DNA of 64,000 nucleotides. Origin: an uncultured Oscillospiraceae bacterium (lineage in GTDB: Bacteria; Bacillota; Clostridia; Oscillospirales; Oscillospiraceae). A program made the position numbers and the translations under genes. Shown here piece by piece: positions 1 through 64,000 of the stretch (positions are counted from its first letter, which is position 1; each line of letters opens with the position of its first letter). The DNA is taken from positions 1-64,000 of the forward strand of contig CALWON010000002.1 of NCBI GenBank assembly GCA_944383165.1, written 5' to 3'. The notes under the pieces were generated by a model, which worked only from the letters and a program-made list of their open reading frames with translations, was not told the origin of the DNA and did not search any database.

Positions 1-2
1 CA

Positions 3-374
3 GAGGCTGCCACTGCCCAAGTCTATCTCACCTCTGTGAATGCCATTGCTCAGACTGGGGAACTTGTGAACATTGATGGAAACTGCAACCGCATTTCTGC
101 CTCCGTCTTTGGTCACCAGGCTGTCTATTTCCTAGTGGGACGCAATAAATTGACCCCAGACTATGACTCTGCCCTGTACCGTGCCAGAAATGTAGCTGCC
201 CCAAAACGTACCCAGAGTATGGGACGAAACACCCCATGTGCTGCCCATGCCGACCGCTGTTATGACTGCAAAAGCCCGGAACGGATCTGTCGTGGTTTGA
301 CAGTACTCTGGGCAAAGCCTTCTGGGATTGATTATGCTGAGGTGATTTTCATTGACGAAGCATTGGGGATGTAA
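3..374 (+). CDS. LUD domain protein (DUF162), C-terminal part
   Basis: This is the end of a gene that begins before the window; frame 3 is open from the first complete codon. It encodes the C-terminal part of a LUD-domain protein, the family that includes LutC/LutB-like lactate-utilisation proteins. The visible segment carries family-typical blocks: GNCNRISAS and VGRNKL, then a Cys-rich stretch TPCAAHADRCYDC followed by SPERIC. The upstream half, which would tell a stand-alone LUD protein from a larger one, is missing. The next gene starts inside its 3' end (23-nt overlap), so the two are probably co-transcribed. Family assignment is fairly firm; substrate is unknown. Confidence 0.75.
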   Translation, partial: EAATAQVYLTSVNAIAQTGELVNIDGNCNRISASVFGHQAVYFLVGRNKLTPDYDSALYRARNVAAPKRTQSMGRNTPCAAHADRCYDCKSPERICRGLTVLWAKPSGIDYAEVIFIDEALGM

Positions 375-1437
375 ATTCGGTTCCATACTGCTGGTACTCT
401 CCCTTCTCAGTGGCTGTTCCGCTATGCTCTCTCGTAGCTACTCCTCTATCACACCCCACAACGCCACGCCTACTGCGCTGGATGATGCCAATACTCTACG
501 GGTAGACAGCTATCAGGAACTGGTCAACGCACTGATTTATTTAATAGACAAAGGGGCAGAGACTGGTATCATCCGTTTTGACCGAACAACGGAAAGTGAG
601 GCAAAATCTATGCTCTCTGATGCCTGTCTAGAGGTGGTCAAAGAGGACCCCTTGGGGGCGTATGCAGTGGAATTTATCAAATACAGCCTCACCCCCATTG
701 TGGCAAACTATGAGGCAGATGTACAGATTACATACCGACGCACCAGAGAACAGGTGGCAGCGGTTGTGGATGCCACAGGCACTTCCGCCATTCGCAGTGA
801 ATTACAGGAGACACTTTCCACCTTTTCTTCCGAGGTGGCTATGCGTATCAGCTATTTTGAGGGAGACAGTGCCTCCATTCAGACCTTAGTACGTCAGGCC
901 TATTTTGCAAATCCAGACTGTGCCTTAGGGCTACCTGATGCAACAGTCTCTATGTATCCAGAAACAGGGCAGCGCCGCATTGTAGAAGTACAGCTCACTT
1001 ACCCCTATTCCTTTCAAACATTGGAGGAACGACACACTGCACTGAATAAAAAAGCGGCTCAGCTGACCCTCCCTATTCAGGAAAAAACCCCTGAAAAGCA
1101 GATTTCTTCTATTGTGGAGATCATCCTATCCACCTGTCAGACACAAACGCAAGATGCCTCTACTGCCTATGATGTCCTTTTTGAGGGGGAAGGAAATGAC
1201 CAAGGGCTATCCCTCACCTTCTCTCTGCTCTGCAAACAGATCGGGTTGGACTGTTTGATTGTGGATGGGTCGTTCAACGAAACCCCCCATATATGGAACA
1301 TTGTCAAAACCTCTCAGGGCTACCGCCATATTGACTTGACCGCAGAAAAACCCACTCTGTTATTTTTGGATGTGGATGCAGAAGCCTCTGGCTATCAATG
1401 GGATAAAGAGCTCTCCCCCAGTTGCATTGCTTCCTAA
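352..1437 (+). CDS. lipoprotein with transglutaminase-like C-terminal domain
   Basis: A 361-residue predicted lipoprotein. The N-terminus has a short basic start, a hydrophobic core and a lipobox LLSGC near residue 22, so it should be lipid-anchored outside the membrane. Start is TTG at 352, chosen because GAGGTGA lies 6 nt upstream and because later starts would lose the lipobox. Residues about 275-345 resemble the transglutaminase-like fold: GLSLTFSLLCKQIGL, then HIWNIV (His) and HIDLT (Asp). At the position where active enzymes have Cys (GVCQGYA-like) this protein reads GNDQGLS, so the nucleophile appears absent and a structural or binding role is more likely. It overlaps the LUD gene by 23 nt. 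Confidence 0.6.
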   Translation: MTKHWGCKFGSILLVLSLLSGCSAMLSRSYSSITPHNATPTALDDANTLRVDSYQELVNALIYLIDKGAETGIIRFDRTTESEAKSMLSDACLEVVKEDPLGAYAVEFIKYSLTPIVANYEADVQITYRRTREQVAAVVDATGTSAIRSELQETLSTFSSEVAMRISYFEGDSASIQTLVRQAYFANPDCALGLPDATVSMYPETGQRRIVEVQLTYPYSFQTLEERHTALNKKAAQLTLPIQEKTPEKQISSIVEIILSTCQTQTQDASTAYDVLFEGEGNDQGLSLTFSLLCKQIGLDCLIVDGSFNETPHIWNIVKTSQGYRHIDLTAEKPTLLFLDVDAEASGYQWDKELSPSCIAS

Positions 1438-1466
1438 AAATAAAATCGAACTTTTTCAAAAAAGGG

Positions 1467-1494
1467 TTGACATTTGCAAAAACTCTGGTATAAT
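1467..1494 (+). promoter_or_regulatory. promoter of the tRNA-Gly/tRNA-Pro unit
   Basis: A -35 box TTGACA (1467-1472) and -10 box TATAAT (1489-1494) are separated by 16 nt, with the tRNA-Gly 5' end 15 nt downstream. Both hexamers match the vegetative sigma consensus exactly. Confidence 0.8.
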
Positions 1495-1508
1495 AGCCAT
1501 TGTCCGTT

Positions 1509-1584
1509 GCGAGTGTAGCTCATCTGGTAGAGCGCCACCTTGCCAAGGTGGAGGTAGCGAGTTCGAGCCTCGTCACTCGCTCCA
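1509..1584 (+). tRNA. tRNA-Gly(GCC)
   Basis: A 76-nt cloverleaf. The acceptor arms GCGAGTG and CACTCGC pair fully. The anticodon stem CCACC/GGTGG encloses the loop TTGCCAA, giving anticodon GCC. The T-arm GTTCGAGCC is present, and CCA is encoded at the 3' end (1582-1584). Confidence 0.95.
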
Positions 1585-1586
1585 AC

Positions 1587-1612
1587 GAGGAGCCTTAGTG
1601 TTCTGAGGCTCC
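1587..1612 (+). other. hairpin between tRNA-Gly and tRNA-Pro
   Basis: GAGGAGCCT (1587-1595) pairs with AGGCTCCTC (1604-1612). It is followed by A residues rather than T residues, so it is not a rho-independent terminator on this strand. It may be a processing or spacer structure in the tRNA precursor. Confidence 0.4.
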
Positions 1613-1629
1613 TCAAAAAAAGAATAGTT

Positions 1630-1706
1630 CCGGGTGTGGCGAAGTTTGGTATCGCGCTTGAATGGGGTTCAAGAGGCCGCTGGTTCGAATCCAGTCACTC
1701 GGACCA
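1630..1706 (+). tRNA. tRNA-Pro(GGG)
   Basis: A 77-nt cloverleaf. Acceptor CCGGGTG pairs with CACTCGG (one G-T). The anticodon stem CTTGA/TCAAG encloses loop ATGGGGT, giving anticodon GGG with the G37 usual for proline tRNAs. CCA is encoded at 1704-1706. It shares the promoter at 1467 with tRNA-Gly. Confidence 0.92.
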
Positions 1707-1713
1707 AACAACG

Positions 1714-1750
1714 AAAATCAGAACTGCATGGTGATGTGGTTCTGATTTTT
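1714..1750 (+). terminator. rho-independent terminator after the tRNA pair
   Basis: AAAATCAGAAC pairs with GTTCTGATTTT around a 14-nt loop and runs into a T tract, 8 nt after the tRNA-Pro 3' end. Confidence 0.85.
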
Positions 1751-1944
1751 CATTTCTATTGAAAATATATTCTGATTGGATAGGATTGGGAACAATATTC
1801 TCAATCCTTGCTTTTTGTTGTGATTTTTGCTACAATTCATTTAATCATACTTCATTCTATTTACAGATTTACTTCAAGAAATTCCTCACAAATATTTCCT
1901 TTAGAAAGAAACTAGCAGTATCCTATCGCAGAATGGAGATTCAT

Positions 1945-2628
1945 ATGAAACAAAATGTAGTCATTGCAACCCTATGTTTGCTTGCATCATTCACATGTTC
2001 TGCTTGTACATCTATAGCCCCTAGCGACCAAGCAGCAGAGACCTCCCACATTGTGGAGGGCAGTACATCGACGGAAATGCCAGAACAAAGTAATACAAGC
2101 ACACCTGATTTTCTGAATGACATTGGCAAAACCCTTGGTGAATTAAAAAAGGAGTATCCTGAAGGCGAATTGATTGTCAGTTTAGATGGATTCCCAGATC
2201 GTGCCGCTGCATGTTTTGGGGAACCGGGGTCAGAATATGTTTACTACTTTTTTGGTGGGCAGAGTGGTGATTTTGAAAAGGCAATGAACGAATGTGAAAA
2301 CCAGTTAAACTGTGCTGGTGTCATCACAACAGCAAACATACTTTTTCCAGACATGGAAGATGACATGTCCTTTGAAGATTTCTTCCTCTTGATTGGTGTT
2401 GATGATTATGAGTATTTATCAGGAGAAGATGTAATAACTGGAGAAGGATGGTTAAGGTTCATGTATCATGGTATGGAAGTAATGATAAACACAAACGAAG
2501 CTAATGCTGGTGGTGGATGGGATTTCACAGGGACAGAAATCGTGAAGTGTGATGCTCCAGTGTCTATTGTAGACCTAGGAATCGTAAATACCAATCAAGA
2601 TTTCGCTGATGCGGTTATGTTCGATTGA
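1945..2628 (+). CDS. predicted lipoprotein of unknown function
   Basis: A 227-residue protein I do not recognise. The start ATG at 1945 is chosen because a GGAG site lies 6 nt upstream and translation begins with a typical signal sequence (MKQNVVIATLCLLASF) ending in a Cys-containing lipobox-like TCSAC. The open frame continues upstream to 1759, but without a ribosome site. After a Ser/Thr-rich linker (about residues 25-55) the mature part is acidic and soluble, with no repeats. It stands alone: a tRNA terminator lies before it and a bidirectional terminator after it. Role unknown; surface or periplasm-side location is inferred from the signal. Confidence 0.65.
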   Translation: MKQNVVIATLCLLASFTCSACTSIAPSDQAAETSHIVEGSTSTEMPEQSNTSTPDFLNDIGKTLGELKKEYPEGELIVSLDGFPDRAAACFGEPGSEYVYYFFGGQSGDFEKAMNECENQLNCAGVITTANILFPDMEDDMSFEDFFLLIGVDDYEYLSGEDVITGEGWLRFMYHGMEVMINTNEANAGGGWDFTGTEIVKCDAPVSIVDLGIVNTNQDFADAVMFD

Positions 2629-2694
2629 ACTATGTCATGAAAACACATGACTATATCTGATGTGTGCATTGATTTTTTGAGAAACTGCATCAAT

Positions 2695-2738
2695 AAAACA
2701 GGTTGAAACATCATTTCAGATGTTTCAACCTGTTTTTA
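2695..2738. terminator. bidirectional terminator
   Basis: The stem AACAGGTTGAAACATC/GATGTTTCAACCTGTT has a 6-nt loop, with T runs on the right for the + strand and A runs on the left that read as T for the - strand. It separates the lipoprotein gene from the convergent SEDS-like gene. Confidence 0.9.
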
Positions 2739-2746
2739 TATTTTTC

Positions 2747-4096
2747 TCAATATTTTTGTAGTTCTATTTTAATGTGATACCGTGGCAGAGATGGTATTTT
2801 ATTTCTTAAATCATCTCTTGCAATATTTTCTGCCCGAAACACAGACAATGCCAAACCAATCATCCACATATTGATGATCATATTCAAATTCCCCACAATT
2901 AGGGGAAAAGAAGAATCATAGAATGTGAACCCCAAATTCCATGTAACACTGCAAAGAGCCTGCATAGACAGTGTGGATACCACAGATAGCACTACCCATT
3001 TTCCCAACTGGCTTTTTTGATGGATACAGCGGTACAACAGCCAAACCACCAACAACACAAACAACAAAACAAGCAACAAAAATGGAAGCCAACCCAGCTT
3101 GTAAATTAAGGTGGTTAAAAAAGCATCGCTGTCGCAGCCAGGAACCTGTAATTCAAATGGATATTGGGAACCTTCTCTCATACCCTCTCCAAACCACTGT
3201 GAAGCTCCAAGCACCTCTTGTATCATACAGGCTTGATAGCCTCTGCCTAGTGGCTCCAGTTCTGGGTGTAATAGAATGTTCAGTCTCTCACTTGCATACC
3301 CACTGGAAAACACACTCAAAAAGGTGATTGCAACCATACCAATGGTACAGAACATCACAAAAAGCAGGGTGTTTCGTCTGCCAATTCCAAACCAGTCACT
3401 CCAAGCCGCTGCCACCAACAGAACAAAACCTGTCAATAATAATGTAAGTAATCCAAACAGATAGGGTGCTTGCAGGCAAATCACAGGCAACGGAATCCCT
3501 CCTGCCAAGGCAAGCAACAGCCCAATCCAGCCTTTTCTCCGACAGGTGTACAGCCAGAAGGCGTAGATAACGGGAAACAGCAAAGTGATATATCTAGTAT
3601 AGTAGGAAGCTCCCATAATCCGTGGGGACCACATCAGGGTACCTACACTGATGACCAAAGCCACAACATAGACCATTCTTCCATATAATCCAAGACGGGC
3701 ATAGTCCAGAAAGTAACCACATAACAACGCACCTACCCCAATCATCCATGCCAACACCGTTCTCTGTGGGTCTATATTCATGTTGTATGGCTCCCAACTG
3801 GCAGTCAGCCAGACACGAAGCAACACACCAATCAATGCAAACAGAATGGTAAACAGAAGTAAGCCATATTGAGGCTTTGGACGGTGGATGCAATCCAATT
3901 CTGTTCCCACCATCACTGGGTCGCCCATCTCCTCCACTGCCAGTTGTTCTGCATTTTCGTAGCCCTCAGTGGCAAAGGTGTCCCGCTGATCCTCCAAATG
4001 TTGTTTTAATTCGGCTATCACCACTGGTCTTGCCCGCTTCCACCTCATTTGCTGTGCCACAGTCTCCAAATAGTCTTGTATGGTTTTATGTTCCAT
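2747..4096 (-). CDS. SEDS (FtsW/RodA/SpoVE-like) membrane protein with N-terminal permease-prefix domain
   Basis: A 449-residue protein. Residues 1-70 form a soluble helical segment of the permease-prefix/DUF1700-like kind (EELGDP-like motif seen as EEMGDP). The rest holds about ten membrane helices. The C-terminal half matches the SEDS pattern: GRGYQACMIQEVLG corresponds to the GxGYQxxQSL block, and CDSDAFLTTLIYKLGW to the HTDFIFAVIGEELGF block, keeping the catalytic-position Asp. True SEDS proteins polymerise lipid II glycan; whether this divergent one does is not shown. It starts inside the padR-like gene (11-nt overlap), so the two are translationally coupled and probably controlled by that regulator. 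Confidence 0.75.
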   Translation of the reverse strand: MEHKTIQDYLETVAQQMRWKRARPVVIAELKQHLEDQRDTFATEGYENAEQLAVEEMGDPVMVGTELDCIHRPKPQYGLLLFTILFALIGVLLRVWLTASWEPYNMNIDPQRTVLAWMIGVGALLCGYFLDYARLGLYGRMVYVVALVISVGTLMWSPRIMGASYYTRYITLLFPVIYAFWLYTCRRKGWIGLLLALAGGIPLPVICLQAPYLFGLLTLLLTGFVLLVAAAWSDWFGIGRRNTLLFVMFCTIGMVAITFLSVFSSGYASERLNILLHPELEPLGRGYQACMIQEVLGASQWFGEGMREGSQYPFELQVPGCDSDAFLTTLIYKLGWLPFLLLVLLFVLLVVWLLYRCIHQKSQLGKWVVLSVVSTLSMQALCSVTWNLGFTFYDSSFPLIVGNLNMIINMWMIGLALSVFRAENIARDDLRNKIPSLPRYHIKIELQKY

Positions 4097-4433
4097 AAGA
4101 GCACACGCCCCCTTTCAACACTTTACGAACTGCACAGGCATATAAATTCCATGATTCTTCTTTTTCTTGTAATACACTGTGTCCCTGTTTGGTGAGATGG
4201 TAGTACCGTCTGGGTTTGCCTGCGGTAGCCTCCTTCTCATAAGCGGAAACATATCCTTTTCCTTCCAGTCCATGCAGTAATGGGTAGAGAGAACCTGCTT
4301 TTAAATGAAAGGTATCATCTGACCTTTTTTTGAGTTCCTCTACCATTTGATAGCCATACATGTCCCCATCTTCCAATAATTTCATCACAAGCAGTGCCAT
4401 GCTGCCACTGACCAATCCTTTATCCAGTTCCAT
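4086..4433 (-). CDS. PadR-family transcriptional regulator
   Basis: A 115-residue winged-helix regulator of the short PadR subfamily. The N-terminal DNA-binding domain (about 5-85) shows the family blocks YGYQMVEELK, GSLYPLLHGLE and GKPRRYYHLT. It lacks the C-terminal helical extension of the roughly 180-residue phenolic-acid PadR proteins, so it probably does not control the padC gene beside it. The start ATG has AGGAGGT upstream. The next gene overlaps its end, the arrangement typical for short PadR regulators paired with a permease-prefix membrane protein. Two palindromes sit immediately upstream and suggest autoregulation. Confidence 0.88.
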   Translation of the reverse strand: MELDKGLVSGSMALLVMKLLEDGDMYGYQMVEELKKRSDDTFHLKAGSLYPLLHGLEGKGYVSAYEKEATAGKPRRYYHLTKQGHSVLQEKEESWNLYACAVRKVLKGGVCSYGT

Positions 4434-4445
4434 AGATACCTCCTA

Positions 4446-4491
4446 TATATAGTTTATCTATATATTGAATTATATATAGACAGACTATATA
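4446..4491. promoter_or_regulatory. two palindromic operators, TATATAG-N5-CTATATA
   Basis: Perfect 7-bp inverted repeats TATATAG/CTATATA with 5-nt spacers occur at 4446-4464 and 4473-4491, with centres 27 bp apart. The first abuts the ribosome binding site of the padR-like gene. Identical arms and spacing argue for a dimeric regulator binding twice; the PadR-like protein next door is the obvious candidate. Binding is inferred. Confidence 0.65.
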
Positions 4492-4645
4492 TGTCAAGAG
4501 GAACGCACCGATTTTCTCCAGGCTGTTTTATTTCTCATTAGCCTTCCATAACTTTTTTGTATCATAATATTGTATATGTAATAATTAACATGTATTATTT
4601 TATATATTATCCTATAACTATGAATAACAAGGAGGCATTCCATCT

Positions 4646-5188
4646 ATGAATGAGCAAAAAGTATTTCATGAACTAAGTGATTTTATTGGAACCCATTTTA
4701 TCTATACCTATGACAACGGCTGGGAATATGAGTGGTACGCCAAGAACGAAGATACTGTGGACTATCGTATTCATGGTGGTATGGTGGCAGGTCGCTGGGT
4801 CAAGGATCAGAAGGTAAATCTGGTCAAACTGACAGATGGTGTGTTTAAAATCACATGGACAGAACCAACTGGCACCGATGTAGCATTGGACTTCATACCC
4901 AATGAGGGTAAACTACATGGCGTGATTTTCTTCCCCAAGTGGGTACATGAACACCCTGAAATTACAGTCTGTTTCCAGAATGACCACATTCCTCTGATGG
5001 AAGAATCCCGTCAGAAATATGAAACATATCCCAAATATGTGGTACCTGAATTTGCAACCATTACTTATATAGGCAATGCTGGTATTAACAATGAAGATGT
5101 TATTTGTGAAGCCCCCTATGAAGGTATGACTGATGACATCTGTGCAGGTCGCTATTTTGATGTCAATTACAAGAAAATTCAAAAATAA
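4646..5188 (+). CDS. padC: phenolic acid decarboxylase
   Basis: A 180-residue cytosolic enzyme that decarboxylates p-coumaric, caffeic and ferulic acids to the vinylphenols, without a cofactor. The whole length follows the PadC family. Residues known to matter in Bacillus PadC are kept: the tyrosines in IYTY, Arg in AGRW and Glu in [19 protein letters not shown] and [13 protein letters not shown] are also typical. AGGAGG lies 10 nt before the ATG. It is divergent from the short PadR regulator and is monocistronic, closed by a strong terminator. A classic ATGT-N8-ACAT PadR site is not obvious upstream. Confidence 0.95.
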
Positions 5189-5230
5189 AAACAGGTCAGC
5201 AGTTCCAAGTTGGACTGCTGACCTGTTTCT
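5187..5230. terminator. bidirectional terminator between padC and obg
   Basis: ACAGGTCAGCAGT pairs with ACTGCTGACCTGT; a T-rich run follows on the + side and an A run flanks the left side. It closes both padC and the rplU-obg operon. Confidence 0.88.
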
Positions 5231-5232
5231 TC

Positions 5233-6513
5233 TTAGTGCTGATATTCAAACTCCAAATCATACATGGAGACAATATCTCCATCCTGAATACCCATAGCTT
5301 CCAGTTTATCAAATAACCCAGACTGCCGCAAATTGCGGTCAAACCAGTTACGGGACTCATAGTCACTGAAGTTGACATTTGCCATCAACCGCTGCAACCA
5401 TGGGGCTTCCACCACCCAAGTATCATCAAATTTTTCAATGGATACCTCACCAGTGGTGTCAACCTCTGGGGGACGCTCCACATAGGTGGGTTCATACACC
5501 ACCACAGGGGGAAGCTGCTGTAATTCCTGAGCCGCCTTTTTCACCAGTTCTCTGGTACCCTGATGGGCTGCGGCAGAAATCTCAAACAGTTCAAGCCCTT
5601 TTGACTCTACATGGCTTCTCAACTTGTCTAACAGGGTGTGATCTTCCATGATATCCACCTTGTTTGCCGCTACAATCATCTTGCGCTTGGCAAGTTCTGG
5701 GGAATACTGCTGCAATTCTGCATTGATTGCCTCAAAATCTTCCACAGGGTCACGACCCTCACTGCCAGACACATCTACCACATGGATAAGCAGGCGGCAG
5801 CGGTCAATATGCCGCAGGAAGTCATGTCCCAGACCTGCCCCATCTGCTGCTCCCTCGATAATACCGGGGATGTCTGCCATGACAAAGGAGACACCCTCCT
5901 CCACATACACCACACCCAAATTGGGGAACAAGGTAGTAAAGTGGTAGTTTGCAATTTTGGGTTGGGCACGGCTGACCACACTGAGCAGTGTAGACTTGCC
6001 CACATTGGGGAAGCCCACAAGCCCCACATCTGCCAGCAACTTTAATTCCAGCACCACCTCACGGCTCTCCCCTGGAAATCCAGCCTTTGCAAAACGGGGA
6101 ACCTGTCGGGTTGGGGTTGCAAAATGCTGGTTGCCCCAGCCTCCACGACCGCCTTTACAGAGAATAAATGGCTTCTCATCTGACATATCGCAGATAATTT
6201 CTTTGGTAGCTGCATCACGAATGACAGTACCACGGGGTACTTTCAGCACCAAATCTGCACCATTTTTACCGGTGCAACGCTTTCCGCTGCCATCCATGCC
6301 GTTTTCTGCCACATACTTTCTTTTGTAGCGAAAATCCATCAATGTGGACATGTGGTCATCAATCATCACAACCACATTTCCACCCCGTCCTCCATCACCA
6401 CCATCTGGACCGCCGGCTGCCACATATTTTTCACGGTGGAAGGAGACCACGCCATTGCCGCCATTGCCAGAACGGACGGTAATTTTCGCAGTATCTACAA
6501 AGGGTGCTGCCAT
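5233..6513 (-). CDS. obg: GTPase Obg/CgtA
   Basis: A 426-residue ribosome-assembly and stress GTPase. Residues 1-158 form the Gly-rich Obg fold (GGNGVVSFHREKYV, GGDGGRGGNV). The G domain follows with P-loop GFPNVGKST, switch DIPGIIEGA and NKVD. The last 80 residues form the OCT domain. Length matches Bacillus Obg (428). The ATG at 6513 is used because AAAGGAGG lies just upstream; the frame continues 44 codons further without a ribosome site. It is the last gene of the rplU-prp-rpmA-obg group, separated from rpmA by a hairpin that may attenuate it. Confidence 0.97.
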   Translation of the reverse strand: MAAPFVDTAKITVRSGNGGNGVVSFHREKYVAAGGPDGGDGGRGGNVVVMIDDHMSTLMDFRYKRKYVAENGMDGSGKRCTGKNGADLVLKVPRGTVIRDAATKEIICDMSDEKPFILCKGGRGGWGNQHFATPTRQVPRFAKAGFPGESREVVLELKLLADVGLVGFPNVGKSTLLSVVSRAQPKIANYHFTTLFPNLGVVYVEEGVSFVMADIPGIIEGAADGAGLGHDFLRHIDRCRLLIHVVDVSGSEGRDPVEDFEAINAELQQYSPELAKRKMIVAANKVDIMEDHTLLDKLRSHVESKGLELFEISAAAHQGTRELVKKAAQELQQLPPVVVYEPTYVERPPEVDTTGEVSIEKFDDTWVVEAPWLQRLMANVNFSDYESRNWFDRNLRQSGLFDKLEAMGIQDGDIVSMYDLEFEYQH

Positions 6514-6547
6514 AAAACGGGCACCTCCTTTTCTAAATTTGAATAAG

Positions 6548-6578
6548 AAAGCCGCAAACGTCCATCCGTTTGCGGCTT
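6548..6578 (-). terminator. hairpin between rpmA and obg
   Basis: AAGCCGCAAACG and CGTTTGCGGCTT form a 12-bp stem with a 6-nt loop; reading leftward it runs into TTTCTTATT. It could end the ribosomal-protein transcript partially, leaving obg at lower level. Confidence 0.7.
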
Positions 6579-6589
6579 GATTCGCTTCA

Positions 6590-6874
6590 TTACTGAGCAA
6601 TCTCAACAATGGAGACCTGCTTACGGTCCTTGCCCAGACGCTCAAACTTCACCTTGCCTGACTTCAGAGCAAACAGGGTGTCGTCGCTGCCCTTGCCCAC
6701 GTTCACACCGGGGTGAATGTGAGTGCCGCGCTGACGAACCAGAATGTTGCCAGCCAGAACGAACTGACCGTCGGCACGCTTCACACCGAGACGCTTAGCC
6801 TCAGAGTCACGACCGTTACGGGTGGAGCCTACGCCCTTCTTGTGAGCGAAAAACTGCAAACCGATATTCAGCAT
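6590..6874 (-). CDS. rpmA: 50S ribosomal protein L27 with cleavable N-terminal extension
   Basis: A 94-residue L27. It begins MLNIGLQFF before AHKKGVGST, the extension found in Firmicutes L27 that the protease Prp removes after the double Phe so that the mature N-terminus reaches the peptidyl-transferase centre. The conserved core [10 protein letters not shown] and [14 protein letters not shown] is intact. The protease gene is the immediate upstream neighbour (4 nt gap), the usual order rplU-prp-rpmA. Confidence 0.97.
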
Positions 6875-6878
6875 AATG

Positions 6879-7208
6879 TTACACCTCCAAAACGGTAATA
6901 TAATCAGGATATTCCTCAGTCAGCTGAACCAGATATACCATCATCGCTGTCAAGAGTGTCTGACAGGTACTCTCGTTATCTTCATCCAAACTGCTGGGGA
7001 GTTTCAGGGTAATGGATGCATCACTTTGCCGCACCTTCACCGATGCTTCCAGACCGAGTACATCATTGATGGCGCACTCTGTCATGCGAACTACACTGGT
7101 AACAGCGGCACAGACAATATCCTCACCCTCAGAAGCATAGCCACTGTGACCCTGAGCAGTGAACCCAGTGATGCGGCTACCCTCTGTAGAAAAGGTTACA
7201 GTGGTCAT
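6879..7208 (-). CDS. prp: ribosomal-processing cysteine protease Prp
   Basis: A 109-residue Prp (YsxB family). It cleaves the N-terminal extension of L27, an essential step in bacteria that have it. The catalytic His lies in GHSGYA (about residue 20) and the catalytic Cys in [10 protein letters not shown] (about residue 33). Length is usual for the family. It sits between rplU (3-nt gap) and rpmA (4-nt gap), so enzyme and substrate are co-expressed. Confidence 0.95.
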
Positions 7209-7211
7209 ACA

Positions 7212-7520
7212 TTAGGCCTGAATGGCGCCAATCTGAACCTTAGTGTAGGGCTGACGATGACCCTGACGCTTGCGGTAGCCCTTCTTGGGGGTATACTTGA
7301 AGATGCGAACCTTCTTACCCTTGCCGTTCTTCACGACAGTTGCGCTCACGCTGGCACCCTCCACAATGGGAGCACCAAAGGTAGCCTTCTCACCGTCCAG
7401 AATCGCCAGAACGTCAAACTTGACCTCCTGACCAGCCTCAGCCTCCAGCTTTTCAATGAACAGAGTATCGCCCTCTGCCACCTTATACTGCTTGCCACCA
7501 GTTACAATAATTGCATGCAT
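7212..7520 (-). CDS. rplU: 50S ribosomal protein L21
   Basis: A 102-residue L21. Typical blocks are [14 protein letters not shown] at the start and [29 protein letters not shown] near the end. It is the first gene of the operon with prp, rpmA and obg, behind a consensus promoter and a structured leader. AAGGAG precedes the ATG. Confidence 0.97.
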
Positions 7521-7605
7521 GTAGTTTCAACTCCTTTATTACGGGCTCGCTCTTGCAGGTAGAGCATGGAAGCAGCTCATTTTTACACCTACTCAAAGCG
7601 GCTAC
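7521..7605 (-). ncRNA. probable L21 leader RNA (5' UTR of rplU)
   Basis: The roughly 85-nt transcribed leader contains GAGTAGGTGTAAAAATGAGC, then a stretch with GAGCGAGCCCG just before the AAGGAG site. This looks like the conserved ribosomal-protein L21 leader of Firmicutes, thought to mediate feedback by L21. I judged it by eye; a covariance search with the L21 leader model would decide. Confidence 0.5.
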
Positions 7606-7608
7606 AAA

Positions 7609-7637
7609 ATTATATCAACCCTTTTTCTTTCTGTCAA
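7609..7637 (-). promoter_or_regulatory. promoter of rplU-prp-rpmA-obg
   Basis: Reading leftward, TTGACA (7632-7637) and TATAAT (7609-7614) are 17 nt apart, an exact consensus as expected for ribosomal protein genes. Confidence 0.9.
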
Positions 7638-7655
7638 GTAGTTTTTTGATTTTCA

Positions 7656-7684
7656 TTGACGTTTTCCGCATTTTGGAGTACACT
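7656..7684 (+). promoter_or_regulatory. promoter of the MBOAT operon
   Basis: TTGACG (7656-7661) and TACACT (7679-7684) are 17 nt apart. This promoter is back to back with the rplU promoter, their -35 boxes only 18 bp apart. Confidence 0.65.
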
Positions 7685-7721
7685 ACCTGTGATTCTGTGT
7701 GTATAAGGAAGGGTTTTGCAA

Positions 7722-9140
7722 ATGGTCTTTAGCAGTCTTATTTTTCTATTATGCTTTCTGCCCAGTTTATTGGCTATTTACTACATCATTCCTGCCCAAT
7801 TTCGAGGGCTGCGGAACTTGATTCTTCTCTCTTTCAGCCTCTTTTTTTATTATTGGGGGGCTGGAAAATTGGTCCTTCTTATGGTTCTATCTATTTTCAT
7901 TAACTATGTTGGTGGATTGCTGGCAAGTCAGCACCAATCAAAATTGCTGTCCCGTTTGGGACTGTGGTTTGCTGCTGTGGCTGGGCTTGGTCTGCTGGGC
8001 TGGTTCAAATATGCCGGTTTTGTAGCTGAGATTGTCAATGACCTGGGGTTTCTTGTCCCCATTCCCCACATCACCTTACCCATTGGCATTTCCTTTTTCA
8101 CCTTTCAGGGTCTAAGCTATGTGATTGACGTCTATCGTGGAGACGCCCCAGTTCAGAAAAATCCCCTGTATGTTGCCCTCTATGTGGCACTATTTCCCCA
8201 ACTGGTTGCTGGTCCCATTGTCCGCTATACCACTGTGATGGAGGAAATCTCCCACCGTCATGAGACATTAGAAGAATTTGTGCCAGGAGCCTGTCGATTC
8301 TGTTTTGGGCTTGCTAAAAAAATGATACTTGCCAACAGTATGGGGCAAATTGCAGATGAAATTTTCGGGCAAACTGCCTCTACCCTTCCCCCTTCCCTTG
8401 CTTGGATTGGTGCATTGGCTTATACATTCCAGATTTATTTTGACTTTTCTGCCTACTCTGATATGGCCATTGGGCTTGGTCATATGTTTGGGTTCCGTTT
8501 CCTGGAAAACTTCAATTACCCCTATGTGTCCCGCTCCGTGACTGAATTCTGGCGGCGCTGGCATATCTCCCTTTCCACATGGTTCCGTGATTATGTGTAT
8601 ATCCCCTTAGGGGGCAACCGCTGCGCAGGCTGGAAGCGGATGCGGAATATTTTTGTGGTATGGTTTCTCACCGGTCTATGGCATGGTGCCAACTGGACCT
8701 TTATCCTGTGGGGTATGTGGTTTTTCCTTCTGCTGATGGGTGAAAAATTTGTATGGGGGAAGTGGTTATCCGCTGCCCCTGCCCTGCTCCAGCATGGCTA
8801 CACCATGTTGGCAGTGGTCATCAGTTGGGTGTTGTTCCGAGCAGTAGACCTGTCCCACGCTCACAGCTATCTTGGGGCTATGTTGGGCATCACTTCTGCC
8901 ACAGCCCAGTCTGGGCAGAGTATCTATTATATCCTCCAATTCCTTCCTGAGTGGATTCTGGCTTTTGTGGCATGTCTCCCCATCAAACAGTGGGTACAGT
9001 CCTCTCTCTGGCAAAACAACAAAACAGGGCAGCTTGTGTTATATTATACCTCACGGATTGCCGCCCTTCTGCTGTTGATGCTGTCCTATTCTGAATTAGT
9101 GACAGGTTCCTTCAATCCCTTTATTTACTTTCAATTTTAA
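7722..9140 (+). CDS. MBOAT family O-acyltransferase (AlgI-like)
   Basis: A 472-residue polytopic membrane protein of the membrane-bound O-acyltransferase family, as in alginate AlgI and DltB. It is expected to pass acetyl groups across the membrane to an extracytoplasmic polymer. The signature FWRRWHISLS and the catalytic-His block TGLWHGANWTF are present, as are repeated membrane helices from residue 1. ATG 7722 is preferred over the TTG two codons earlier because AAGGAAGG is 9 nt upstream. The next gene, 11 nt on, encodes the usual exported DHHW partner. No polymer synthesis genes are adjacent, so the acceptor is unknown. Confidence 0.93.
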   Translation: MVFSSLIFLLCFLPSLLAIYYIIPAQFRGLRNLILLSFSLFFYYWGAGKLVLLMVLSIFINYVGGLLASQHQSKLLSRLGLWFAAVAGLGLLGWFKYAGFVAEIVNDLGFLVPIPHITLPIGISFFTFQGLSYVIDVYRGDAPVQKNPLYVALYVALFPQLVAGPIVRYTTVMEEISHRHETLEEFVPGACRFCFGLAKKMILANSMGQIADEIFGQTASTLPPSLAWIGALAYTFQIYFDFSAYSDMAIGLGHMFGFRFLENFNYPYVSRSVTEFWRRWHISLSTWFRDYVYIPLGGNRCAGWKRMRNIFVVWFLTGLWHGANWTFILWGMWFFLLLMGEKFVWGKWLSAAPALLQHGYTMLAVVISWVLFRAVDLSHAHSYLGAMLGITSATAQSGQSIYYILQFLPEWILAFVACLPIKQWVQSSLWQNNKTGQLVLYYTSRIAALLLLMLSYSELVTGSFNPFIYFQF

Positions 9141-9151
9141 GAGGTATGATG

Positions 9152-10354
9152 ATGGATAAGAAAAAGCTGGCAGATATTTTGTTTTTATTGGGGTTTTTTG
9201 GTTTTTTGGTGGCTGCCCTTGCCATTACTGTGTTCAAACCAAAGGATACATGGTCTTACTATGAAAACCGCTCTTTGGCACAGTTGCAGCGACCCACCCT
9301 TTCTTCTCTGGTGGATGGCAGCTATACAAACAGTGTAGAGCCATTTTTACAGGACCATGCAGCTGGTCGCAATACACTGCTCCATGTCAACACACTGATC
9401 GACTTGACCCTTCTGCACCGCCCTGTGGTCAATCAGGTGATACACACAAAAGAGATGTTGTTGGGATTTAACCCCTATGAAATTCCAAATCAGACATGGA
9501 TTGAACAACAGGCTGACTATATGGCAAGCCAACTGGCACAACTGCGAGACTTGGTTGAGGGCTATGGGGGACACTTCTACTATGTATCCGTTCCTGGGCA
9601 GTATACCTATTTTGAGCAGGAGCACCCCTCTTTCCTCAACAACCGTTCTGCCTATACAGACATAGAAATTCCCGCTTTTATCTCTGCTATGCAATCCTAT
9701 GGGGTCAACCTCATTGAGATGGGCAGCTATTTGGAACAAATCGGAAATCCACCCGAATTATATTCTACCACTGACTATCACTATCAATTCGGTGGTGCTT
9801 ATCTCACCTATGAAACCATCCTGGACACCATAGAACAGGACACAGGGGTCTCTCTGCCAAGGCTTGCTGGAGATACATTGTCCATTCAGGAATTGCCCAA
9901 CCCCTATCTGGGTTCCCGTGCCCGTAAAGTATTTGGATTGGGTGGTATTGAGGAGCACCTCACCATTGGTTTACCCACATCTCCCATCCCATTCACCCGT
10001 ACTGACAATGGAATGCCATCCCCCTCCCTTGTCTATACCCTTCCACACTCTGACACAGAGGAAGTTGCTTACAGCCTCTATATGGGTGGAGATATGGGAG
10101 AGACTGTCATTGATACAAACCGTGATACTCTGCCTACTCTGCTCATCTATGGAGACAGTTTTACCAACCCGGTAGAATGTCTCATGTACTACAGCTTTGA
10201 TGAAATGCGCACCATTGATTTGCGCCACTATAAGGATATGACCCTGGCAGACTATATTCAGACCTATCAACCCGATTATGTGGTTGGCATTCGGGACTAT
10301 GAGGCTCTCCTGTCCACTGACTTCAATGGGCGACCATTTGAAATTCAGTACTAA
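9152..10354 (+). CDS. DHHW family protein (AlgJ/AlgX-like O-acetylation partner)
   Basis: A 400-residue protein with one N-terminal membrane helix (about residues 8-28) and a large outside domain. It has the SGNH-like features of the DHHW/AlgJ group: a DHAAGRNTLL block near residue 70, TTDYHYQFGGAY (the Asp-His pair) near residue 208, and YGDSF with the nucleophile Ser about residue 333. Such proteins work with an MBOAT partner to acetylate secreted polysaccharide. Three tandem ATG codons occur at 9146, 9149 and 9152; the last is 7 nt from GAGG and is chosen. No terminator is obvious after it. Confidence 0.88.
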   Translation: MDKKKLADILFLLGFFGFLVAALAITVFKPKDTWSYYENRSLAQLQRPTLSSLVDGSYTNSVEPFLQDHAAGRNTLLHVNTLIDLTLLHRPVVNQVIHTKEMLLGFNPYEIPNQTWIEQQADYMASQLAQLRDLVEGYGGHFYYVSVPGQYTYFEQEHPSFLNNRSAYTDIEIPAFISAMQSYGVNLIEMGSYLEQIGNPPELYSTTDYHYQFGGAYLTYETILDTIEQDTGVSLPRLAGDTLSIQELPNPYLGSRARKVFGLGGIEEHLTIGLPTSPIPFTRTDNGMPSPSLVYTLPHSDTEEVAYSLYMGGDMGETVIDTNRDTLPTLLIYGDSFTNPVECLMYYSFDEMRTIDLRHYKDMTLADYIQTYQPDYVVGIRDYEALLSTDFNGRPFEIQY

Positions 10355-10401
10355 GGGAACTGATTTGTTTTCCATTTTTCTATGTGAGACAAAATTTATA
10401 C

Positions 10402-10430
10402 TTGACAAATCTCTGTTATTCTGCTAGAAT
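10402..10430 (+). promoter_or_regulatory. promoter of tRNA-Ala
   Basis: TTGACA (10402-10407) and TAGAAT (10425-10430) are 17 nt apart, about 33 nt before the tRNA. Confidence 0.8.
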
Positions 10431-10462
10431 ATTACCTGTCCTTGCGATATAGGACAGCGTAT

Positions 10463-10538
<76 letters not shown>

Positions 10539-10547
10539 AATGGGAAC

Positions 10548-10580
10548 GGTCGCAGTCAAATGGCTGCGACCTTGTTGCAT
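10548..10580 (+). terminator. terminator after tRNA-Ala
   Basis: GGTCGCAG pairs with CTGCGACC around an 8-nt loop, followed by TTGTTGCATT. The T tract is weak. Confidence 0.65.
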
Positions 10581-10611
10581 TGTAACAAACAAAAAACCAT
10601 AGATGACAAAA

Positions 10612-10648
10612 CTGGGGGTTTCTTATCACAAAGAAACCCCCAGTCTTT
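10612..10648. terminator. bidirectional terminator
   Basis: ACTGGGGGTTTCTT pairs with AAGAAACCCCCAGT, with T-rich flanks on both strands. It mainly closes the leftward lipoprotein gene at 10663. Confidence 0.85.
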
Positions 10649-10662
10649 ATTATGTACAACTC

Positions 10663-11139
10663 TTACTTTGCTTGTAGTGCTGCCTCTACCTGCTCTGAAT
10701 CAGCGGTAACAGCCAAAAATACCTGAGCATCAGATTGCTGTAGCACTGCTCCCTCCAATTTTGGGATCTCCTGAGGGCGATAATCCTGATTTTCCTCAAT
10801 CTGATTCTGTAAGTAGGTCTTTAAGGCTTCCTGAGCGGTTTTAGCTGCCTCAGCACTGTCAAATTCCAAATATGCCAGCTCCTCACAGGAACCACCGGCG
10901 GAACGGTAAATCACACTATTTGTCAACTGCTCCCGATCCAATCCTGCATCGGCAAATCCATACAATGCCCATGCTGTGTCTGTGTCCAATTCATCCAAAG
11001 AATCTGTAATGGCTGTACTTTCCATAATGGTCTGAATTGCTCCAGCATAATCCACTTGTGTCTCTTTCTGCTGCCCACATCCGCAGAACAACATCATACA
11101 GGCAACTAGCCCCAACATACTAATCTTAATATGTTTCAT
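10663..11139 (-). CDS. DUF4358-like lipoprotein
   Basis: A 158-residue predicted lipoprotein: signal core MLGLVACMMLF, lipobox FCGCG near residue 20, then a small acidic domain. The pattern of a short N-terminal helix, a central LYGFADAGL-type block and an EELAYLEF-type strand suits DUF4358, a Clostridia family of unknown function usually next to a GDSL/SGNH gene, as here. The start at 11139 follows a GGAAGGAAA ribosome site and overlaps the upstream esterase gene by 14 nt, so the two are coupled. A terminator follows. Confidence 0.65.
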   Translation of the reverse strand: MKHIKISMLGLVACMMLFCGCGQQKETQVDYAGAIQTIMESTAITDSLDELDTDTAWALYGFADAGLDREQLTNSVIYRSAGGSCEELAYLEFDSAEAAKTAQEALKTYLQNQIEENQDYRPQEIPKLEGAVLQQSDAQVFLAVTADSEQVEAALQAK

Positions 11140-12139
11140 TTCCTTCCTCCGTTGTACCATACATGGTTTCATAACTGACTGTGTGTGTTTTCAAATACTC
11201 CAGCCACGCCTTACAGTATGCCTTTTTCAAATGTACCCCATCTGTACTGGCATCCTCAGGGAGCTGTCCATCTACTCCTGTAAATTCAGGGTTGAGATCT
11301 AAAAACGCCACCTGTTTCTCCTCTGCCACCTGCTTCATAATGTCGTTATACACCAGCAAGTGTTCATTGGTTAAATAACTCGCCCCTCCTTTCGCTGCAA
11401 TCACTGTCTCATTGATGGGAATTAAGCCCTGTATGTAAATGACCGCATTGGGCTGACTTTCTCTAATCTTATCAATCGCCTGACAATAGGCCTCATAAAA
11501 CCCTTTGTCATTGTAGTAGCCCAGTTCATTGACCCCCAATGAGAGATAGACTTTTCCATACTCTTTCAGCGCCAAAGCCTCCAGCAGGGTATATTTGGTT
11601 CCATCAATGGTAATTGCTTTTTTCTCCTGAAGTTTAAAAATAGAAAGCCCATTGGAAGTTAAGTTGTCTCCATGTCCCACACCACTGTAAATATAAAAGC
11701 CATCTGTACGGGAGTCACCAATGAAAGCAGCATCCTCAAAGTAGGTATTGTCTACTGCTTCACTTTCTGGCACAGGCTTGGAAAAATCATAGCTTTGCTC
11801 TGCTGCCTCTTGCTGCCCCTCTGTTTGTACAGGCTCCGTCTCTTTTGGTGAAGCCGTACCCTGTGTGGCAACAGGCTCTACCTGTGTTGCTGGCTGCGTT
11901 GTGCTTTGGGCTGCCTCTGGTGTATGTTCCATGGTCTCTGCTTCCGTCTCTGGTGTTTTTACCTCTGTCTCTGTATTTGTATCTGAAGCAGAAGAAGGAG
12001 GCTCTACCTCACTGATAGACGACTGTGTAGTAGATGCACTGCTCCCCGTTGTCTCTCCCTGTAGTCGCACACAACCAGTCAACAACATACATCCCGTCAA
12101 TATTCCAATACTCCAAGGATATAAACTCCATTTCTTCAT
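11126..12139 (-). CDS. GDSL/SGNH-family lipoprotein esterase
   Basis: A 337-residue exported lipoprotein. The signal ends at the lipobox LLTGC (about residue 23), followed by a Ser/Thr/Glu-rich linker up to about residue 120. The SGNH hydrolase fold then shows block I FIGDSRTDG (Ser nucleophile), GVNELGYY (Asn, block III-like) and DGVHLKKAYC (Asp and His, block V). The substrate is unknown; relatives deacylate surface glycans or peptidoglycan. It shares a transcript with the DUF4358-like lipoprotein. GGAGG lies 9-10 nt before the ATG. Confidence 0.85.
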   Translation of the reverse strand: MKKWSLYPWSIGILTGCMLLTGCVRLQGETTGSSASTTQSSISEVEPPSSASDTNTETEVKTPETEAETMEHTPEAAQSTTQPATQVEPVATQGTASPKETEPVQTEGQQEAAEQSYDFSKPVPESEAVDNTYFEDAAFIGDSRTDGFYIYSGVGHGDNLTSNGLSIFKLQEKKAITIDGTKYTLLEALALKEYGKVYLSLGVNELGYYNDKGFYEAYCQAIDKIRESQPNAVIYIQGLIPINETVIAAKGGASYLTNEHLLVYNDIMKQVAEEKQVAFLDLNPEFTGVDGQLPEDASTDGVHLKKAYCKAWLEYLKTHTVSYETMYGTTEEGNETY

Positions 12140-12178
12140 GGTTTGGAATCCTCCATGCTCTATCTTTCTGTTATCATT

Positions 12179-12631
12179 CTAATGTCTATGGTAAAATCGT
12201 GGCAGCAGGGAACGCATAATCGTTGATGCCAGCATAGCACCCACTGCAAGGGATGCTGCAAATCCAAAGGTATGGAGGAGCGTGGACAAAAACAGTTCAT
12301 TTTCTCCCGCTACACAATACCGCATGGCATAATAGATCCCAGCCCCTGGAACCAGTGGAAGCAAAGCAATTTGTAAATACCCAGTGACAGGACAGCGGCG
12401 AATCCGTGCCATCAGCTCTGAATAAACCGCAATCACCACAGCAGACAAAAAGGCGGCTATAATGTCATTGTGTGCCATATGCTGTACCGCCTGATAGACA
12501 AACCAACCCAGTGCTCCTCCAAATCCACAGATTACAATACCCCAACCATGAATATTGAACACCAGACCAAATGCCAAACAGGCAAAAAAGCCCCACAGAC
12601 AGGCAGGTAGAAAAGATAAAATCTGCTGCAT
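12179..12631 (-). CDS. threonine/serine exporter, small subunit (ThrE C-terminal half)
   Basis: A 150-residue membrane protein with five predicted helices, matching the ThrE_2/DUF3815 half of the threonine/serine exporter (blocks PLVPGAGIYYAMRY and FGLVFNIHGW). In Corynebacterium ThrE is one polypeptide; many Firmicutes encode it as two, as here, and both are needed together. It starts 3 nt after the partner gene. Confidence 0.85.
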   Translation of the reverse strand: MQQILSFLPACLWGFFACLAFGLVFNIHGWGIVICGFGGALGWFVYQAVQHMAHNDIIAAFLSAVVIAVYSELMARIRRCPVTGYLQIALLPLVPGAGIYYAMRYCVAGENELFLSTLLHTFGFAASLAVGAMLASTIMRSLLPRFYHRH

Positions 12632-12634
12632 CGT

Positions 12635-13387
12635 TCAACCTCCAATGGCAAGTGCCACCACCACACCCAAGGAAATGGCTGTTGCAGTTAAAATGGCATC
12701 TGCTGTACGACTCATACCTGAGATAATATCCCCTGCCATAATTTCACGCATTGCAGTGGTCAAAGCCATTCCCGGTACCAACAGCATCAATGTCCCAATG
12801 CTGATTGCCTCCAAGTTGCTTCCAAAGCCAAGATGCACCATCCAAAGCCCCATCTGTGTGGCAATCACTGCTCCAATCAAGGTTTGAAAGAACCCGTTAA
12901 ACCCCAATTTTGCGCCAATATACAAAATCCAGCCACCCACTGCCAGCCCACAAATCCCAGCACTCACCGCATCCTGTAACCCACCGCCAAAAAAAGCGGC
13001 AAAAAACATAGCTGCTGCCATATAACCCCGCAGCAAAATATGGGTGGGGTAGGTCTGCTTTTTTTTGCCCAGCTGGTCAATCAGTTCTTTTGCCTCAGAA
13101 ACTGGCAGTACCTCACGGCATAGTTTACGACACAGCCCATTACATCGTTCTAACAACTCAATATCTGTCCCATGAGCTGGAATTCTTCTCATTCTGGTAA
13201 TGGGGTGTCCATTGGGTGTATTTACACTGACAATCAGACAATTTGGAATGGCAAACACCTGTGGCTGTAGTCCATATGCAGTCAGTAACCGCAAGACAGA
13301 CTCCTCTACTCGATAGATTTCTGCGCCACTGTACATCAGTTGATAGCCTAATTCACTGCCCATATTGAGCAGACTGTCATAGTCCAT
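12635..13387 (-). CDS. threonine/serine exporter, large subunit (ThrE N-terminal half, DUF1212)
   Basis: A 250-residue protein. A soluble N-terminal domain of about 115 residues has the DUF1212 features (SGAEIYRVEESVLRLL, MRRIPAHGTDIELLERCN). Four to five membrane helices follow, with LVPGMALTTAMREIMAGD near residue 205. Together with the next gene it should form an inner-membrane exporter of small hydroxylated amino acids. AAGGAGG precedes the ATG. Confidence 0.87.
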   Translation of the reverse strand: MDYDSLLNMGSELGYQLMYSGAEIYRVEESVLRLLTAYGLQPQVFAIPNCLIVSVNTPNGHPITRMRRIPAHGTDIELLERCNGLCRKLCREVLPVSEAKELIDQLGKKKQTYPTHILLRGYMAAAMFFAAFFGGGLQDAVSAGICGLAVGGWILYIGAKLGFNGFFQTLIGAVIATQMGLWMVHLGFGSNLEAISIGTLMLLVPGMALTTAMREIMAGDIISGMSRTADAILTATAISLGVVVALAIGG

Positions 13388-13456
13388 CTCTGCTGCCTCC
13401 TTGTTTCAGAATACCATGTTTACACAAAATAGCAAGAAACAAATTTATTACAAAGT

Positions 13457-13774
13457 TTATGACAAAATCTGAAAGAGTACACCCCACACAAAATCTAAGT
13501 CCTCAAACGCAATTTGCTCTGAGAGATAAAAGACCAGTTTCTCCTGTTCCACTTGGCAAATAACTCCATACTGCTCCAAAGCCTTTTGTATTTGAATGGC
13601 AGAATGGTTGGGAACAGAAATGGAGATTTTTCCTCGCTCTTGACTCCAGTCTGTCACCACAGGTCCCCCTTCGCCAAAATCCTGTAATCTGGCATAGAGA
13701 TGCCGTGTTCTCCAGGCGATGGATTCTAACTGCTTCTCTTGTCTTTCCTGTTTCAGAAAATTTACCGTTCTCAT
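13457..13774 (-). CDS. small protein of unknown function
   Basis: A 105-residue soluble protein that I do not recognise. The N-terminal third is basic and helical (FLKQERQEKQLESIAWRTRHLY). The C-terminal half (SVPNHSAIQIQKALEQYGV ... EDLDFVWGVLFQIL) resembles, weakly, the small C-terminal domain of PLP-dependent aminotransferases, without any PLP site. Its ATG overlaps the stop of the upstream stalk/NodB-like gene by 4 nt, so it is translationally coupled to it. No signal peptide. Confidence 0.6.
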   Translation of the reverse strand: MRTVNFLKQERQEKQLESIAWRTRHLYARLQDFGEGGPVVTDWSQERGKISISVPNHSAIQIQKALEQYGVICQVEQEKLVFYLSEQIAFEDLDFVWGVLFQILS

Positions 13775-14925
13775 AAATTCGTCTCCAATGGTAAATGAAA
13801 GGTATAGTGTTGCGTTTTCATCTGTATCAAAAGATTTGGTAATAAAGTTGCCACCTGTTGGCTGGGCTGAATGGAAAAATAGACTGTATTTCCCTTGCCT
13901 GACAGTGTATTCAAAATGCGACTGACTGAGGAATTGGATGCAATTTCCTCTGTAATGGCTGCCTCCTGAGACCAGCAGAGGTAGCCCTCTGCCTCCACCG
14001 CCTGTTCCTGTCCTTTGGGAACGGATACCATCACAGTTTGACTATATGCCTGTTGTGCCAGCCAGTCGGCTGCCTTCCGCAACTGCTGTAAGCTCTCTTT
14101 TGCGGTACTTCCATCTGCATACAGTCCAATGGTGTGCCCACTGCCCAGTATACGAAAAATCAGTTCTGGCTGTTCTAGTCCCTGTGCTGGTATAAAAAAG
14201 ATACCATAGACTTGCTGTTGTGATAGAACATCCAATATGTTTGTCAAAGACTCCCCCTGCCCACATAAAACCCCCAAATATGCCTCTTTTTCAGAAACTG
14301 TTTCTGGCTGCTCCTCTGGCTCCTCTGTCTGGCTGGTGGGTGGCTTTGTGGTTTGATTGGTTGTGCTTTGATTTGCTTGGTTATACTCCCGCACCCGGCG
14401 GTTCATCAGGTCTGTAGCTGCATCAATAAACTTGGCATCACTGAGCACAACCGCATCATTTTTAATACGAACTAGGTAGCCCTGTTCCATCCCAATATAG
14501 GAATAAGTCAAACCAAAAAATCTACACACCAATCCCACAGGCACATAGGGAACGCCATTTCTCAAGACCCCACTTCCGGAAAAAGATTCCCCTGTTACAC
14601 CGTTGTAAATCAAATTCTGATTTAGATCAAACACCAGTGCCTGTTCAATGGTGCCATAGAACACCAGAATTCCTGTACTCTGGTTGTAGGTGGCACTAAT
14701 CCCCAAATAGACACCTGCGGAGTTATTCCGATCAAACACAGTATAGGGCACATACAGCGACCCACCAATCCATGCAGGCATGGTGTTGGATGTCAAATCC
14801 AGAAGGTTGTCATTGATGGAAGTAAAATACAAAGTCCCTGTGGCTGTAGCGGTTAAAGAAACAGCTCCCCAAAGGCACATAGCACAAATCAGGCATCCAA
14901 CCAATGCCCGCTTGACTGCTTTCAT
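13771..14925 (-). CDS. exported stalk-domain protein with degenerate NodB-like domain
   Basis: A 384-residue secreted protein. Signal peptide residues 1-29 (cleavage near ATATG). Residues about 30-165 form a copper-amine-oxidase-like stalk domain (SLYVPYTVFD, GVPYVPVGLVCRFFG). A Thr/Gln/Glu linker spans about 180-215. The C-terminal part (216-384) keeps the outline of polysaccharide deacetylases: NILDVLSQQQVYGIFFIPA and LIFRILGSGHTIGLYADGS match TILDVLKKYxVKATFF and GHEIGNHTxSH. The metal-binding DD and HxxxH residues are missing, so it is probably a non-enzymatic binding protein. GGGAGGAAACG precedes the ATG. Confidence 0.7.
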   Translation of the reverse strand: MKAVKRALVGCLICAMCLWGAVSLTATATGTLYFTSINDNLLDLTSNTMPAWIGGSLYVPYTVFDRNNSAGVYLGISATYNQSTGILVFYGTIEQALVFDLNQNLIYNGVTGESFSGSGVLRNGVPYVPVGLVCRFFGLTYSYIGMEQGYLVRIKNDAVVLSDAKFIDAATDLMNRRVREYNQANQSTTNQTTKPPTSQTEEPEEQPETVSEKEAYLGVLCGQGESLTNILDVLSQQQVYGIFFIPAQGLEQPELIFRILGSGHTIGLYADGSTAKESLQQLRKAADWLAQQAYSQTVMVSVPKGQEQAVEAEGYLCWSQEAAITEEIASNSSVSRILNTLSGKGNTVYFSIQPSQQVATLLPNLLIQMKTQHYTFHLPLETNL

Positions 14926-14990
14926 CGTTTCCTCCCTTTACAATCATTCAAAACATGTGTTATCCTAATTCTTTGTACAATATAGCTTTT

Positions 14991-15019
14991 ATTATACCAT
15001 AGTATCCATCTATGGGCAA
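14991..15019 (-). promoter_or_regulatory. promoter of the stalk/NodB-like gene
   Basis: Reading leftward, TTGCCC (15014-15019) and TATAAT (14991-14996) are 17 nt apart. It is the likely promoter for 14925 to 13457. Confidence 0.65.
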
Positions 15020-15056
15020 GAAAACATAGTAGTTCACACAAAGGGGGAATAGGCTG

Positions 15057-15335
15057 ATGTATTATGTCTATATTTTGCTCTGTTCTGACCATACACTCTA
15101 CACAGGCTCTACCAACCATCTGCAAAGACGGCTGGCAGTCCATAACGCTGGGAAGGGTGCCAAATATACACGCAGTCGGCTTCCCGTCCAACTGGTCTAC
15201 TGGGAAACATGTTGTGACCGCTCCCATGCACTGCGGCGGGAATGGGCAATCAAACAGTTGAGCCGCTCAGAAAAATGCGCCTTAATTGCTTCATTTTCCC
15301 AATCAGAGCCAGAAACGCTGGACACAAATACTTAA
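15057..15335 (+). CDS. GIY-YIG nuclease family protein (UPF0213/YhbQ-like)
   Basis: A 92-residue single-domain GIY-YIG protein. The motif appears as YVYILLCSDHTLYTGST, with the family RxEWAIKQLSRSEK block after it. Members of this short group are small nucleases linked to DNA repair; the exact role is unsettled. It stands alone with AAAGGGGG upstream and a strong terminator overlapping its stop. Confidence 0.9.
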   Translation: MYYVYILLCSDHTLYTGSTNHLQRRLAVHNAGKGAKYTRSRLPVQLVYWETCCDRSHALRREWAIKQLSRSEKCALIASFSQSEPETLDTNT

Positions 15336-15384
15336 AAATCCCAGACAGAAGTGAGAAGTTTCTCACTTCTGTCTGGGATTTTTT
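15334..15384. terminator. bidirectional terminator
   Basis: A very strong hairpin: AAAAATCCCAGACAGAAG continues to a 22-bp stem ending in CTTCTGTCTGGGATTTTTT, with T runs on both strands. It closes the GIY-YIG gene and the leftward operon ending at 15395. Confidence 0.93.
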
Positions 15385-15394
15385 ATAGTGATTT

Positions 15395-16306
15395 TTATGG
15401 TTCACAACAGAACTTACATGGCTCGTCTACTGTGACAGTATACTTTTCCAATAGGGTGACAGGGTGATAGGACAATTTACTGGTACGCAGTCCCAAATCT
15501 CCTGCATCGTCCTCACGGTTGATAAAGTGTACCCCTTCTCCGGCAAACTGTTGGGCATACTGGGCAACCAGCATTTGATAACAGCCCTGATAGTCTCTGT
15601 CTGCCTTTTCAATATGGGTAAACAGGGTATCTCCTACCACTTCCCCCAAAGAAAAGCCTACAATCTGCCCGTCTACCAGCAACATACCACCCAACATGTC
15701 ATAGGTATCATAGTTGTGCAGCACCTCACGGGTTTTTGCCAAATCCTCATGAAAGCTGGCAGCCGCCTTTTCCCGTCCAGCGGCATATCGGTCCAGAAAT
15801 GCCTCTACCTGTCCAATATCCTCTTTGGAAATGGTTCGAAAACTCCAATTCCCATAAGTCTTCAAAAATTTATTCACATGGTTTCTCTGTCCACTGAGTT
15901 TTTTACCCCGAAAGAACTTCAAATCCTCTGCTCGATAGAGATAATCAAAAGTATCTCGGGTTGGGATTGCGGCACTGTTTGGGAAAAAGGTTTGCAGACG
16001 GTCCAGCTCATCCTTTGGGACAGGGTAAAAAGAAATTGGCATATTGCGTCTGCAACAGTAGTCTGCAATCTGTTTATAGTGTTCTGTCCGACCACCACCA
16101 AGAGGCAGTGTAAAGGTAGCACCCAGTTCAGGGTAGTCTACTTTAAAGTAGAGAGAACCGTCATAAACTGCATATTCTGTACGATACATATCTCTCCACA
16201 TAAAAACGGTTCCAGGTGTGGTATCACAGATGCGACTGCCACTACATCTAAAAAAATCTCTCAGTTTTGGGAGATCTTCCAACTGTAAAGGTTTAAATTC
16301 CAACAT
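15395..16306 (-). CDS. DUF2156 domain protein (GNAT-like fold)
   Basis: A 303-residue protein of the DUF2156 family, related to the C-terminal domain of phosphatidylglycerol lysyltransferases (two GNAT-like folds). Typical blocks are FMWRDMYRTEYAV, LSGQRNHVNKF and FSLGEVVGDTLFTHIEKAD, the last reading like an acyl- or aminoacyl-acceptor site. No membrane helices, so not MprF itself. It is the last gene of a leftward six-gene unit. The ending EPCKFCCEP has three Cys. Confidence 0.85.
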   Translation of the reverse strand: MLEFKPLQLEDLPKLRDFFRCSGSRICDTTPGTVFMWRDMYRTEYAVYDGSLYFKVDYPELGATFTLPLGGGRTEHYKQIADYCCRRNMPISFYPVPKDELDRLQTFFPNSAAIPTRDTFDYLYRAEDLKFFRGKKLSGQRNHVNKFLKTYGNWSFRTISKEDIGQVEAFLDRYAAGREKAAASFHEDLAKTREVLHNYDTYDMLGGMLLVDGQIVGFSLGEVVGDTLFTHIEKADRDYQGCYQMLVAQYAQQFAGEGVHFINREDDAGDLGLRTSKLSYHPVTLLEKYTVTVDEPCKFCCEP

Positions 16307-16318
16307 ATATCTAGTTCC

Positions 16319-17416
16319 TCATTGATCAGGGGCAATTCGACCATGATACCAGCCTGTCACCCCGTCTTTTTTCATCAAATAACCCTGTTTGGTCTGCGCC
16401 ACCAGAGAGAGCTTGTCCCCCACCTGCACTGGGAGCAGATAATCTGTGGAGTCTTCACACCATAGTTTTCCATCTGAATTTCTGAGATAGGCATTCAAAA
16501 TGGAAATGGTTCTACCTGTCTCTTTGTGTCGACACAGGGACAGCTCCTCCCCTGACTGCAACAGTTCCAATTCTGACCGTCCCCAGCGAATATTCAAGGG
16601 AAAAGGGGAATCCATTTGTGTATCCAATGCCCGATAGACTGGCAACCCATCATAGGATACCCACGAAAAGGAGCCTACATCCCCACAGTTGAACATGAGT
16701 GCATTGAGCTGTCCATCTGCTTTTAATACACAGCCCCCGTCAATGGAAATAATTTTTTCCTTCCAGTCAAAAATCGGGGCAGAGGATTGAATGTCTGAAT
16801 GGTACAACGTCACTGGCCAGTGTCCTACCACCACATACTTTTCAAAGGTATGCCCTTGACTTCGGAAATTATCATTTTTCATGCAATGCCAGCGATCCAA
16901 CTGCTCCATATTGGACAGAGATGGCACACCACCATGCACAAAAACACAGTGTTCTGTCTCCACAATGGTGGGCATGGACTTCAGCCATGCCCAAATATCA
17001 GGAAACTGCTGCCGCAGCGCCTCACGCAACCCAGGAAAGTCTCTCCAATCTGGATAGGACATCTCATCTGCCATCTGGCGAATGGTGCTTTCAGGATGTT
17101 TGGGGAGGTAATGTGCAAAAAACTTCTCATCCAGTGCATCACTTTCAAAAAAACGCAACACCAACCCATCACAGTTTCCACAGATTGGGTAAATGGTGTG
17201 GACAGTAGACAGTTCCATCAGGTGGCGTAAAAGAGCAAGGCTGTCTCTCCCCTTTTCTAAGATATCCCCCACTAAAATCAACACATCTTCTGTTTGCAGT
17301 CCAATTTTCTCCATCAATCCCTGAAAAAAGGGCAGATTTCCATGAATATCACTGACTGCAATGATGCGCTGACCCCTCTGTATCTCCGGTCGCAGTACTA
17401 CGGCACAATCCTTCAA
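16319..17416 (-). CDS. metallophosphoesterase with C-terminal SH3-like tail
   Basis: A 365-residue calcineurin-like phosphoesterase. The metal-binding motifs are in order: SDIHGN (about 23), VGDILEKG (about 50), GNCDG (about 77), VHGG (about 155) and GHWPVT (about 190). The last 35 residues (VGDKLSLVAQT, VTGWYHGRI) look like a small SH3-type domain. The only start in frame is TTG, 17 nt after AGGAGG. It lies 21 nt after prmA in the operon. Substrate unknown; could be a nucleotide or protein phosphatase. Confidence 0.82.
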   Translation of the reverse strand: MKDCAVVLRPEIQRGQRIIAVSDIHGNLPFFQGLMEKIGLQTEDVLILVGDILEKGRDSLALLRHLMELSTVHTIYPICGNCDGLVLRFFESDALDEKFFAHYLPKHPESTIRQMADEMSYPDWRDFPGLREALRQQFPDIWAWLKSMPTIVETEHCVFVHGGVPSLSNMEQLDRWHCMKNDNFRSQGHTFEKYVVVGHWPVTLYHSDIQSSAPIFDWKEKIISIDGGCVLKADGQLNALMFNCGDVGSFSWVSYDGLPVYRALDTQMDSPFPLNIRWGRSELELLQSGEELSLCRHKETGRTISILNAYLRNSDGKLWCEDSTDYLLPVQVGDKLSLVAQTKQGYLMKKDGVTGWYHGRIAPDQ

Positions 17417-17437
17417 AACAGGTCGTTCCTCCTCTTA

Positions 17438-18385
17438 TCAGTCTGCCAGAACAGCCTCTAAGGCAACCCATCCATTTTTTTCTCGTTTTTTTGTCACCTT
17501 CAAACCGTTTCGCTCCAGTGCTTCCTCCACTTCATGGGCACGGCTGTCAATAATGCCAGAGCACAGGAAAATGCCACTCTCTGCCAACAGCTTGGGTACT
17601 TGCTGGGAAAGTGGAATAATCACATCTGCCACGATATTTGCCAGTACCAGAGGATAGCGATTTTGAGCAAGTTCATTGGCAAGCCCTCGATCTGTAATCA
17701 CATTTCCCGCTCTGACGGTATAGCGGTCTTTTCCAATGCCATTCAGAGCAGCATTTTCATAGGCAACATCCACAGCTTTGGGGTCAATGTCCACTGCAAT
17801 TGCCTCTTTTGCTCCCAGTACCAAGGCAGCAATGGACAAAATACCACTGCCACAGCCCAAATCCAAAACCAAATCTCCCTCTTTTGTGTGTTCCTCTACT
17901 CCTTCCAGACACAACTGGGTGGAGGCATGGGAACCCGTTCCAAAGGTGAGACCGGGATTCAGGTAGAATGGAACACGTCCCTCAGGCACTGGCTTCTCCC
18001 GCTCCCACTCTGGTACAACATAGAGCCGTTTACCGATGGTCATAGGCTTATAGTATTTTTGCCAACTGTATGCCCAATCGTTGTCTGTCAACGATACGGC
18101 TGTATATTCACAATCAATCCCTTCCATATATTGGGCAAGTTGTTTGTGTCCATCTTCATCATCTGTGACATAAAATTTAATGCGGGAGATACCCCTCATC
18201 TGTTCCAGCAGTTCCTCATCTACATAGTCCCAGTACTGTCGGTTCTGCTCCAAAAACTGCTGAAACTCCCCCTCCTCCTCAATGACAAGACCTGTCATTC
18301 CAGCGGCAATCAGCTTTGCTGACACCTCATCCATTTTTTCCGGTGGAAGATTGATGGCAATTTCCAGCCACTTGATTTCATCCAT
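17438..18385 (-). CDS. prmA: ribosomal protein L11 methyltransferase
   Basis: A 315-residue SAM-dependent methyltransferase that trimethylates ribosomal protein L11. The N-terminal substrate domain (1-110) is followed by the Rossmann methyltransferase with FGTGSHASTQL, DLGCGSGILSIAAL and VDIDPKAV. The post-I block LANIVADVI is the PrmA-type catalytic loop. ATG 18385 is chosen for AGGAGG a few nt upstream. It lies 20 nt downstream of the degV-like gene. Confidence 0.95.
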   Translation of the reverse strand: MDEIKWLEIAINLPPEKMDEVSAKLIAAGMTGLVIEEEGEFQQFLEQNRQYWDYVDEELLEQMRGISRIKFYVTDDEDGHKQLAQYMEGIDCEYTAVSLTDNDWAYSWQKYYKPMTIGKRLYVVPEWEREKPVPEGRVPFYLNPGLTFGTGSHASTQLCLEGVEEHTKEGDLVLDLGCGSGILSIAALVLGAKEAIAVDIDPKAVDVAYENAALNGIGKDRYTVRAGNVITDRGLANELAQNRYPLVLANIVADVIIPLSQQVPKLLAESGIFLCSGIIDSRAHEVEEALERNGLKVTKKREKNGWVALEAVLAD

Positions 18386-18405
18386 GTTGTATCCTCCTCT
18401 TTTCA

Positions 18406-19284
18406 TCAGGGGCGGCGTTCTGTGCCCATATAGAAAAGGGCAACAACACCAGGACCCGTGTGAGCACCAATCACTGGTCCAACATTGTTAATATGAATGG
18501 TCTGCGTTCCAATTCGCTCTTTAATCACAGAAGCAAGTGCTCTTGCATCCTCCAAACAATCGCCATGACTGATGAATACGGTGTCTTTCCCCTCATCCGT
18601 TATGGTCTGCTCCATCTTATCCACCAGCATTTTCAAAGACGCATGACGCCCTCTGGCTTTTGCAATATTTACCAGTTTTCCTTCGTTGTCTACATACAGC
18701 ACAGGCTTAATTTGCAGCATAGAACCTACCACAGCACTGGTGGCAGAAATGCGACCACCTCGCTTTAAGTAGTGCAGATCATTCACCGTAAAATAGTGAC
18801 ATACTTGCAATTTATGCTCCTCTGCCCAGTCTCTTATCTGCTCAATGGTTTTGCCCTGTTTTTTCTGCTGCGCAGCCAACCACACCAAAAGTCCCTGTCC
18901 CATAGAGGCACACAGGCTATCCACCACAAAAATCTTGCGCTCAGGGTAATTTCCTCTCAGTTCCTCTGATGCTACCACAGCAGAAGAACAGGTGGCAGAC
19001 AAACCAGATGAAAATGCAAGTACCAAAATGTCTTTTCCCTCCTGTAAAACTGGTTCCATTGCCTCTACATAATCCCCTACATTGACAGAAGATGTGGTGG
19101 CAATTTCCCCTGCCCGCAACTTATCATAAAAAAGGTCTGGTTCCATATCACGGTTGTCTGGGTAGTTGTGGTAAGTCTCTCCCTGAATGGTAAAACTGAG
19201 TGGCACCACCTGAATCCCTGCATCACGCACCATATCTGTGCTTAAATCGATGGAAGAATCGGTAAATAGAACATAATCAGCCAT
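18406..19284 (-). CDS. DegV family fatty-acid-binding protein
   Basis: A 292-residue DegV protein. The family binds a fatty acid between two domains; some are FakB subunits presenting fatty acids to the kinase FakA. The N-terminal block FTDSSIDLS, the ATTSSVNVGDY motif (fatty acid carboxylate contact region), LAFSSGLSATCSSA and the C-terminal GPVIGAHTGPGVVALF are all present. AGGAGG precedes the ATG. It sits in an operon with prmA and no fakA is nearby. Confidence 0.93.
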   Translation of the reverse strand: MADYVLFTDSSIDLSTDMVRDAGIQVVPLSFTIQGETYHNYPDNRDMEPDLFYDKLRAGEIATTSSVNVGDYVEAMEPVLQEGKDILVLAFSSGLSATCSSAVVASEELRGNYPERKIFVVDSLCASMGQGLLVWLAAQQKKQGKTIEQIRDWAEEHKLQVCHYFTVNDLHYLKRGGRISATSAVVGSMLQIKPVLYVDNEGKLVNIAKARGRHASLKMLVDKMEQTITDEGKDTVFISHGDCLEDARALASVIKERIGTQTIHINNVGPVIGAHTGPGVVALFYMGTERRP

Positions 19285-19310
19285 TGATGTGTCCTCCTGT
19301 GTTCTTTTAT

Positions 19311-19832
19311 CTATGTTTCTTTCTTCTCTTGTGTCTGCTGTAAAATATCCAATATTCTTTCACATGCCAACTGATTGGCATAACTTCTCAAGGCAAAATC
19401 CAGAGCCATACGTGGCAAATCTTCCGGTTGTGCTGTGTCATCCAGTGTTTTTGCCGTCTCCTGCAATGCTCTGTCCAGTGCATTACAGAAATACTGATAC
19501 AGTTCCTCTGAAGTCTTATTTCTCCGCTCTCCGGCAGCAAACAAAATCCCCATATCCCGCACTGACATGGTTTTTTTCAGTGTACAAACCGCTGTGAGGT
19601 ATCCCAAATGGACGGGACTGTACCGCTTTCCCTCTGCTCTGGGCAGTAGATTTTCTTTGATATAATTGTTGACCATAGCTGGGGTCAACTTTTCCCCATC
19701 CTTATAGTGAATCAGTTGTCGTGACATATATGCGATTACCTGATCCATATAGAGGGAAATATCGGGCAGCTCACGCCACTGTGCAGGGCGTTCCTGCTCC
19801 ATACGCTGCTTTAACTCCAGCAGTTCTTCCAT
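19311..19832 (-). CDS. DUF1836 domain protein
   Basis: A 173-residue protein of the DUF1836 family, common in Clostridia, with a MerR-like helix-turn-helix region: LTPAMVNNYIKENLLPRAEGKRYSP (residues about 49-73, seen in parts as MVNNYIKENLLP) and HLGYLTAVCTLKKTMS. It is probably a DNA-binding regulator, but no target is known. It is in the leftward operon between degV-like and cmpB-like genes. Confidence 0.85.
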   Translation of the reverse strand: MEELLELKQRMEQERPAQWRELPDISLYMDQVIAYMSRQLIHYKDGEKLTPAMVNNYIKENLLPRAEGKRYSPVHLGYLTAVCTLKKTMSVRDMGILFAAGERRNKTSEELYQYFCNALDRALQETAKTLDDTAQPEDLPRMALDFALRSYANQLACERILDILQQTQEKKET

Positions 19833-19851
19833 GTATTTGTTCTTCCTTTCC

Positions 19852-20718
19852 TCAGGAACGATTCAGCCATCTCCGAACACGTCGCAGAGCCTGACGGTGG
19901 GGCAGAGAGTCCAGTTTAGGATATGCTTTCAAAATACGCCGCTGTCCCATAATCTTCCGATTCATCACCTCATTAAGCCGCTCCTTCAGCTCATCTAACT
20001 CATTTTGTCTCTGCGCCTGACGTTGGGAGAGCTTCTCTCTGATTTTCTCGATGGTATCCCGCAGATCTTCTAGTTCTTCCGTCAATCCACTGCGCAGCTC
20101 GGTTCCCTTCTCTGCTGCATCCAGTACCTTATCTGCCAACTGCTCGCCAAACTCATTGGACATGCCCTTGATTTTCCTGGCGAGTTCATCAATCTCCTGC
20201 AACTGCCGGTTCATGTTGGTAATGGTACGTACCGTTGCAATCAGGTCTACCGCCATAGTGACAGCCAATACCCACAGAATCACAACCCCTATCCCATGTG
20301 GGATGGAAGAAATCAACCAGAACACTGTGGGGTGGATGGCATCCACCACAATAAGGCACGCAAATCCCCAAGCAATGGAAAACCGGAGGCAGATATAGCC
20401 CCCCAGATTGAATGGCTGGTCTGAATAGTCCCACCACCGCTGGTGAAAGATTTTCTCCAGCAAAAATCCAGTCAACCACTCCAAGAGGGAGGTCAAAATC
20501 ACACTACCAATGAAAAGCACCAACAAGTTTCCTTTCAATGGCACTAATATGGATAACACAATGACAACCCCAAATCCATAAACTGGGCAAACAGGACCAT
20601 TGAGAAAACCACGGTTGACAAATTTTCCTGTCACTAAGGCAGCATAGCTGACTTCGGTACACCACCCCAGGAAAGAATAGATAAAGAAAATCCACAAAAA
20701 AAGATACATCACATTCAA
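19852..20718 (-). CDS. CmpB-type putative ABC transporter permease (PF06541-like)
   Basis: A 288-residue protein. The N-terminal half has about five membrane helices with family motifs FLGWCTEVSYAA, NRGFLNGPVCPVYG and WWDYSDQPFNLGGYICLRFS. The C-terminal 110 residues are a charged helical, probably coiled-coil, segment (LSQRQAQRQNELDELKERL). Despite the family name, no ATPase is adjacent and transport has not been shown for such proteins. It is the first gene of the operon running to 15395, with a promoter at 20741-20769. Confidence 0.85.
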   Translation of the reverse strand: MNVMYLFLWIFFIYSFLGWCTEVSYAALVTGKFVNRGFLNGPVCPVYGFGVVIVLSILVPLKGNLLVLFIGSVILTSLLEWLTGFLLEKIFHQRWWDYSDQPFNLGGYICLRFSIAWGFACLIVVDAIHPTVFWLISSIPHGIGVVILWVLAVTMAVDLIATVRTITNMNRQLQEIDELARKIKGMSNEFGEQLADKVLDAAEKGTELRSGLTEELEDLRDTIEKIREKLSQRQAQRQNELDELKERLNEVMNRKIMGQRRILKAYPKLDSLPHRQALRRVRRWLNRS

Positions 20719-20740
20719 CCCTTATTTTCTGTTTCGATGT

Positions 20741-20769
20741 AGTATACCTCTTTTTAGTGAAAAAGTCCA
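20741..20769 (-). promoter_or_regulatory. promoter of the cmpB-DUF2156 operon
   Basis: Reading leftward, TGGACT (20764-20769) and TATACT (20741-20746) are 17 nt apart, 23 nt before the first start codon. Confidence 0.6.
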
Positions 20770-20903
20770 GCATTCCATGTCATTTCCTGTTTTCCCGCCA
20801 TTTTAAAAAATTTTTTAATCTCATGCAATAAAAAGCATTTCTGCTGCATTTCCCATATGAAAGCAATAAACAATGACTAAAAACATCTAAGGAGGAATAA
20901 AAC

Positions 20904-22208
20904 ATGAAAAAGAATTTTAAGAATAAACTGGTAGGTTGCATGGTACTGACTACTCTGGTGGGTATTCTGGCTGTTCCATCCCTGGCACAAGTAGGACAAA
21001 AAATGGCTTACCTGAACTACAATAACATGAAGGTCACATTGAATGGGCAAACCCTGAATTTGAAAGACAGCAATGGCAATGCTGTGGAACCCTTCACCAT
21101 TGATGGTACAACTTATCTTCCCCTAGCCAGTATTAGCCAGGCACTGGGTGTGAATGTGTCATGGGATGGCAGCACAAATACCGTTGCTCTGACTACCACT
21201 ACTCCATCCACTTCAGGAAATACCGCTTCTCCCACTATAAACACTACCACCACTACCACACAAAGTATTAGCATGGATAAGGCTAAGGAAATTGCATTGA
21301 ATCATGCTGGTCTTACGGCATCTCAGGCTACTTTCTTCAAAAGCATATTGGATTGGGAAAACGGCAGGCAGGTCTATGATATCGAATTTTATAGCGGAAA
21401 CAAAGAGTATGACTATGAAATTGATGTGGCAACTGGCACAATCTTGAGCTATGACTATGATATTGAGGGATATATCAATACTCCAGTTACACCCAGTACC
21501 CCAGGTACCCCAACCCAATCCACTGGTGACATTGGTGCTACCAAAGCAAAGGAGATTGCACTGAATCACGCAGGAGTTGCATCTTCCAACGCTGTATTTC
21601 TGAATGCAAAGCTGGATTATGATGACGGTCGTAGGGTATATGATGTAGAATTTTATAGTGGAAATAAGGAATACGACTATGAAATTGATATGGCAACTGG
21701 CACAATTTTAAGCTATGACTACGATATTGAGGGCTATGTCAACACACCTGCCCAATCCACTGGTGACATTGGTGCTACCAAAGCAAAGGAGATTGCACTG
21801 AATCACGCAGGAGTTGCATCTTCCAACGCTGTATTTCTGAATGCAAAGCTGGATTATGATGATGGTCGTAGGGTATACGATGTGGAGTTCTACAGCGGAA
21901 ACAAGGAGTATGACTATGAAATTGACGCTGCAAGTGGTACCATTATCAGCTTTGACTATGATGTAGAGAGTTATACTCCAAGCCAGTCCGCTGGCACCTC
22001 CTCTGGCTCTTATATTTCTGAAGCTGCTGCAAAGCAGATTGTAGAGCAGAAGGCTGGCACTACTGGTATCTATCGTGAATTTAAACTGGATCGTGATGAC
22101 GGCAGAACTGTGTATGAAGGTGAGCTGCGCAGTGGAACCATAGAATATGATTTTACCATTGATGCCACTAGTGGTACCATACTTGAGTGGGAGGTAGACA
22201 GAGGCTAA
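20904..22208 (+). CDS. secreted stalk-domain protein with four PepSY repeats
   Basis: A 434-residue exported protein. Signal peptide 1-28 (cleavage after SLA). Residues about 30-100 form a copper-amine-oxidase-like stalk domain (GTTYLPLASISQALGVNVSW). Four PepSY-type modules follow, at about 125-190, 207-272, 286-351 and 365-432, each with a KAKEIALNHAG helix, a DDGRRVYDVEFYSG strand pair and YDYEIDxxTGTI. Modules 2 and 3 are nearly identical in protein and DNA. PepSY domains are thought to bind or inhibit peptidases or other proteins outside the cell. It is monocistronic, with AAGGAGG before the ATG and a terminator after. Confidence 0.88.
   Translation: MKKNFKNKLVGCMVLTTLVGILAVPSLAQVGQKMAYLNYNNMKVTLNGQTLNLKDSNGNAVEPFTIDGTTYLPLASISQALGVNVSWDGSTNTVALTTTTPSTSGNTASPTINTTTTTTQSISMDKAKEIALNHAGLTASQATFFKSILDWENGRQVYDIEFYSGNKEYDYEIDVATGTILSYDYDIEGYINTPVTPSTPGTPTQSTGDIGATKAKEIALNHAGVASSNAVFLNAKLDYDDGRRVYDVEFYSGNKEYDYEIDMATGTILSYDYDIEGYVNTPAQSTGDIGATKAKEIALNHAGVASSNAVFLNAKLDYDDGRRVYDVEFYSGNKEYDYEIDAASGTIISFDYDVESYTPSQSAGTSSGSYISEAAAKQIVEQKAGTTGIYREFKLDRDDGRTVYEGELRSGTIEYDFTIDATSGTILEWEVDRG
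21514..21987 (+). repeat. 237-bp in-frame direct duplication
   Basis: Sequence from 21514 (CCCAATCCACTGG) repeats from 21751, an offset of exactly 237 bp or 79 codons. The first roughly 130 nt of the two copies differ at only one base; differences then accumulate at synonymous sites. This encodes PepSY modules 2 and 3 with their linkers and indicates recent duplication or gene conversion. Confidence 0.9.
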
Positions 22209-22300
22209 TTGCAGCCATTTGAATGTGGTTTCCTCTAGACTCAAAGTACCAAACAGGTTAGATTCTTCTATCAACCAAACCATAATGGACAAAACATATA

Positions 22301-22352
22301 GCAGCCCCCTGATGTAAGGTAAAATTGCATCAGGGGGTTGCTGTCTATTTTT
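22301..22352 (+). terminator. terminator after the PepSY gene
   Basis: AGCCCCCTGATG pairs with CATCAGGGGGTTGCT (one G-T), followed by GTCTATTTTT. Confidence 0.85.
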
Positions 22353-22391
22353 ACACGAACAATCTAGGAAATTGAATCCAAAACAGGACAT

Positions 22392-23078
22392 CTAAATGAT
22401 TCCAGAAAAATGCTCTGTCATTTTTCGGTGGAGTATAAACTGATTTTTGTGGTAGTCTAACAACCCCTCTCTCTGCATTTTGCTCAGTTCATTGGATAAT
22501 GCACTACGGTCTACATGGAGATAATCGGCCAACTGTTGGCGATCAAACGGGATGGAAAATTGGTTCCCTCCATATTGTGTTGCCTGATGGGAAAGGTAGG
22601 AGAGCAGACGTCCCCGAATGGATTTTGGAGTTGTATGTGAAATTTTATAGGAGAGATTGAGATTATTTCGTGCCAAAATCATCATAAGACGCTCAATGAG
22701 CTGGCTATGAACAGGACAGCCATGGTCACAGATATGGAGTATCCGATGGACCTTCAACCACAAAACCTGTACTTCTGTGCGTGCCACTACATCCACCATC
22801 AGTGGCTCTTGTGGCATACAGGCATAGGTCTCTCCAAAAATCTGCCCCTGTCCAATGGCTGCCATCACAGTACGATTCCCCCAGAAATCATAGTGCTCAA
22901 TCGAGATCTGTCCAGTCAATACCATGCCGAGGGCATCCATACTGCTTCCAGCAGAACAAATCATACTTCCCTTTTCGTAGTGCTTTTCTTGACAACCTAT
23001 ACAGGACAATGTAGATTCAATTTCCTTTGGACTGTTTCCAGTAAACAGTGCAGTTTGAGATAAAAAAACAGCATCCAT
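22392..23078 (-). CDS. Crp/Fnr family transcriptional regulator
   Basis: A 228-residue regulator. The N-terminal cyclic-nucleotide-binding-like beta roll (about 20-130) has GMVLTGQISIEHYDFWGN and GQIFGETYAC. A dimerisation helix and a winged helix follow, with the recognition segment RQQLADYLHVDRSALSNEL (about 180-198). There is no obvious CxxC iron-sulfur cluster set and the cAMP contact residues are not conserved, so the signal is unknown. It is divergent from the EamA transporter gene, which is a plausible target. Confidence 0.9.
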   Translation of the reverse strand: MDAVFLSQTALFTGNSPKEIESTLSCIGCQEKHYEKGSMICSAGSSMDALGMVLTGQISIEHYDFWGNRTVMAAIGQGQIFGETYACMPQEPLMVDVVARTEVQVLWLKVHRILHICDHGCPVHSQLIERLMMILARNNLNLSYKISHTTPKSIRGRLLSYLSHQATQYGGNQFSIPFDRQQLADYLHVDRSALSNELSKMQREGLLDYHKNQFILHRKMTEHFSGII

Positions 23079-23101
23079 AAAAATAACCTCCCCTATATCC
23101 C

Positions 23102-23130
23102 ATTTTAAAGACCTGAAATACCCCAGTCAA
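23102..23130 (-). promoter_or_regulatory. promoter of the Crp/Fnr-like gene
   Basis: Reading leftward, TTGACT (23125-23130) and TAAAAT (23102-23107) are 17 nt apart. Confidence 0.65.
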
Positions 23131-23139
23131 GGGAATGTA

Positions 23140-23168
23140 TTGCATCCTCCATTCAAACATGTTATCAT
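23140..23168 (+). promoter_or_regulatory. possible promoter of the EamA transporter gene
   Basis: TTGCAT (23140-23145) and TATCAT (23163-23168) are 17 nt apart, back to back with the Crp/Fnr promoter. Confidence 0.5.
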
Positions 23169-23198
23169 TTTGTCAATGTTTGTAAATGAGGTGAACAC

Positions 23199-24116
23199 AT
23201 GAATCCTGTTATCATGAAAAAACTTGCAAAACCACTGCTGTTTTTTGCTGCTTTTATTTGGGGTATGTCTTTTTTTGTGATGAAAAATACCTTAGATTCT
23301 ATCCCAGTCTTTTGGCTTCTCACATTCCGTTTTGCTGTGGGTGGGCTTTTACTTGGGCTTGTCTGCTCCTTTATCTGGCATCCAAAATTGACCAAAGACG
23401 ATGTGTGGCGTGGTGGTCTGCTTGGAATTTTACTTTTTCTTGCTTACTCTGTACAAACCTTTGGACTTGTATACACCACCCCATCCAACAATGCTTTTTT
23501 AACCACAGTTTATTGTGTTCTGGTTCCCTTTTTATACTGGGGAATTTCTCACCAAAAACCAGACCGATTTCATCTGATGGCTGCCCTGTTTTGTGTAGTG
23601 GGCGTTGGGCTTGTATCTATCACAGGACAGTTTACCATTGCCATTGGCGATAGTCTAACCCTACTCTGTGCCCTGTTTTATGCCCTGCACATTGTTGCAG
23701 TCAATCACCTTTCTGATGGAAAAAATATTTATGTGCTCACTGCTGTTCAGTTTACGGTGGTTGCTCTGTGTTCTGCCATTGGTGGGATGTTGACCCAGCC
23801 GTTCCCCATCCATGTATTTACTGACAGCAGTATGATTTTCCCCCTGTTTTATCTCTGTGTCCTTGCCACTACTGTAGCACTGCTCTTTCAAAATGTGGGG
23901 CAGGTGTGGTCTGACCCCTCCTCTGCCTCTGTGATTCTCTCCTTAGAATCTGTATTTGGGGTGCTCTTTTCCGTTGTATTTTATGGAGACCCTGTTACTC
24001 CAAGGCTGTTATTGGGCTTTGGCTTTATTTTCTTTGCTGTATTATGTTCAGAAACCAAGTTTTCTTTTTTGCAAAAAAAGAAAACTCCAAACTCCTGTTC
24101 CTGTGATACATTGTAG
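23199..24116 (+). CDS. EamA/DMT family transporter
   Basis: A 305-residue integral membrane protein with ten predicted helices in two EamA repeats (about 8-140 and 150-290). Typical family segments are FAAFIWGMSFFVMKNTL, PSNNAFLTTVYCVLVP and SASVILSLESVFGVLF near the end. Substrates in this superfamily are diverse (amino acids, nucleotides, drugs) and cannot be called. GAGGTGAAC precedes the ATG. Confidence 0.92.
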   Translation: MNPVIMKKLAKPLLFFAAFIWGMSFFVMKNTLDSIPVFWLLTFRFAVGGLLLGLVCSFIWHPKLTKDDVWRGGLLGILLFLAYSVQTFGLVYTTPSNNAFLTTVYCVLVPFLYWGISHQKPDRFHLMAALFCVVGVGLVSITGQFTIAIGDSLTLLCALFYALHIVAVNHLSDGKNIYVLTAVQFTVVALCSAIGGMLTQPFPIHVFTDSSMIFPLFYLCVLATTVALLFQNVGQVWSDPSSASVILSLESVFGVLFSVVFYGDPVTPRLLLGFGFIFFAVLCSETKFSFLQKKKTPNSCSCDTL

Positions 24117-24121
24117 TTTTC

Positions 24122-24150
24122 TTGTCTTTTTTTTCATCTTATGCTATACT
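24122..24150 (+). promoter_or_regulatory. promoter of the DtxR-type regulator/MscS unit
   Basis: TTGTCT (24122-24127) and TATACT (24145-24150) are 17 nt apart, 33 nt before the start codon. Confidence 0.65.
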
Positions 24151-24182
24151 CTTCAAAGATAAAATAAAGGAGCGTTGTCATT

Positions 24183-24554
24183 ATGGCACTACACCAATCC
24201 GGTGAAGATTATTTGGAGGCAATTTTGGTTCTCCGTCAACAAAATGGCATTGTCCGTTCGATTGATGTGGCACAACATCTGGGATACTCTAAACCCTCTG
24301 TCAGCCGTGCTGTGTCTATTTTGAAAAACAGTGGCTATCTGACAATGGAAAAGGATGGTCGATTGGAATTAACGGAAATGGGAGAAGAACGTGCCCAGCT
24401 TGTCTATGAACGTCATCGTTTTCTTTCTGAGTGGCTGGTAAAACTAGGAGTTCCTCCAGAAATTGCCGCGGAAGATGCCTGCCGTATTGAGCACGATTTA
24501 AGCCCAGAAACCTTTGCTTGTCTCAAACGGCATGTGGCAGAACATCTCTCTTAG
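24183..24554 (+). CDS. DtxR/MntR-family metal-dependent regulator
   Basis: A 123-residue regulator made of the winged-helix domain (1-65, with VAQHLGYSKPSVSRAVSIL as recognition region) and the metal-binding dimerisation domain (66-123). Likely ligands include Glu and His in RHRFLSEW and EDACRIEHDLSPET. It lacks the third SH3-like domain, as in MntR. Members sense manganese or iron; which one cannot be read here, and its neighbours are an EamA transporter and an MscS channel rather than a metal importer. AAGGAG precedes the ATG. Confidence 0.88.
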   Translation: MALHQSGEDYLEAILVLRQQNGIVRSIDVAQHLGYSKPSVSRAVSILKNSGYLTMEKDGRLELTEMGEERAQLVYERHRFLSEWLVKLGVPPEIAAEDACRIEHDLSPETFACLKRHVAEHLS

Positions 24555-24568
24555 ATTGGAGTAACTCT

Positions 24569-25393
24569 ATGTCTGTCGATTCTATCATCACACAGGTTAC
24601 AGGTGGTTTTGATTGGAAACAACTCTCATGGGAAACGCTTGTCCGTACTCTTTTGGTCTTTGTGATTGGCTATGTGGTGATGAAAATGGTGCTCAAAACC
24701 ATTGACCGTATTATCTCCCACAACAATTCCCTCAATACCATCAGCCGTTATCTTCACTCCTGTCTATCAGTCATTTTTTGGATCATCCTTGTACTTGTCA
24801 CATTGGGTTCGCTGGGTATGGATATGACCTCCATCATCGCCCTGATGAGTGTGGCAGGACTTGCAGTTTCTCTGGCTCTCCAAAATACGCTGTCCAACCT
24901 AGCTGGTGGCATTATGATTATGGTCTCTAAGCCTTTTTCCATTGGGGACTATGTAGATGTGGATTCTGTCAGTGGAACTGTATCTATGGTCGGTCTTGTT
25001 TACAGCACCCTTGTGACAGCGGAAAACAAGGAAATTTATATTCCAAACAGCCAGGTATCCTCTGCCAAAATCACCAACTATACCCGTCTTGGGAAACGTC
25101 GCTTTGAACTGACCTTTAGCACCTCCTATGACACTCCAACAGAACGTGCCAAGGCAGCTTTACAGGATGTGGTAAACCAGTTCCCTGAAATTCTACAAGA
25201 CCCAGCCCCTGCCATCTGGCTTTCAGAGTATGCCAGCAGCAGTATCAATTACATCGTCCGGGCATGGACAACCACAGAGGACTATTGGAATGTGTACTAC
25301 CGCTTTTTGGAAGCTGTGCGCCCCGCTTTTGAAAAACATCAGGTAGAAATGCCTTATAATCATTTGAATGTCCACATGATTTCATCCAAATAA
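24569..25393 (+). CDS. small-conductance mechanosensitive channel (MscS family)
   Basis: A 274-residue channel that opens on membrane tension to release solutes. Three membrane helices (about 22-130) include the pore helix AGLAVSLALQNTLSNLAGGI, followed by the cytoplasmic beta domain with FSIGDYVDV, PNSQVSSAKITNYTR, and the C-terminal alpha-beta domain. ATG 24569 is chosen for GGAG 8 nt upstream; it lies 14 nt after the regulator gene. A terminator follows. Confidence 0.93.
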   Translation: MSVDSIITQVTGGFDWKQLSWETLVRTLLVFVIGYVVMKMVLKTIDRIISHNNSLNTISRYLHSCLSVIFWIILVLVTLGSLGMDMTSIIALMSVAGLAVSLALQNTLSNLAGGIMIMVSKPFSIGDYVDVDSVSGTVSMVGLVYSTLVTAENKEIYIPNSQVSSAKITNYTRLGKRRFELTFSTSYDTPTERAKAALQDVVNQFPEILQDPAPAIWLSEYASSSINYIVRAWTTTEDYWNVYYRFLEAVRPAFEKHQVEMPYNHLNVHMISSK

Positions 25394-25396
25394 CAG

Positions 25397-25437
25397 ACAG
25401 GACAGCACAATGATATTGTGCTGTCCTGTTGCATTTC
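25397..25437 (+). terminator. terminator after mscS
   Basis: GACAGCACAAT pairs with ATTGTGCTGTC, extended by ACAG/CTGT, followed by TGCATTTC. Confidence 0.75.
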
Positions 25438-25442
25438 AAAAG

Positions 25443-25474
25443 AAAAATCGGTCGCTTTCACGACCGATTTTTTT
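25443..25474. terminator. terminator of the leftward tRNA-Ala
   Basis: AAAAATCGGTCG pairs with CGACCGATTTTT around a 6-nt loop, with T runs on both strands. It lies one nt from the tRNA 3' end. Confidence 0.88.
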
Positions 25475-25475
25475 A

Positions 25476-25551
<76 letters not shown>

Positions 25552-25580
25552 ATATGACGCACTTGCTCAGTGCAGATGTG

Positions 25581-25609
25581 ATTATACCAACTTTTTTTCT
25601 CTCTGTCAA
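25581..25609 (-). promoter_or_regulatory. promoter of the leftward tRNA-Ala
   Basis: Reading leftward, TTGACA (25604-25609) and TATAAT (25581-25586) are 17 nt apart, an exact consensus. Confidence 0.9.
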
Positions 25610-25621
25610 CCTATTTTTTAG

Positions 25622-25651
25622 AAAGTGCCACGACTTTTGCCGTGGCACTTT
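25622..25651 (-). terminator. hairpin after rpsU
   Basis: AAAGTGCCACG pairs with CGTGGCACTTT around an 8-nt loop. Reading leftward only CTTTCT follows, so termination may be partial. Confidence 0.6.
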
Positions 25652-25658
25652 ATTTGTC

Positions 25659-25841
25659 TTAGTAGAACTTTTTACGGTTCTTGCGTGCAGCCTCAGACTT
25701 CTTGCGACGCTTTACGCTGGGGCTCTCGTAGTGCTCACGCTTACGAACCTCAGCCAGCACACCAGACTTTGCACAGCTGCGCTTAAAACGCTTCAGCGCA
25801 CTCTCCAAAGACTCGTTCTCTCTGACACGGACTTCTGACAT
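25659..25841 (-). CDS. rpsU: 30S ribosomal protein S21
   Basis: A 60-residue basic protein beginning [20 protein letters not shown] and ending in the Arg/Lys-rich [17 protein letters not shown] tail typical of S21. S21 takes part in start-site selection on the 30S subunit. It is transcribed alone from a consensus promoter. GGGAGGGAAAT precedes the ATG. Confidence 0.96.
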
Positions 25842-25916
25842 CTATATTTCCCTCCCTCCGGCGTGACGGGGCGTCCCCTGCCACGAAAGGGCCATTTATA
25901 TGGCTTTAACAGTAAC

Positions 25917-25945
25917 ATTATATTTGAAATGAATCAAATTGTCAA
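25917..25945 (-). promoter_or_regulatory. promoter of rpsU
   Basis: Reading leftward, TTGACA (25940-25945) and TATAAT (25917-25922) are 17 nt apart. The leader of about 70 nt includes a G/C-rich stretch (25861-25885) but I see no known regulatory motif. Confidence 0.88.
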
Positions 25946-25992
25946 GGATTTATTCTGGGAAATTTTCTGTTTTTTCCGCACCAGAGCTTAAT

Positions 25993-28413
25993 TTATGCCT
26001 TCGGCTTAAAAATCAGATTCACAAGGCGACCTTTGACCACAATGGACTTTACAAGTTCCATACCCTCTGCCAACTTGGCAATTTTTTCATTGGCTAGGGC
26101 GGCAGCAACCACAGTCTCATCATCACTTCCAGTGGGTACTACAATGTTGGCACGCAGTTTACCGCCCACCTGAACTGCCATCTGAGTGGTCGCAGTAACG
26201 GTTTTTGCCTCCTCATAGGTTGGCCATGCCTGCAAGCAGACCTGTCCCCCATAGCCAGCCAGCTCCCAAAGTTCCTCACACATATGAGGGGCAAAAGGAG
26301 ACAGCAACAACAACAAAACCTTCATATCACCACGGCTTGCACCGTTTTGATAATAGTCATTGACCAGAGACATCAGGGCAGCAATGGCAGTATTAAACTT
26401 CATTGCCTCAATGTCCTCAGACACCTTTTTAATGGTGCGGTGGATGGAAACCTCATTTGCAGCAGAGTAGTCCTCTCCCACATGTTCCTGATCAGTTGCC
26501 AGATTCCACACACGGTCCAGGAAACGCTTACAGCCCTTCACTGCATTGTCAGACCATGCAGCGGCTTTCTCAAAGTCACCGATGAACATAATATAGGTGC
26601 GCATGGTATCTGCACCATATTGGGCAATGACATCATTGGGGTTGATGACATTGCCGCGGGATTTAGACATCTTCTCTCCGCCCTCGCCCAGAATCATACC
26701 ATGACTGGTACGCTTGGCATAGGGCTCTTTGGTGGGAACTACACCAATATCATAGAGGAACTTGTGCCAGAAACGGCTATAGAGCAGATGCAAAGTGGTA
26801 TGCTCCATACCTCCATTATACCAATCCACAGGAGACCAGAACTTCAAAGCCTCCTGAGAAGCCAGTTCCTTGTCATTGTGTGGGTCCATATAGCGCAGGA
26901 AGTACCAGCTAGAACCTGCCCACTGGGGCATGGTGTCTGTCTCTCGCTTGGCTGCTCCACCACAGCATGGGCAGGTGGTATTGACCCAATCCGTCATTTT
27001 AGACAATGGAGACTCACCATCATCGGTTGGCTCATAGCTCTCCACCTCTGGCAGCAACAGAGGTAGCTGAGACTCATCCATAGGCTGCCATCCACACTTT
27101 TCACAGTAAATCATGGGGATGGGTTCACCCCAGTAGCGTTGACGGGAGAATACCCAGTCACGGAGCTTGTAGTTCACCTTGGCGTGACCAATTCCCTTGT
27201 CCTCCAGCCACTTGGTAATGACAGGAATGGCATCTTTGACCGTCATGCCATTGAGGAACTCAGAATTTGTCAGGATACCAGTCTCGTCTTTGGCGGTGAA
27301 GGGAGCCTGTTGCACATCTTCGCCACCAGATACAACCTCGATAATTTCACAGCCAAATTTTTTGGCAAACTCCCAGTCACGGTCATCATGGGCAGGCACT
27401 GCCATAATAGCACCAGTGCCATAGGTTGCCAATACATAATCAGAAATAAAAATGGGAATCTCCTTGCCATTGACAGGGTTGATACCCTTGACCCCATCCA
27501 GACATACGCCTGTTTTCTCTTTGTTCAGCTCTGCACGCTCCAAATCAGACTTGGAGGCAGCCTCTTTCTGGTATGCCTGTACTGCTTCGCTGTTTTTCAA
27601 CATGGGCATCCACTTTTTCAACAGTTCATGTTCTGGAGACAATACCATATAGGTGGCACCAAACAGGGTGTCAGGGCGAGTAGTATACACCAGAATATCA
27701 TCTCCAGCGGTGCTTTTGAATACAACCTCTGCACCAGTGGAGCGACCAATCCAGTTTTTCTGCTGCGTCTTGACACGCTCAATAAAGTCCAGCCCATCCA
27801 GGTCATCAATCAGTCTCTGGGCGTATTCTGTAATTTTCAGCATCCACTGACTTTTTTCCTTGCGGATAACAGGAGAGCCGCAGCGTTCACACACACCATC
27901 TACGACTTCTTCGTTTGCCAGTACACACTTACAGGAAGTACACCAGTTGACCGGCATGGTGGTCTTATAGGCAAGCCCCTTTTTCCATAGCTGTAGGAAA
28001 ATCCACTGTGTCCACTTGTAATAGCTGGGGTCAGTGGTGTTGACCTCTCTATCCCAGTCAAAGGAGTAACCCAACATTTGCAGCTGCTTACGGAAATTTT
28101 CAATGTTGTCATGGGTCACTTTGGCAGGGTGAATATGATTCTTAATGGCATAGTTCTCTGTGGGCAATCCAAACGCATCATAGCCCATTGGAAACAGCAC
28201 ATTATAGCCATCCATGCGGCGTTTACGGGCTACCACATCCATTGCGGTGTAGGGACGGGCATGACCCACATGCAGCCCCTGACCAGAGGGATAGGGAAAC
28301 TCTACCAGAGCATAGAATTTCTTTTTAGAACTGTCCTCTGTGCAGGCAAAGGTCTTTTCTGCCCACCACTTCTGTTGCCATTTCTGCTCAATGGCTGAGA
28401 AATCGTACTTCAA
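25993..28413 (-). CDS. leuS: leucyl-tRNA synthetase
   Basis: An 806-residue class I synthetase charging tRNA-Leu. The HIGH motif appears as HVGHARPYT (about residue 47), the CP1 editing domain spans about 220-420 with [12 protein letters not shown], two Cys-pair zinc-like motifs occur (CTSCKCV/CERCG and CEKCGW/CPCCG), and KMSKS is intact in [10 protein letters not shown]. Length is usual. The start must be TTG at 28413, because two in-frame stops (TGA TGA) lie just upstream; no strong ribosome site precedes it. No T-box leader was found. Confidence 0.97.
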
Positions 28414-28478
28414 ACTTCATCACGCTCTCTTATGATTCTTACCGGAACTTCCGGCTCTATTCTTTTTCAGTCTGTCAT

Positions 28479-28507
28479 ATTATACCGTTCTCTATAAAAA
28501 ATTGCAA
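28479..28507 (-). promoter_or_regulatory. promoter of leuS
   Basis: Reading leftward, TTGCAA (28502-28507) and TATAAT (28479-28484) are 17 nt apart. The leader of about 60 nt holds only a small CCGGAA-GTT-CCGG hairpin. Confidence 0.75.
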
Positions 28508-28760
28508 TCGTTTCCCTAAAAAAAGCACACAGATCAATATCCACTCAGAAAACAGAGTGCCACACAGTAATCTGGATGAAATACTGAAATCCATTTTTGT
28601 ATTATTTGAGGCATTTCAGACGGCACTGATTGATTTATGATTGTATCTCAAAAATTTTTTTCATTCGAATATTTCTTGTCCCTAAATAAAATCTTCATAA
28701 CATAAATCAATATGAATAGATTTCTTTGGAATAGCCAGAAGGAGGTATAGAGGGTCAATT

Positions 28761-28904
28761 ATGAGAAATGTAAAACAAACTACACGATTCAATGGGGGAT
28801 GTCTTCTTTTGGTGCAATTTTATTTTTCATATTTGCTCATTTATAGTTACAAACATAAATTGCGATGCAATGTTTATGTTACATTGCCATTCGTGCTTAA
28901 ATAG
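28761..28904 (+). CDS. possible small membrane peptide (47 residues)
   Basis: ATG at 28761 opens a 47-codon frame ending at TAG 28902-28904. AAGGAGG lies 15 nt upstream, a little far, and GAGGG lies 6 nt upstream. The middle (CLLLVQFYFSYLLIYSY) could be a membrane helix. It sits in an otherwise empty AT-rich stretch (28508-29002) between leuS and the next gene. That stretch also holds an imperfect inverted repeat, ACATAAATTGC/GCAATGTTTATGT, near 28852-28878 inside the frame. No homolog recognised; may not be real. Confidence 0.25.
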   Translation: MRNVKQTTRFNGGCLLLVQFYFSYLLIYSYKHKLRCNVYVTLPFVLK

Positions 28905-29002
28905 ATACATTTCGTGAAAATAGATTGAATTTGTATAGATAAACATGTTAGAAATAGTCGGATGTAAACCAAATATACTAAAATATTAAAAGGAGAGAGA
29001 GT

Positions 29003-29816
29003 ATGAGAACCTTCATCAACATTATAGTGTATGGGTGTGTGTTGCTGTTTCTTTATTGGATTGTGTTTGGAGGTGGACCACTGAGAATATATCGGCACTC
29101 CCGTGGACGGACCCGTGCGCAAGAGGGAAGTCAGCGCAGAGAACTGGTGCAGCGAGTGCAAGCACTGTTACCACAGGCTAAAGAGGATACCATATTGTTT
29201 TCTATGCATGAAAAGCGTTCTGTTCGTGGTGGAAGTCATGTCACTGTTGTGAACACCACATATACCCCACTGGTCTTTGTTGCAGATGGGGATCAATTAT
29301 GGGTCATTCCAGTACAGGTTGGTAAAAGACATAGCTACCAACTGGGAACTCCTATCCCCCTCACCAGTGATTTCATCAAAGAGGTGTCTCTCAAAGGAAA
29401 GGCAGGACGAGAGCAATACATATTTGGTGTAGAAACACAGGATGGAATGCAGGAAATCCCCATGGCAATCCAGCCTTTTCTCTATCAAAAAAATCGCCAT
29501 TGCCCAGTAGATTTGGTGCAGGATGAGGCGTGCAAGAAAATGACAGCACTGGCACAGCGGTTGGCATTTCTCTCCTGTCATATGAGTGTGGAAGATTTGG
29601 AGGAAGATCGCCGCAAAGATCGAGCCATTGGTTACGCTACAATAGCTGGATTTATAGGCATGTTGGGGTTGATGTTTGCTTTTCTGGAAGACGCCAATGC
29701 CACAGTTATCCTTTTCATTGCAACATTGGTGCCCTTTACGCAATCGACAGATTCCAAAAATCAGTGCCATTGTGGTGTTAGTACAAGCTATTTTATCCTA
29801 CCAATTCTTAAAATGA
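29003..29816 (+). pseudogene. membrane protein gene with probable frameshift near its 3' end
   Basis: An unrecognised protein with an N-terminal membrane helix (about 4-24), a soluble domain (about 35-205) and a C-terminal helix pair starting at YATIAGFIGMLGLMFAFL. The original frame stays open to 29920, but that reads through a terminator hairpin and into the convergent rhomboid gene, with non-membrane sequence. A +1 shift between about 29720 and 29735 instead gives IPKISAIVVLVQAILSYQFL and a stop at 29814-29816, just before the terminator. This is either an inactivating indel or a sequencing error. AAGGAGAGAG precedes the ATG. Confidence 0.6.
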
Positions 29817-29821
29817 AAAAC

Positions 29822-29865
29822 AAAAAGAGAAGCTATGTGGAACTTTCCCATAGCTTCTCTCTTTT
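29822..29865. terminator. bidirectional terminator
   Basis: AGAGAAGCTATG pairs perfectly with CATAGCTTCTCT; CTTTT follows on the + side and CTTTTTGTTTTT on the - side. Confidence 0.88.
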
Positions 29866-29867
29866 AT

Positions 29868-30431
29868 TTACTTTTTCACCATCGCAAAACCGAATCCAGC
29901 CCCACATAGTCCACCAATAATATGGGTCAGTTGAGATACATTGTCATTCACAGACACTGCATCTACCACTTCCCCACCCAGATACAGAACAACAACTAAG
30001 ATTAAAGTCAGTGGGATGGCTCCATTTCGCATCCCTGCCAACGAAGAAAGGACAATCAACATAAAGACAATGCCACTTGCACCCAAAAGAGCAGTACCAG
30101 GAAACAGGAAAAACTGTACTAGCCCTGACACCAGTGCTGTCAGTACAATACACCCCAAAAGCCGTTTGCTGCCATATTTCTCCTCTAGTGGTGGTCCCAC
30201 CACCAACAACAGCATCATGTTACCCATAAAGTGGGCATAGCCACTGTGTCCCAGCACATGGGTAAACATACGCACATAGGTCAGTGGATCTGTGAAGGAG
30301 GAGTGGTACACTGCAAACAGCATCTGTGTACTGACCCCCTGTGTCACACTTCCCAAAATCAGAGAACCCAGAGAGAGCAGAAAAAAGGTCAGAATCACCG
30401 GGGAGTTGTACTGGATTGGAAACCGCTTCAA
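29868..30431 (-). CDS. rhomboid family intramembrane serine protease
   Basis: A 187-residue membrane protein with six helices. The HFMGNMMLLLVVGPPLEEKYG segment (seen as HFMGNM then GPPLEEKYG) and the catalytic Ser in LLGASGIVFML (about residue 118) with the catalytic His in HIIGGLCGAGFG (about 171) define an active rhomboid. It cleaves membrane proteins within the bilayer; substrates unknown. It starts with TTG overlapping the serA stop by 4 nt, so translation is coupled. Confidence 0.92.
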   Translation of the reverse strand: MKRFPIQYNSPVILTFFLLSLGSLILGSVTQGVSTQMLFAVYHSSFTDPLTYVRMFTHVLGHSGYAHFMGNMMLLLVVGPPLEEKYGSKRLLGCIVLTALVSGLVQFFLFPGTALLGASGIVFMLIVLSSLAGMRNGAIPLTLILVVVLYLGGEVVDAVSVNDNVSQLTHIIGGLCGAGFGFAMVKK

Positions 30432-31600
30432 TGGTTTAGTACACGGACACGGATGACGCCAGAGATTGCTCTCAGCTCATCTGCCACAGAATCTTTGATA
30501 CGGCTGTTGATGTCCACCATGGTATAGGCATAGTCCTTCTTTGATTTGTTGGTCAGGTTTTCCACGTTGACACCTTCTCTGGACAAAACAGAAGTAATCT
30601 GTGTCAACATAGCAGGAATATTTTTGTGGATGACACAAATACGGGAAATTCCGCTCCACTCCTGAGAGACATTGGGCAAATTCACAGAATTTCGGATATT
30701 GCCATTGACCAGATAATCCTTGAGTTGGTCTGCTGCCATACGGGCACAATTTTCCTCACTTTCAGGGGTAGAGGCACCCAGATGAGGCAGGGACACCACA
30801 TTGGGAATCACAGAAATTTTCTCATTGGGGAAATCGGTCACATAGCGAGCCACTCGACCAGACTCCAATGCAGCAATCATATCATCGTCATTGACCAAGC
30901 CGCCACGGGCCAGATTGAGAATACGCACCTGACCTTTCATTTTGGAAATGGCTTCCCCATTGATAAAGTCTTTGGTGTCATTGGTGTAGGGTACATGAAT
31001 GGTAATATAATCAGAGACCTTATAAAGCTCTTCCACATTTTTCACCACATGTACATGACGGTCCAGACGCAAAGCAGCATCCACAGACAGGAATGGGTCA
31101 TAACCATAGACATCCATACCCAAATCCAGTGCCACATTGCACACCAGTGCACCAATGGCACCCAGACCAATCACACCCAAGGTTTTGCGGTACAGTTCAG
31201 GACCTGCAAAAGCAGACTTTCCTTTCTCCACTGCACTGGCAACATCCACACCTGGGGTATGTACCTGTTCCTGTACCCAATCGGCTCCACCCAAAATATC
31301 ACGGGAGGCGATGAGCATGGCAGCAATCACCAGCTCTTTCACTGCATTTGCATTGGCTCCAGGGGTATTGAATACCACAATGCCATGCTCAGAACAACGG
31401 TCAATGGGAATATTGTTGGTGCCTGCACCCGCTCTTGCCACCGCTCTCAGGGCATCTGGAAACTCATAGTCGTGCATGGCAGCGGAACGCACCAAAATAC
31501 CGTCCTCATTTTCTACATCACTGCCCACCTGAAAACGGGTCTGGTCCAATAAATCCAGCCCAGCGGTGGAAATTTTATTGAGTGTTTTAATTCGATACAT
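30428..31600 (-). CDS. serA: D-3-phosphoglycerate dehydrogenase
   Basis: A 390-residue enzyme for the first step of serine synthesis, 3-phosphoglycerate to 3-phosphohydroxypyruvate. The NAD-binding motif is GVIGLGAIGALVCN (about 145), the catalytic Arg/Glu/His lie in NLARGG, and SLPHLGASTPESEENCARM (about 278). A C-terminal ACT domain (about 320-390) suggests allosteric control. It follows serC by 18 nt. Confidence 0.95.
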   Translation of the reverse strand: MYRIKTLNKISTAGLDLLDQTRFQVGSDVENEDGILVRSAAMHDYEFPDALRAVARAGAGTNNIPIDRCSEHGIVVFNTPGANANAVKELVIAAMLIASRDILGGADWVQEQVHTPGVDVASAVEKGKSAFAGPELYRKTLGVIGLGAIGALVCNVALDLGMDVYGYDPFLSVDAALRLDRHVHVVKNVEELYKVSDYITIHVPYTNDTKDFINGEAISKMKGQVRILNLARGGLVNDDDMIAALESGRVARYVTDFPNEKISVIPNVVSLPHLGASTPESEENCARMAADQLKDYLVNGNIRNSVNLPNVSQEWSGISRICVIHKNIPAMLTQITSVLSREGVNVENLTNKSKKDYAYTMVDINSRIKDSVADELRAISGVIRVRVLNH

Positions 31601-31618
31601 GTTACTTCTCCCTGTTCC

Positions 31619-32704
31619 TCAGTTTGCTTTGTCAAATTGTTTGATAAAGTCACACAGCTTTTCCACACCCTCAACTGGCATGGCGTTGTAGATGGAGGCA
31701 CGCATTCCTCCCACCTTTCTGTGACCCTTCAGGTTCACAAACCCAGCTTCTGTGGCTTCCTTGACAAATTTTGCATCCATTTCCTCATTTCCGGTGCGGA
31801 AGGTCACATTCATACCAGAACGAGACCCCTTTTCGGCGTGGCACTGGAACAGGCGTGAGGCATCCAATGTATCATAGAGCATGGCAGAGCGTAGGTCACG
31901 CAGTTTTTCCATCCCTGCAATTCCGCCCTGTTCTGCCACCCAGTCCAGATTTAATCCCAGCATATAGATACACCAACAGGGAGGTGTATTATACATAGAA
32001 TCCTTCTCTATCATAGTATGATAATTCATCATCAGAGGGGTATAGGGCAGTTCATGCCCTGCCAAGTCCTCACGCATAATCACCACTGTCAAACCAGCAG
32101 GTGCCATATTTTTCTGAGCTCCCGCAAAGATAATTCCATACTTTGATACATCGACGGAGCGGGACAGAATATTGGAGGACATATCACACACCAGTGGCAC
32201 AGAACCAGTGTCTGGCACATACTGCCATTCTGTACCATAGATGGTGTTGTTGGCACAATAATAGAAATAGCTTGCCTGCCCACTGAGTTTCAGTTGTTCC
32301 TGACTGGGAATATAGCTGTGATCCCGGTCACTGGTATCGGCTGCCAGATGGACAGTACCATATTTCTTTGCTTCTTTGGCTGCAAGGGATGCAAAATTAC
32401 CAGTGACTGCATAGTCTGCTTCCCCAGTCCGTCCCATCAAATTCAGTGGAACCATAGAAAATTGCCCAGATGCACCAGTCTGGAGAAACAGGATTTTATA
32501 GCCTTCAGGAATATTCATCATCTTCCTGAGCTTATCCTGGGTCTCCTCAAAAATCTGCATGAACACTTTTGAGCGGTGACTCATCTCCATCACTGACATA
32601 CCAGAACCACGGTAATTGGTGATTTCTGACCCTGCACGCTCCAGGGCAGAGAGTGGAAGCATGGATGGGCCTGCGGAGAAGTTGTAAACGCGCTGTTCGC
32701 TCAT
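31619..32704 (-). CDS. serC: phosphoserine aminotransferase
   Basis: A 361-residue PLP enzyme converting 3-phosphohydroxypyruvate to phosphoserine. It begins RVYNFSAGPSMLP, carries the PLP Lys in FAGAQKNMAPAGLTVV (about residue 197) and the SerC block TPPCWCIYMLGL. It leads the serC-serA-rhomboid transcript. No serB is adjacent. Confidence 0.96.
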   Translation of the reverse strand: MSEQRVYNFSAGPSMLPLSALERAGSEITNYRGSGMSVMEMSHRSKVFMQIFEETQDKLRKMMNIPEGYKILFLQTGASGQFSMVPLNLMGRTGEADYAVTGNFASLAAKEAKKYGTVHLAADTSDRDHSYIPSQEQLKLSGQASYFYYCANNTIYGTEWQYVPDTGSVPLVCDMSSNILSRSVDVSKYGIIFAGAQKNMAPAGLTVVIMREDLAGHELPYTPLMMNYHTMIEKDSMYNTPPCWCIYMLGLNLDWVAEQGGIAGMEKLRDLRSAMLYDTLDASRLFQCHAEKGSRSGMNVTFRTGNEEMDAKFVKEATEAGFVNLKGHRKVGGMRASIYNAMPVEGVEKLCDFIKQFDKAN

Positions 32705-32764
32705 TTGGGAGAACCCCTTTCAAAACATAATTTTCCTGCCCCTTGTAGGGTAGGATAGTTATTT

Positions 32765-32793
32765 ATTATAGTAAAGTGAATGGGTGCTGTCAA
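32765..32793 (-). promoter_or_regulatory. promoter of serC-serA
   Basis: Reading leftward, TTGACA (32788-32793) and TATAAT (32765-32770) are 17 nt apart, an exact consensus. The leader of about 55 nt shows no T-box or riboswitch. Confidence 0.88.
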
Positions 32794-32888
32794 TGCCAAG
32801 CCCTATGAAAAGTTGGTGAGAATCCTGTATTTCCTTAGTTTATCTGACTGAATATCTGGTTATCTTCTTTAGAAGGAGGTAACTTGAT

Positions 32889-33488
32889 ATGTTTGCACTA
32901 TTTTGGAAAGATATGCAGATTCTTCGGAAATCCCTTCGATTTTATACCTTATTCTCTCTTTTTTATTTGCTATTAGCCCTATTGGGGCTGTATGAGTTCA
33001 CATTTATTCTATCCTGTAATACCTTCATGATGATGATGCTCCCCCTTTCGGCTTTTACAGTAGAATCAGGACCTTCCCCTCATCATCATTTGGATCTTGT
33101 AAAAGCTCGTTATCTGTTTGCCCTGTTCATTGCCCTGCTCATGTTCAGCTTGAATATGACCATTGGCACCATCTATTCCATTGCCACACGGGACTATGCT
33201 ATCCTTATGTCCCTCTTTGTGGTATCCACAGGCAGCCTGGCACTTTCTGGCATCCTGTTACCTCTTGCCTTCTGTTTACCCATTCAAAAAATGCGCCCCA
33301 TTTTATATGGAATTGTTTTTTTAGCTATGATCGGAATCTCTCAACTCCCCTATCTCTCCCTGTCCCCTGACTCTGTTTTTCTCTATGGTCTAGTTCTGCC
33401 TTTTTCTGTGTTTCTCCTCTCCTATTTTCTCTCCTGCTCTCTTGTCTCAAAAGGACTTCAGTGCTATAATAGAGAAAAGAAGCGTTGA
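32889..33488 (+). CDS. ABC-2 type membrane protein, no ATPase adjacent
   Basis: A 199-residue protein with six predicted helices resembling ABC-2 permeases of the short Clostridia type (start MFALFWKDMQILRKSLRFY; KARYLFALFIALL). The cytoplasmic segment between helices 2 and 3, which normally reads like a DERSGW...LPVSR stretch, is shortened to TVESGPSPHHHLDLV. No ABC ATPase gene lies on either side, so it is either an orphan subunit or a partner of an ATPase elsewhere. AAGGAGG precedes the ATG. Confidence 0.6.
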   Translation: MFALFWKDMQILRKSLRFYTLFSLFYLLLALLGLYEFTFILSCNTFMMMMLPLSAFTVESGPSPHHHLDLVKARYLFALFIALLMFSLNMTIGTIYSIATRDYAILMSLFVVSTGSLALSGILLPLAFCLPIQKMRPILYGIVFLAMIGISQLPYLSLSPDSVFLYGLVLPFSVFLLSYFLSCSLVSKGLQCYNREKKR

Positions 33489-33507
33489 GAAAAAGGAGGT
33501 TCTTTGT

Positions 33508-33648
33508 ATGACTGCACAACAGGCAATTCATGAACTCAAACAGGTGCGTCAATACTGTTCTGCCCGTGCCATTCCAGCCATTGACTACGCCATTCAGGTT
33601 TTGCAGAAAACCGTGGAAAAAGAGGAACCCTCACAACAAGAAAAATAG
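33508..33648 (+). CDS. 46-residue protein of unknown function
   Basis: A small helical protein starting MTAQQAIHELKQVRQYC, with AIDYAIQVLQKTVEK near the end. The ATG at 33508 follows AAAAAGGAGG at a good spacing and lies 19 nt after the permease-like gene, so it is a real coding unit by context. The TAQQAIxxLKxVRQ...AIDYAIQVLQ layout is like small helical proteins common in Clostridia and their phages; no function is known. It ends at a strong terminator. Confidence 0.7.
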   Translation: MTAQQAIHELKQVRQYCSARAIPAIDYAIQVLQKTVEKEEPSQQEK

Positions 33649-33675
33649 ACACTCGTCCTGAGTGTCTATTTTTCT
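33641..33675. terminator. bidirectional terminator before ftsZ
   Basis: AAAAATAGACACTC pairs with GAGTGTCTATTTTT around a 5-nt loop. It closes both the small-protein gene and the dcw cluster. Confidence 0.92.
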
Positions 33676-34829
33676 TATCTTTTCCTGCTAAAAATACGCT
33701 CTAAGATGTCCCAATCATCATCGCTGACGGTGGGACGTTCCAGCTCTGGCACTGGTTCTGGTGTACGGTTCACAGTCTCCTGTACTATGGGTGCAGCAAC
33801 TTCTGCCTTTCTCTCCTCTACCTTTGCACTGGCGTTGGTAAAGGGCTGGGAGGACATGGCGGGTGTCTCCTCTTTTTCATCAAACCCTGTGGCAATGACG
33901 GTGACTCGCAGTTCATCTTCCAGTGTATCATCAAATGCTGCGCCGAAGATGATATTGGCCTCTGGATGTGCCGCCTCCTGTACCAGATTGGCTGCCACTT
34001 CTACTTCTTCCAATCCAATATCAATGGAACCAGTGACATTGATCAGAACACCCTTTGCACCATTGATGGAAGTTTCCAGCAGTGGGCTGGAAATTGCCAT
34101 CTGTGCGGCTTCCTCTGCCTTATTCTTTCCGGCAGCCCGTCCCACACCCATGTGGGCACGCCCTGCATCTTTCATCACCGCAGATACATCTGCAAAGTCC
34201 AGATTGATAAACCCAGTATTTTTAATCAAGTCGGAAATAGACTGCACTGCCTGCTGCAATACATCATCGGCAATCTCAAAAGCATTGAGCATGGTAATTT
34301 TCTGGTCTGTTGCCAGTTTGAGACGCTCGTTGGGGATAATCACCAGAGAGTCTACTTTACTTCTCAGCTCATTGATGCCGCCGTCTGCCTGTTTCATACG
34401 GCGCATCCCTTCAAAACGAAAGGGCTTTGTCACCACACCTACTGTCAGAATGCCCATTTCTTTTGCGATGTCTGCCACAATGGGAGCTGCTCCAGTACCA
34501 GTTCCGCCACCCATACCGGCGGTAATAAACACCATATCTGCATCTTCCAATGCCTTGGCAATCTGGCTTCTGCTCTCTTCAGCGGACTTTCTGCCTATTT
34601 CAGGATTGGAACCTGCCCCCTGACCGTTGGTGAGTTTCTCCCCAATCTGAATTTTATAGGTTGCTGCTGATACTTCCAGTGCCTGTTTGTCGGTATTCAC
34701 CGCAATAAAATCCACACCTTTTGTACCTGTGCGCACCATGCGGTTGACAACATTGTTGCCACCACCACCTACACCAATTACTTTAATATTTACCACACTA
34801 TCGGGACCTAAATCCAATCCGAAGGCCAT
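33675..34829 (-). CDS. ftsZ: cell division protein FtsZ
   Basis: A 384-residue tubulin-like GTPase that forms the Z ring. GTP-binding [15 protein letters not shown] (about 103) and NxxD-type switch regions are intact, the start [20 protein letters not shown] is typical, and a flexible linker (about 320-365) leads to a C-terminal peptide [17 protein letters not shown] 34829 is used because AGGAGGAG lies upstream; the frame extends 13 codons further without support. It is the last gene of the dcw group, without ftsA before it; FtsA is replaced or encoded elsewhere. Confidence 0.96.
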
Positions 34830-34982
34830 TGTCGCTCCTCCTATGTATACAAAATCAAAATCTGCCAATTGCAGGTCTCACCTGCCGCAGATGCAAAATT
34901 CTTACCATAACCCGTTTTATTGTATCTCGATTTCCCAGTTAGGTCAAGAGAAAAAGCTCGAATTTCGCGAACTTTAAAACTT

Positions 34983-35831
34983 TTACGGGTTTGCAGGCGT
35001 GAAAATTGCATCAAATCCCTGCTGCGTCAAATCCATTACCCCACTGCACTGTTCTCCCCTGCTCTGTACCGTATCTTCTACTGCTGCCACCATCAACCGG
35101 ATCGAACGTGTATGGTCGTTCCCCTGTGGTAAACGCACCTGAAAATTCTGCCGGTACACAAGCCCAATCCACAATGGGTTGGTTAAGTCGATTTCTGATA
35201 CCTGGTTCAATATCCCCTGTTCTACCATAATATCAATCAGTTCCAGCAGGGTATCTTTGCGTTGTTGTTGCTCCTGAGGGACAGCCATGTCAAATCCAAC
35301 CTGAGGGGCCAATATAGTAAGCCCACGCACAGACATGGTTTCCAATGAGCCTGTTCCAGCCTCTAAAATTTTACCTGTGGCACTGATTAGCCAAGGCTGG
35401 TCTGTCTGCGCCGAAATTTGGGGCTCCTCCTCGTTTGCTTCCTCCTCACCCTCCTCTGCTGTATCTGCCTGCTGGGCGTATACCTCCACTTGAGCCACTG
35501 CTTGCCACTCCTCAACAACCAGTGTTACAGTACTGGGCAAGCCTCTTTTCACTTTCACCTCTCCTATGTAGGGAAGTTGTTGGCAGATCTGCTGTTCAAT
35601 TTGATAGGTGCTGATATGAAACAAGTTGTCCCCAATCTGTAGCCCAGAAGCGTCTATGATCTCCTGTTGGGAGTAGCGTCCATTGCCCTGTACCACAATG
35701 GTCTCAATTTGAAAGAATACCGTTGCCCCCATTGTGGCTGCGACTACCAGCGCAACAATACACAACAATTTAAAAAAGGCTGCCAGCCGTCCCCGGTTTC
35801 GCCTGCGCTTTCGTTTTTTTCGTGCTGCCAT
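34983..35831 (-). CDS. cell division protein FtsQ/DivIB
   Basis: A 282-residue bitopic protein: basic N-terminus (AARKKRKRRRNRGR), one membrane helix (about 18-38), a POTRA domain (about 42-110, IETIVVQGNGRYSQQEII), then a beta domain, with an acidic insert EEGEEEANEEEPQ (about 125-140). It should link FtsL/FtsB-type partners to septal synthesis outside the membrane. It lies between murA (33 nt upstream) and ftsZ (153 nt downstream). Confidence 0.88.
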   Translation of the reverse strand: MAARKKRKRRRNRGRLAAFFKLLCIVALVVAATMGATVFFQIETIVVQGNGRYSQQEIIDASGLQIGDNLFHISTYQIEQQICQQLPYIGEVKVKRGLPSTVTLVVEEWQAVAQVEVYAQQADTAEEGEEEANEEEPQISAQTDQPWLISATGKILEAGTGSLETMSVRGLTILAPQVGFDMAVPQEQQQRKDTLLELIDIMVEQGILNQVSEIDLTNPLWIGLVYRQNFQVRLPQGNDHTRSIRLMVAAVEDTVQSRGEQCSGVMDLTQQGFDAIFTPANP

Positions 35832-35864
35832 ACTGCCCGCCTTTCTCTTTTGTGTGTTCTTGCC

Positions 35865-37121
35865 CTAGGTCCTCTGTACCAACGCAATGGATGCACCTAG
35901 TCCTCGCAAAGCCTGTTCCAGCCGCTCATAGCCCCTTCGGATATGATGCAGTCCTGTCACCTGACTTTCTCCCTGTGCAGAAAGTGCTGCCACCACAAGG
36001 GCAGCTGCACCCCTCAGGTCGGTTCCATTAACCTGTGCACCGTGTAGTTCCCTTCCTGTCACCACTGCTACTCGACCGGAAACTTGGATGTTGGCACCCA
36101 TTCTGGACAGCTCATCCACATGGCGATACCGACTGTCAAATAAATTTTCTTCAAACATAGTGGTCCCTGTGCCTCCTGACAGTGCAGCCATAAAAATGGC
36201 CTGTGCATCTGTGGGGAACCCAGGATAAGGAGCTGTCCTGACCATAGAAATCCCCTGCAATTTTCCTCCGCTTTGTAGCCGCACCTGTTTTTGCCCCATT
36301 TGCAGATGGCATCCAGCCCGCTCCAGCCCATCCAACACTGCACCCATATACTGGGTAGAAACCCCCTGCACGGTCACATCCCCTCCACATGCAGCAACTG
36401 CACACAGGTAAGTGGCTGCCACAATGCGATCCCCTTGGATGTGGTGCTCGATCCCATGCAATGGATATCCCCCTTCGATTTGTATCACAGAACTACCAGC
36501 TCCCCACACCTTTGCCCCCATTTTCTGAAGGACTGTCTGTAATTCTATGATTTCAGGCTCTTTGGCTGCCCCCACAATGGTAGTGGTTCCAACCGCACCG
36601 CAGGCTGCCAGCATGAGATTCTGTGTTGCTCCCACACTGGGTATGGAAAGAAAAATATCCTTCCCAACTAGGTTGCCCCCTTTGGCAATCAACATCCCCT
36701 GTTGCTCCTTAATCTCCGCCCCCAATGCCCGTAGGGAGGACAAGTGTAAGTCAATGGGACGTGGTCCCAGCTCACAGCCTCCTGGATAGGACAGCTGCCC
36801 TTCCCCCATCCTGGAAAGTAAGGCTCCCAAAAAAACAATAGAGGACCGCATTTCCTGCATGAGATGGTGGGGGATCTGTGCTGATGTAGGCTGGGAAGCA
36901 TCTACTACTAAAGTACTGCCTTCCCGCCTCACCTGACAGCCCAACTCACGCAAAATATCCATGGTAATGGACACATCGGTTAATTCAGGGCAATTATACA
37001 GGGTACTCTGCCCCGATGCCAACAAGGTAGCTGCCAAAATGGGTAAAACACTGTTTTTTGCTCCATGTACCGTTAACATTCCAGATAAGGGATTTTTTCC
37101 CTTTATTTGATAAAAATCCAT
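35865..37121 (-). CDS. murA: UDP-N-acetylglucosamine 1-carboxyvinyltransferase
   Basis: A 418-residue enzyme for the first committed step of peptidoglycan precursor synthesis (enolpyruvyl transfer to UDP-GlcNAc). It begins with a HGAKNSVLPILAA motif (substrate Lys/Asn), and has the flexible-loop Cys in PGGCELGPRPIDLH (about 115), the site that fosfomycin alkylates. Later GAxxIxxTGRE-like motifs are present. Its start codon and part of its ribosome binding site lie in a perfect 13-bp inverted repeat, suggesting translational control. Confidence 0.96.
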   Translation of the reverse strand: MDFYQIKGKNPLSGMLTVHGAKNSVLPILAATLLASGQSTLYNCPELTDVSITMDILRELGCQVRREGSTLVVDASQPTSAQIPHHLMQEMRSSIVFLGALLSRMGEGQLSYPGGCELGPRPIDLHLSSLRALGAEIKEQQGMLIAKGGNLVGKDIFLSIPSVGATQNLMLAACGAVGTTTIVGAAKEPEIIELQTVLQKMGAKVWGAGSSVIQIEGGYPLHGIEHHIQGDRIVAATYLCAVAACGGDVTVQGVSTQYMGAVLDGLERAGCHLQMGQKQVRLQSGGKLQGISMVRTAPYPGFPTDAQAIFMAALSGGTGTTMFEENLFDSRYRHVDELSRMGANIQVSGRVAVVTGRELHGAQVNGTDLRGAAALVVAALSAQGESQVTGLHHIRRGYERLEQALRGLGASIALVQRT

Positions 37122-37162
37122 AGGATAGCCTCCTGTTCTAACTTCAGGTAGGCTATCCTATG
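37119..37162 (-). promoter_or_regulatory. 13-bp hairpin covering the murA start codon
   Basis: CATAGGATAGCCT (transcript upstream arm, from 37162 to 37150) is a perfect complement of AGGCTATCCTATG (37131-37119), which contains the murA ATG. The ribosome site AGGAGG (37134-37129) enters the stem. The loop is 18 nt. Folding would block initiation. No T tract follows, so it is not a terminator. Confidence 0.65.
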
Positions 37163-37195
37163 CAATCATCTGCCTTTTGGTCTACAAAATGACCA

Positions 37196-38314
37196 TTATC
37201 TCATCATTTTACATAGGGTCTGATAAATCTGTTCCCCGGCATTTGGGACTGCCATCTCATGGAGGCGGACCACCATTTTTTCCCGCTCCACCCGGTTCCG
37301 TAGCAAATCAGATGCCACTTCATAGAGCTTTTCTCCTGTACAATCCTGCTCTAACAGCAATACTGCCGCACCTTGGTTTGCCAATACCCTAGCATTTTTT
37401 TCCTGATGGTTAGCGGTTACATTGGGGGAAGGAACCAAAATAGATGGCTTTGCTATGGCAGTCAGCTCTGATATGGTGGAAGCCCCTGCCCGACAAAGTA
37501 CCAAATCCGCTGCTGCCATCACCAGTGGCATATTGTAGATATACTCCAGTACCTCCACACCATTATCCCCCAATTGCAGCCCACGCCGCAATAAATTCTC
37601 CTTCATCCAGGAAAAATCCCGTCCAGCACCATGGATATGGTAATAAGGGGAACCCTCATAGCACTCTTTGGCAATGAAATCTGCCATATGACCATTCATC
37701 ACCTTGGCACCCAGAGAACCCCAATAGGACAGAACCAGAGGGCGTTGATCCTGTAATCCCAGCACCTTCCGGGCTTCCTCTCTGGTGTAACGGAAAAAAT
37801 CCCCGCGCACTGGTGTCCCTGTGACGACCACTTTCTCTGGGTGGTCGTAGTGATCCCTGCTCTCCTCAAACCCAACCATCACACAGTCTACTACCTTGGA
37901 CAATGCCTTGGTGGTTAGCCCTGGCACTGCATTGGACTCATGGACCGCAGTAGGAATTTTTCTGCGTGCGGCCTCCCGCACCACTGGAAAGGAGGCATAG
38001 CCACCTGTCCCCACTACCAAATCTGGACGGAACTCATCCAAAATATGGTTTGCCTGACGCTTTGATTTTTGCATATTCAACACAGTGCCAATGTTGTGGA
38101 GAATATCAGCTGGTGCAAAGGAGCGATGAAAATTGGTAATGGTCACGGTTTCGATGGAGTACCCCTCTTTGGGAACCAGTTTGGTCTCCATCCCCCCGTC
38201 GGCTCCCACAAAGAGAATCCGGCAGCCGGGATGCCTCTCCTGAAAAATACGGGCCAGTGCCACTGCCGGATTCACATGCCCTGCTGTACCCCCGCAGGTA
38301 AACAATATGTTCAT
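37196..38314 (-). CDS. murG: MurG glycosyltransferase (lipid II formation)
   Basis: A 372-residue peripheral membrane enzyme adding GlcNAc to lipid I. N-terminal TCGGTAGHVNPAVALA binds lipid substrate; the C-terminal Rossmann domain has SYWGSLGAKVMN (usually GGSLGA) and LVLCRAGASTISEL, PSPNVTANHQEKNA. ATG 38314 is chosen over an upstream GTG because GAGGT lies 6 nt before it. It sits between ftsW and murA. Confidence 0.96.
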   Translation of the reverse strand: MNILFTCGGTAGHVNPAVALARIFQERHPGCRILFVGADGGMETKLVPKEGYSIETVTITNFHRSFAPADILHNIGTVLNMQKSKRQANHILDEFRPDLVVGTGGYASFPVVREAARRKIPTAVHESNAVPGLTTKALSKVVDCVMVGFEESRDHYDHPEKVVVTGTPVRGDFFRYTREEARKVLGLQDQRPLVLSYWGSLGAKVMNGHMADFIAKECYEGSPYYHIHGAGRDFSWMKENLLRRGLQLGDNGVEVLEYIYNMPLVMAAADLVLCRAGASTISELTAIAKPSILVPSPNVTANHQEKNARVLANQGAAVLLLEQDCTGEKLYEVASDLLRNRVEREKMVVRLHEMAVPNAGEQIYQTLCKMMR

Positions 38315-38354
38315 AATCACACCTCAAGTCCTTTTTACGCCTCATCTTTGGTTC

Positions 38355-39551
38355 TCAATCCTGTTTGGATGCTGGCAATTGCCGTGAAACACTGAGAATA
38401 ATACCCATTTGTAACAGCTGAATAATCAACGCCGTACCGCCGTAACTGAAGAACGGCAGGGAAATGCCCGTATTGGGGATGAGGTTTGTCACCACGCCAA
38501 TATTCAAAAAAACCTGTGTTGCCAGCAATGTAGTAATTCCCACAACCGTCAGGGAACCAAACTTATCCCTGGCATGGAGTGCAATCCAATACCCCCGTAA
38601 AATAAGCAGGGCAAATAAGATGAGGACAAGAGCTCCCCCAACAAATCCCAATTCCTCTACCACAATGGGAAAAACAAAGTCATTTTCCGGTTCTGGAATG
38701 TAGAGCAACTTCTGCATACTATTGCCAAGCCCACGTCCCAGCAGACCACCTGAACCCATGGCCAGCAGGGATTGGATGGTTTGATACCCTGCTCCCTGCG
38801 CATCCTCCCAGGGGTTCAGCCATAATTGGATACGGGCTGTCATGTAAGAGGTGCTGGTGATAATCAAAGCCAACAGGCTGCCTACACCAACAATCCCGCC
38901 AACAAACCACCAGATACTAATCCCCGCTGCAAACAGCACAGAGGCACCTCCCACTAGCACCAAAATGGTACCGGACATGTGAGGTTGTTTAATCATAAGA
39001 GCGGCAATCAGCAGCAAAATCCCACCATAGGGAAACAGTTCCAGCAGCCCAATTTTCTGCATCCGATTCATCATACGCCCGGAAAAGGTGCGATTTTTCC
39101 GTCTGGTATATTTTTGGGTATCACGCTTGCAAAGCCTAGCAGAAAAAAACAAAATAACTGCCACCTTTACAATCTCAGATGGCTGGAACTCCACACCCAG
39201 CTTCAGCCATCTTCTTGCACCATTGTGGGAAACCCCCAATGGGGTCAATACCAGTACCAGCAGACCGATGGAACCAATCAACCCAAATACCGACAGCCAT
39301 CGAAGTCGTTGGTAATTGATGCGTGATACCACATACATTCCACACACACCCAAAATACCAAACATCGCCTGCCTGCTGATGTATACAGTAGGATCTCCAT
39401 TTTTATAATAAGCAGATGCGTAGGAGGCAGAAAACATCATAATCAGCCCAATTCCCAGCAGCAAAACAACCAGCATCAAAAAGGGTAAATCCATAGGTCC
39501 ACTTGCCAACTGTTCCTCCACTGTCAAATCACGCCTTGCTTTTTTTCCCAT
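38355..39551 (-). CDS. ftsW: peptidoglycan glycosyltransferase FtsW (SEDS)
   Basis: A 398-residue, ten-helix SEDS protein that polymerises lipid II at the septum. Signature blocks are ARRWLKLG, FQPSEIVKVAVI, GAGYQTIQSLLAMGSGGLLGRGLG, ENDFVFPIVVEELGF (catalytic-position Asp) and TGISLPFFSYGGTALI. The position next to murG fits FtsW or the sporulation paralogue SpoVE; the sequence alone does not separate them. GGAGGTGCAG precedes the ATG. Confidence 0.92.
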   Translation of the reverse strand: MGKKARRDLTVEEQLASGPMDLPFLMLVVLLLGIGLIMMFSASYASAYYKNGDPTVYISRQAMFGILGVCGMYVVSRINYQRLRWLSVFGLIGSIGLLVLVLTPLGVSHNGARRWLKLGVEFQPSEIVKVAVILFFSARLCKRDTQKYTRRKNRTFSGRMMNRMQKIGLLELFPYGGILLLIAALMIKQPHMSGTILVLVGGASVLFAAGISIWWFVGGIVGVGSLLALIITSTSYMTARIQLWLNPWEDAQGAGYQTIQSLLAMGSGGLLGRGLGNSMQKLLYIPEPENDFVFPIVVEELGFVGGALVLILFALLILRGYWIALHARDKFGSLTVVGITTLLATQVFLNIGVVTNLIPNTGISLPFFSYGGTALIIQLLQMGIILSVSRQLPASKQD

Positions 39552-39581
39552 TCTGCACCTCCCAATCCTGTCTCATTGCTT

Positions 39582-40571
39582 TTACATGGGGTAACGGTAC
39601 ATCACGCCCCAAAATGCCACGCCACACAGCACCAAAGTCACACCGGAAAAGACACAGAACAGTTTTGTCTCACTCCAGCCACCCATCTCAAAATGGTGGT
39701 GCAGTGGTGCCATACGGAAAAACCGTTTGCCGCCTGTCTTTTTAAAATAAATCACCTGGATGATGTCCGAAAGGGTCTCCAATACATAGATCAGTCCCAC
39801 CACAGGAATCACAAGGGGTAAGTCCAGTGCAAAGGCAAGCCCACACACTGCACCCCCTAAAAACAGGGAGCCTGTATCTCCCATAAACACTTTGGCTGGG
39901 TGGAAATTATAAATCAGGAACGCAGATAGTCCACCTGCCATGGCAGCAGACACCACCGTTAAATCACTGCGGTTATACCATGCAGAAACCCCAACATAAA
40001 AGAGCATGACAGGGATGGTCACACCCGTTGCCAGCCCATCCACTCCATCGGTCAAGTTCACTGCATTGACCGTTCCCACTACCACAAATGCAGCAAACAC
40101 CATGTAGACAACCCAAGGGATTCCAATGATTTCAATATTCAAAAATGGAATATAAAGATCCGGGGTTAGGTAGCCCTCATTGCGCAGCAAAATTACAAAC
40201 ACAACAGCCGCAGCAAGCTGCAACAGGAACTTTTGAGGGGCTGTCAGCCCCTCATTGGCCCGGTGCCTCAGCTTTTGGAAATCATCAATAAATCCAATGG
40301 CACCAAACACCAGGGCAAACAGAAAGACAAAAATATGGGTGTACACCCCTTTGGCAATCCAGTCCCAACCTGCCGTTAAAATCGCAATGCCAACGCCAAT
40401 GATAAACATGACACCACCCATCGTAGGGGTGCCCTGCTTTGACATATGCCATGTGGGACCATCCTCACGGATGGCCTGCCCCGCCTTCAGCCTTCGCAAC
40501 ATTGGGATCAAAATCTGTCCAATAATTGCTGTCACACCAAACGCCACAATAAAACTTAAAATATATGACAT
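39582..40571 (-). CDS. mraY: phospho-MurNAc-pentapeptide transferase
   Basis: A 329-residue ten-helix enzyme forming lipid I. Catalytic and metal residues are in GFIDDFQKLRHRAN (about 100), NLTDGVDGLATG, FMGDTGSLFLGG (about 225) and the C-terminal APLHHHFE (about 295). ATG 40571 is preferred because GGAGG lies upstream. In this cluster ftsW follows directly; murF before it and murD after it are absent. Confidence 0.96.
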   Translation of the reverse strand: MSYILSFIVAFGVTAIIGQILIPMLRRLKAGQAIREDGPTWHMSKQGTPTMGGVMFIIGVGIAILTAGWDWIAKGVYTHIFVFLFALVFGAIGFIDDFQKLRHRANEGLTAPQKFLLQLAAAVVFVILLRNEGYLTPDLYIPFLNIEIIGIPWVVYMVFAAFVVVGTVNAVNLTDGVDGLATGVTIPVMLFYVGVSAWYNRSDLTVVSAAMAGGLSAFLIYNFHPAKVFMGDTGSLFLGGAVCGLAFALDLPLVIPVVGLIYVLETLSDIIQVIYFKKTGGKRFFRMAPLHHHFEMGGWSETKLFCVFSGVTLVLCGVAFWGVMYRYPM

Positions 40572-40633
40572 TGTTGAAACCTCCAAGAGTTCTTTCTCTC
40601 ATGTAATACTGGCTCCCTTTAAGCAGACAGATA

Positions 40634-42127
40634 TTATACTATACCTGCCTTAAAATTACCAGTCTTTTCACAGGCTGTATTTTTATTTTCATAGAAGGAT
40701 GCCACGATCTCTCTCTCATCCATAGGGTACTGTATCCCCTCAATCTCCTGATAGGTCTCATGTCCCTTCCCTGCCAGCACAATCACATCCCCTGCTCTCC
40801 CCTGTGCCAATGCCCAGTAGATTGCCTTCCTGCGGTCTGGCTCCACATGGATTTCTCCCCCCTGTCCTCTCATTCCTTCATAAATGTCCTCTATAATTGC
40901 CCACGGGTTTTCTGTGCGGGGATTGTCCGAAGTTAAAATTGCCACATCAGCCAGTTCACGCACCACACTGCCCATAATCGCCCGTTTCGTCCTGTCCCGA
41001 TCCCCTCCACAGCCAAAGACACACATCAGCCTCCCTGCCGTCAACTCCCTGGCTGTCAGCAAAATATTCTCCAGGGCGTTGGGGGTATGGGCATAGTCAA
41101 TGAGGACTGTGTACGCTTTTGGAGTTGGCACCACTTCAATGCGCCCTTTCACCCCATGGGCGCTTCTCAATGCCTGTGCAATCTCCTTGAGCGATAAATT
41201 GAGGCAAAGACCACAGGAAATGGCAGCCAGCGCATTGTAAATGGTAAAGCCGCCGGGAATGGGGAGATGAATCCGTTCAATCTCCTCCCTGGTCACCACT
41301 TCAAATTCCACATGACTGGGAAACAATCGGATATTTCTGGCGGTCAGATGTGCCCAGTCCTTGTTTTCTGAATAAGTAAAAATTGGAATAGACACCGTTT
41401 CTGCATACCATCGACCTGCCTCATCATCCAGATTCAAAACTGCCCAGCGACTCTGTTGGAACAGACGGGCTTTTGCTTGCCGGTATGCCTCCATAGTAAT
41501 GTGATAATCCAAATGGTCCTGTGTTAAATTTGTAAATACACCAACAGAAAATAGAACCCCTTCCACACGATGTTGGACCAGTGCATGAGAGGACACCTCC
41601 ATCACTACGTGGGTACAGCCTGCCTCCACCATTTGAGAAAGCAGTTTTTGCAGTTCATAACTTTCTGGGGTGGTGCGGTGGGATGGAATAGATACCTCCC
41701 CAATTTGACACTCCACGGTACCAATCAATCCCACTTTTGTGTGCAGTACCTTTTCTAACACTTCTTTGAGCAGATATGTGGTGGTGGTTTTTCCATTTGT
41801 GCCAGTCACTCCAATCATGGTCAGTTTTTCTGCTGGGTGGGAAAACCAATTGGCAGAAATCTGTGCCAGTGCTACTCTGGTGTCTGGTGTGATGATCCAG
41901 TGATCTACAAAAGAGCTGGGAGGTCTTTGACTTAAAATGGCAAGGGCACCTTTTTCTATCGCCTGCTGGATGTAGTCATCCCCCTCCTCCTTTGCCCCAG
42001 ACAGGGCAATAAACAATGCCCCTTTTTTCAATGTTCTGGTGTCATAAGAAATGGATTTTATTTCCAGTTCTTTGTTGTAGTTACCCCCTGTAAGGGGGAT
42101 GCCGGCTAACAAGTCGCCTAGCTTCAT
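40634..42127 (-). CDS. murE: UDP-MurNAc-tripeptide synthetase, meso-diaminopimelate type
   Basis: A 497-residue Mur ligase adding the third stem-peptide residue. The ATP site is GVTGTNGKTTTTYL (about 110). The amino-acid pocket motif is DNPR (in TSDNPRTENP, about 400), the signature of meso-diaminopimelate rather than lysine enzymes. The carbamylated Lys region and AGKGHETYQ near the end are present. It lies 46 nt after the penicillin-binding protein gene. Confidence 0.95.
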   Translation of the reverse strand: MKLGDLLAGIPLTGGNYNKELEIKSISYDTRTLKKGALFIALSGAKEEGDDYIQQAIEKGALAILSQRPPSSFVDHWIITPDTRVALAQISANWFSHPAEKLTMIGVTGTNGKTTTTYLLKEVLEKVLHTKVGLIGTVECQIGEVSIPSHRTTPESYELQKLLSQMVEAGCTHVVMEVSSHALVQHRVEGVLFSVGVFTNLTQDHLDYHITMEAYRQAKARLFQQSRWAVLNLDDEAGRWYAETVSIPIFTYSENKDWAHLTARNIRLFPSHVEFEVVTREEIERIHLPIPGGFTIYNALAAISCGLCLNLSLKEIAQALRSAHGVKGRIEVVPTPKAYTVLIDYAHTPNALENILLTARELTAGRLMCVFGCGGDRDRTKRAIMGSVVRELADVAILTSDNPRTENPWAIIEDIYEGMRGQGGEIHVEPDRRKAIYWALAQGRAGDVIVLAGKGHETYQEIEGIQYPMDEREIVASFYENKNTACEKTGNFKAGIV

Positions 42128-42173
42128 ACACCATCACCCCTTACGGGTGCAATTTCATTCTCTCTAAACTATG

Positions 42174-44627
42174 CTAATCCAGACCGGCAAAACCGTCCTC
42201 AATCATGCTGGAAAACTGCACTTCCACAATAGTGCCAACTTCTGCCACTTCCCCTGCTGCCACACTTTGGCTCTGTGCCTTAGATGAGGTACTGTAGAAG
42301 GTGCTGCTGCCGCCTGCCTTCATAAAGAAGCCTGCCGCCTCCAGTTTACTTTTGGCAGCTTCATAGCTGAGTCCCACCACATTGGGGACAGATGCCTGTT
42401 CCTCTGGGGTGGCTCCACCCAAATAGAGGATTACTGTAGAGCCACCAGGAATGGCAGATGCGGCGGAAGGTACTTGTGCTGTTACAACGTCACCTTCTCC
42501 CACTGTGCGGAATTTCAACCCCTTAGCTTCCAGTTTCGCCTCAGCATCTGCAAGGGTAAATCCTGTTACCTGTGGGGTGCTTACATCCACAGCTGCCGAT
42601 TCACTGGTAGTATATTGTTTCTCTACCCCCAAATAGTCCAAAATTTGGGCAATGAGTTTTCCAGCCTGTGGAGCTGCCATATTACCACCACTGATATAGA
42701 CTCCGGTTGTACCAATAGAGCTACCCGGAGATGCCTCCTGTGGTTTGTCGTAAGCAAGAAGGACGATAATCTCTGGGTCATCGGCAGGCGCAAAGCCCAT
42801 AAAGGAAACAATGGTACGCCCTTCCTCATCCGTTTCTGAAGAACCCGTTTTTCCTCCTATGCGATAGCCCGCCTGATAGGCATTTTTACCTGTCCCCTCT
42901 GAGACAACACTTTCCAGTATGGTTCTGCATCGGTCACTGGTCTGCTGACTGACTACCTGTCGAATAAGATGTGGTTCTGTGGTCTCTATAGTGGTGCCAT
43001 TGGAATCAGAGATGGATTCTACCACATAGGGTTGATAAAGATTTCCACCATTGATGACAGCAGAAAACCCTGCTACCATCTGCAATGGTGTTACCGTAAA
43101 ACGTTGCCCGAAGGAAGCAACCGCCAAATCCACAATACCCATACTATCCAAATCCCAGTATAGCCCACTCTCCTCACCGGGCAAATCAATTCCTGTGGTA
43201 TCAAACATCCCAAAGGCATCTACATATTCATTAAACGTCTCCAGCCCCAACCGCTGTCCAATTTCAATAAAAGCGGGGTTGCAGGAGTTTTGCACCGCCT
43301 TTGCCAGTGTCTGCTGCCCATGCCCTTCCCTCTTGGAACAGTTGATTCGCTCCCCTGCTATCATATAGTAGCCTGGACAGTAAAATGTGTCACTTTCTGA
43401 CACTACACCTTCCTCAAGAGCTGCTGCCAGCACAAGGGCCTTAAAGGTGGAACCTGGCTCGTATGGCTCCCGAACAGTTTTGTTCTTCCACTGGGTTTCA
43501 CGGGCGGCTGAGGTTGCCTGTGATCGCGCCTGTTCCAGTAATTCTGCATCTGTCAGTTGTTCCTCTGCTTCTTTTTTTGCATTTTCTGTTTTTAGCTTCT
43601 CATAAATCACTGGGGTATCTGCCTCAATTTCCCCCTGTAACAGACTGTCCACAACCATGGAATAACTGTTGGGGTCAAATTCTGGGGAACTTGCCATTGC
43701 CAAAATACCCCCTGTTTTGGGGTTCATCACCACACAAAACGCCCCATTGCGTACGTCATATTGCTCAATGCCTGTCTCCAAAGTCTGTTCTGCATAGGCT
43801 TGAATGGTGCTGTCAATGGTCAGATTCAAATTATACCCGTTCATGGCATCGATATAGTTGGAATAGCTATTGTACATTTCCACGTTCTCGCCTGTCTTAC
43901 CTGTGACCACACGACCAGGCATCCCCTTCAATATATCCTCATAGCCGGCTTCCAGCCCATAAACTCCACCATTGTCATTGACGAAACCCAGTACCTGTGC
44001 CGCCAAGGAGGACATAGGGTAATATCGCTTGGTGCTGGGTGTTAAGTACAAATAATAGGATGTCTTGTGTTCCTGGATAAATTCCCGAATTGCCTGAGCG
44101 TCTGCCTCCTCAATATTCACCATCAATACTTCATATTGGGAGTTGACTTTCTCCATCCTAGCTTCTAATTTTTCTCGATCCAGGTCTGGCACCAATTCAC
44201 ACAGACCATCTACCACTTCTTCTCGCTTTCGGTCAATTTCTGCCTGGTAGGCTGTTTCATCCAACTCTCCATCTTCATTTTCATAGTCTTTTTTATCTAC
44301 ACTGTTGATGAGATCTTTGGGTGCTAAAATCAAATTATAGACTGTTGCAGACATAGCTAAGACCTGTCCATTGGCATCCAGAATATTCCCTCGATGGGCA
44401 GGCACCGTCACATCCATCATTTGCTGCTGGGTTGCCTTCTGTTGATATTCGTCATGATGCAGAATAGCAATATCCCAAAGCCGATATAGCATGGGGATAA
44501 ACATACCTACACCAAACACAAACATCAAAAAAAGGGACCGGCGAAACACCTGCCGCTTTGACTGCAAATTTGAATCCACAAGCGGTACGATTTTTTCTCT
44601 TTGCCCTCTTGGCGTTCCTTTTTTCAT
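42174..44627 (-). CDS. penicillin-binding protein with PASTA domains (FtsI/SpoVD type)
   Basis: An 817-residue class B transpeptidase. One membrane helix (about 28-48), a dimerisation domain (about 60-260), the transpeptidase domain with STFK in EPGSTFKALV (about 415), SCN (about 458) and KTG in GGKTGSSE (about 613), then two C-terminal PASTA domains (about 690-750 and 755-810). Two-PASTA proteins in this position are either the septal PBP2b-like enzyme or SpoVD for the spore cortex. Here it is the only PBP of the cluster, favouring the division role. AGGAGGG precedes the ATG. Confidence 0.92.
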   Translation of the reverse strand: MKKGTPRGQREKIVPLVDSNLQSKRQVFRRSLFLMFVFGVGMFIPMLYRLWDIAILHHDEYQQKATQQQMMDVTVPAHRGNILDANGQVLAMSATVYNLILAPKDLINSVDKKDYENEDGELDETAYQAEIDRKREEVVDGLCELVPDLDREKLEARMEKVNSQYEVLMVNIEEADAQAIREFIQEHKTSYYLYLTPSTKRYYPMSSLAAQVLGFVNDNGGVYGLEAGYEDILKGMPGRVVTGKTGENVEMYNSYSNYIDAMNGYNLNLTIDSTIQAYAEQTLETGIEQYDVRNGAFCVVMNPKTGGILAMASSPEFDPNSYSMVVDSLLQGEIEADTPVIYEKLKTENAKKEAEEQLTDAELLEQARSQATSAARETQWKNKTVREPYEPGSTFKALVLAAALEEGVVSESDTFYCPGYYMIAGERINCSKREGHGQQTLAKAVQNSCNPAFIEIGQRLGLETFNEYVDAFGMFDTTGIDLPGEESGLYWDLDSMGIVDLAVASFGQRFTVTPLQMVAGFSAVINGGNLYQPYVVESISDSNGTTIETTEPHLIRQVVSQQTSDRCRTILESVVSEGTGKNAYQAGYRIGGKTGSSETDEEGRTIVSFMGFAPADDPEIIVLLAYDKPQEASPGSSIGTTGVYISGGNMAAPQAGKLIAQILDYLGVEKQYTTSESAAVDVSTPQVTGFTLADAEAKLEAKGLKFRTVGEGDVVTAQVPSAASAIPGGSTVILYLGGATPEEQASVPNVVGLSYEAAKSKLEAAGFFMKAGGSSTFYSTSSKAQSQSVAAGEVAEVGTIVEVQFSSMIEDGFAGLD

Positions 44628-44648
44628 AGCTTCCCTCCTCTTACATAA

Positions 44649-44682
44649 AAGGGCACAAGAAACCTCTTTTCTTGTGCCCTTC
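44649..44682 (-). terminator. hairpin between the ftsL-like and PBP genes
   Basis: AAGGGCACAAGAAA pairs with TTTCTTGTGCCCTT; read leftward it is followed by TTATGT. It looks like an intrinsic terminator or attenuator inside the dcw cluster, just before the PBP ribosome site. Confidence 0.65.
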
Positions 44683-44717
44683 CCCTATGTCAATCCCAAT
44701 GATACCATATGTTTTTT

Positions 44718-45275
44718 TTACTGAAAATATTCGAAAACCCGTGAAAAAATCTCCTTGACCCCTTCCAGTGCACCAGCTGCACCAAATGTGGTCTCCTGTT
44801 CCCCATATAACACCACATTGTCTGGTTCTGATAAGTCCAAATAGACAATCTGGTCATTCATGGGACGAATCATGGTGTCCCCCACTGCCTCCTGAATCTT
44901 TTCGATATCAAACACTTGCTCATATTGAGCAGATAAGGTAACATACTGATCCTGTAACTCAGACAGCTCATCTCTTAAAGAGACTGTCTGATCACTTACT
45001 GCAAGATATTGGGCATAATTCATAATCAACAGTGCAGCCATAATGCCAACAGCAAAAAAGCCAATCACTGCAAAAGGGGACACTTCGCCTGCCTCCCTCA
45101 CCTTAACCTTTGTGCGTTTGAGTGTGCGGCGCTGGACTTTTGGACGCACCTTGGGTATGGGACGCTGAATATCACCCTGTCTTTTTGGAACCGCATTTCC
45201 CTCGTAGGCAGGAGCATAGGCTGTGCTGCCGTAAATACGGTAAGAACCTTGATTGGTGCGGTGGCGGCTTGCCAT
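44718..45275 (-). CDS. FtsL-like division protein
   Basis: A 185-residue bitopic protein: a basic, Pro-rich cytoplasmic tail (1-85), one membrane helix (about 90-110, FAVIGFFAVGIMAALLIM), then a coiled coil (VSLRDELSELQDQYVTLSAQYEQ). The architecture and position between rsmH and the PBP gene fit FtsL, which has little sequence conservation. ATG 45275 is chosen because GGAG is 8 nt upstream. The cytoplasmic tail is longer than usual. Confidence 0.78.
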   Translation of the reverse strand: MASRHRTNQGSYRIYGSTAYAPAYEGNAVPKRQGDIQRPIPKVRPKVQRRTLKRTKVKVREAGEVSPFAVIGFFAVGIMAALLIMNYAQYLAVSDQTVSLRDELSELQDQYVTLSAQYEQVFDIEKIQEAVGDTMIRPMNDQIVYLDLSEPDNVVLYGEQETTFGAAGALEGVKEIFSRVFEYFQ

Positions 45276-45299
45276 TCCTCTCACTCCATTTCGTTCCCG

Positions 45300-46262
45300 T
45301 TATCTTCCGGTAATCAATACATCCTTCAGCTTCTCAGCCACACGCAGCTTTGCACTCCGTGAGCGAGGGTTTTCCTCCAACTCACGCTCACTTGGCAGAA
45401 TGGGTTTCCTGCCAATCAGTCTCACATCTGGTGTTTTTCCGCACACGCAAACTGGAAAATCAGGTGGGCATGTACACCCCTTTGCAAACGCTGCCAAACT
45501 GGTTTTCACAATACGGTCCTCCAGGGAGTGAAATGTAATCACTGCAAGCCGTCCCCCACGGTTCAATCTGGGAACCGCTGCCTGAAGCATACGCTCGACT
45601 GAAGCCAACTCATCATTGACTGCAATCCGTATGGCCTGAAAACTTCTCTTTGCTGGATGCTGTTTTTCCTTCCATGCCTTTCCTGGCATTCCACTTTTGA
45701 CAATCTCCACCAGCTCTAAGGTGGTTTCAATTGGTTTCTGCTGCCTGCGACGTACAATGGCAGCTGCAATGGGACCGGCATAGCGTTCTTCCCCATACTG
45801 GCTCAAAATGCGCCGCAGCTCCTCCTGTGACCAAGTATTGACCACATCTGCCGCTGTCATTCCCTCTGAACGGTCCATCCTCATATCAAGAGGTGCATCG
45901 TTCATATAAGAAAAGCCACGGGCACTGTCATCCAGCTGAGGGGATGAAACACCCAAATCAAACAGCATACCATCCACACCCTGAATGGAAAGCCCATTCA
46001 AAATTTCTTGAATTTTATCATAATTGCTATGGACCAAAGTCACTCGCTCCATCACATCATGCAACCGTTCCTGTGCTGCATCCAATGCAGCTTGATCCCG
46101 GTCCACACAGATCAGCCGTCCTGTGGTCAGGCGCTTTGCAATTTCACGGCTGTGCCCTGCCCGCCCTAGTGTACCATCTAAATAAATCCCATCTGGTCGA
46201 ATCTTGAGCGCATCCAAACACTCCTCCAACAGAACGGGATAATGGGTTAATTGTTCACTCAT
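45300..46262 (-). CDS. rsmH: 16S rRNA (cytosine1402-N4)-methyltransferase
   Basis: A 320-residue SAM methyltransferase (MraW) modifying C1402 of 16S rRNA. Typical blocks are HYPVLLEECLDAL, DGTLGRAGHSREI (SAM loop), LFDLGVSSPQLDD, GFSYMNDAPLDMRMD and ITFHSLEDRIVK. It starts 4 nt after the mraZ stop; an alternative start at 46283 overlaps mraZ. Second gene of the dcw cluster. Confidence 0.96.
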   Translation of the reverse strand: MSEQLTHYPVLLEECLDALKIRPDGIYLDGTLGRAGHSREIAKRLTTGRLICVDRDQAALDAAQERLHDVMERVTLVHSNYDKIQEILNGLSIQGVDGMLFDLGVSSPQLDDSARGFSYMNDAPLDMRMDRSEGMTAADVVNTWSQEELRRILSQYGEERYAGPIAAAIVRRRQQKPIETTLELVEIVKSGMPGKAWKEKQHPAKRSFQAIRIAVNDELASVERMLQAAVPRLNRGGRLAVITFHSLEDRIVKTSLAAFAKGCTCPPDFPVCVCGKTPDVRLIGRKPILPSERELEENPRSRSAKLRVAEKLKDVLITGR

Positions 46263-46266
46263 ATTC

Positions 46267-46689
46267 TTAGAACCCCAATTCATCCATGCAGGCAGCCATT
46301 TTTTCTGGTGTCATCTCTGCTTCGCTCACTGCCCAGCGCTCTTGGCTCCATATCTCTGCCCGATCGTTTACACCCAAGATTACCACTTCCCGTGAGAGCT
46401 TTGCGTACTCCCGCAGCCTCTGAGGAATTACAATCCTCCCCTGTTTGTCTGGTTCACACTTGACTGCATTGGCAAAAAAAGAACGCATCACACGGGATTT
46501 GCTCATGGGCAGGGATGCCAGCTTCTCTGTAAATCGCCCCCACGTACTCAGTGGATAAATGGCAAGACAGGTATCAATTCCCATTGCAAGATAAAATACC
46601 TCCCCCAACTCCTCGCGCAGTTTCGCTGGCAAGAACAGGCGACCCTTGGCATCTATACTGTGCTCATATGTGCCCGTCAATGCCCTCAC
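46267..46689 (-). CDS. mraZ: transcriptional regulator MraZ
   Basis: A 140-residue AbrB-fold protein with the duplicated DxxxR motif: SIDAKGRLFLPAKLREEL (about 11-28) and KCEPDKQGRIVIPQRLREYA (split here as CEPDKQGR and IVIPQRLREY, about 77-95). MraZ binds repeats upstream of its own gene and controls the division cluster. The start is GTG at 46689; a TTG three codons later would align better with other MraZ N-termini and has GGTGAGG near it, so the exact start is open. Confidence 0.95.
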   Translation of the reverse strand: MRALTGTYEHSIDAKGRLFLPAKLREELGEVFYLAMGIDTCLAIYPLSTWGRFTEKLASLPMSKSRVMRSFFANAVKCEPDKQGRIVIPQRLREYAKLSREVVILGVNDRAEIWSQERWAVSEAEMTPEKMAACMDELGF

Positions 46690-46717
46690 CCTTTCCCTGC
46701 TCTGGTGTGGTATTTTC

Positions 46718-46732
46718 CTCCACTCTGCTCCA
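46718..46732 (-). promoter_or_regulatory. candidate MraZ box (two TGGAG repeats)
   Basis: Read leftward, TGGAG-CAGAG-TGGAG gives two direct repeats with 5-nt spacing, in the mraZ leader just after the -10 box. MraZ of other bacteria binds short TGGG-type repeats with the same 10-bp period. Inference from position and spacing. Confidence 0.45.
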
Positions 46733-46745
46733 CTATACTTTTCTT

Positions 46746-46774
46746 AGTATACGAGCTGTTGACATAAAAAGCAA
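46746..46774 (-). promoter_or_regulatory. promoter of the dcw cluster
   Basis: Reading leftward, TTGCTT (46769-46774) and TATACT (46746-46751) are 17 nt apart, about 57 nt before mraZ. Confidence 0.65.
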
Positions 46775-46891
46775 CCCCCTTTTTTGTTTTCCTGTACAAA
46801 AATTTTATATTTTTTCAACTTTATAACAACAAATTTCAGGTTTTTTTACAAACTTCTCCCTTTTGACGAGTGGGATTTCGTCTTCCCTCCA

Positions 46892-46920
46892 TTGCATCCC
46901 ATATTTTTTTATGGTACACT
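46892..46920 (+). promoter_or_regulatory. promoter of the uracil-DNA glycosylase gene
   Basis: TTGCAT (46892-46897) and TACACT (46915-46920) are 17 nt apart, 33 nt before the start codon. AGGAGG sits at 46942. Confidence 0.6.
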
Positions 46921-46953
46921 GCTAACAAGAGAAAATACTAGGAGGAATCATAC

Positions 46954-47547
46954 ATGTTAGGCTGGAAAGAATTAGAAGAAAACTGCAAAAACTGCCAACG
47001 CTGTTCCCTTTCTGACACGAGGCATAATGTTGTGTTTGGTTGCGGTGTTCCCAACGCAGAAGTGATGTTCATTGGGGAGGGTCCTGGGGAACAGGAAGAT
47101 TTACAGGGTATCCCTTTTGTAGGACGTGCTGGTCGTCTGCTAGATGAAATGTTAGAAGTCATTGACTTGAGCAGAGACAAAAATATTTACATTGCTAACA
47201 TGGTAAAATGCCGTCCCCCAAAAAACCGTGACCCCCTCAGTGTGGAACAGGATGCCTGCATTGATTTCCTGCGCAACCAAGTGGCTCTGATTCGACCAAA
47301 AATCATTGTATGCCTGGGACGCATTGCTGCTACAAAGCTCATCAAATCTGACCTGAAAATTACAAAAGAACATGGTCTCTGGTTTGAAAAAGCAGGTATC
47401 CAAATGATGGCAATGTACCACCCCGCTGCCATATTGCGTGACCCCACCAAACGACCAGATGCTTTTGTGGATTTGAAAATTTTACAGGAAAAAATCAAGG
47501 AAATTTGCCAGACCACTTACTCTACCACAGATACAGAGAAAAATTGA
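46954..47547 (+). CDS. family 4 uracil-DNA glycosylase (Fe-S type)
   Basis: A 197-residue base-excision enzyme removing uracil from DNA. The four cluster-binding Cys are in NCKNCQRC (residues about 10-17), VKCRPP (about 87) and VCLGRIA (about 115). Active-site blocks GEGPGEQED and [10 protein letters not shown] and the C-terminal YHPAAILR are typical of family 4 UDG. It is monocistronic and divergent from the dcw cluster. Confidence 0.94.
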
Positions 47548-47564
47548 ATGTATTTTGTCGAAAA

Positions 47565-47606
47565 AATCCCAACAGATGGTATCTCTCATATCATCTGTTG
47601 GGATTG
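47565..47606. terminator. bidirectional terminator
   Basis: AATCCCAACAGATG pairs with CATCTGTTGGGATT around a 13-nt loop; an A run on the left gives a T tract for the leftward cobalamin operon. Confidence 0.82.
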
Positions 47607-47654
47607 TCCTTATATCCCATTTGATTGTTCTAAACACTGGCTGTTTTCTTTGAT

Positions 47655-48308
47655 TCAAATAACCCTGCCAGATGCCTGATAGAGCAGGGCATTGCAGATA
47701 GCTGCTGCAATGGTAGAGCCGCCTTTGCGCCCCAGGGCTACAATGGCTGGTATCTTCTGGCTTTGGCATAGGTTCCAAATCAATCCTTTGCTCTCTACCA
47801 CATTGACAAACCCGACTGGTACACCCACCACCAGGGCTGGTTGCAGCTTTTTTTGTTCGATCAGTTCTGCCATACGAATCAAAGCTGTGGGTGCATTCCC
47901 TACCACAAAAATCCCTGTGGGGTGTTTTTCTGCCCACACATCCACCGATGCCACTGCCCTTGTAGTGCCCATTTCTTTTGCAGCCTGTGCCACCTGTGGG
48001 TCTGCCATATAACAAAATTTTTCCACACCCAGCTTTGTACAGGCTCCCTTGTTTATCCCAGACAGTGCCATATTGGTATCTGTCACAATGGGACAGCCTG
48101 CCTGCAATGCCTGCACCCCTTTTTCCACTGCATCTGGTGTAAAAACCAGTGTTTTGGCAAAATCAAAATCTGCCGCTGTGTGGATGGCACGATACACCAC
48201 CCCTTGATGCTCCTTGGGAATTTGAATCCCCTGCTCTACAAGCTCTGAGGCGATGATTCTCATACTCTCTTTTTCGATTTCCTCCGGCTTGATATGTTTC
48301 CAGTTCAT
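47655..48308 (-). CDS. cbiC: cobalt-precorrin-8 methylmutase
   Basis: A 217-residue enzyme moving the C11 methyl to C12 to give cobyrinate in corrin ring synthesis. The active-site His is in YRAIHTAADFDF (about residue 43); VTDTNMALSGIN, GNAPTALI and VGVPVGFVNVVESK are family blocks. It is the last gene of the operon, overlapping cbiET by 4 nt. cbiA and later genes are not in the window. Confidence 0.95.
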   Translation of the reverse strand: MNWKHIKPEEIEKESMRIIASELVEQGIQIPKEHQGVVYRAIHTAADFDFAKTLVFTPDAVEKGVQALQAGCPIVTDTNMALSGINKGACTKLGVEKFCYMADPQVAQAAKEMGTTRAVASVDVWAEKHPTGIFVVGNAPTALIRMAELIEQKKLQPALVVGVPVGFVNVVESKGLIWNLCQSQKIPAIVALGRKGGSTIAAAICNALLYQASGRVI

Positions 48309-49525
48309 CCCTGTTTCTCCCCCTTATGTACAGTGATGAGAAAAACAGGATTTTGCCCAATCATCATGTGGTAAGTGCCAACCTGTTTACTGCGTGAGAC
48401 CGAAATTTGACTGACCTGTGGCTCAAACCCCCTGTCGGTCAAGTCTTTCATAGCAGAAGCTAGGGTTTCCAGTGCAATGGCTGTCATACAGATATGGGCG
48501 TGTGGGTTTTTCTCCAGAATGACATCTAAAATAGGGGTAAGCTGCCCTTTGGTCCCCCCAATGAACACCCCATCTGGTATAGGTAGGTTGGCAAGGCAAT
48601 CTGGAGCCTTTCCCTCCACCAAATGCAGATTATATGCCCCAAATTTCTGTCGGTTTGCCTGAATCAAACGATATGCTATGGGGTTGCACTCCACGGCATA
48701 CACCTGTCCCTGTCGTGCCTGCAAGGCAAGTTCTACTGCCACAGAACCTGTACCAGCTCCAATATCCCAATAAATGCCCTGTTCCTGCACCTTCAGTTTA
48801 CCAATCACCGCAGCCCGAACCTCCTGCTTGGTCATGGGCACTTCATCCCGTAAAAAAGCCTCATCCTCAATGCCCTGGGAACAGTAGGGGTAGGGGGACT
48901 GGAAGCCCTCCACCAACAACACCGTCAAAGGGGCACAGTTTTTTTCTGCAAATTCCCATACATGACCAGTGAGAATTTTTTCTTCTTCATAAGAGAGTGA
49001 CTGTCCTATGGTTGCCCGCAATGTGCCCAGACCTGCATCGGTCAACACCTTACACAGATCTCCTGCTCCGCCTGCCCCACCGGTGAGGAAAAAGACTGGC
49101 TTTCCCCTCGCAGACAGAACGGCTGCTACAGGGTCACAGGACAATCCATGGGCAGACACCACCTGCCAATCCTGCCATGGCTGCCCCAGTTTGGATGCCA
49201 GATACTGCATACTGGAAATACCAGGAAGTACTTCTACCTCTAGACCCCGCTCCCTCAATAGTGGCAATAAGGTGCGCACACCAGAATGAAAGCCTGTATC
49301 CCCACTGTAGAGGACACATGCTGTCTCATAGTTTGTGTTTAAAAGATATTCCACAATTTCTGCTGATTTTGTGGAAACAAAACGCTCCACCCCTGGTGCC
49401 AGAGTGCACTCCTCCAACAGTCGTTTTGAGCCTGCCAGACAATCTGCCCCTTGTAGGGCAGTCTGGGCTGCTCTGGTCAAATGGTCTGGATTTCCAAGTC
49501 CCATCCCCACCAATGTCACTTTCAT
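48305..49525 (-). CDS. cbiET: precorrin-6Y C5,15-methyltransferase (CbiE-CbiT fusion)
   Basis: A 406-residue fusion. Residues 1-205 form the CbiE tetrapyrrole methylase (GMGLGNPDHLTRAAQ, SGDTGFHSG, PGISSMQYLASKLG), which methylates C5. Residues about 215-406 form CbiT (DIGAGTGSVAVELAL, FIGGTKGQL), which methylates C15 and decarboxylates the side chain. The fused form equals CobL. ATG 49525 is chosen for the GGAGG upstream. It follows cbiJ by 1 nt. Confidence 0.93.
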   Translation of the reverse strand: MKVTLVGMGLGNPDHLTRAAQTALQGADCLAGSKRLLEECTLAPGVERFVSTKSAEIVEYLLNTNYETACVLYSGDTGFHSGVRTLLPLLRERGLEVEVLPGISSMQYLASKLGQPWQDWQVVSAHGLSCDPVAAVLSARGKPVFFLTGGAGGAGDLCKVLTDAGLGTLRATIGQSLSYEEEKILTGHVWEFAEKNCAPLTVLLVEGFQSPYPYCSQGIEDEAFLRDEVPMTKQEVRAAVIGKLKVQEQGIYWDIGAGTGSVAVELALQARQGQVYAVECNPIAYRLIQANRQKFGAYNLHLVEGKAPDCLANLPIPDGVFIGGTKGQLTPILDVILEKNPHAHICMTAIALETLASAMKDLTDRGFEPQVSQISVSRSKQVGTYHMMIGQNPVFLITVHKGEKQG

Positions 49526-49526
49526 G

Positions 49527-50261
49527 TTATTTCCTCCCCTGTTCAAGCCATACCAATACCTGTTCCAATGACTCTCCTGTTTCTGCTGGTCTGCCAATCA
49601 CCACAAGTTCCACCCCAGTCTGTCTGGCTGCTGCCACCTTCTCTGCAAATCCGCCTGCTGCACCACCATCTTTTGTCACCATCCATTGGATGTGATATTG
49701 TCTCAAAATTGCCTCATTGAGTTCCTGTGAAAAGGGTCCATACAGTGCCAGAATATTTCTGGTTGGAATTTGCAGCTGCTGGCACTGTGCCAGACTTTCC
49801 TGTACTGGCAACACTCTGGGGTAAAGACGTGTTTTCTCCAAAACTTCAAATGCAGATAGTTCCTTTGCCCCAGTGGCTAACAGGATATTCCCCTCTGTGT
49901 TGCTTAAAAATTGGGCTGCCTCCTGTGCCGATGCCACTTGAATCCCCTGAAAGGCTCCACCCTTCTGCCTCAACAGTCGCTTCCATGGGGTACGGGTTCT
50001 GGCACAGGCAGTTTCAATGTTTTGTGAAATTTCTTTTGCATAGGGGTGTGTGGCATCCACACAACAGGAACACTGCTCCAGAAGTGCAATAATTTCCTCT
50101 GTGTCCTTTCTGCCCACCAAAACGGTAATACCAGAAAGCCCTGCAAGCTCCTCTGCCCCCAATGGAGTTGCAACACTAACCGTGGCTGGAATATTCTTTT
50201 CAGAAAGAATCTGTGCCAGTTCTCTCCCCTCGGTTGTCCCACCAAAAATCAAAATGCTCAT
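49527..50261 (-). CDS. cbiJ: precorrin-6A reductase
   Basis: A 244-residue NADPH-dependent reductase of the corrin ring (CbiJ/CobK). The start ILIFGGTTEGRELAQIL, CCVDATHPYAKEIS (about 68) and MVTKDGGAAGGFAEKVAAA (about 195) define the family. Overlaps cbiH by 4 nt at the upstream side. Confidence 0.93.
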   Translation of the reverse strand: MSILIFGGTTEGRELAQILSEKNIPATVSVATPLGAEELAGLSGITVLVGRKDTEEIIALLEQCSCCVDATHPYAKEISQNIETACARTRTPWKRLLRQKGGAFQGIQVASAQEAAQFLSNTEGNILLATGAKELSAFEVLEKTRLYPRVLPVQESLAQCQQLQIPTRNILALYGPFSQELNEAILRQYHIQWMVTKDGGAAGGFAEKVAAARQTGVELVVIGRPAETGESLEQVLVWLEQGRK

Positions 50262-50992
50262 ACTTTTGCCTCATAGCCTCGTGGTGTGACAAGGTGCCCA
50301 GAATATACCTGTGTGGAGGAGGAACCAATAAATACTGTGGTAAACATATCCACCTGTTCCTCTTTCAGTTCTCCCAGGGTGAGAATTTTAGAGGTCTGCC
50401 CCTCTCTGCCAATGTTTTTCACCCAACCACAGGGGGTTGTGGCTGGTCGATATTGCAACAAAATCTCACATGCCCGACGCAAATGGTCTGTCCTCTTTTT
50501 GCTCATGGGATTATAGAGACAGACTACAAAATCCCCCTGCCCTGCACAGTCCAGTCTCTTTTCAATGACCTGCCAGGGGGTCAACAAATCAGACAGAGAA
50601 ATGACCACAAAATCGTGCATCAATGGGGCACCCAGTGCCGCTGCACCGGATAGGGCAGCCGTTACACCGGCAATGACCTCCACTTCTACCTCTGGAAATT
50701 CCTCTGACATCTGCAAAATGGGACCAGCCATACCATAGACACCTGCATCCCCACTGCAAATCATGGCAGTTGTCTTGCCCTGCTCCGCCTGTTCCAGTGC
50801 CATTCTGCACCGCTCCAGTTCCTTGGTCATGGGAGTGGTCAAAACTTCTTTTCCCTCTGTCCACTTTTTTGCCAGTTCTATATAGGTGGTATAACCACAT
50901 AGAACCTGACTTTCTTCCAGTGCCTTTTTTGCCTGTGGGGTCATCTGGTCCATACTACCAGGACCCATTCCAATCACATACAGTCGTTTCAT
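50258..50992 (-). CDS. cbiH: cobalt-factor III C17-methyltransferase
   Basis: A 244-residue SAM-dependent methylase that also contracts the ring. Motifs: YVIGMGPGSMDQMTPQAKKAL, CGYTTYIEL, SGDAGVYGMAG (about 80) and YNPMSKKR. ATG 50992 is chosen for GGAGG upstream; it overlaps the end of cbiG by 4 nt. Confidence 0.94.
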   Translation of the reverse strand: MKRLYVIGMGPGSMDQMTPQAKKALEESQVLCGYTTYIELAKKWTEGKEVLTTPMTKELERCRMALEQAEQGKTTAMICSGDAGVYGMAGPILQMSEEFPEVEVEVIAGVTAALSGAAALGAPLMHDFVVISLSDLLTPWQVIEKRLDCAGQGDFVVCLYNPMSKKRTDHLRRACEILLQYRPATTPCGWVKNIGREGQTSKILTLGELKEEQVDMFTTVFIGSSSTQVYSGHLVTPRGYEAKV

Positions 50993-51987
50993 TGCCAATC
51001 CCTCCAACTCAACACAGGGGCTTTCGCTGCCAGTGCCACCGTCACCCCGTTCTCTGCATATTTGTGTACCAACAAATTGTCCCCATTCATCATGGCTGCC
51101 CGTTCACATACGTTGTCTATTCCTGTCACTGTCTGCACAAAAGGAGAGGCTGTAAACTTCCCTTCCACTTTAGAAAGTGTTTGTGAGGAATAGGTCTCAA
51201 ATGGCACTTCCATTTCCTGACACAGCTCCAAAAGTCCCTGCTCCTCTGCTTTCAGGTCAATGGAACAAATCCGTTCCACACAGTCCAACACAAGTCCATG
51301 GTCTGTGATGACCTGTTGCAACACTTTTTTTAAAACATCTTTTTTTGTACCTTTTCGACAGCCCATACCAGCCTGTATCTTTTGGGGAGACAGCCATAGA
51401 GCCAGCTGTGTTGGATGATACCAGTCTATCACAATCTCTGCCTGTTCTCGCTGTGCCCAGACAAGGTTTGTAGGGCATGTCCCCTCTATTTCCCATCTGC
51501 TCCACCATGTCACTGGTTGCCCTGCCAGCAGCTTTGAGGAAATAATCACAATTTTCTCCGGGTTGACCACCTTTAACCTCTGTCTCCTTGCCCACTGGTC
51601 TACTGAGAAAATATGGTTCACATCGGTGGCTGTAGTAATCACTGGTATTGCATGAATGAGAGTTGCCACCTGCCGTGACAGGTCATTGGCTCCCCCTAAA
51701 TGCCCCGATAAAATGGGAATCACAAACTGCCCCTTTTCATTCAGCACCAGCACAGCAGGGTCTTTGCTTTTATGCTGTATATAGGGTGCAATGGCTCGCA
51801 CGGCAATTCCAGCCGCTCCCACAAAAATCAGCCCTTCTGCCCGTTGAAAGGCACGTTTTGCCCAATCCTCCACCCGTAAATTCTCTCTGGTACACTGGGC
51901 ATCATGCCCCTGTTCCTGCAAGAGCTGGGAGAGACGGGCTGCCAAAGCATTGCCCTGTTTGGTAAATGCAATCAGCTCCAATTTCAT
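50989..51987 (-). CDS. cbiG: cobalt-precorrin-5A hydrolase
   Basis: A 332-residue enzyme opening the lactone ring and releasing acetaldehyde, a step specific to the anaerobic route. N-terminal domain with FVGAAGIAVRAIAPYI and SGHLGGANDL; C-terminal domain with GMGCRKGTKKDVL (about 220) and GKFTASPFVQTVTGIDNVCERAA. It overlaps cbiF and cbiH by 4 nt each. Confidence 0.94.
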   Translation of the reverse strand: MKLELIAFTKQGNALAARLSQLLQEQGHDAQCTRENLRVEDWAKRAFQRAEGLIFVGAAGIAVRAIAPYIQHKSKDPAVLVLNEKGQFVIPILSGHLGGANDLSRQVATLIHAIPVITTATDVNHIFSVDQWARRQRLKVVNPEKIVIISSKLLAGQPVTWWSRWEIEGTCPTNLVWAQREQAEIVIDWYHPTQLALWLSPQKIQAGMGCRKGTKKDVLKKVLQQVITDHGLVLDCVERICSIDLKAEEQGLLELCQEMEVPFETYSSQTLSKVEGKFTASPFVQTVTGIDNVCERAAMMNGDNLLVHKYAENGVTVALAAKAPVLSWRDWQ

Positions 51988-52745
51988 AGGGAGCCATCCC
52001 CTTTGCGAAATTCTGTGGTAAATCCAGGGTGGTACAGTTTACTCCGCTCATAGGTGTGGTTCAGAAAATCTCCCACCAGCACCAACGCAGTTTTGGATAT
52101 GCCGTATTCCTGCCCAGTCTGTGCCAACGTTCCAACCGTACACCGCACTACCTGTTCTTCTGGCCATGTGGCTTTGTAGACCAGTGCTGCTGGGGTGTCC
52201 ATTTCATATGCCCCTTTTAACAGTTCTTTGGAAAGTGCCTCCAACATGCCAGCTGAGAGAAAAATAACCATAGTTGCCCCATGTGCCGCCAGTGAGGCAA
52301 TACTCTCCCTCTCTGGCACAGGTGTCCTGCCTGCCATACGGGTAATAATGACAGATTGGCTCACACCTGGCAAGGTGTACTCCTCTCCAGCGGCTGCGGC
52401 TGCCCCACAAAAAGAGGAGACCCCTGGGGTAATGTCCCATGGAATTTGTTTTTCATTCAGGCAGTCAATCTGCTCCCGAATGGCACCATAGAGGCTGGGA
52501 TCTCCTGTGTGCAGACGCACCACAGTTTTCCCAGCTTGATGGTGCTGTTCCACCACCTCTATCACCTGCTCTAGGGTCATATGGGCACTGTTATAAATGG
52601 GTACCCCCTCACGCACCAGCCCCAACAGCGCAGGATTCACCAAACTACCTGCATAGATCACACAGTCAGCCTGTTTGAGCAGTTCTGCCCCTCTGAGGGT
52701 GATCAAGTCAGGCGCGCCAGAACCTGCCCCCACAAAATGTACCAT
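51984..52745 (-). CDS. cbiF: cobalt-precorrin-4 C11-methyltransferase
   Basis: A 253-residue tetrapyrrole methylase. Motifs: FVGAGSGAPDLITLRGAELL, YNSAHMTLEQ, LHTGDPSLYGAIREQ (about 78) and TPGVSSFCGAAAAAGEEYTLPG, here cited in parts as PGVSSFCGA and EEYTLPG. It lies 15 nt after cbiL. Confidence 0.95.
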   Translation of the reverse strand: MVHFVGAGSGAPDLITLRGAELLKQADCVIYAGSLVNPALLGLVREGVPIYNSAHMTLEQVIEVVEQHHQAGKTVVRLHTGDPSLYGAIREQIDCLNEKQIPWDITPGVSSFCGAAAAAGEEYTLPGVSQSVIITRMAGRTPVPERESIASLAAHGATMVIFLSAGMLEALSKELLKGAYEMDTPAALVYKATWPEEQVVRCTVGTLAQTGQEYGISKTALVLVGDFLNHTYERSKLYHPGFTTEFRKGDGSL

Positions 52746-52760
52746 ATTCCAACACTCCCC

Positions 52761-53456
52761 TTATGAAATGACAATGGTTGTGAAATAACCACTGGACTGT
52801 GGTTTTTCCTCCAGTGTCTCAAAGACACGCTCCCCTTCCAATCCACAGTTTTCTACCATACCAGCCTGAGAAAGCAACTGATTTCCTTCCAGTGTTTCCA
52901 GTAATTTAGGGTAGTTCTTCCCTGCTTTCATGAGAATTTTTGTACCTGTCAGTTGGAGACCATCTTCAAATTGTTTCCCACCGCCGGGCAAAATGTGTAA
53001 TGGCTCATTCATGGTGGTCAGGCTACGATTGAGACGGGCTGCCACAGCACAAAAGCTGGGAACACCGGGAATCATTTCACAGCAAAACCCCTCCACTTTC
53101 AAAAGCTCCATCAAATAACAGTAGGTAGAGAAAATAGATACATCCCCCAAAATTGCCATTGCCACATCCTGCCCCTGCTCCAAATAGGCTTTTACCTGTT
53201 CTGCCGCCTTCTGGTGTGCTTCCTGTTGCTTCTGTTTGTCTCTGGACATGGTAAAAAACAGGGGAAGCAAGGTTTTTCCGTTCAAATTTGCCGCCTGTTT
53301 TGCAATGTTCAGTGCGGTCATCTCACCAGAAGCAGTTTGAGGAGCTGCCAGCACAGGGCAGTGCTCCAAAATACGCACCGCCTTTAGGGTCATCAGTTCT
53401 GGATCTCCTGGACCTACTCCCACTCCATAAAAAATGCCTAATTTTTTCTGTTCCAT
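52761..53456 (-). CDS. cbiL: cobalt-factor II C20-methyltransferase
   Basis: A 231-residue tetrapyrrole methylase acting early in the pathway. Motifs: YGVGVGPGDPELMTLKAVRI, ILGDVSIFSTYCYL (about 95), PGVPSFCAVAARL. The GDVSIFSTY form is typical of C20 methylases. It starts within the end of cbiD (19-nt overlap). Confidence 0.94.
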   Translation of the reverse strand: MEQKKLGIFYGVGVGPGDPELMTLKAVRILEHCPVLAAPQTASGEMTALNIAKQAANLNGKTLLPLFFTMSRDKQKQQEAHQKAAEQVKAYLEQGQDVAMAILGDVSIFSTYCYLMELLKVEGFCCEMIPGVPSFCAVAARLNRSLTTMNEPLHILPGGGKQFEDGLQLTGTKILMKAGKNYPKLLETLEGNQLLSQAGMVENCGLEGERVFETLEEKPQSSGYFTTIVIS

Positions 53457-54583
53457 CGGTTTAAAATCTCCTTTGCACCTTCTGTCTGCCCCAAATAGCC
53501 AAACTGATTGCTAAATAAAATCGCTCCCACTGCCACATCCTGCCCCACACGCCGGCTGAGATGTGTCTGTATTGCTGTCAACAAAGAGTCCAGCACTGCC
53601 TCTTTCAGTTGGTGTTTCTCCAAAATTTCAAGGCACCGGTCCGCAGTGGCACTGTCCATCAATGCCTTTGCCGTCTGCTGAGATGCACCACACAGGGCTG
53701 CATGGGCGCAAAACAGCTCCGCCCGTCCATCTGCCCATCTGGAGTGGGTGTTCATAATGCCGCCTGCCAGTTTCACAAACTTCCCAATATGCCCCACCAG
53801 CAAAATTTCCTCAAAACCCTCTAATTTTGCCAAATCCAGAGATTCCCCCACAAAATTAGAGCATTTTACATGGGGGATTCCATCAGAAATACAAATGGCT
53901 CCACTTTTTAAGAAATCGGTCCCATAGTTGCCTGGGGTCAATACCAGCCGTTTTTCTCCCTGTACTGCTCCCTGTCGCATTTCCAGTGCAATGGTATCTA
54001 CAATGGCCTGTACACTCATGGGCTCTACAATTCCAGAAGTCCCCAAAATGGAAATACCACCTACAATTCCCATATGGGGATTGTAGGTTTTCTTTGCCAC
54101 TTTTTCTCCATCAGGCACTAAAATGGTAATAACCAGACCACCTTCATATCCCAACTCGTCACAGACTGTGTGTACTGCATCTGCGATCATCTGTCTTGGT
54201 ACATGGTTGATAGCATAAGCTCCCACTGGCTGATCCAGCCCTGGCTTTGTCACCTTCCCTACTCCTGTACCACCTTGTATGACCAGTTCCCTGTGCGAGC
54301 TGTATGCAACCTGAGCCACAATCAGCAGACCATGTGTGGCGTCCTGGTCATCCCCACCATCTTTGACTACCCCACAGGCAGCTTGTTCCTGTTCCAATTT
54401 TGCAAACTGAACTGGAACCTGTACTACAAGTCCCTTTGGTGTTTTCAGTGCAATGGTGTCTGGTGCGGTTCCAGTCAGCAAACGACGGGTGGCAGCTCCA
54501 GCGGCAAGGGCTGCACAGGTTCCTGTGGTATACCCACAGCGCAGTTTCTTCCCATCTGCATAGATGTACTGTTCAAATGCCAT
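53438..54583 (-). CDS. cbiD: cobalt-precorrin-5B C1-methyltransferase
   Basis: A 381-residue enzyme found only in the anaerobic pathway. Family blocks: LRCGYTTGTCAALAAGAA at the start, DGGDDQDATHG (about 83), GGISILGTSGIVEPMS (about 165), PGNYGTDFL and GHIGKFVKLAGGIMNTHS (about 262). The start lies inside the end of cbiK (11-nt overlap); no strong ribosome site is seen, fitting coupling. Confidence 0.94.
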   Translation of the reverse strand: MAFEQYIYADGKKLRCGYTTGTCAALAAGAATRRLLTGTAPDTIALKTPKGLVVQVPVQFAKLEQEQAACGVVKDGGDDQDATHGLLIVAQVAYSSHRELVIQGGTGVGKVTKPGLDQPVGAYAINHVPRQMIADAVHTVCDELGYEGGLVITILVPDGEKVAKKTYNPHMGIVGGISILGTSGIVEPMSVQAIVDTIALEMRQGAVQGEKRLVLTPGNYGTDFLKSGAICISDGIPHVKCSNFVGESLDLAKLEGFEEILLVGHIGKFVKLAGGIMNTHSRWADGRAELFCAHAALCGASQQTAKALMDSATADRCLEILEKHQLKEAVLDSLLTAIQTHLSRRVGQDVAVGAILFSNQFGYLGQTEGAKEILNRWNRKN

Positions 54584-55364
54584 GTTCACTATCTATCAGG
54601 TGTTGCAATCTGTCTGCATAGAGCTGTTGAATTTCTGGCAATGCCCCTAAGCCCTGAAACACTGCTTTTACTGCAAATCCAGCCTGTTCCAGTTGGGATT
54701 TCCAACTGTCTTTTTGCTCTCCAGCCATATCTTCTATGGCGTGGGTTCCTGCTACCAGCATCAGTGGGAGCAGAGTAATTTGTTTTGGCTGTTCTCTTTG
54801 AAGCACAGAGAAAACCGCCTCAAAATCTGGATATCCCTCCACTGTGCCCACCAATAAATCGGTGCGACCTGCCAAATGCAGTACTCCCTGTAACGCAGGA
54901 TAGACCAGATTTCCCTGGTGCTCACTGCCATGCCCCAGTAAAACAGTCATTTCTCCCTCTTTTTTGGGAATACGTTCCATCAATACCTGTGCAAGCTGCT
55001 GTACCTGTTGGGTATTTGCCATCAAAGGCTGTGCATAGACAATCTGCTCAAATAGGTGCCCATAGTCCATCAGGCTGTTCTGAATTTTATCATATTCATA
55101 TCCAGGCAGAAGGTGGGTGGGTAACACATAGAGCAATTGTACTCCCTGTTCAGCCAGTTTCTCCATTGCTTCCTCTAAACTTGGAATGTGAGTCCCTCGT
55201 TTTGCTAGAATTTTCCTGATAGTTGGGCTTGTATACGCACTAATCATGGGGCAGTTTGGAACTTGTTGGCGTAAATAATGTTCTACTGCCTCAATTTCCT
55301 CTTGTCTTGCCCGCTCCACAGCAGTACCAAAACTCACGATAATCACCGCTTTTTTCATCATCAT
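54573..55364 (-). CDS. cbiK: sirohydrochlorin cobaltochelatase
   Basis: A 263-residue CbiK-type chelatase inserting cobalt into sirohydrochlorin, the commitment step of cobalt-early B12 synthesis. It starts with AVIIVSFGTAVERARQ, has the metal His in LPTHLLPGYEYDK (about 120), VLLGHGSEH (about 145) and LMLVAGTHAIEDMAG (about 205). Three ATG codons in a row start the gene; the first is 4 nt from AAGGA. No signal peptide, so cytosolic. It lies 16 nt after the ATPase gene. Confidence 0.93.
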   Translation of the reverse strand: MMMKKAVIIVSFGTAVERARQEEIEAVEHYLRQQVPNCPMISAYTSPTIRKILAKRGTHIPSLEEAMEKLAEQGVQLLYVLPTHLLPGYEYDKIQNSLMDYGHLFEQIVYAQPLMANTQQVQQLAQVLMERIPKKEGEMTVLLGHGSEHQGNLVYPALQGVLHLAGRTDLLVGTVEGYPDFEAVFSVLQREQPKQITLLPLMLVAGTHAIEDMAGEQKDSWKSQLEQAGFAVKAVFQGLGALPEIQQLYADRLQHLIDSEHGI

Positions 55365-55380
55365 AGTTCCTTTCCATGGT

Positions 55381-56148
55381 TCAAAATTCTCTTGTAAATA
55401 AATACTGCACCTGTCCATTGTCCAATGTAACACAGTGAGAGGTCACACCAAACACGCTGTCCAGCACCTTACTCTCATAGACCTGCTGGGGACTGCCCGT
55501 CCCCATCAACTGTCCCTGATTCATCACCACAATGGTATCTGCACAACCCAGTGCCAAATTCAGGTCGTGGAGCACCATAATCACTTCTTTTCCTGTCTGT
55601 GCCAGCTTTTTTGCCAGATGAGCAAGTTCCAGTTGATGGTTGATGTCCAAATAGGTAGTTGGTTCATCCAACAAAAGAATCGGGGTATCCTGTGCCATTG
55701 CCATAGCCAGATAGACCTTTTGACGTTGTCCCCCAGACAGTTGGGAGACAGACAATTCTGATAACTCTAACACGCCTGCCTGCCTCATGGCTTCTTCTGC
55801 AATCGTTCGATCTTCGGCAGAGTACCGCCTTGGATAGCCCAAATAAGGAAACCGTCCATGAAGCACCAACGACCCAACCCCAATTTCAGGGACCGGGCGA
55901 ACTTGTGGCAAAAGTGCAACCTTTTTTGCAAACTCTCGGTTGATCCAACTAGCAGTGTCTGTTCCATCAATGACAACATTTCCCCGTCTCGGTTCCAGAA
56001 GCCGTGCCGCCACACGCAACAGGGTGGATTTTCCACAGCCGTTTGGTCCTACCAAAACAGTTACTTTTCCCGATTCAAAGCACAGAGAGACATTCTTTAC
56101 TACATCTTTTGTTCCATAGCCTGCGGTGATTTGGTTCAGTTCCATCAT
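55381..56148 (-). CDS. ABC transporter ATP-binding protein (FecE/BtuD type)
   Basis: A 255-residue ATPase. Walker A is GPNGCGKSTLL (about 35), the signature is QLSGGQRQKVYLA (about 137) and Walker B is ILLLDEPTTYLD (about 157), with the H-loop in VLHDLNLAL. It powers the uptake system of the next two genes. Position directly before cbiK suggests cobalamin, cobinamide or another corrin-linked ligand, though the same family imports ferric siderophores and haem. Confidence 0.92.
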   Translation of the reverse strand: MMELNQITAGYGTKDVVKNVSLCFESGKVTVLVGPNGCGKSTLLRVAARLLEPRRGNVVIDGTDTASWINREFAKKVALLPQVRPVPEIGVGSLVLHGRFPYLGYPRRYSAEDRTIAEEAMRQAGVLELSELSVSQLSGGQRQKVYLAMAMAQDTPILLLDEPTTYLDINHQLELAHLAKKLAQTGKEVIMVLHDLNLALGCADTIVVMNQGQLMGTGSPQQVYESKVLDSVFGVTSHCVTLDNGQVQYLFTREF

Positions 56149-57143
56149 GGTCGTCTGCCTCCCCTCTGATGAAAGAGCAGCCAGAGAAAAAATGGTCCCC
56201 CCAAGATAGACAACAGAATCCCCACTGGCAATTCATAGGGAGTAAAGAGTACCCGTCCCAAAAGGTCACACACAGTCACCAACAGCGCCCCCATCAACAT
56301 GGAAGCAAGAATCAAATATTTGTGTTGATTGCCCACCAGAAAACGGGCGGCATGGGGAACCATCAGCCCCACAAAGCCCACAAGCCCCGCAAAACTCACC
56401 GCTGCACCACATAAAATGGCTGCTAAGGTCAATAAAATCCCTCTCGTCAGCTTTGTAGATAACCCCACTGACTGGGCTACTTCATCCCCTAATGTCAGCA
56501 AATCCAGTTCATAACTCAGCGCAAGAGCTGCCACAGTTGCCAGTATGGTCAAGACAGCAGGAACAGCCAGTGCCTTTGTGGTCACACCTGCCAGCCGTCC
56601 CACCATAAAGGCGTTGGCTCCCAATGCCGCCTCTGGAAACAGAATGGATACTCCATCAATGGCTGCGGACAGAATGCTGCTAATGGCTACCCCTGCCAAA
56701 ATCAAGGTCATTCGGCTGGCTCCTGTTTTACGTGCCAGTGTATAGACCAATGTACATGCCCCCAATGCTCCAAAAAAGGCTGCAATGGGCACGGCAATGA
56801 CCGAGGCAGGAAGAAATGCAGAACACAGAATAGCTCCCAAGCCTGCCCCTGAGTTCACACCAATGATATTGGGTCCTGCCAGTGGATTACCCAGCACCCC
56901 CTGAATAATGACACCACCCACAGCCAGCGCACAGCCACACACCAGAGCAGCCAACATACGGGGGAGCCGGGCATACATAATGATATTGTAACTGGACCCA
57001 CTTCCACCGCCAGTCAATACCTTTAAAATTTCAGATATGGGCAAATAAGTGGAACCAAAACTCATACTCAATAGGGCTGCTGCTATGGTCAACAGCAGCA
57101 GCCCACACAAAATCCCCGTTTTATGCTGTCTCATGGTCTCCAT
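56145..57143 (-). CDS. FecCD/BtuC-type ABC transporter permease
   Basis: A 332-residue permease with about ten helices. Typical blocks are LPRMLAALVCGCALAVGGVIIQG (seen in parts as RMLAALVCG and VGGVIIQG), NPLAGPNIIGVNSGAGLG and the ATPase contact region FVGLMVPHAARFLVG. ATG 57143 is one of two close candidates (the other is 57134). It overlaps both neighbouring genes and completes the importer. Confidence 0.92.
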   Translation of the reverse strand: METMRQHKTGILCGLLLLTIAAALLSMSFGSTYLPISEILKVLTGGGSGSSYNIIMYARLPRMLAALVCGCALAVGGVIIQGVLGNPLAGPNIIGVNSGAGLGAILCSAFLPASVIAVPIAAFFGALGACTLVYTLARKTGASRMTLILAGVAISSILSAAIDGVSILFPEAALGANAFMVGRLAGVTTKALAVPAVLTILATVAALALSYELDLLTLGDEVAQSVGLSTKLTRGILLTLAAILCGAAVSFAGLVGFVGLMVPHAARFLVGNQHKYLILASMLMGALLVTVCDLLGRVLFTPYELPVGILLSILGGPFFLWLLFHQRGGRRP

Positions 57144-58098
57144 ACAAAATCTCAAAGAGCATGGTATAGCTCTCCCCCCATTTTGCGTTTGGCTTGTAAT
57201 GGAACAGGTTCTTTGGCAAAATCTCTACTCTGTCCTCTTTCATAGCGGTCAAGCTCTGCCATGCTGGGTCGCTATTGAATAGCTCCTCTAAGCTTGCCAG
57301 AGCTGCCTCCTCACTAGAGCCCATGGTGGTCACCAAAATATAGTCTGGGTCCGCTGCCAAAATGGATTCCATCTGCAAATCCTCCAACAGCCCTGCATCA
57401 CTGTCTGCAATGTTGATGGCTCCCAAGTCTGCAATCACCTGACCAGCAATGTTATCACTGTTTTTCGCCCGTACCCCTGTGGAATAGGCACGCAGCAACA
57501 GAACCGTTGGCTTCTCTCCCTCTGGAACTGCGGCAATGGTCTCATCAATGGTTGCCTGAATGGAGGTGCCATTCTGTTCATACAAATCTTTTCTGCCAGT
57601 CAAATCGGTGCAAATATTCAACATCCAGAGATAATCCTCAAAGGATTCTACCTTGAACCATGCGGCTGGAATCCCAGCAGATGCAAGGCTCTCTTTCATA
57701 TTGACCTGCCCTTCCATATCCGCAGTCAGAATCACAAAGTCAGGTTCCGCTGCAAACAGTGCCTCCATATCTGGCTGCTGGTTGGTGCCTACATTGACGG
57801 TATCCTCGCTCAGCTCCAATCCTCTCTCGTCATAGGCATCCTGTGTCACTGCCACCAACTCCCCGCCAGAAAGAAGCCATGTTTCCGCATAGCTGCCCAT
57901 CAAGGCTGCCACACGCTTGGGCTGTTCCTGCAATGTGACTACATTTCCAAGACTATCTTCAAATTGATAGTAGGCAGTATTTTGTTCCTGTTGTTCCTTT
58001 TGACTGGAGCTATCTGTATTTTGCTCTGATGTTGTTCCTGTACATGCACTGAGCAACAACAGCATAGCTGTCAGCAAACAAAATAATTTACGTTTCAT
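57121..58098 (-). CDS. ABC transporter substrate-binding lipoprotein (BtuF/FhuD-like)
   Basis: A 325-residue lipoprotein: signal with lipobox LLSAC (about residue 20), a Ser/Gln-rich linker and a two-lobed class III binding fold (PKRVAALMGSYAETWLLSG, QPDMEALFAAEPDFVILTAD). It should deliver a corrinoid, cobalt chelate or siderophore to the FecCD-type permease. It is the first gene of the 12-gene leftward operon. ATG 58098 follows AGGAAAGGA. No B12 riboswitch is visible upstream. Confidence 0.88.
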   Translation of the reverse strand: MKRKLFCLLTAMLLLLSACTGTTSEQNTDSSSQKEQQEQNTAYYQFEDSLGNVVTLQEQPKRVAALMGSYAETWLLSGGELVAVTQDAYDERGLELSEDTVNVGTNQQPDMEALFAAEPDFVILTADMEGQVNMKESLASAGIPAAWFKVESFEDYLWMLNICTDLTGRKDLYEQNGTSIQATIDETIAAVPEGEKPTVLLLRAYSTGVRAKNSDNIAGQVIADLGAINIADSDAGLLEDLQMESILAADPDYILVTTMGSSEEAALASLEELFNSDPAWQSLTAMKEDRVEILPKNLFHYKPNAKWGESYTMLFEILYGDHETA

Positions 58099-58232
58099 TA
58101 TTATATTTCCTTTCCTAAAACAAAATCTGGCGTACATTCTACCACAATTCCCTCTCTAATTCCACCATTTTTATAGATTTCATTCTGATCAACACCACAA
58201 TGGTTATTTTTCAAAAAACTTAGAGTTTTGTG

Positions 58233-58283
58233 TTGACATCTGTATTGTTGTGTTATACACTGTACTTGTTGTTAAAGTACAGT
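58233..58283 (+). promoter_or_regulatory. promoter and operator of the YtrA-type regulator
   Basis: TTGACA (58233-58238) and TACACT (58256-58261) are 17 nt apart. Directly overlapping the -10 box is a perfect inverted repeat ACTGTAC-N11-GTACAGT (58259-58265 and 58277-58283), a suitable site for autorepression by the GntR-type protein. Confidence 0.68.
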
Positions 58284-58297
58284 TAGGGGGTGACGGT

Positions 58298-58672
58298 TTG
58301 GAAATTATCATAAGCAACAAAATCAGTAAACCGCTGTATGAACAGATTGCCTCACAAATCAAAGCTGCTATTATGTCCGGTGAATTGAGTGCAGGCGATC
58401 CAATTCCCTCCATGCGGGCATTGGCAAAGTCTTTGCATATCAGTGTGCTTACTGTTCAGAAAGCGTATGAAACATTGCAGGATGAGGGTTTTATTGAAAC
58501 AACAGCAGGAAAAGGATGTTATGTATCAGTACAAAACCAGGATTTCTATTTAGAAGAACAGCAAAAAAAGATCGAAGAAAAATTTGTGGAAGCAATCGAC
58601 CTTGCCCGTACTTCTGGCATCAAACTTGATCAGCTGATCAATTTACTTACCCTTTTGTATGAGGAGGACTGA
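58298..58672 (+). CDS. GntR-family regulator, YtrA subfamily
   Basis: A 124-residue regulator: winged helix (about 1-75, PLYEQIASQIKAAIMSGEL, PSMRALAKSLHISVLTVQKAYE) and a short C-terminal helical pair typical of YtrA, which control ABC transporter operons. The start is TTG at 58298 with AGGGGG 7 nt before it. Its stop overlaps the start of the ABC ATPase remnant, so one transcript covers regulator, ATPase, permease and KTR protein. Confidence 0.9.
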   Translation: MEIIISNKISKPLYEQIASQIKAAIMSGELSAGDPIPSMRALAKSLHISVLTVQKAYETLQDEGFIETTAGKGCYVSVQNQDFYLEEQQKKIEEKFVEAIDLARTSGIKLDQLINLLTLLYEED

Positions 58673-58674
58673 TG

Positions 58675-59514
58675 ATGAACAAAAACGCATTGACTGTATC
58701 CGGGTTGACCAAGAAATACAAAGAATTTTCTTTGTCGGATGTATCGTTTGAAGTACCACAAGGAGCAATCGTTGGACTAATTGGAGAGAACGGTGCAGGG
58801 AAAAGTACAACAATCAATGCCATTTTAGGCTTGACCCATAAGGACGCTGGGGAGATTTCCATTATGGGAACTCCCATTGAAGAATTAACTATGGATATGA
58901 AAGAAAAAATTGGCGTTGTCTTTGATGGAACAAACTTTTCAGAGGAACTTACACCCAAAAAGTTGAACAAGGTATTGAAAGGGATTTATGCTTCATGGGA
59001 CGAAGATTTCTTCATCTCTCTTTTGAAAAAGCTGTCCTTGCCCTTCCAGAAAAAATCAAATCCTTTTCCAAAGGTATGAAAGCAAAACTGTCGATTGCGG
59101 TTGCCTTTGCACACCATCCAAAGCTGCTGATTTTGGATGAAGCCACAAGCGGGCTTGACCCTATTGTGCGTGATCATATTTTGGACATGTTCCTTGATTT
59201 TGTACAGGATGAAGAAAACTCCATTTTGGTATCTTCCCATATCACAACCGATTTAGAAAAGGTGGCTGATTATATTGATTTTTTCCAAGCCAAAAGATGA
59301 ATTGCTCGAAAACTATGGGATTGTCAAATGTGGAGCTGCACAGTTTGACGCACTGGATCAACAGGATGTCATTGCTTACCGCAAACAGGACTATGAGTGG
59401 CAGGTTTTGGTTTCAGACAGGCAGAGGGCAGAAAAGAAATATCCAAAAGCGGTGGTAATACCAGCAACCATTGATGAAATCATGTTGTTGTATGTGAAAG
59501 GAGAAGTTATATGA
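58675..59514 (+). pseudogene. ABC transporter ATP-binding protein, disrupted by two frame lesions
   Basis: Three overlapping frames together encode one ATPase. Frame 1 (to stop at 59077-59079) has Walker A GENGAGKST. Frame 2 (read to 59300) has the signature FSKGMKAKL and Walker B LLILDEATSGLD. Frame 3 (to 59514) has the C-terminal end, IFSKPKDELLENYG to LYVKGEVI. Adding one A to the A6 run at 59050-59055 restores QKKIKSFSKG. Near 59272-59285 the sequence jumps from DYIDF to IFSKPKDELL, indicating loss of about 20 nt. Two lesions make a true pseudogene more likely than a read error. Confidence 0.8.
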
Positions 59515-60149
59515 AGGGGCTCATCCAAAATAATCTATACTCCATGGAAAACAGTATTTTGATTGCTTTTATCATTTCTATCTTTTTAGCAATTTTACCA
59601 CTAGGCGGCGTGAACCCAACTTTCTTACCCATGATTATTTCAATACAAATTTTCGTATTTGTAGTGAACATATGTACATCACTTCGGGCAGACGAAACAG
59701 CAAAATGGAACAAGTTTGAACTTACCTTGCCTGTCAAGCGGAGCAATCTTGTATTGGCAAAATATCTTTCCATCATCATTTTAATTTTTGTGGGTATTAT
59801 GATGGGAACAGTTACCATGGTACTTTCAAGTCATTTTGATTATGCTGTAAGCCGGTCCATGTTGGTTTATGGGTTTGAATATGGGTTGACCTTATCCATT
59901 TTATCCATGAGCATCATGTACCCCCTTACTTTGGTATTGGGTGCAGAAAAAAGTGAAATTATTTTTATCCTATCCGCATTTGCCACAATTGGAAGCATGC
60001 TTCTCATTGCCAGAGTTTTATCAACATGGACAGAGGGAATGAATTTGAGGCACCCGCTTGTTGGAGCTGTATCGGTTATGGTTGCAATTGCTGCATTTAT
60101 CCTTTCCTATTTTGTGTCCGTCATCATCCATAACAGGAAAGAATTTTAA
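59511..60149 (+). CDS. ABC-2 type transporter permease
   Basis: A 212-residue protein with six predicted helices, matching ABC2_membrane_5 permeases; the cytoplasmic segment RADETAKWNKFELTLPVKRSNLVLAKY (parts: KWNKFELTLPVKRS) is typical. Its ATG overlaps the end of the broken ATPase by 4 nt. It is intact, but its partner ATPase appears inactive, so the transporter is probably not functional unless another ATPase substitutes. Confidence 0.85.
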   Translation: MKGLIQNNLYSMENSILIAFIISIFLAILPLGGVNPTFLPMIISIQIFVFVVNICTSLRADETAKWNKFELTLPVKRSNLVLAKYLSIIILIFVGIMMGTVTMVLSSHFDYAVSRSMLVYGFEYGLTLSILSMSIMYPLTLVLGAEKSEIIFILSAFATIGSMLLIARVLSTWTEGMNLRHPLVGAVSVMVAIAAFILSYFVSVIIHNRKEF

Positions 60150-60164
60150 CGGAGAAGATGTCAT

Positions 60165-60356
60165 ATGAAACACAAAACTGAATGGTTGCTTTGCCCGATC
60201 TGTGGCAATAAAACCCGCAACCAAATCCGAAATGACACTGTTTTAATCAACTATCCACTATACTGCCCAAAATGCCGACAGGAAACACTAATCAATGTGA
60301 AACAACTGAATATCACCATCCTCAAAGAGCCAGACGCAAAGATGCAGAGCCGATAA
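60165..60356 (+). CDS. cysteine-rich KTR domain protein
   Basis: A 63-residue protein: KTEWLLCPICGNKTRNQIR, then YCPKCRQETLINVKQL. Two CxxC pairs form a zinc-ribbon-like fold, and the KTR motif marks the Cys-rich KTR family found mostly on conjugative transposons. It follows the permease by 15 nt. Its presence is the best sign that this four-gene group arrived with a mobile element, of which no integrase or transfer gene remains here. Confidence 0.88.
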   Translation: MKHKTEWLLCPICGNKTRNQIRNDTVLINYPLYCPKCRQETLINVKQLNITILKEPDAKMQSR

Positions 60357-60479
60357 CACATGGGGGAATCCCCTTATGGTTATTGGCATTTTTGTTCTTT
60401 ATCCAAAATTTTAAAAAAGAAAGATAAACCACACCATTTTTCAAACTTTTTGCCAACCATGTTGTGCGAGTTTCGCCTA

Positions 60480-60581
60480 CTTTCTCACAAAAACTTGGAA
60501 CGTAGTGTCTGAGAAAGATTCCCCCTGCCTACTTGCAATCCCCTTCCCTTTTGAGTAAAATAGACTGGATTTCATTTTACT
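60480..60581. promoter_or_regulatory. two inverted repeats upstream of feoB
   Basis: CTTTCTCA/TGAGAAAG (60480-60487, 60510-60517) and AGTAAAAT/ATTTTACT (60554-60561, 60574-60581) are perfect 8-bp repeats with spacers of 22 and 12 nt. The second overlaps a possible weak promoter (TTGAGT at 60551, ATTTTA at 60574, 17 nt apart). They may be metal-responsive operators. Neither matches a Fur box by eye. Confidence 0.4.
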
Positions 60582-60610
60582 TTTGACAGAATTGGAGATG
60601 CTCTGCAAGC

Positions 60611-63016
60611 ATGAAACAAACAAAATTTCCTTCCTCTCGTACCCTACAGGACCTGATGCCTGGACAACATGGGACGATCCTTTCTGTAGGCAACCAATCT
60701 GGAGCTGTTAAGCGTCGCCTGGTGGATATGGGGCTCACTCCCGGCACCGAAGTGGCTGTGAAAAAAATAGCCCCTCTTGGTGATCCAATGGAGGTATCTT
60801 TGCGAGGCTATGAGTTGTCTTTGCGCAAGGAAGACGCCGCCCAAATTGGGATTGGAGATGTAGTGGTACAGAAAAAAAAGCAACCACCCGTCAGTGACCC
60901 AGACAAAATTCGCCAGCAACTACAAGACCATGTGCATGAGCTGGAACAACACACCCAAAACTATGACCACAACGCCCATGACAGCCGCCCTATGCGAGTG
61001 GCTCTGGCTGGCAATCCAAACTGTGGTAAAACAACACTGTTCAATGCACTGACTGGTTCCAATCAATACGTTGGAAACTGGCCTGGTGTAACAGTAGAGA
61101 AAAAAGAAGGCATTGCCCACTTAGGGGACCGTGAACTGACTGTGGTAGACCTGCCTGGGATTTACTCCCTTTCCCCCTACTCTATGGAGGAAATTGTCGC
61201 CCGTGACTTTATCATAGGGGAAGCACCAGATGCGATTTTAAATATTGTAGATGCCACCAATTTGGAACGAAACCTGTATCTCACCATACAGCTTTTGGAG
61301 CTGGAACGCCCTATGGTATTGGCATTGAATTTTATGGATGAAGTGGTGCAACGTGGAGACACCATAGACGTGGAACGGCTATCCAAAGAACTTGGAATCC
61401 CCATTGTCCCTATTGTTGCAAAATCCGGTGAGGGTTTAGACCAACTGTTACAACTGGCACACCAACAGATGCACCGTGGCTATCAGTTTGAACCAGATGA
61501 CCTGTATGATACCTTTACCCATGACATCCATCACCGCATGGGACAACTGATTCATGACTATGCCTACAAGGCAAATTTACCTGCCCACTGGGCTGCCATT
61601 AAACTGTTGGAAGGCGATGAACTGGTGGAGCAGGCGCTTCAGTTGCCTTCCAATATCCAGTCCCAGCTCCAGGATATTATTGCAGAATATGAACAATCCA
61701 GTGATCTTGGAGATCGTGAAACTCTGATTGCGGACAGTCGGTATCAATATATTGAGAAAGTAGTCCACAGTGCAGTGGTGAAAGGTGCAAAGGCAAATGA
61801 ACCTACTCTGACCGAAAAGATAGACCGAATTGTCACAGGAAAATATACCGCTTTGCCATTGTTTCTCTGTGCTATGCTGTTGATGTTTGTCATCACCTTT
61901 GGTCCCTTTGGCTCCTTTTTACAGGGCTGTGTTGAAACTGTCATTGACACCGGCTCCAGTTGGCTGTCTGATACACTGACCAACTTAGGCACCTCCCCTG
62001 TTGTCATTAGCCTTGTGTGTGATGGCATCATTGCAGGTGTGGGTGGTGTGCTGTCCTTCCTGCCTCAGATTGCCCTGTTGTTTTTCTTCCTGTCCTTTTT
62101 GGAGGACTCCGGCTATATGTCCAGAGCTGCCTTTATTATGGACAGAATGCTTCGGCGTTTTGGTTTAAGTGGTAAAGCATTTATTCCCATGCTGATGGGC
62201 TTTGGCTGTACAGTACCTGCCATTATGGGGGCACGGACTATGGAAAATGAGAAAGACAGACGCATGACCATTTTGCTGGTACCCTTTATGTCCTGTTCTG
62301 CAAAATTACCAGTATATGGTATGATTGCAGGTGCCTTTTTTGGTGCTTGGGCTGGTCTTGTGGTTTTTGCCCTCTATGTCATTGGAATGGTGACAGGAAT
62401 TATCTCTGGTTTACTATTTAAGCACACCCTATTTTCTGGGGAGCCCGCTCCCTTTGTACTGGAACTCCCTCCTTACCGTTTTCCCTCTTTGGAGAACATA
62501 GGAACCCATGTGTGGCAAAAGGTGAAGGGGTTTCTCATCAAAGCTGGTACCCTCATTTTACTGATGTCCATGGTTTTGTGGCTCCTGCAAACTTTTGACT
62601 TCTCTCTTCATATGGTGGATGATGCTGCCAACTCTATGCTTGGTACATTTGGTAGTTGGATTGCTCCAGTCTTTGCGCCTTTAGGTTTCGGATTCTGGCA
62701 GGCAGCTGTGGCACTGCTCACTGGTCTGATTGCCAAAGAGATGGTTGTTTCCTCCCTCTCTATGTTCTATGGCTTTGCTCTGACTGCTACTGGTGCTGAA
62801 GTTGCAGCCGCTATGCTGGGCTTTACCCCTCTGTCTGCTTTCACCATGTTGGTCTTTATCCTGCTCTATGTACCCTGTGTAGCTGCGGTTTCCACCTTGG
62901 CACGGGAGATGAACAGCACAAAATGGACTGTCTTTTCTATATTCTGGCAGTTATTTGTGGCATATGTGGTCGCTTTCCTTGTCCACACCATTGGACTTTT
63001 GCTTGGATTTGTGTAA
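60611..63016 (+). CDS. feoB: ferrous iron transporter, FeoA-FeoB fusion
   Basis: An 801-residue fusion. Residues 1-85 are the SH3-like FeoA domain (VKRRLVDMGLTPGTEV). A linker follows, then the FeoB GTPase with G1 GNPNCGKTTLFN (about 136), G3 DLPG and G4 NFMD, and the Gate-containing membrane domain from about residue 410 with FLEDSGYMSRAAFIMDR, GFGCTVPAIMGAR and the second gate core. It imports Fe(II). The fusion of A and B is seen in some Firmicutes. Its ribosome site (GGAG) is 13 nt before the ATG, a long spacing. Confidence 0.95.
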   Translation: MKQTKFPSSRTLQDLMPGQHGTILSVGNQSGAVKRRLVDMGLTPGTEVAVKKIAPLGDPMEVSLRGYELSLRKEDAAQIGIGDVVVQKKKQPPVSDPDKIRQQLQDHVHELEQHTQNYDHNAHDSRPMRVALAGNPNCGKTTLFNALTGSNQYVGNWPGVTVEKKEGIAHLGDRELTVVDLPGIYSLSPYSMEEIVARDFIIGEAPDAILNIVDATNLERNLYLTIQLLELERPMVLALNFMDEVVQRGDTIDVERLSKELGIPIVPIVAKSGEGLDQLLQLAHQQMHRGYQFEPDDLYDTFTHDIHHRMGQLIHDYAYKANLPAHWAAIKLLEGDELVEQALQLPSNIQSQLQDIIAEYEQSSDLGDRETLIADSRYQYIEKVVHSAVVKGAKANEPTLTEKIDRIVTGKYTALPLFLCAMLLMFVITFGPFGSFLQGCVETVIDTGSSWLSDTLTNLGTSPVVISLVCDGIIAGVGGVLSFLPQIALLFFFLSFLEDSGYMSRAAFIMDRMLRRFGLSGKAFIPMLMGFGCTVPAIMGARTMENEKDRRMTILLVPFMSCSAKLPVYGMIAGAFFGAWAGLVVFALYVIGMVTGIISGLLFKHTLFSGEPAPFVLELPPYRFPSLENIGTHVWQKVKGFLIKAGTLILLMSMVLWLLQTFDFSLHMVDDAANSMLGTFGSWIAPVFAPLGFGFWQAAVALLTGLIAKEMVVSSLSMFYGFALTATGAEVAAAMLGFTPLSAFTMLVFILLYVPCVAAVSTLAREMNSTKWTVFSIFWQLFVAYVVAFLVHTIGLLLGFV

Positions 63017-63039
63017 TGTTTCCATCCTTTTTGCATGTC

Positions 63040-63552
63040 TCAGGTGGTAGGTTGAAAGAATGACAGAATTTGATCTGCCATCTCCTCTGGGGGTTCCTTC
63101 ATTCCATTCATCACCCATTTGGAAGTAACACGACCAATCCCTCCTTTTAAAAATTCCATTCGATAGCTGTCTTTTAGCACTGGAATAGGAAGAATGGCTG
63201 CCTGTTCCTCCTGAAAACGCAAAAAAAGCTGTTGAATCTCCTGATGTTTGTGAAAAATAGAAATCAGTGGATTTTGTTTGATAAAGTTGAATCGGTAAAT
63301 CAGGAAGTTGCGCGCTGTAAACTCCCCCTCTTTTTTCATGACAGACTTTGCTTCATTTAATATTTGATTCATGATATCATAAAACACATCTTCTTTCTTT
63401 TGATAGTGGTTGTAAAATGTGTTCCGCCCAATTTTTGCCTTCTGTGCAATCATGGAAATGGATATTTCATTGATATTGTGTTCTTGCAACAACCGAAGGA
63501 ACGCTTCCTGAATCATTTTCTTGGATTCTTCAATCTGTTTGTACCGTTTCAT
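63040..63552 (-). CDS. TetR-family transcriptional regulator
   Basis: A 170-residue repressor-type protein. The helix-turn-helix is in ISISMIAQKAKIGRNTFYNHYQ (parts: IAQKAKIGRNTFYNHY, about 30-50). The C-terminal ligand domain is divergent. It is divergent from the HlyD-type adaptor gene, a common arrangement for repressors of efflux pumps. Confidence 0.9.
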   Translation of the reverse strand: MKRYKQIEESKKMIQEAFLRLLQEHNINEISISMIAQKAKIGRNTFYNHYQKKEDVFYDIMNQILNEAKSVMKKEGEFTARNFLIYRFNFIKQNPLISIFHKHQEIQQLFLRFQEEQAAILPIPVLKDSYRMEFLKGGIGRVTSKWVMNGMKEPPEEMADQILSFFQPTT

Positions 63553-63594
63553 AGGACACTTTCCTTTCTTTTGCCTTACTTAACCCAAATGTAC

Positions 63595-63664
63595 TTGATT
63601 CTTATTCACAATCATGCTACATTAACTAGGACAAATGTAATACATATGCCGTATTTTGTCTAGT
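63595..63664 (+). promoter_or_regulatory. promoter and possible TetR operators before the adaptor gene
   Basis: TTGATT (63595-63600) and TACATT (63618-63623) are 17 nt apart. Just downstream are a perfect palindrome ATGTA-A-TACAT (63635-63645) and, around it, ACTAGGACAAA/TTTGTCTAGT (63625-63635, 63655-63664, one bulge). Either could bind the divergent TetR protein. Confidence 0.5.
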
Positions 63665-63766
63665 GAAGGAGGCACAACTATCATCCCGTTGGTCTGGTTT
63701 GATGGGAAACAGCAGAGCAATTTGTTCCATTTGTTATTGTATTTTACATTGTAAGGAGTTACAAAA

Positions 63767-64000
63767 ATGGATATTACAAAACCCAAAAAAGAAGTGGCTG
63801 TACAGGGCTCATCCCAAAATCTCCTGTTTACTCCACCAAAAAAACGGAAAAAATGGTTAAAAATCCTCATTGCCCTTGTGGTTGTGGTAGCTGCCATCTT
63901 TTTCCTCCTCATCCGTCCCATGATGGGGGCTGGACAGCAAATTGTTGCCAATTTGTATCTGTCCTCTGTAGCCCAGATGCAGGATATGACCGTCACAGTG
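63767..64000 (+). CDS. HlyD/RND-type periplasmic adaptor, N-terminal part
   Basis: The gene starts at ATG 63767 (AAGGAG 10 nt before) and is open through the end of the window (78 codons). It has a basic cytoplasmic segment (KKRKKWLK), one membrane helix (ILIALVVVVAAIFFLLI, about residues 37-53), then QQIVANLYLSS...MTVTV, the start of a biotinyl-lipoyl-like adaptor domain. In Firmicutes such proteins work with ABC exporters of the MacB type. The assignment rests on the N-terminus and the TetR context. Confidence 0.6.
   Translation, partial: MDITKPKKEVAVQGSSQNLLFTPPKKRKKWLKILIALVVVVAAIFFLLIRPMMGAGQQIVANLYLSSVAQMQDMTVTV

Follow-up and report, generated by a model that had tools for sequence, protein, structure and literature searches.

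In the 64-kb stretch of DNA analyzed here (the window), the start codon of murA, a core wall gene of the division and cell wall (dcw) cluster, lies inside a long perfect hairpin, which raises the question of what such a structure does at this position. The gene (35865-37121, minus strand) encodes a UDP-N-acetylglucosamine 1-carboxyvinyltransferase of 418 residues (TIGR01072, above the cut-off) and would be the regulated gene. The co-directional murG (37196-38320, minus strand) lies upstream and is the putative source of a read-through transcript. As both genes are on the minus strand, the minus-strand RNA is the relevant one.

A hairpin covering the start of murA

The inverted repeat consists of two 13-nt arms (37119-37131 and 37150-37162), which are 100% complementary and 18 nt apart; the 13-bp perfect hairpin described in the original prediction was thus confirmed. 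Read on the minus strand, the 5' arm CATAGGATAGCCT (37162-37150), defined by the inverted-repeat match and by covariation, is followed by an 18-nt loop (37132-37149) and the 3' arm AGGCTATCCTATG (37131-37119), which contains part of the Shine-Dalgarno sequence and ends exactly with the murA ATG (37121-37119). The Shine-Dalgarno sequence AGGAGG (37129-37134, minus strand) lies 7 nt before the ATG. It had been thought to enter the stem, which is correct for its last three bases, whereas its first bases lie outside the 13-bp stem, under an apical helix formed within the loop by CCUG (37148-37145) and CAGG (37135-37132). Folding agreed with the proposed sequestration: the hairpin of the longer RNA is predicted to hide both the ribosome site and the start codon, as in promoter-in-hairpin leaders of the T4 gene e type.

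The minus strand folded at -47.6 kcal/mol, in comparison with -27.2 kcal/mol for dinucleotide shuffles (z = -5.5, 0 of 200 shuffles), and the hairpin region was more stable than dinucleotide shuffles on both strands. On the other hand, several other perfect hairpins of at least 13 bp with 100% complementarity were present in the window, so that length alone is weak evidence and the claim that a 13-bp arm is very unlikely by chance could not be kept on that ground. The significance of the hairpin stems from its position at the start codon and from its conservation. No second copy of the murA-leader hairpin was found in the genome, and this single occurrence ruled out a genomic repeat or mobile element. 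An Rfam search of the leader matched no curated family, riboswitches included, with one sub-threshold match to SpF25 (24.6, cut-off 48). No intrinsic terminator was listed at the hairpin by a procedure limited to loops of 8 nt. The sequence GGATTTTT, which comes after the stem in the window species, is absent in most relatives, and the earlier view that the hairpin is not a terminator agrees with the lack of a T-tract in relatives.

A sporulation-type promoter in the 5' arm

Promoters of sigma-K have a spacer of 16-17 nt and a -10 element of the form CATAnnnTA, and transcription from promoters of this kind is expected to start approximately 6-8 nt past the -10. Upstream of murA we found a bipartite motif of this type, (A)ACC-N16-GCATAGGATA, with AC at -35, the appropriate spacer and CATAnnnTA at -10. 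The -35 element AGACC (37179-37183, minus strand) places its AC exactly 17 nt before CATA, and the -10 element GCATAGGATA (37154-37163, minus strand) overlaps the 5' arm of the hairpin. From the spacing, the sporulation transcript is predicted to start in the loop (37143-37147, minus strand), at least 6 nt downstream of the -10. By sequence, a second, regulated promoter is therefore located within or next to the 5' arm and, given the predicted start, would yield an RNA that lacks this arm. Because of the inverted repeat, CATAGGATA is also read on the plus strand, but it has no AC 17 nt upstream, and a symmetric plus-strand promoter was rejected.

We collected 64 genomes of the genus, all with a MurA match, and read the dcw-type murA leader at 58 loci, the window included. 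Both arms and the bipartite promoter were present in all 58 leaders, each of which had GCATAG[GA]AT or a one-base variant, the start codon 38-42 nt later and a complementary strand around the ribosome site. The C of the -35 element (-18) was invariant (58 of 58) and AC-N17-CATA was found in 55 of 58 leaders, while the spacer sequence varied; the last -10 base was G in several relatives. In the window's own genome, ACC-N16-CATAnnnTA had 14 matches, and those preceding genes included murA, dpaA (dipicolinate synthase A), an aspartate kinase, a Cys/Gly-rich peptide and a PRK06851-type ATPase. In C. difficile, dpaA is described as being under sigma-K control (PMC3789822).

The original prediction had missed that the 5' arm doubles as a promoter -10. 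This double role explains the conservation of the arm and gives a more specific mechanism. It is very likely, in our view, that the leader is a read-through-silencing device with a promoter in the hairpin, in which the -10 of a mother-cell (sigma-K-type) promoter forms the 5' arm, and the murA Shine-Dalgarno sequence and start codon form the 3' arm.

The promoter of the same device might instead be recognized by sigma-E, which acts earlier in the mother cell, or by both sigma-E and sigma-K. According to the text of PMC3789822, the two factors have similar -10 boxes in C. difficile and differ at -35, with ATA for sigma-E and AC for sigma-K. No ATA-type -35 was found at murA, which has AC(C) at the fixed 17-nt spacing. 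The leader of spoIVA, a sigma-E target, has in contrast a -35 of the sigma-E type (TCATATT) in two genus members, before CATAGAATG or AATAGAATG, and the murA motif also precedes dpaA. Thus, although some genus genomes had no clear sigK match at the threshold used, recognition by sigma-E, alone or in addition to sigma-K, appears unlikely.

Conservation, covariation and rewiring of the pairing

The proposed silencing device with a sigma-K-type promoter was further assessed by comparison of leaders. In a sister species, the 74-nt leader, including the 3' arm, was 100% identical (74 of 74 bases), in comparison with 88-93.5% DNA identity in murA, murG and their neighbours. In an alignment of 41 distinct genus leaders, a 12-pair helix was 91.9% paired, versus 22-37% when the strands were slid. 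Two pairs had changed on both sides (GC to AU and AU to GC), and cells with both sides changed numbered 7, against 1.5 expected in shuffles (0 of 500 shuffles reached 7); the hairpin is thus conserved in relatives with compensatory changes. The same single pair was broken in most genus members, with the remaining helix kept. The loop and apical sequence were not conserved.

With a covariance model of the genus element, matches were obtained in further genera of the family, most of them at murA. Direct reading of murA leaders showed that the model missed many because the promoter was kept while the pairing partners had shifted. The leaders read outside the genus numbered about 100 and came from 67 genera, 81 leaders being from the family and 20 from other families. 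A loose promoter score was uninformative, as 35% of shuffled leaders passed it, and for this reason the strict motif CATAnnAT[AG] was adopted; it was present in 80 of 81 family leaders and 19 of 22 other-family leaders versus 17 of 1620 shuffled ones. In both sets the promoter was retained and the pairing partners had moved into the spacer or the -10. Rewired pairs were CCTCCGCA/TGCGGAGG, CGTCCCCGCAAG/CTTGCGGAGGACG, CCTCCTTTGC/GCAAAGGAGG and ATCCCTCCCT/AGGGAGGGAT in the family, and CCGTGTTAGC/GCTAACACGG and CACAGCATAGTA/TACTATGCTGTG in other families. On the 5' side, the pairing involved bases of the promoter spacer or -10 region, which precede the predicted start; on the 3' side, it was usually the ribosome site that paired.

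In a swap test, each ribosome site was paired with the upstream segment from other genomes. The 81 family leaders paired better with their own segment (-20.5) than with swapped ones (-15.7, sd 0.32, 0 of 2000), and the same was observed for the 20 other-family leaders (-16.4 versus -12.7, 0 of 5000). With one leader per genus from 68 genera, the window's included, own pairing was -19.0 to -19.7 versus -14.3 to -14.8 (sd 0.35), a difference of 13-15 sd in five draws (0 of 5000). Shared motifs do not account for the better own pairing, since the swapped partners have these promoter and Shine-Dalgarno motifs as well.

These results also bear on other functions of a hairpin that is conserved and sequesters a start codon, namely a regulatory RNA that responds to a ligand, a protein or temperature, or that couples murA to murG translation. 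A sensor of the need for wall precursors had originally been suggested; however, the loop and apical parts vary freely, the arms are rewired between genera and no Rfam family was matched. The suggested coupling to ribosomes leaving murG fared no better, since the murG stop, 33 nt from the stem here, is at a widely varying distance in relatives (by a crude open-frame estimate). With the fixed-spacing promoter also left unexplained, we consider a regulatory RNA highly unlikely. A slightly smaller chance still may be given to a DNA operator, in which the palindrome would bind a dimeric sporulation regulator (e.g., SpoIIID or GerE) and the complementarity to the start codon would be incidental: the inverted repeat over the -10 is perfect in the window species, but most genus members break its symmetry at the one shared pair while keeping the rest of the helix, and other genera pair different sequences, usually including the ribosome site, so that no fixed operator is seen.

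Other genes with the same promoter or hairpin

The genus Amidase_3/SH3 gene served as a negative control. Of 30 leaders of this gene, most have AC-N17-CATAGGATG, located 29-35 nt upstream of the ATG, and the leaders showed no excess pairing (-10.7 versus -10.5 swapped, 1364 of 5000), which indicates that a hairpin does not arise automatically from CATA facing ATG. Hence, even though CAT/ATG complementarity is inherent to any such promoter near a start codon, there is hardly any likelihood that the murA pairing is a by-product without selected function, given these amidase genes, the rarity of pairing in background genes and the large excess of murA pairing over swapped partners (13-15 sd).

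At a second gene, an Amidase_3 (N-acetylmuramoyl-L-alanine amidase) locus of another genus of the family (L105), a perfect inverted repeat, GGCATAGGATGGACC/GGTCCATCCTATGCC, surrounds the start codon. Its hairpin has 18 predicted pairs (-37.5 kcal/mol) together with the same promoter type, i.e., the same device. L105 is preceded, at a distance of 50 nt, by the end of a co-directional gene, whereas in four genus amidases a long opposite-strand frame starts 85-171 nt upstream and reads away. This contrast, from a small sample, fits a putative role in insulation against read-through. In a 400-kb genome sample, only 6 sigma-K-like sites were found near starts, and the amidase and murA had the top ranks; the sample does not permit a claim of general enrichment. 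Three further matches of the covariance model, L101, L107 and L112, precede proteins of 108, 123 and 234 residues, respectively, that had no Pfam or NCBIfam match; each has a sigma-K-like promoter and a start-codon hairpin.

Predicted behavior of the two transcripts

For the energy calculation, the start of the promoter transcript was set at 15 nt past the C of CATA. In the window species, opening of the ribosome site and the start codon was predicted to cost 23.2 kcal/mol in the read-through RNA and 5.4 kcal/mol in the promoter transcript. The median predicted costs (read-through versus promoter) were 16.8 versus 7.8 kcal/mol in the genus, 15.2 versus 7.5 in the family and 13.3 versus 8.1 in other families, and the predicted read-through cost was the higher one in 157 of 159 leaders. 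When the 5' region was shuffled, the read-through cost fell to about 10. In many relatives the apical helix still covered part of the Shine-Dalgarno sequence in the short transcript; the AUG was more open in the short form in all 58 genus leaders.

At the sequence level, the silencing device is supported by the hairpin, the promoter motif at fixed spacing, conservation, covariation, order-wide retention and rewired co-adaptation, from which we infer sigma-K use, the start site, read-through from murG, silencing and a sporulation role of the dcw MurA. RNA entering from murG would carry both arms and fold, and murA would be poorly translated from it. RNA from the sporulation promoter would begin in the loop without the 5' arm, which would leave the ribosome site open and allow murA to be translated well. 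In this way, the sporulating mother cell would be the main site of expression of the dcw-cluster murA, despite the location of this gene in the division and cell wall cluster, and a second, divergent murA paralog at another genomic location would provide for growth.

A broader proposal, which we favor with less assurance, is that the dcw murA is dedicated to sporulation and silenced by the hairpin on vegetative operon RNA across an order of spore-forming gut bacteria, that such leaders are a general insulator for mother-cell genes downstream of vegetative genes, and that new arms evolve again and again, since ATG is pre-paired with the CATA of the -10.

Comparison with known systems

The proposed mechanism matches, by analogy, two known cases. 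In the leaders of the T4 genes e, soc, 49 and I-TevI, a long early read-through RNA is described as folding and hiding the ribosome site; at gene e, the 5' strand of this inhibitory fold is encoded where the late promoters are located, and the late RNA without this strand is translated (PMC3014915). The logic is common to both systems, but T4 involves phage late promoters and phage genes, whereas murA involves a bacterial sporulation promoter, a core wall gene and order-wide conservation with rewired arms. In B. subtilis, the text of PMC5942855 reports that a large hairpin at sigG (spoIIIG) was proposed to block translation of spoIIG read-through RNA and is unable to form in RNA from the sigG promoter. 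There, a forespore promoter drives a sigma-factor gene, in contrast to the mother-cell promoter of murA, whose -10 is itself the arm.

The C. difficile sigma-K regulon is described as including the wall genes murE and glmM/glmS and two amidases (PMC3789822), a case, like that proposed for murA here, of genes for wall precursors that have acquired a sigma-K promoter; the main text of that paper does not name murA, and its passages on these genes mention no read-through-silencing hairpin. MurAB of B. subtilis, a second MurA that supports sporulation (engulfment), is described with a sigma-A transcript (PMC9600426) and is not known to have the control proposed here; it is likened to the dcw enzyme by the putative sporulation role of the latter. 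Within the open-access text, the new aspects appear to be the host gene (murA in the dcw cluster), the sigma class, the order-wide conservation and the rewiring.

If our reading is true, in many gut Clostridia the first committed peptidoglycan enzyme of the division cluster would be developmental rather than housekeeping, and operon membership would mislead annotation and drug-target reasoning in these bacteria. The leader would be a bacterial, order-wide conserved counterpart of the T4 gene e switch, in which selection retained the logic (an arm upstream of the start site and the ribosome site downstream) and replaced the sequences.

Sporulation genes, the murA paralog and neighbouring signals

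With spoIVA in 61 of 64 genomes and sigma-E/K homologues in all, the genus is spore-forming as judged by gene content. The sigK model had no match over the curated cut-off in genus genomes, and B. subtilis also failed in the same search; at E<=1e-40, the sigma-E-like match was the only one in some genus genomes. The sigK-like matches were partial in eleven genomes (G004, G007, G008, G009, G020, G021, G030, G033, G044, G047 and G050), and some of them contained in-frame stops; this would be expected if an inserted (skin-like) element or contig ends split the gene. Across the order, dcw-type murA was found in about 89 of 141 spore-formers versus 6 of 16 genomes without spoIVA; as this association is weak, the phylogenetic profile was not used as proof.

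A second MurA, approximately 44% identical, was present in nearly all these genomes. Its leader, read in four genomes, has a TTG start and no promoter-hairpin element. Some genomes keep only the paralog, and three of the genus (G012, G014 and G015) have spoIVA and the divergent paralog without a dcw-type murA, which implies that sporulation does not require the dcw murA.

Directly upstream of ftsZ, which lies downstream of murA, a sigma-70-like promoter (TTGACC-N17-TACAAT; 34919-34947, minus strand) was observed, so that ftsZ need not rely on murA transcription. A short terminator-like stem (34975-34953) lies 5' of this site. Elsewhere in the window, a 24-bp perfect inverted repeat with a 2-nt loop and A/T ends (15334-15383) is probably a bidirectional terminator.
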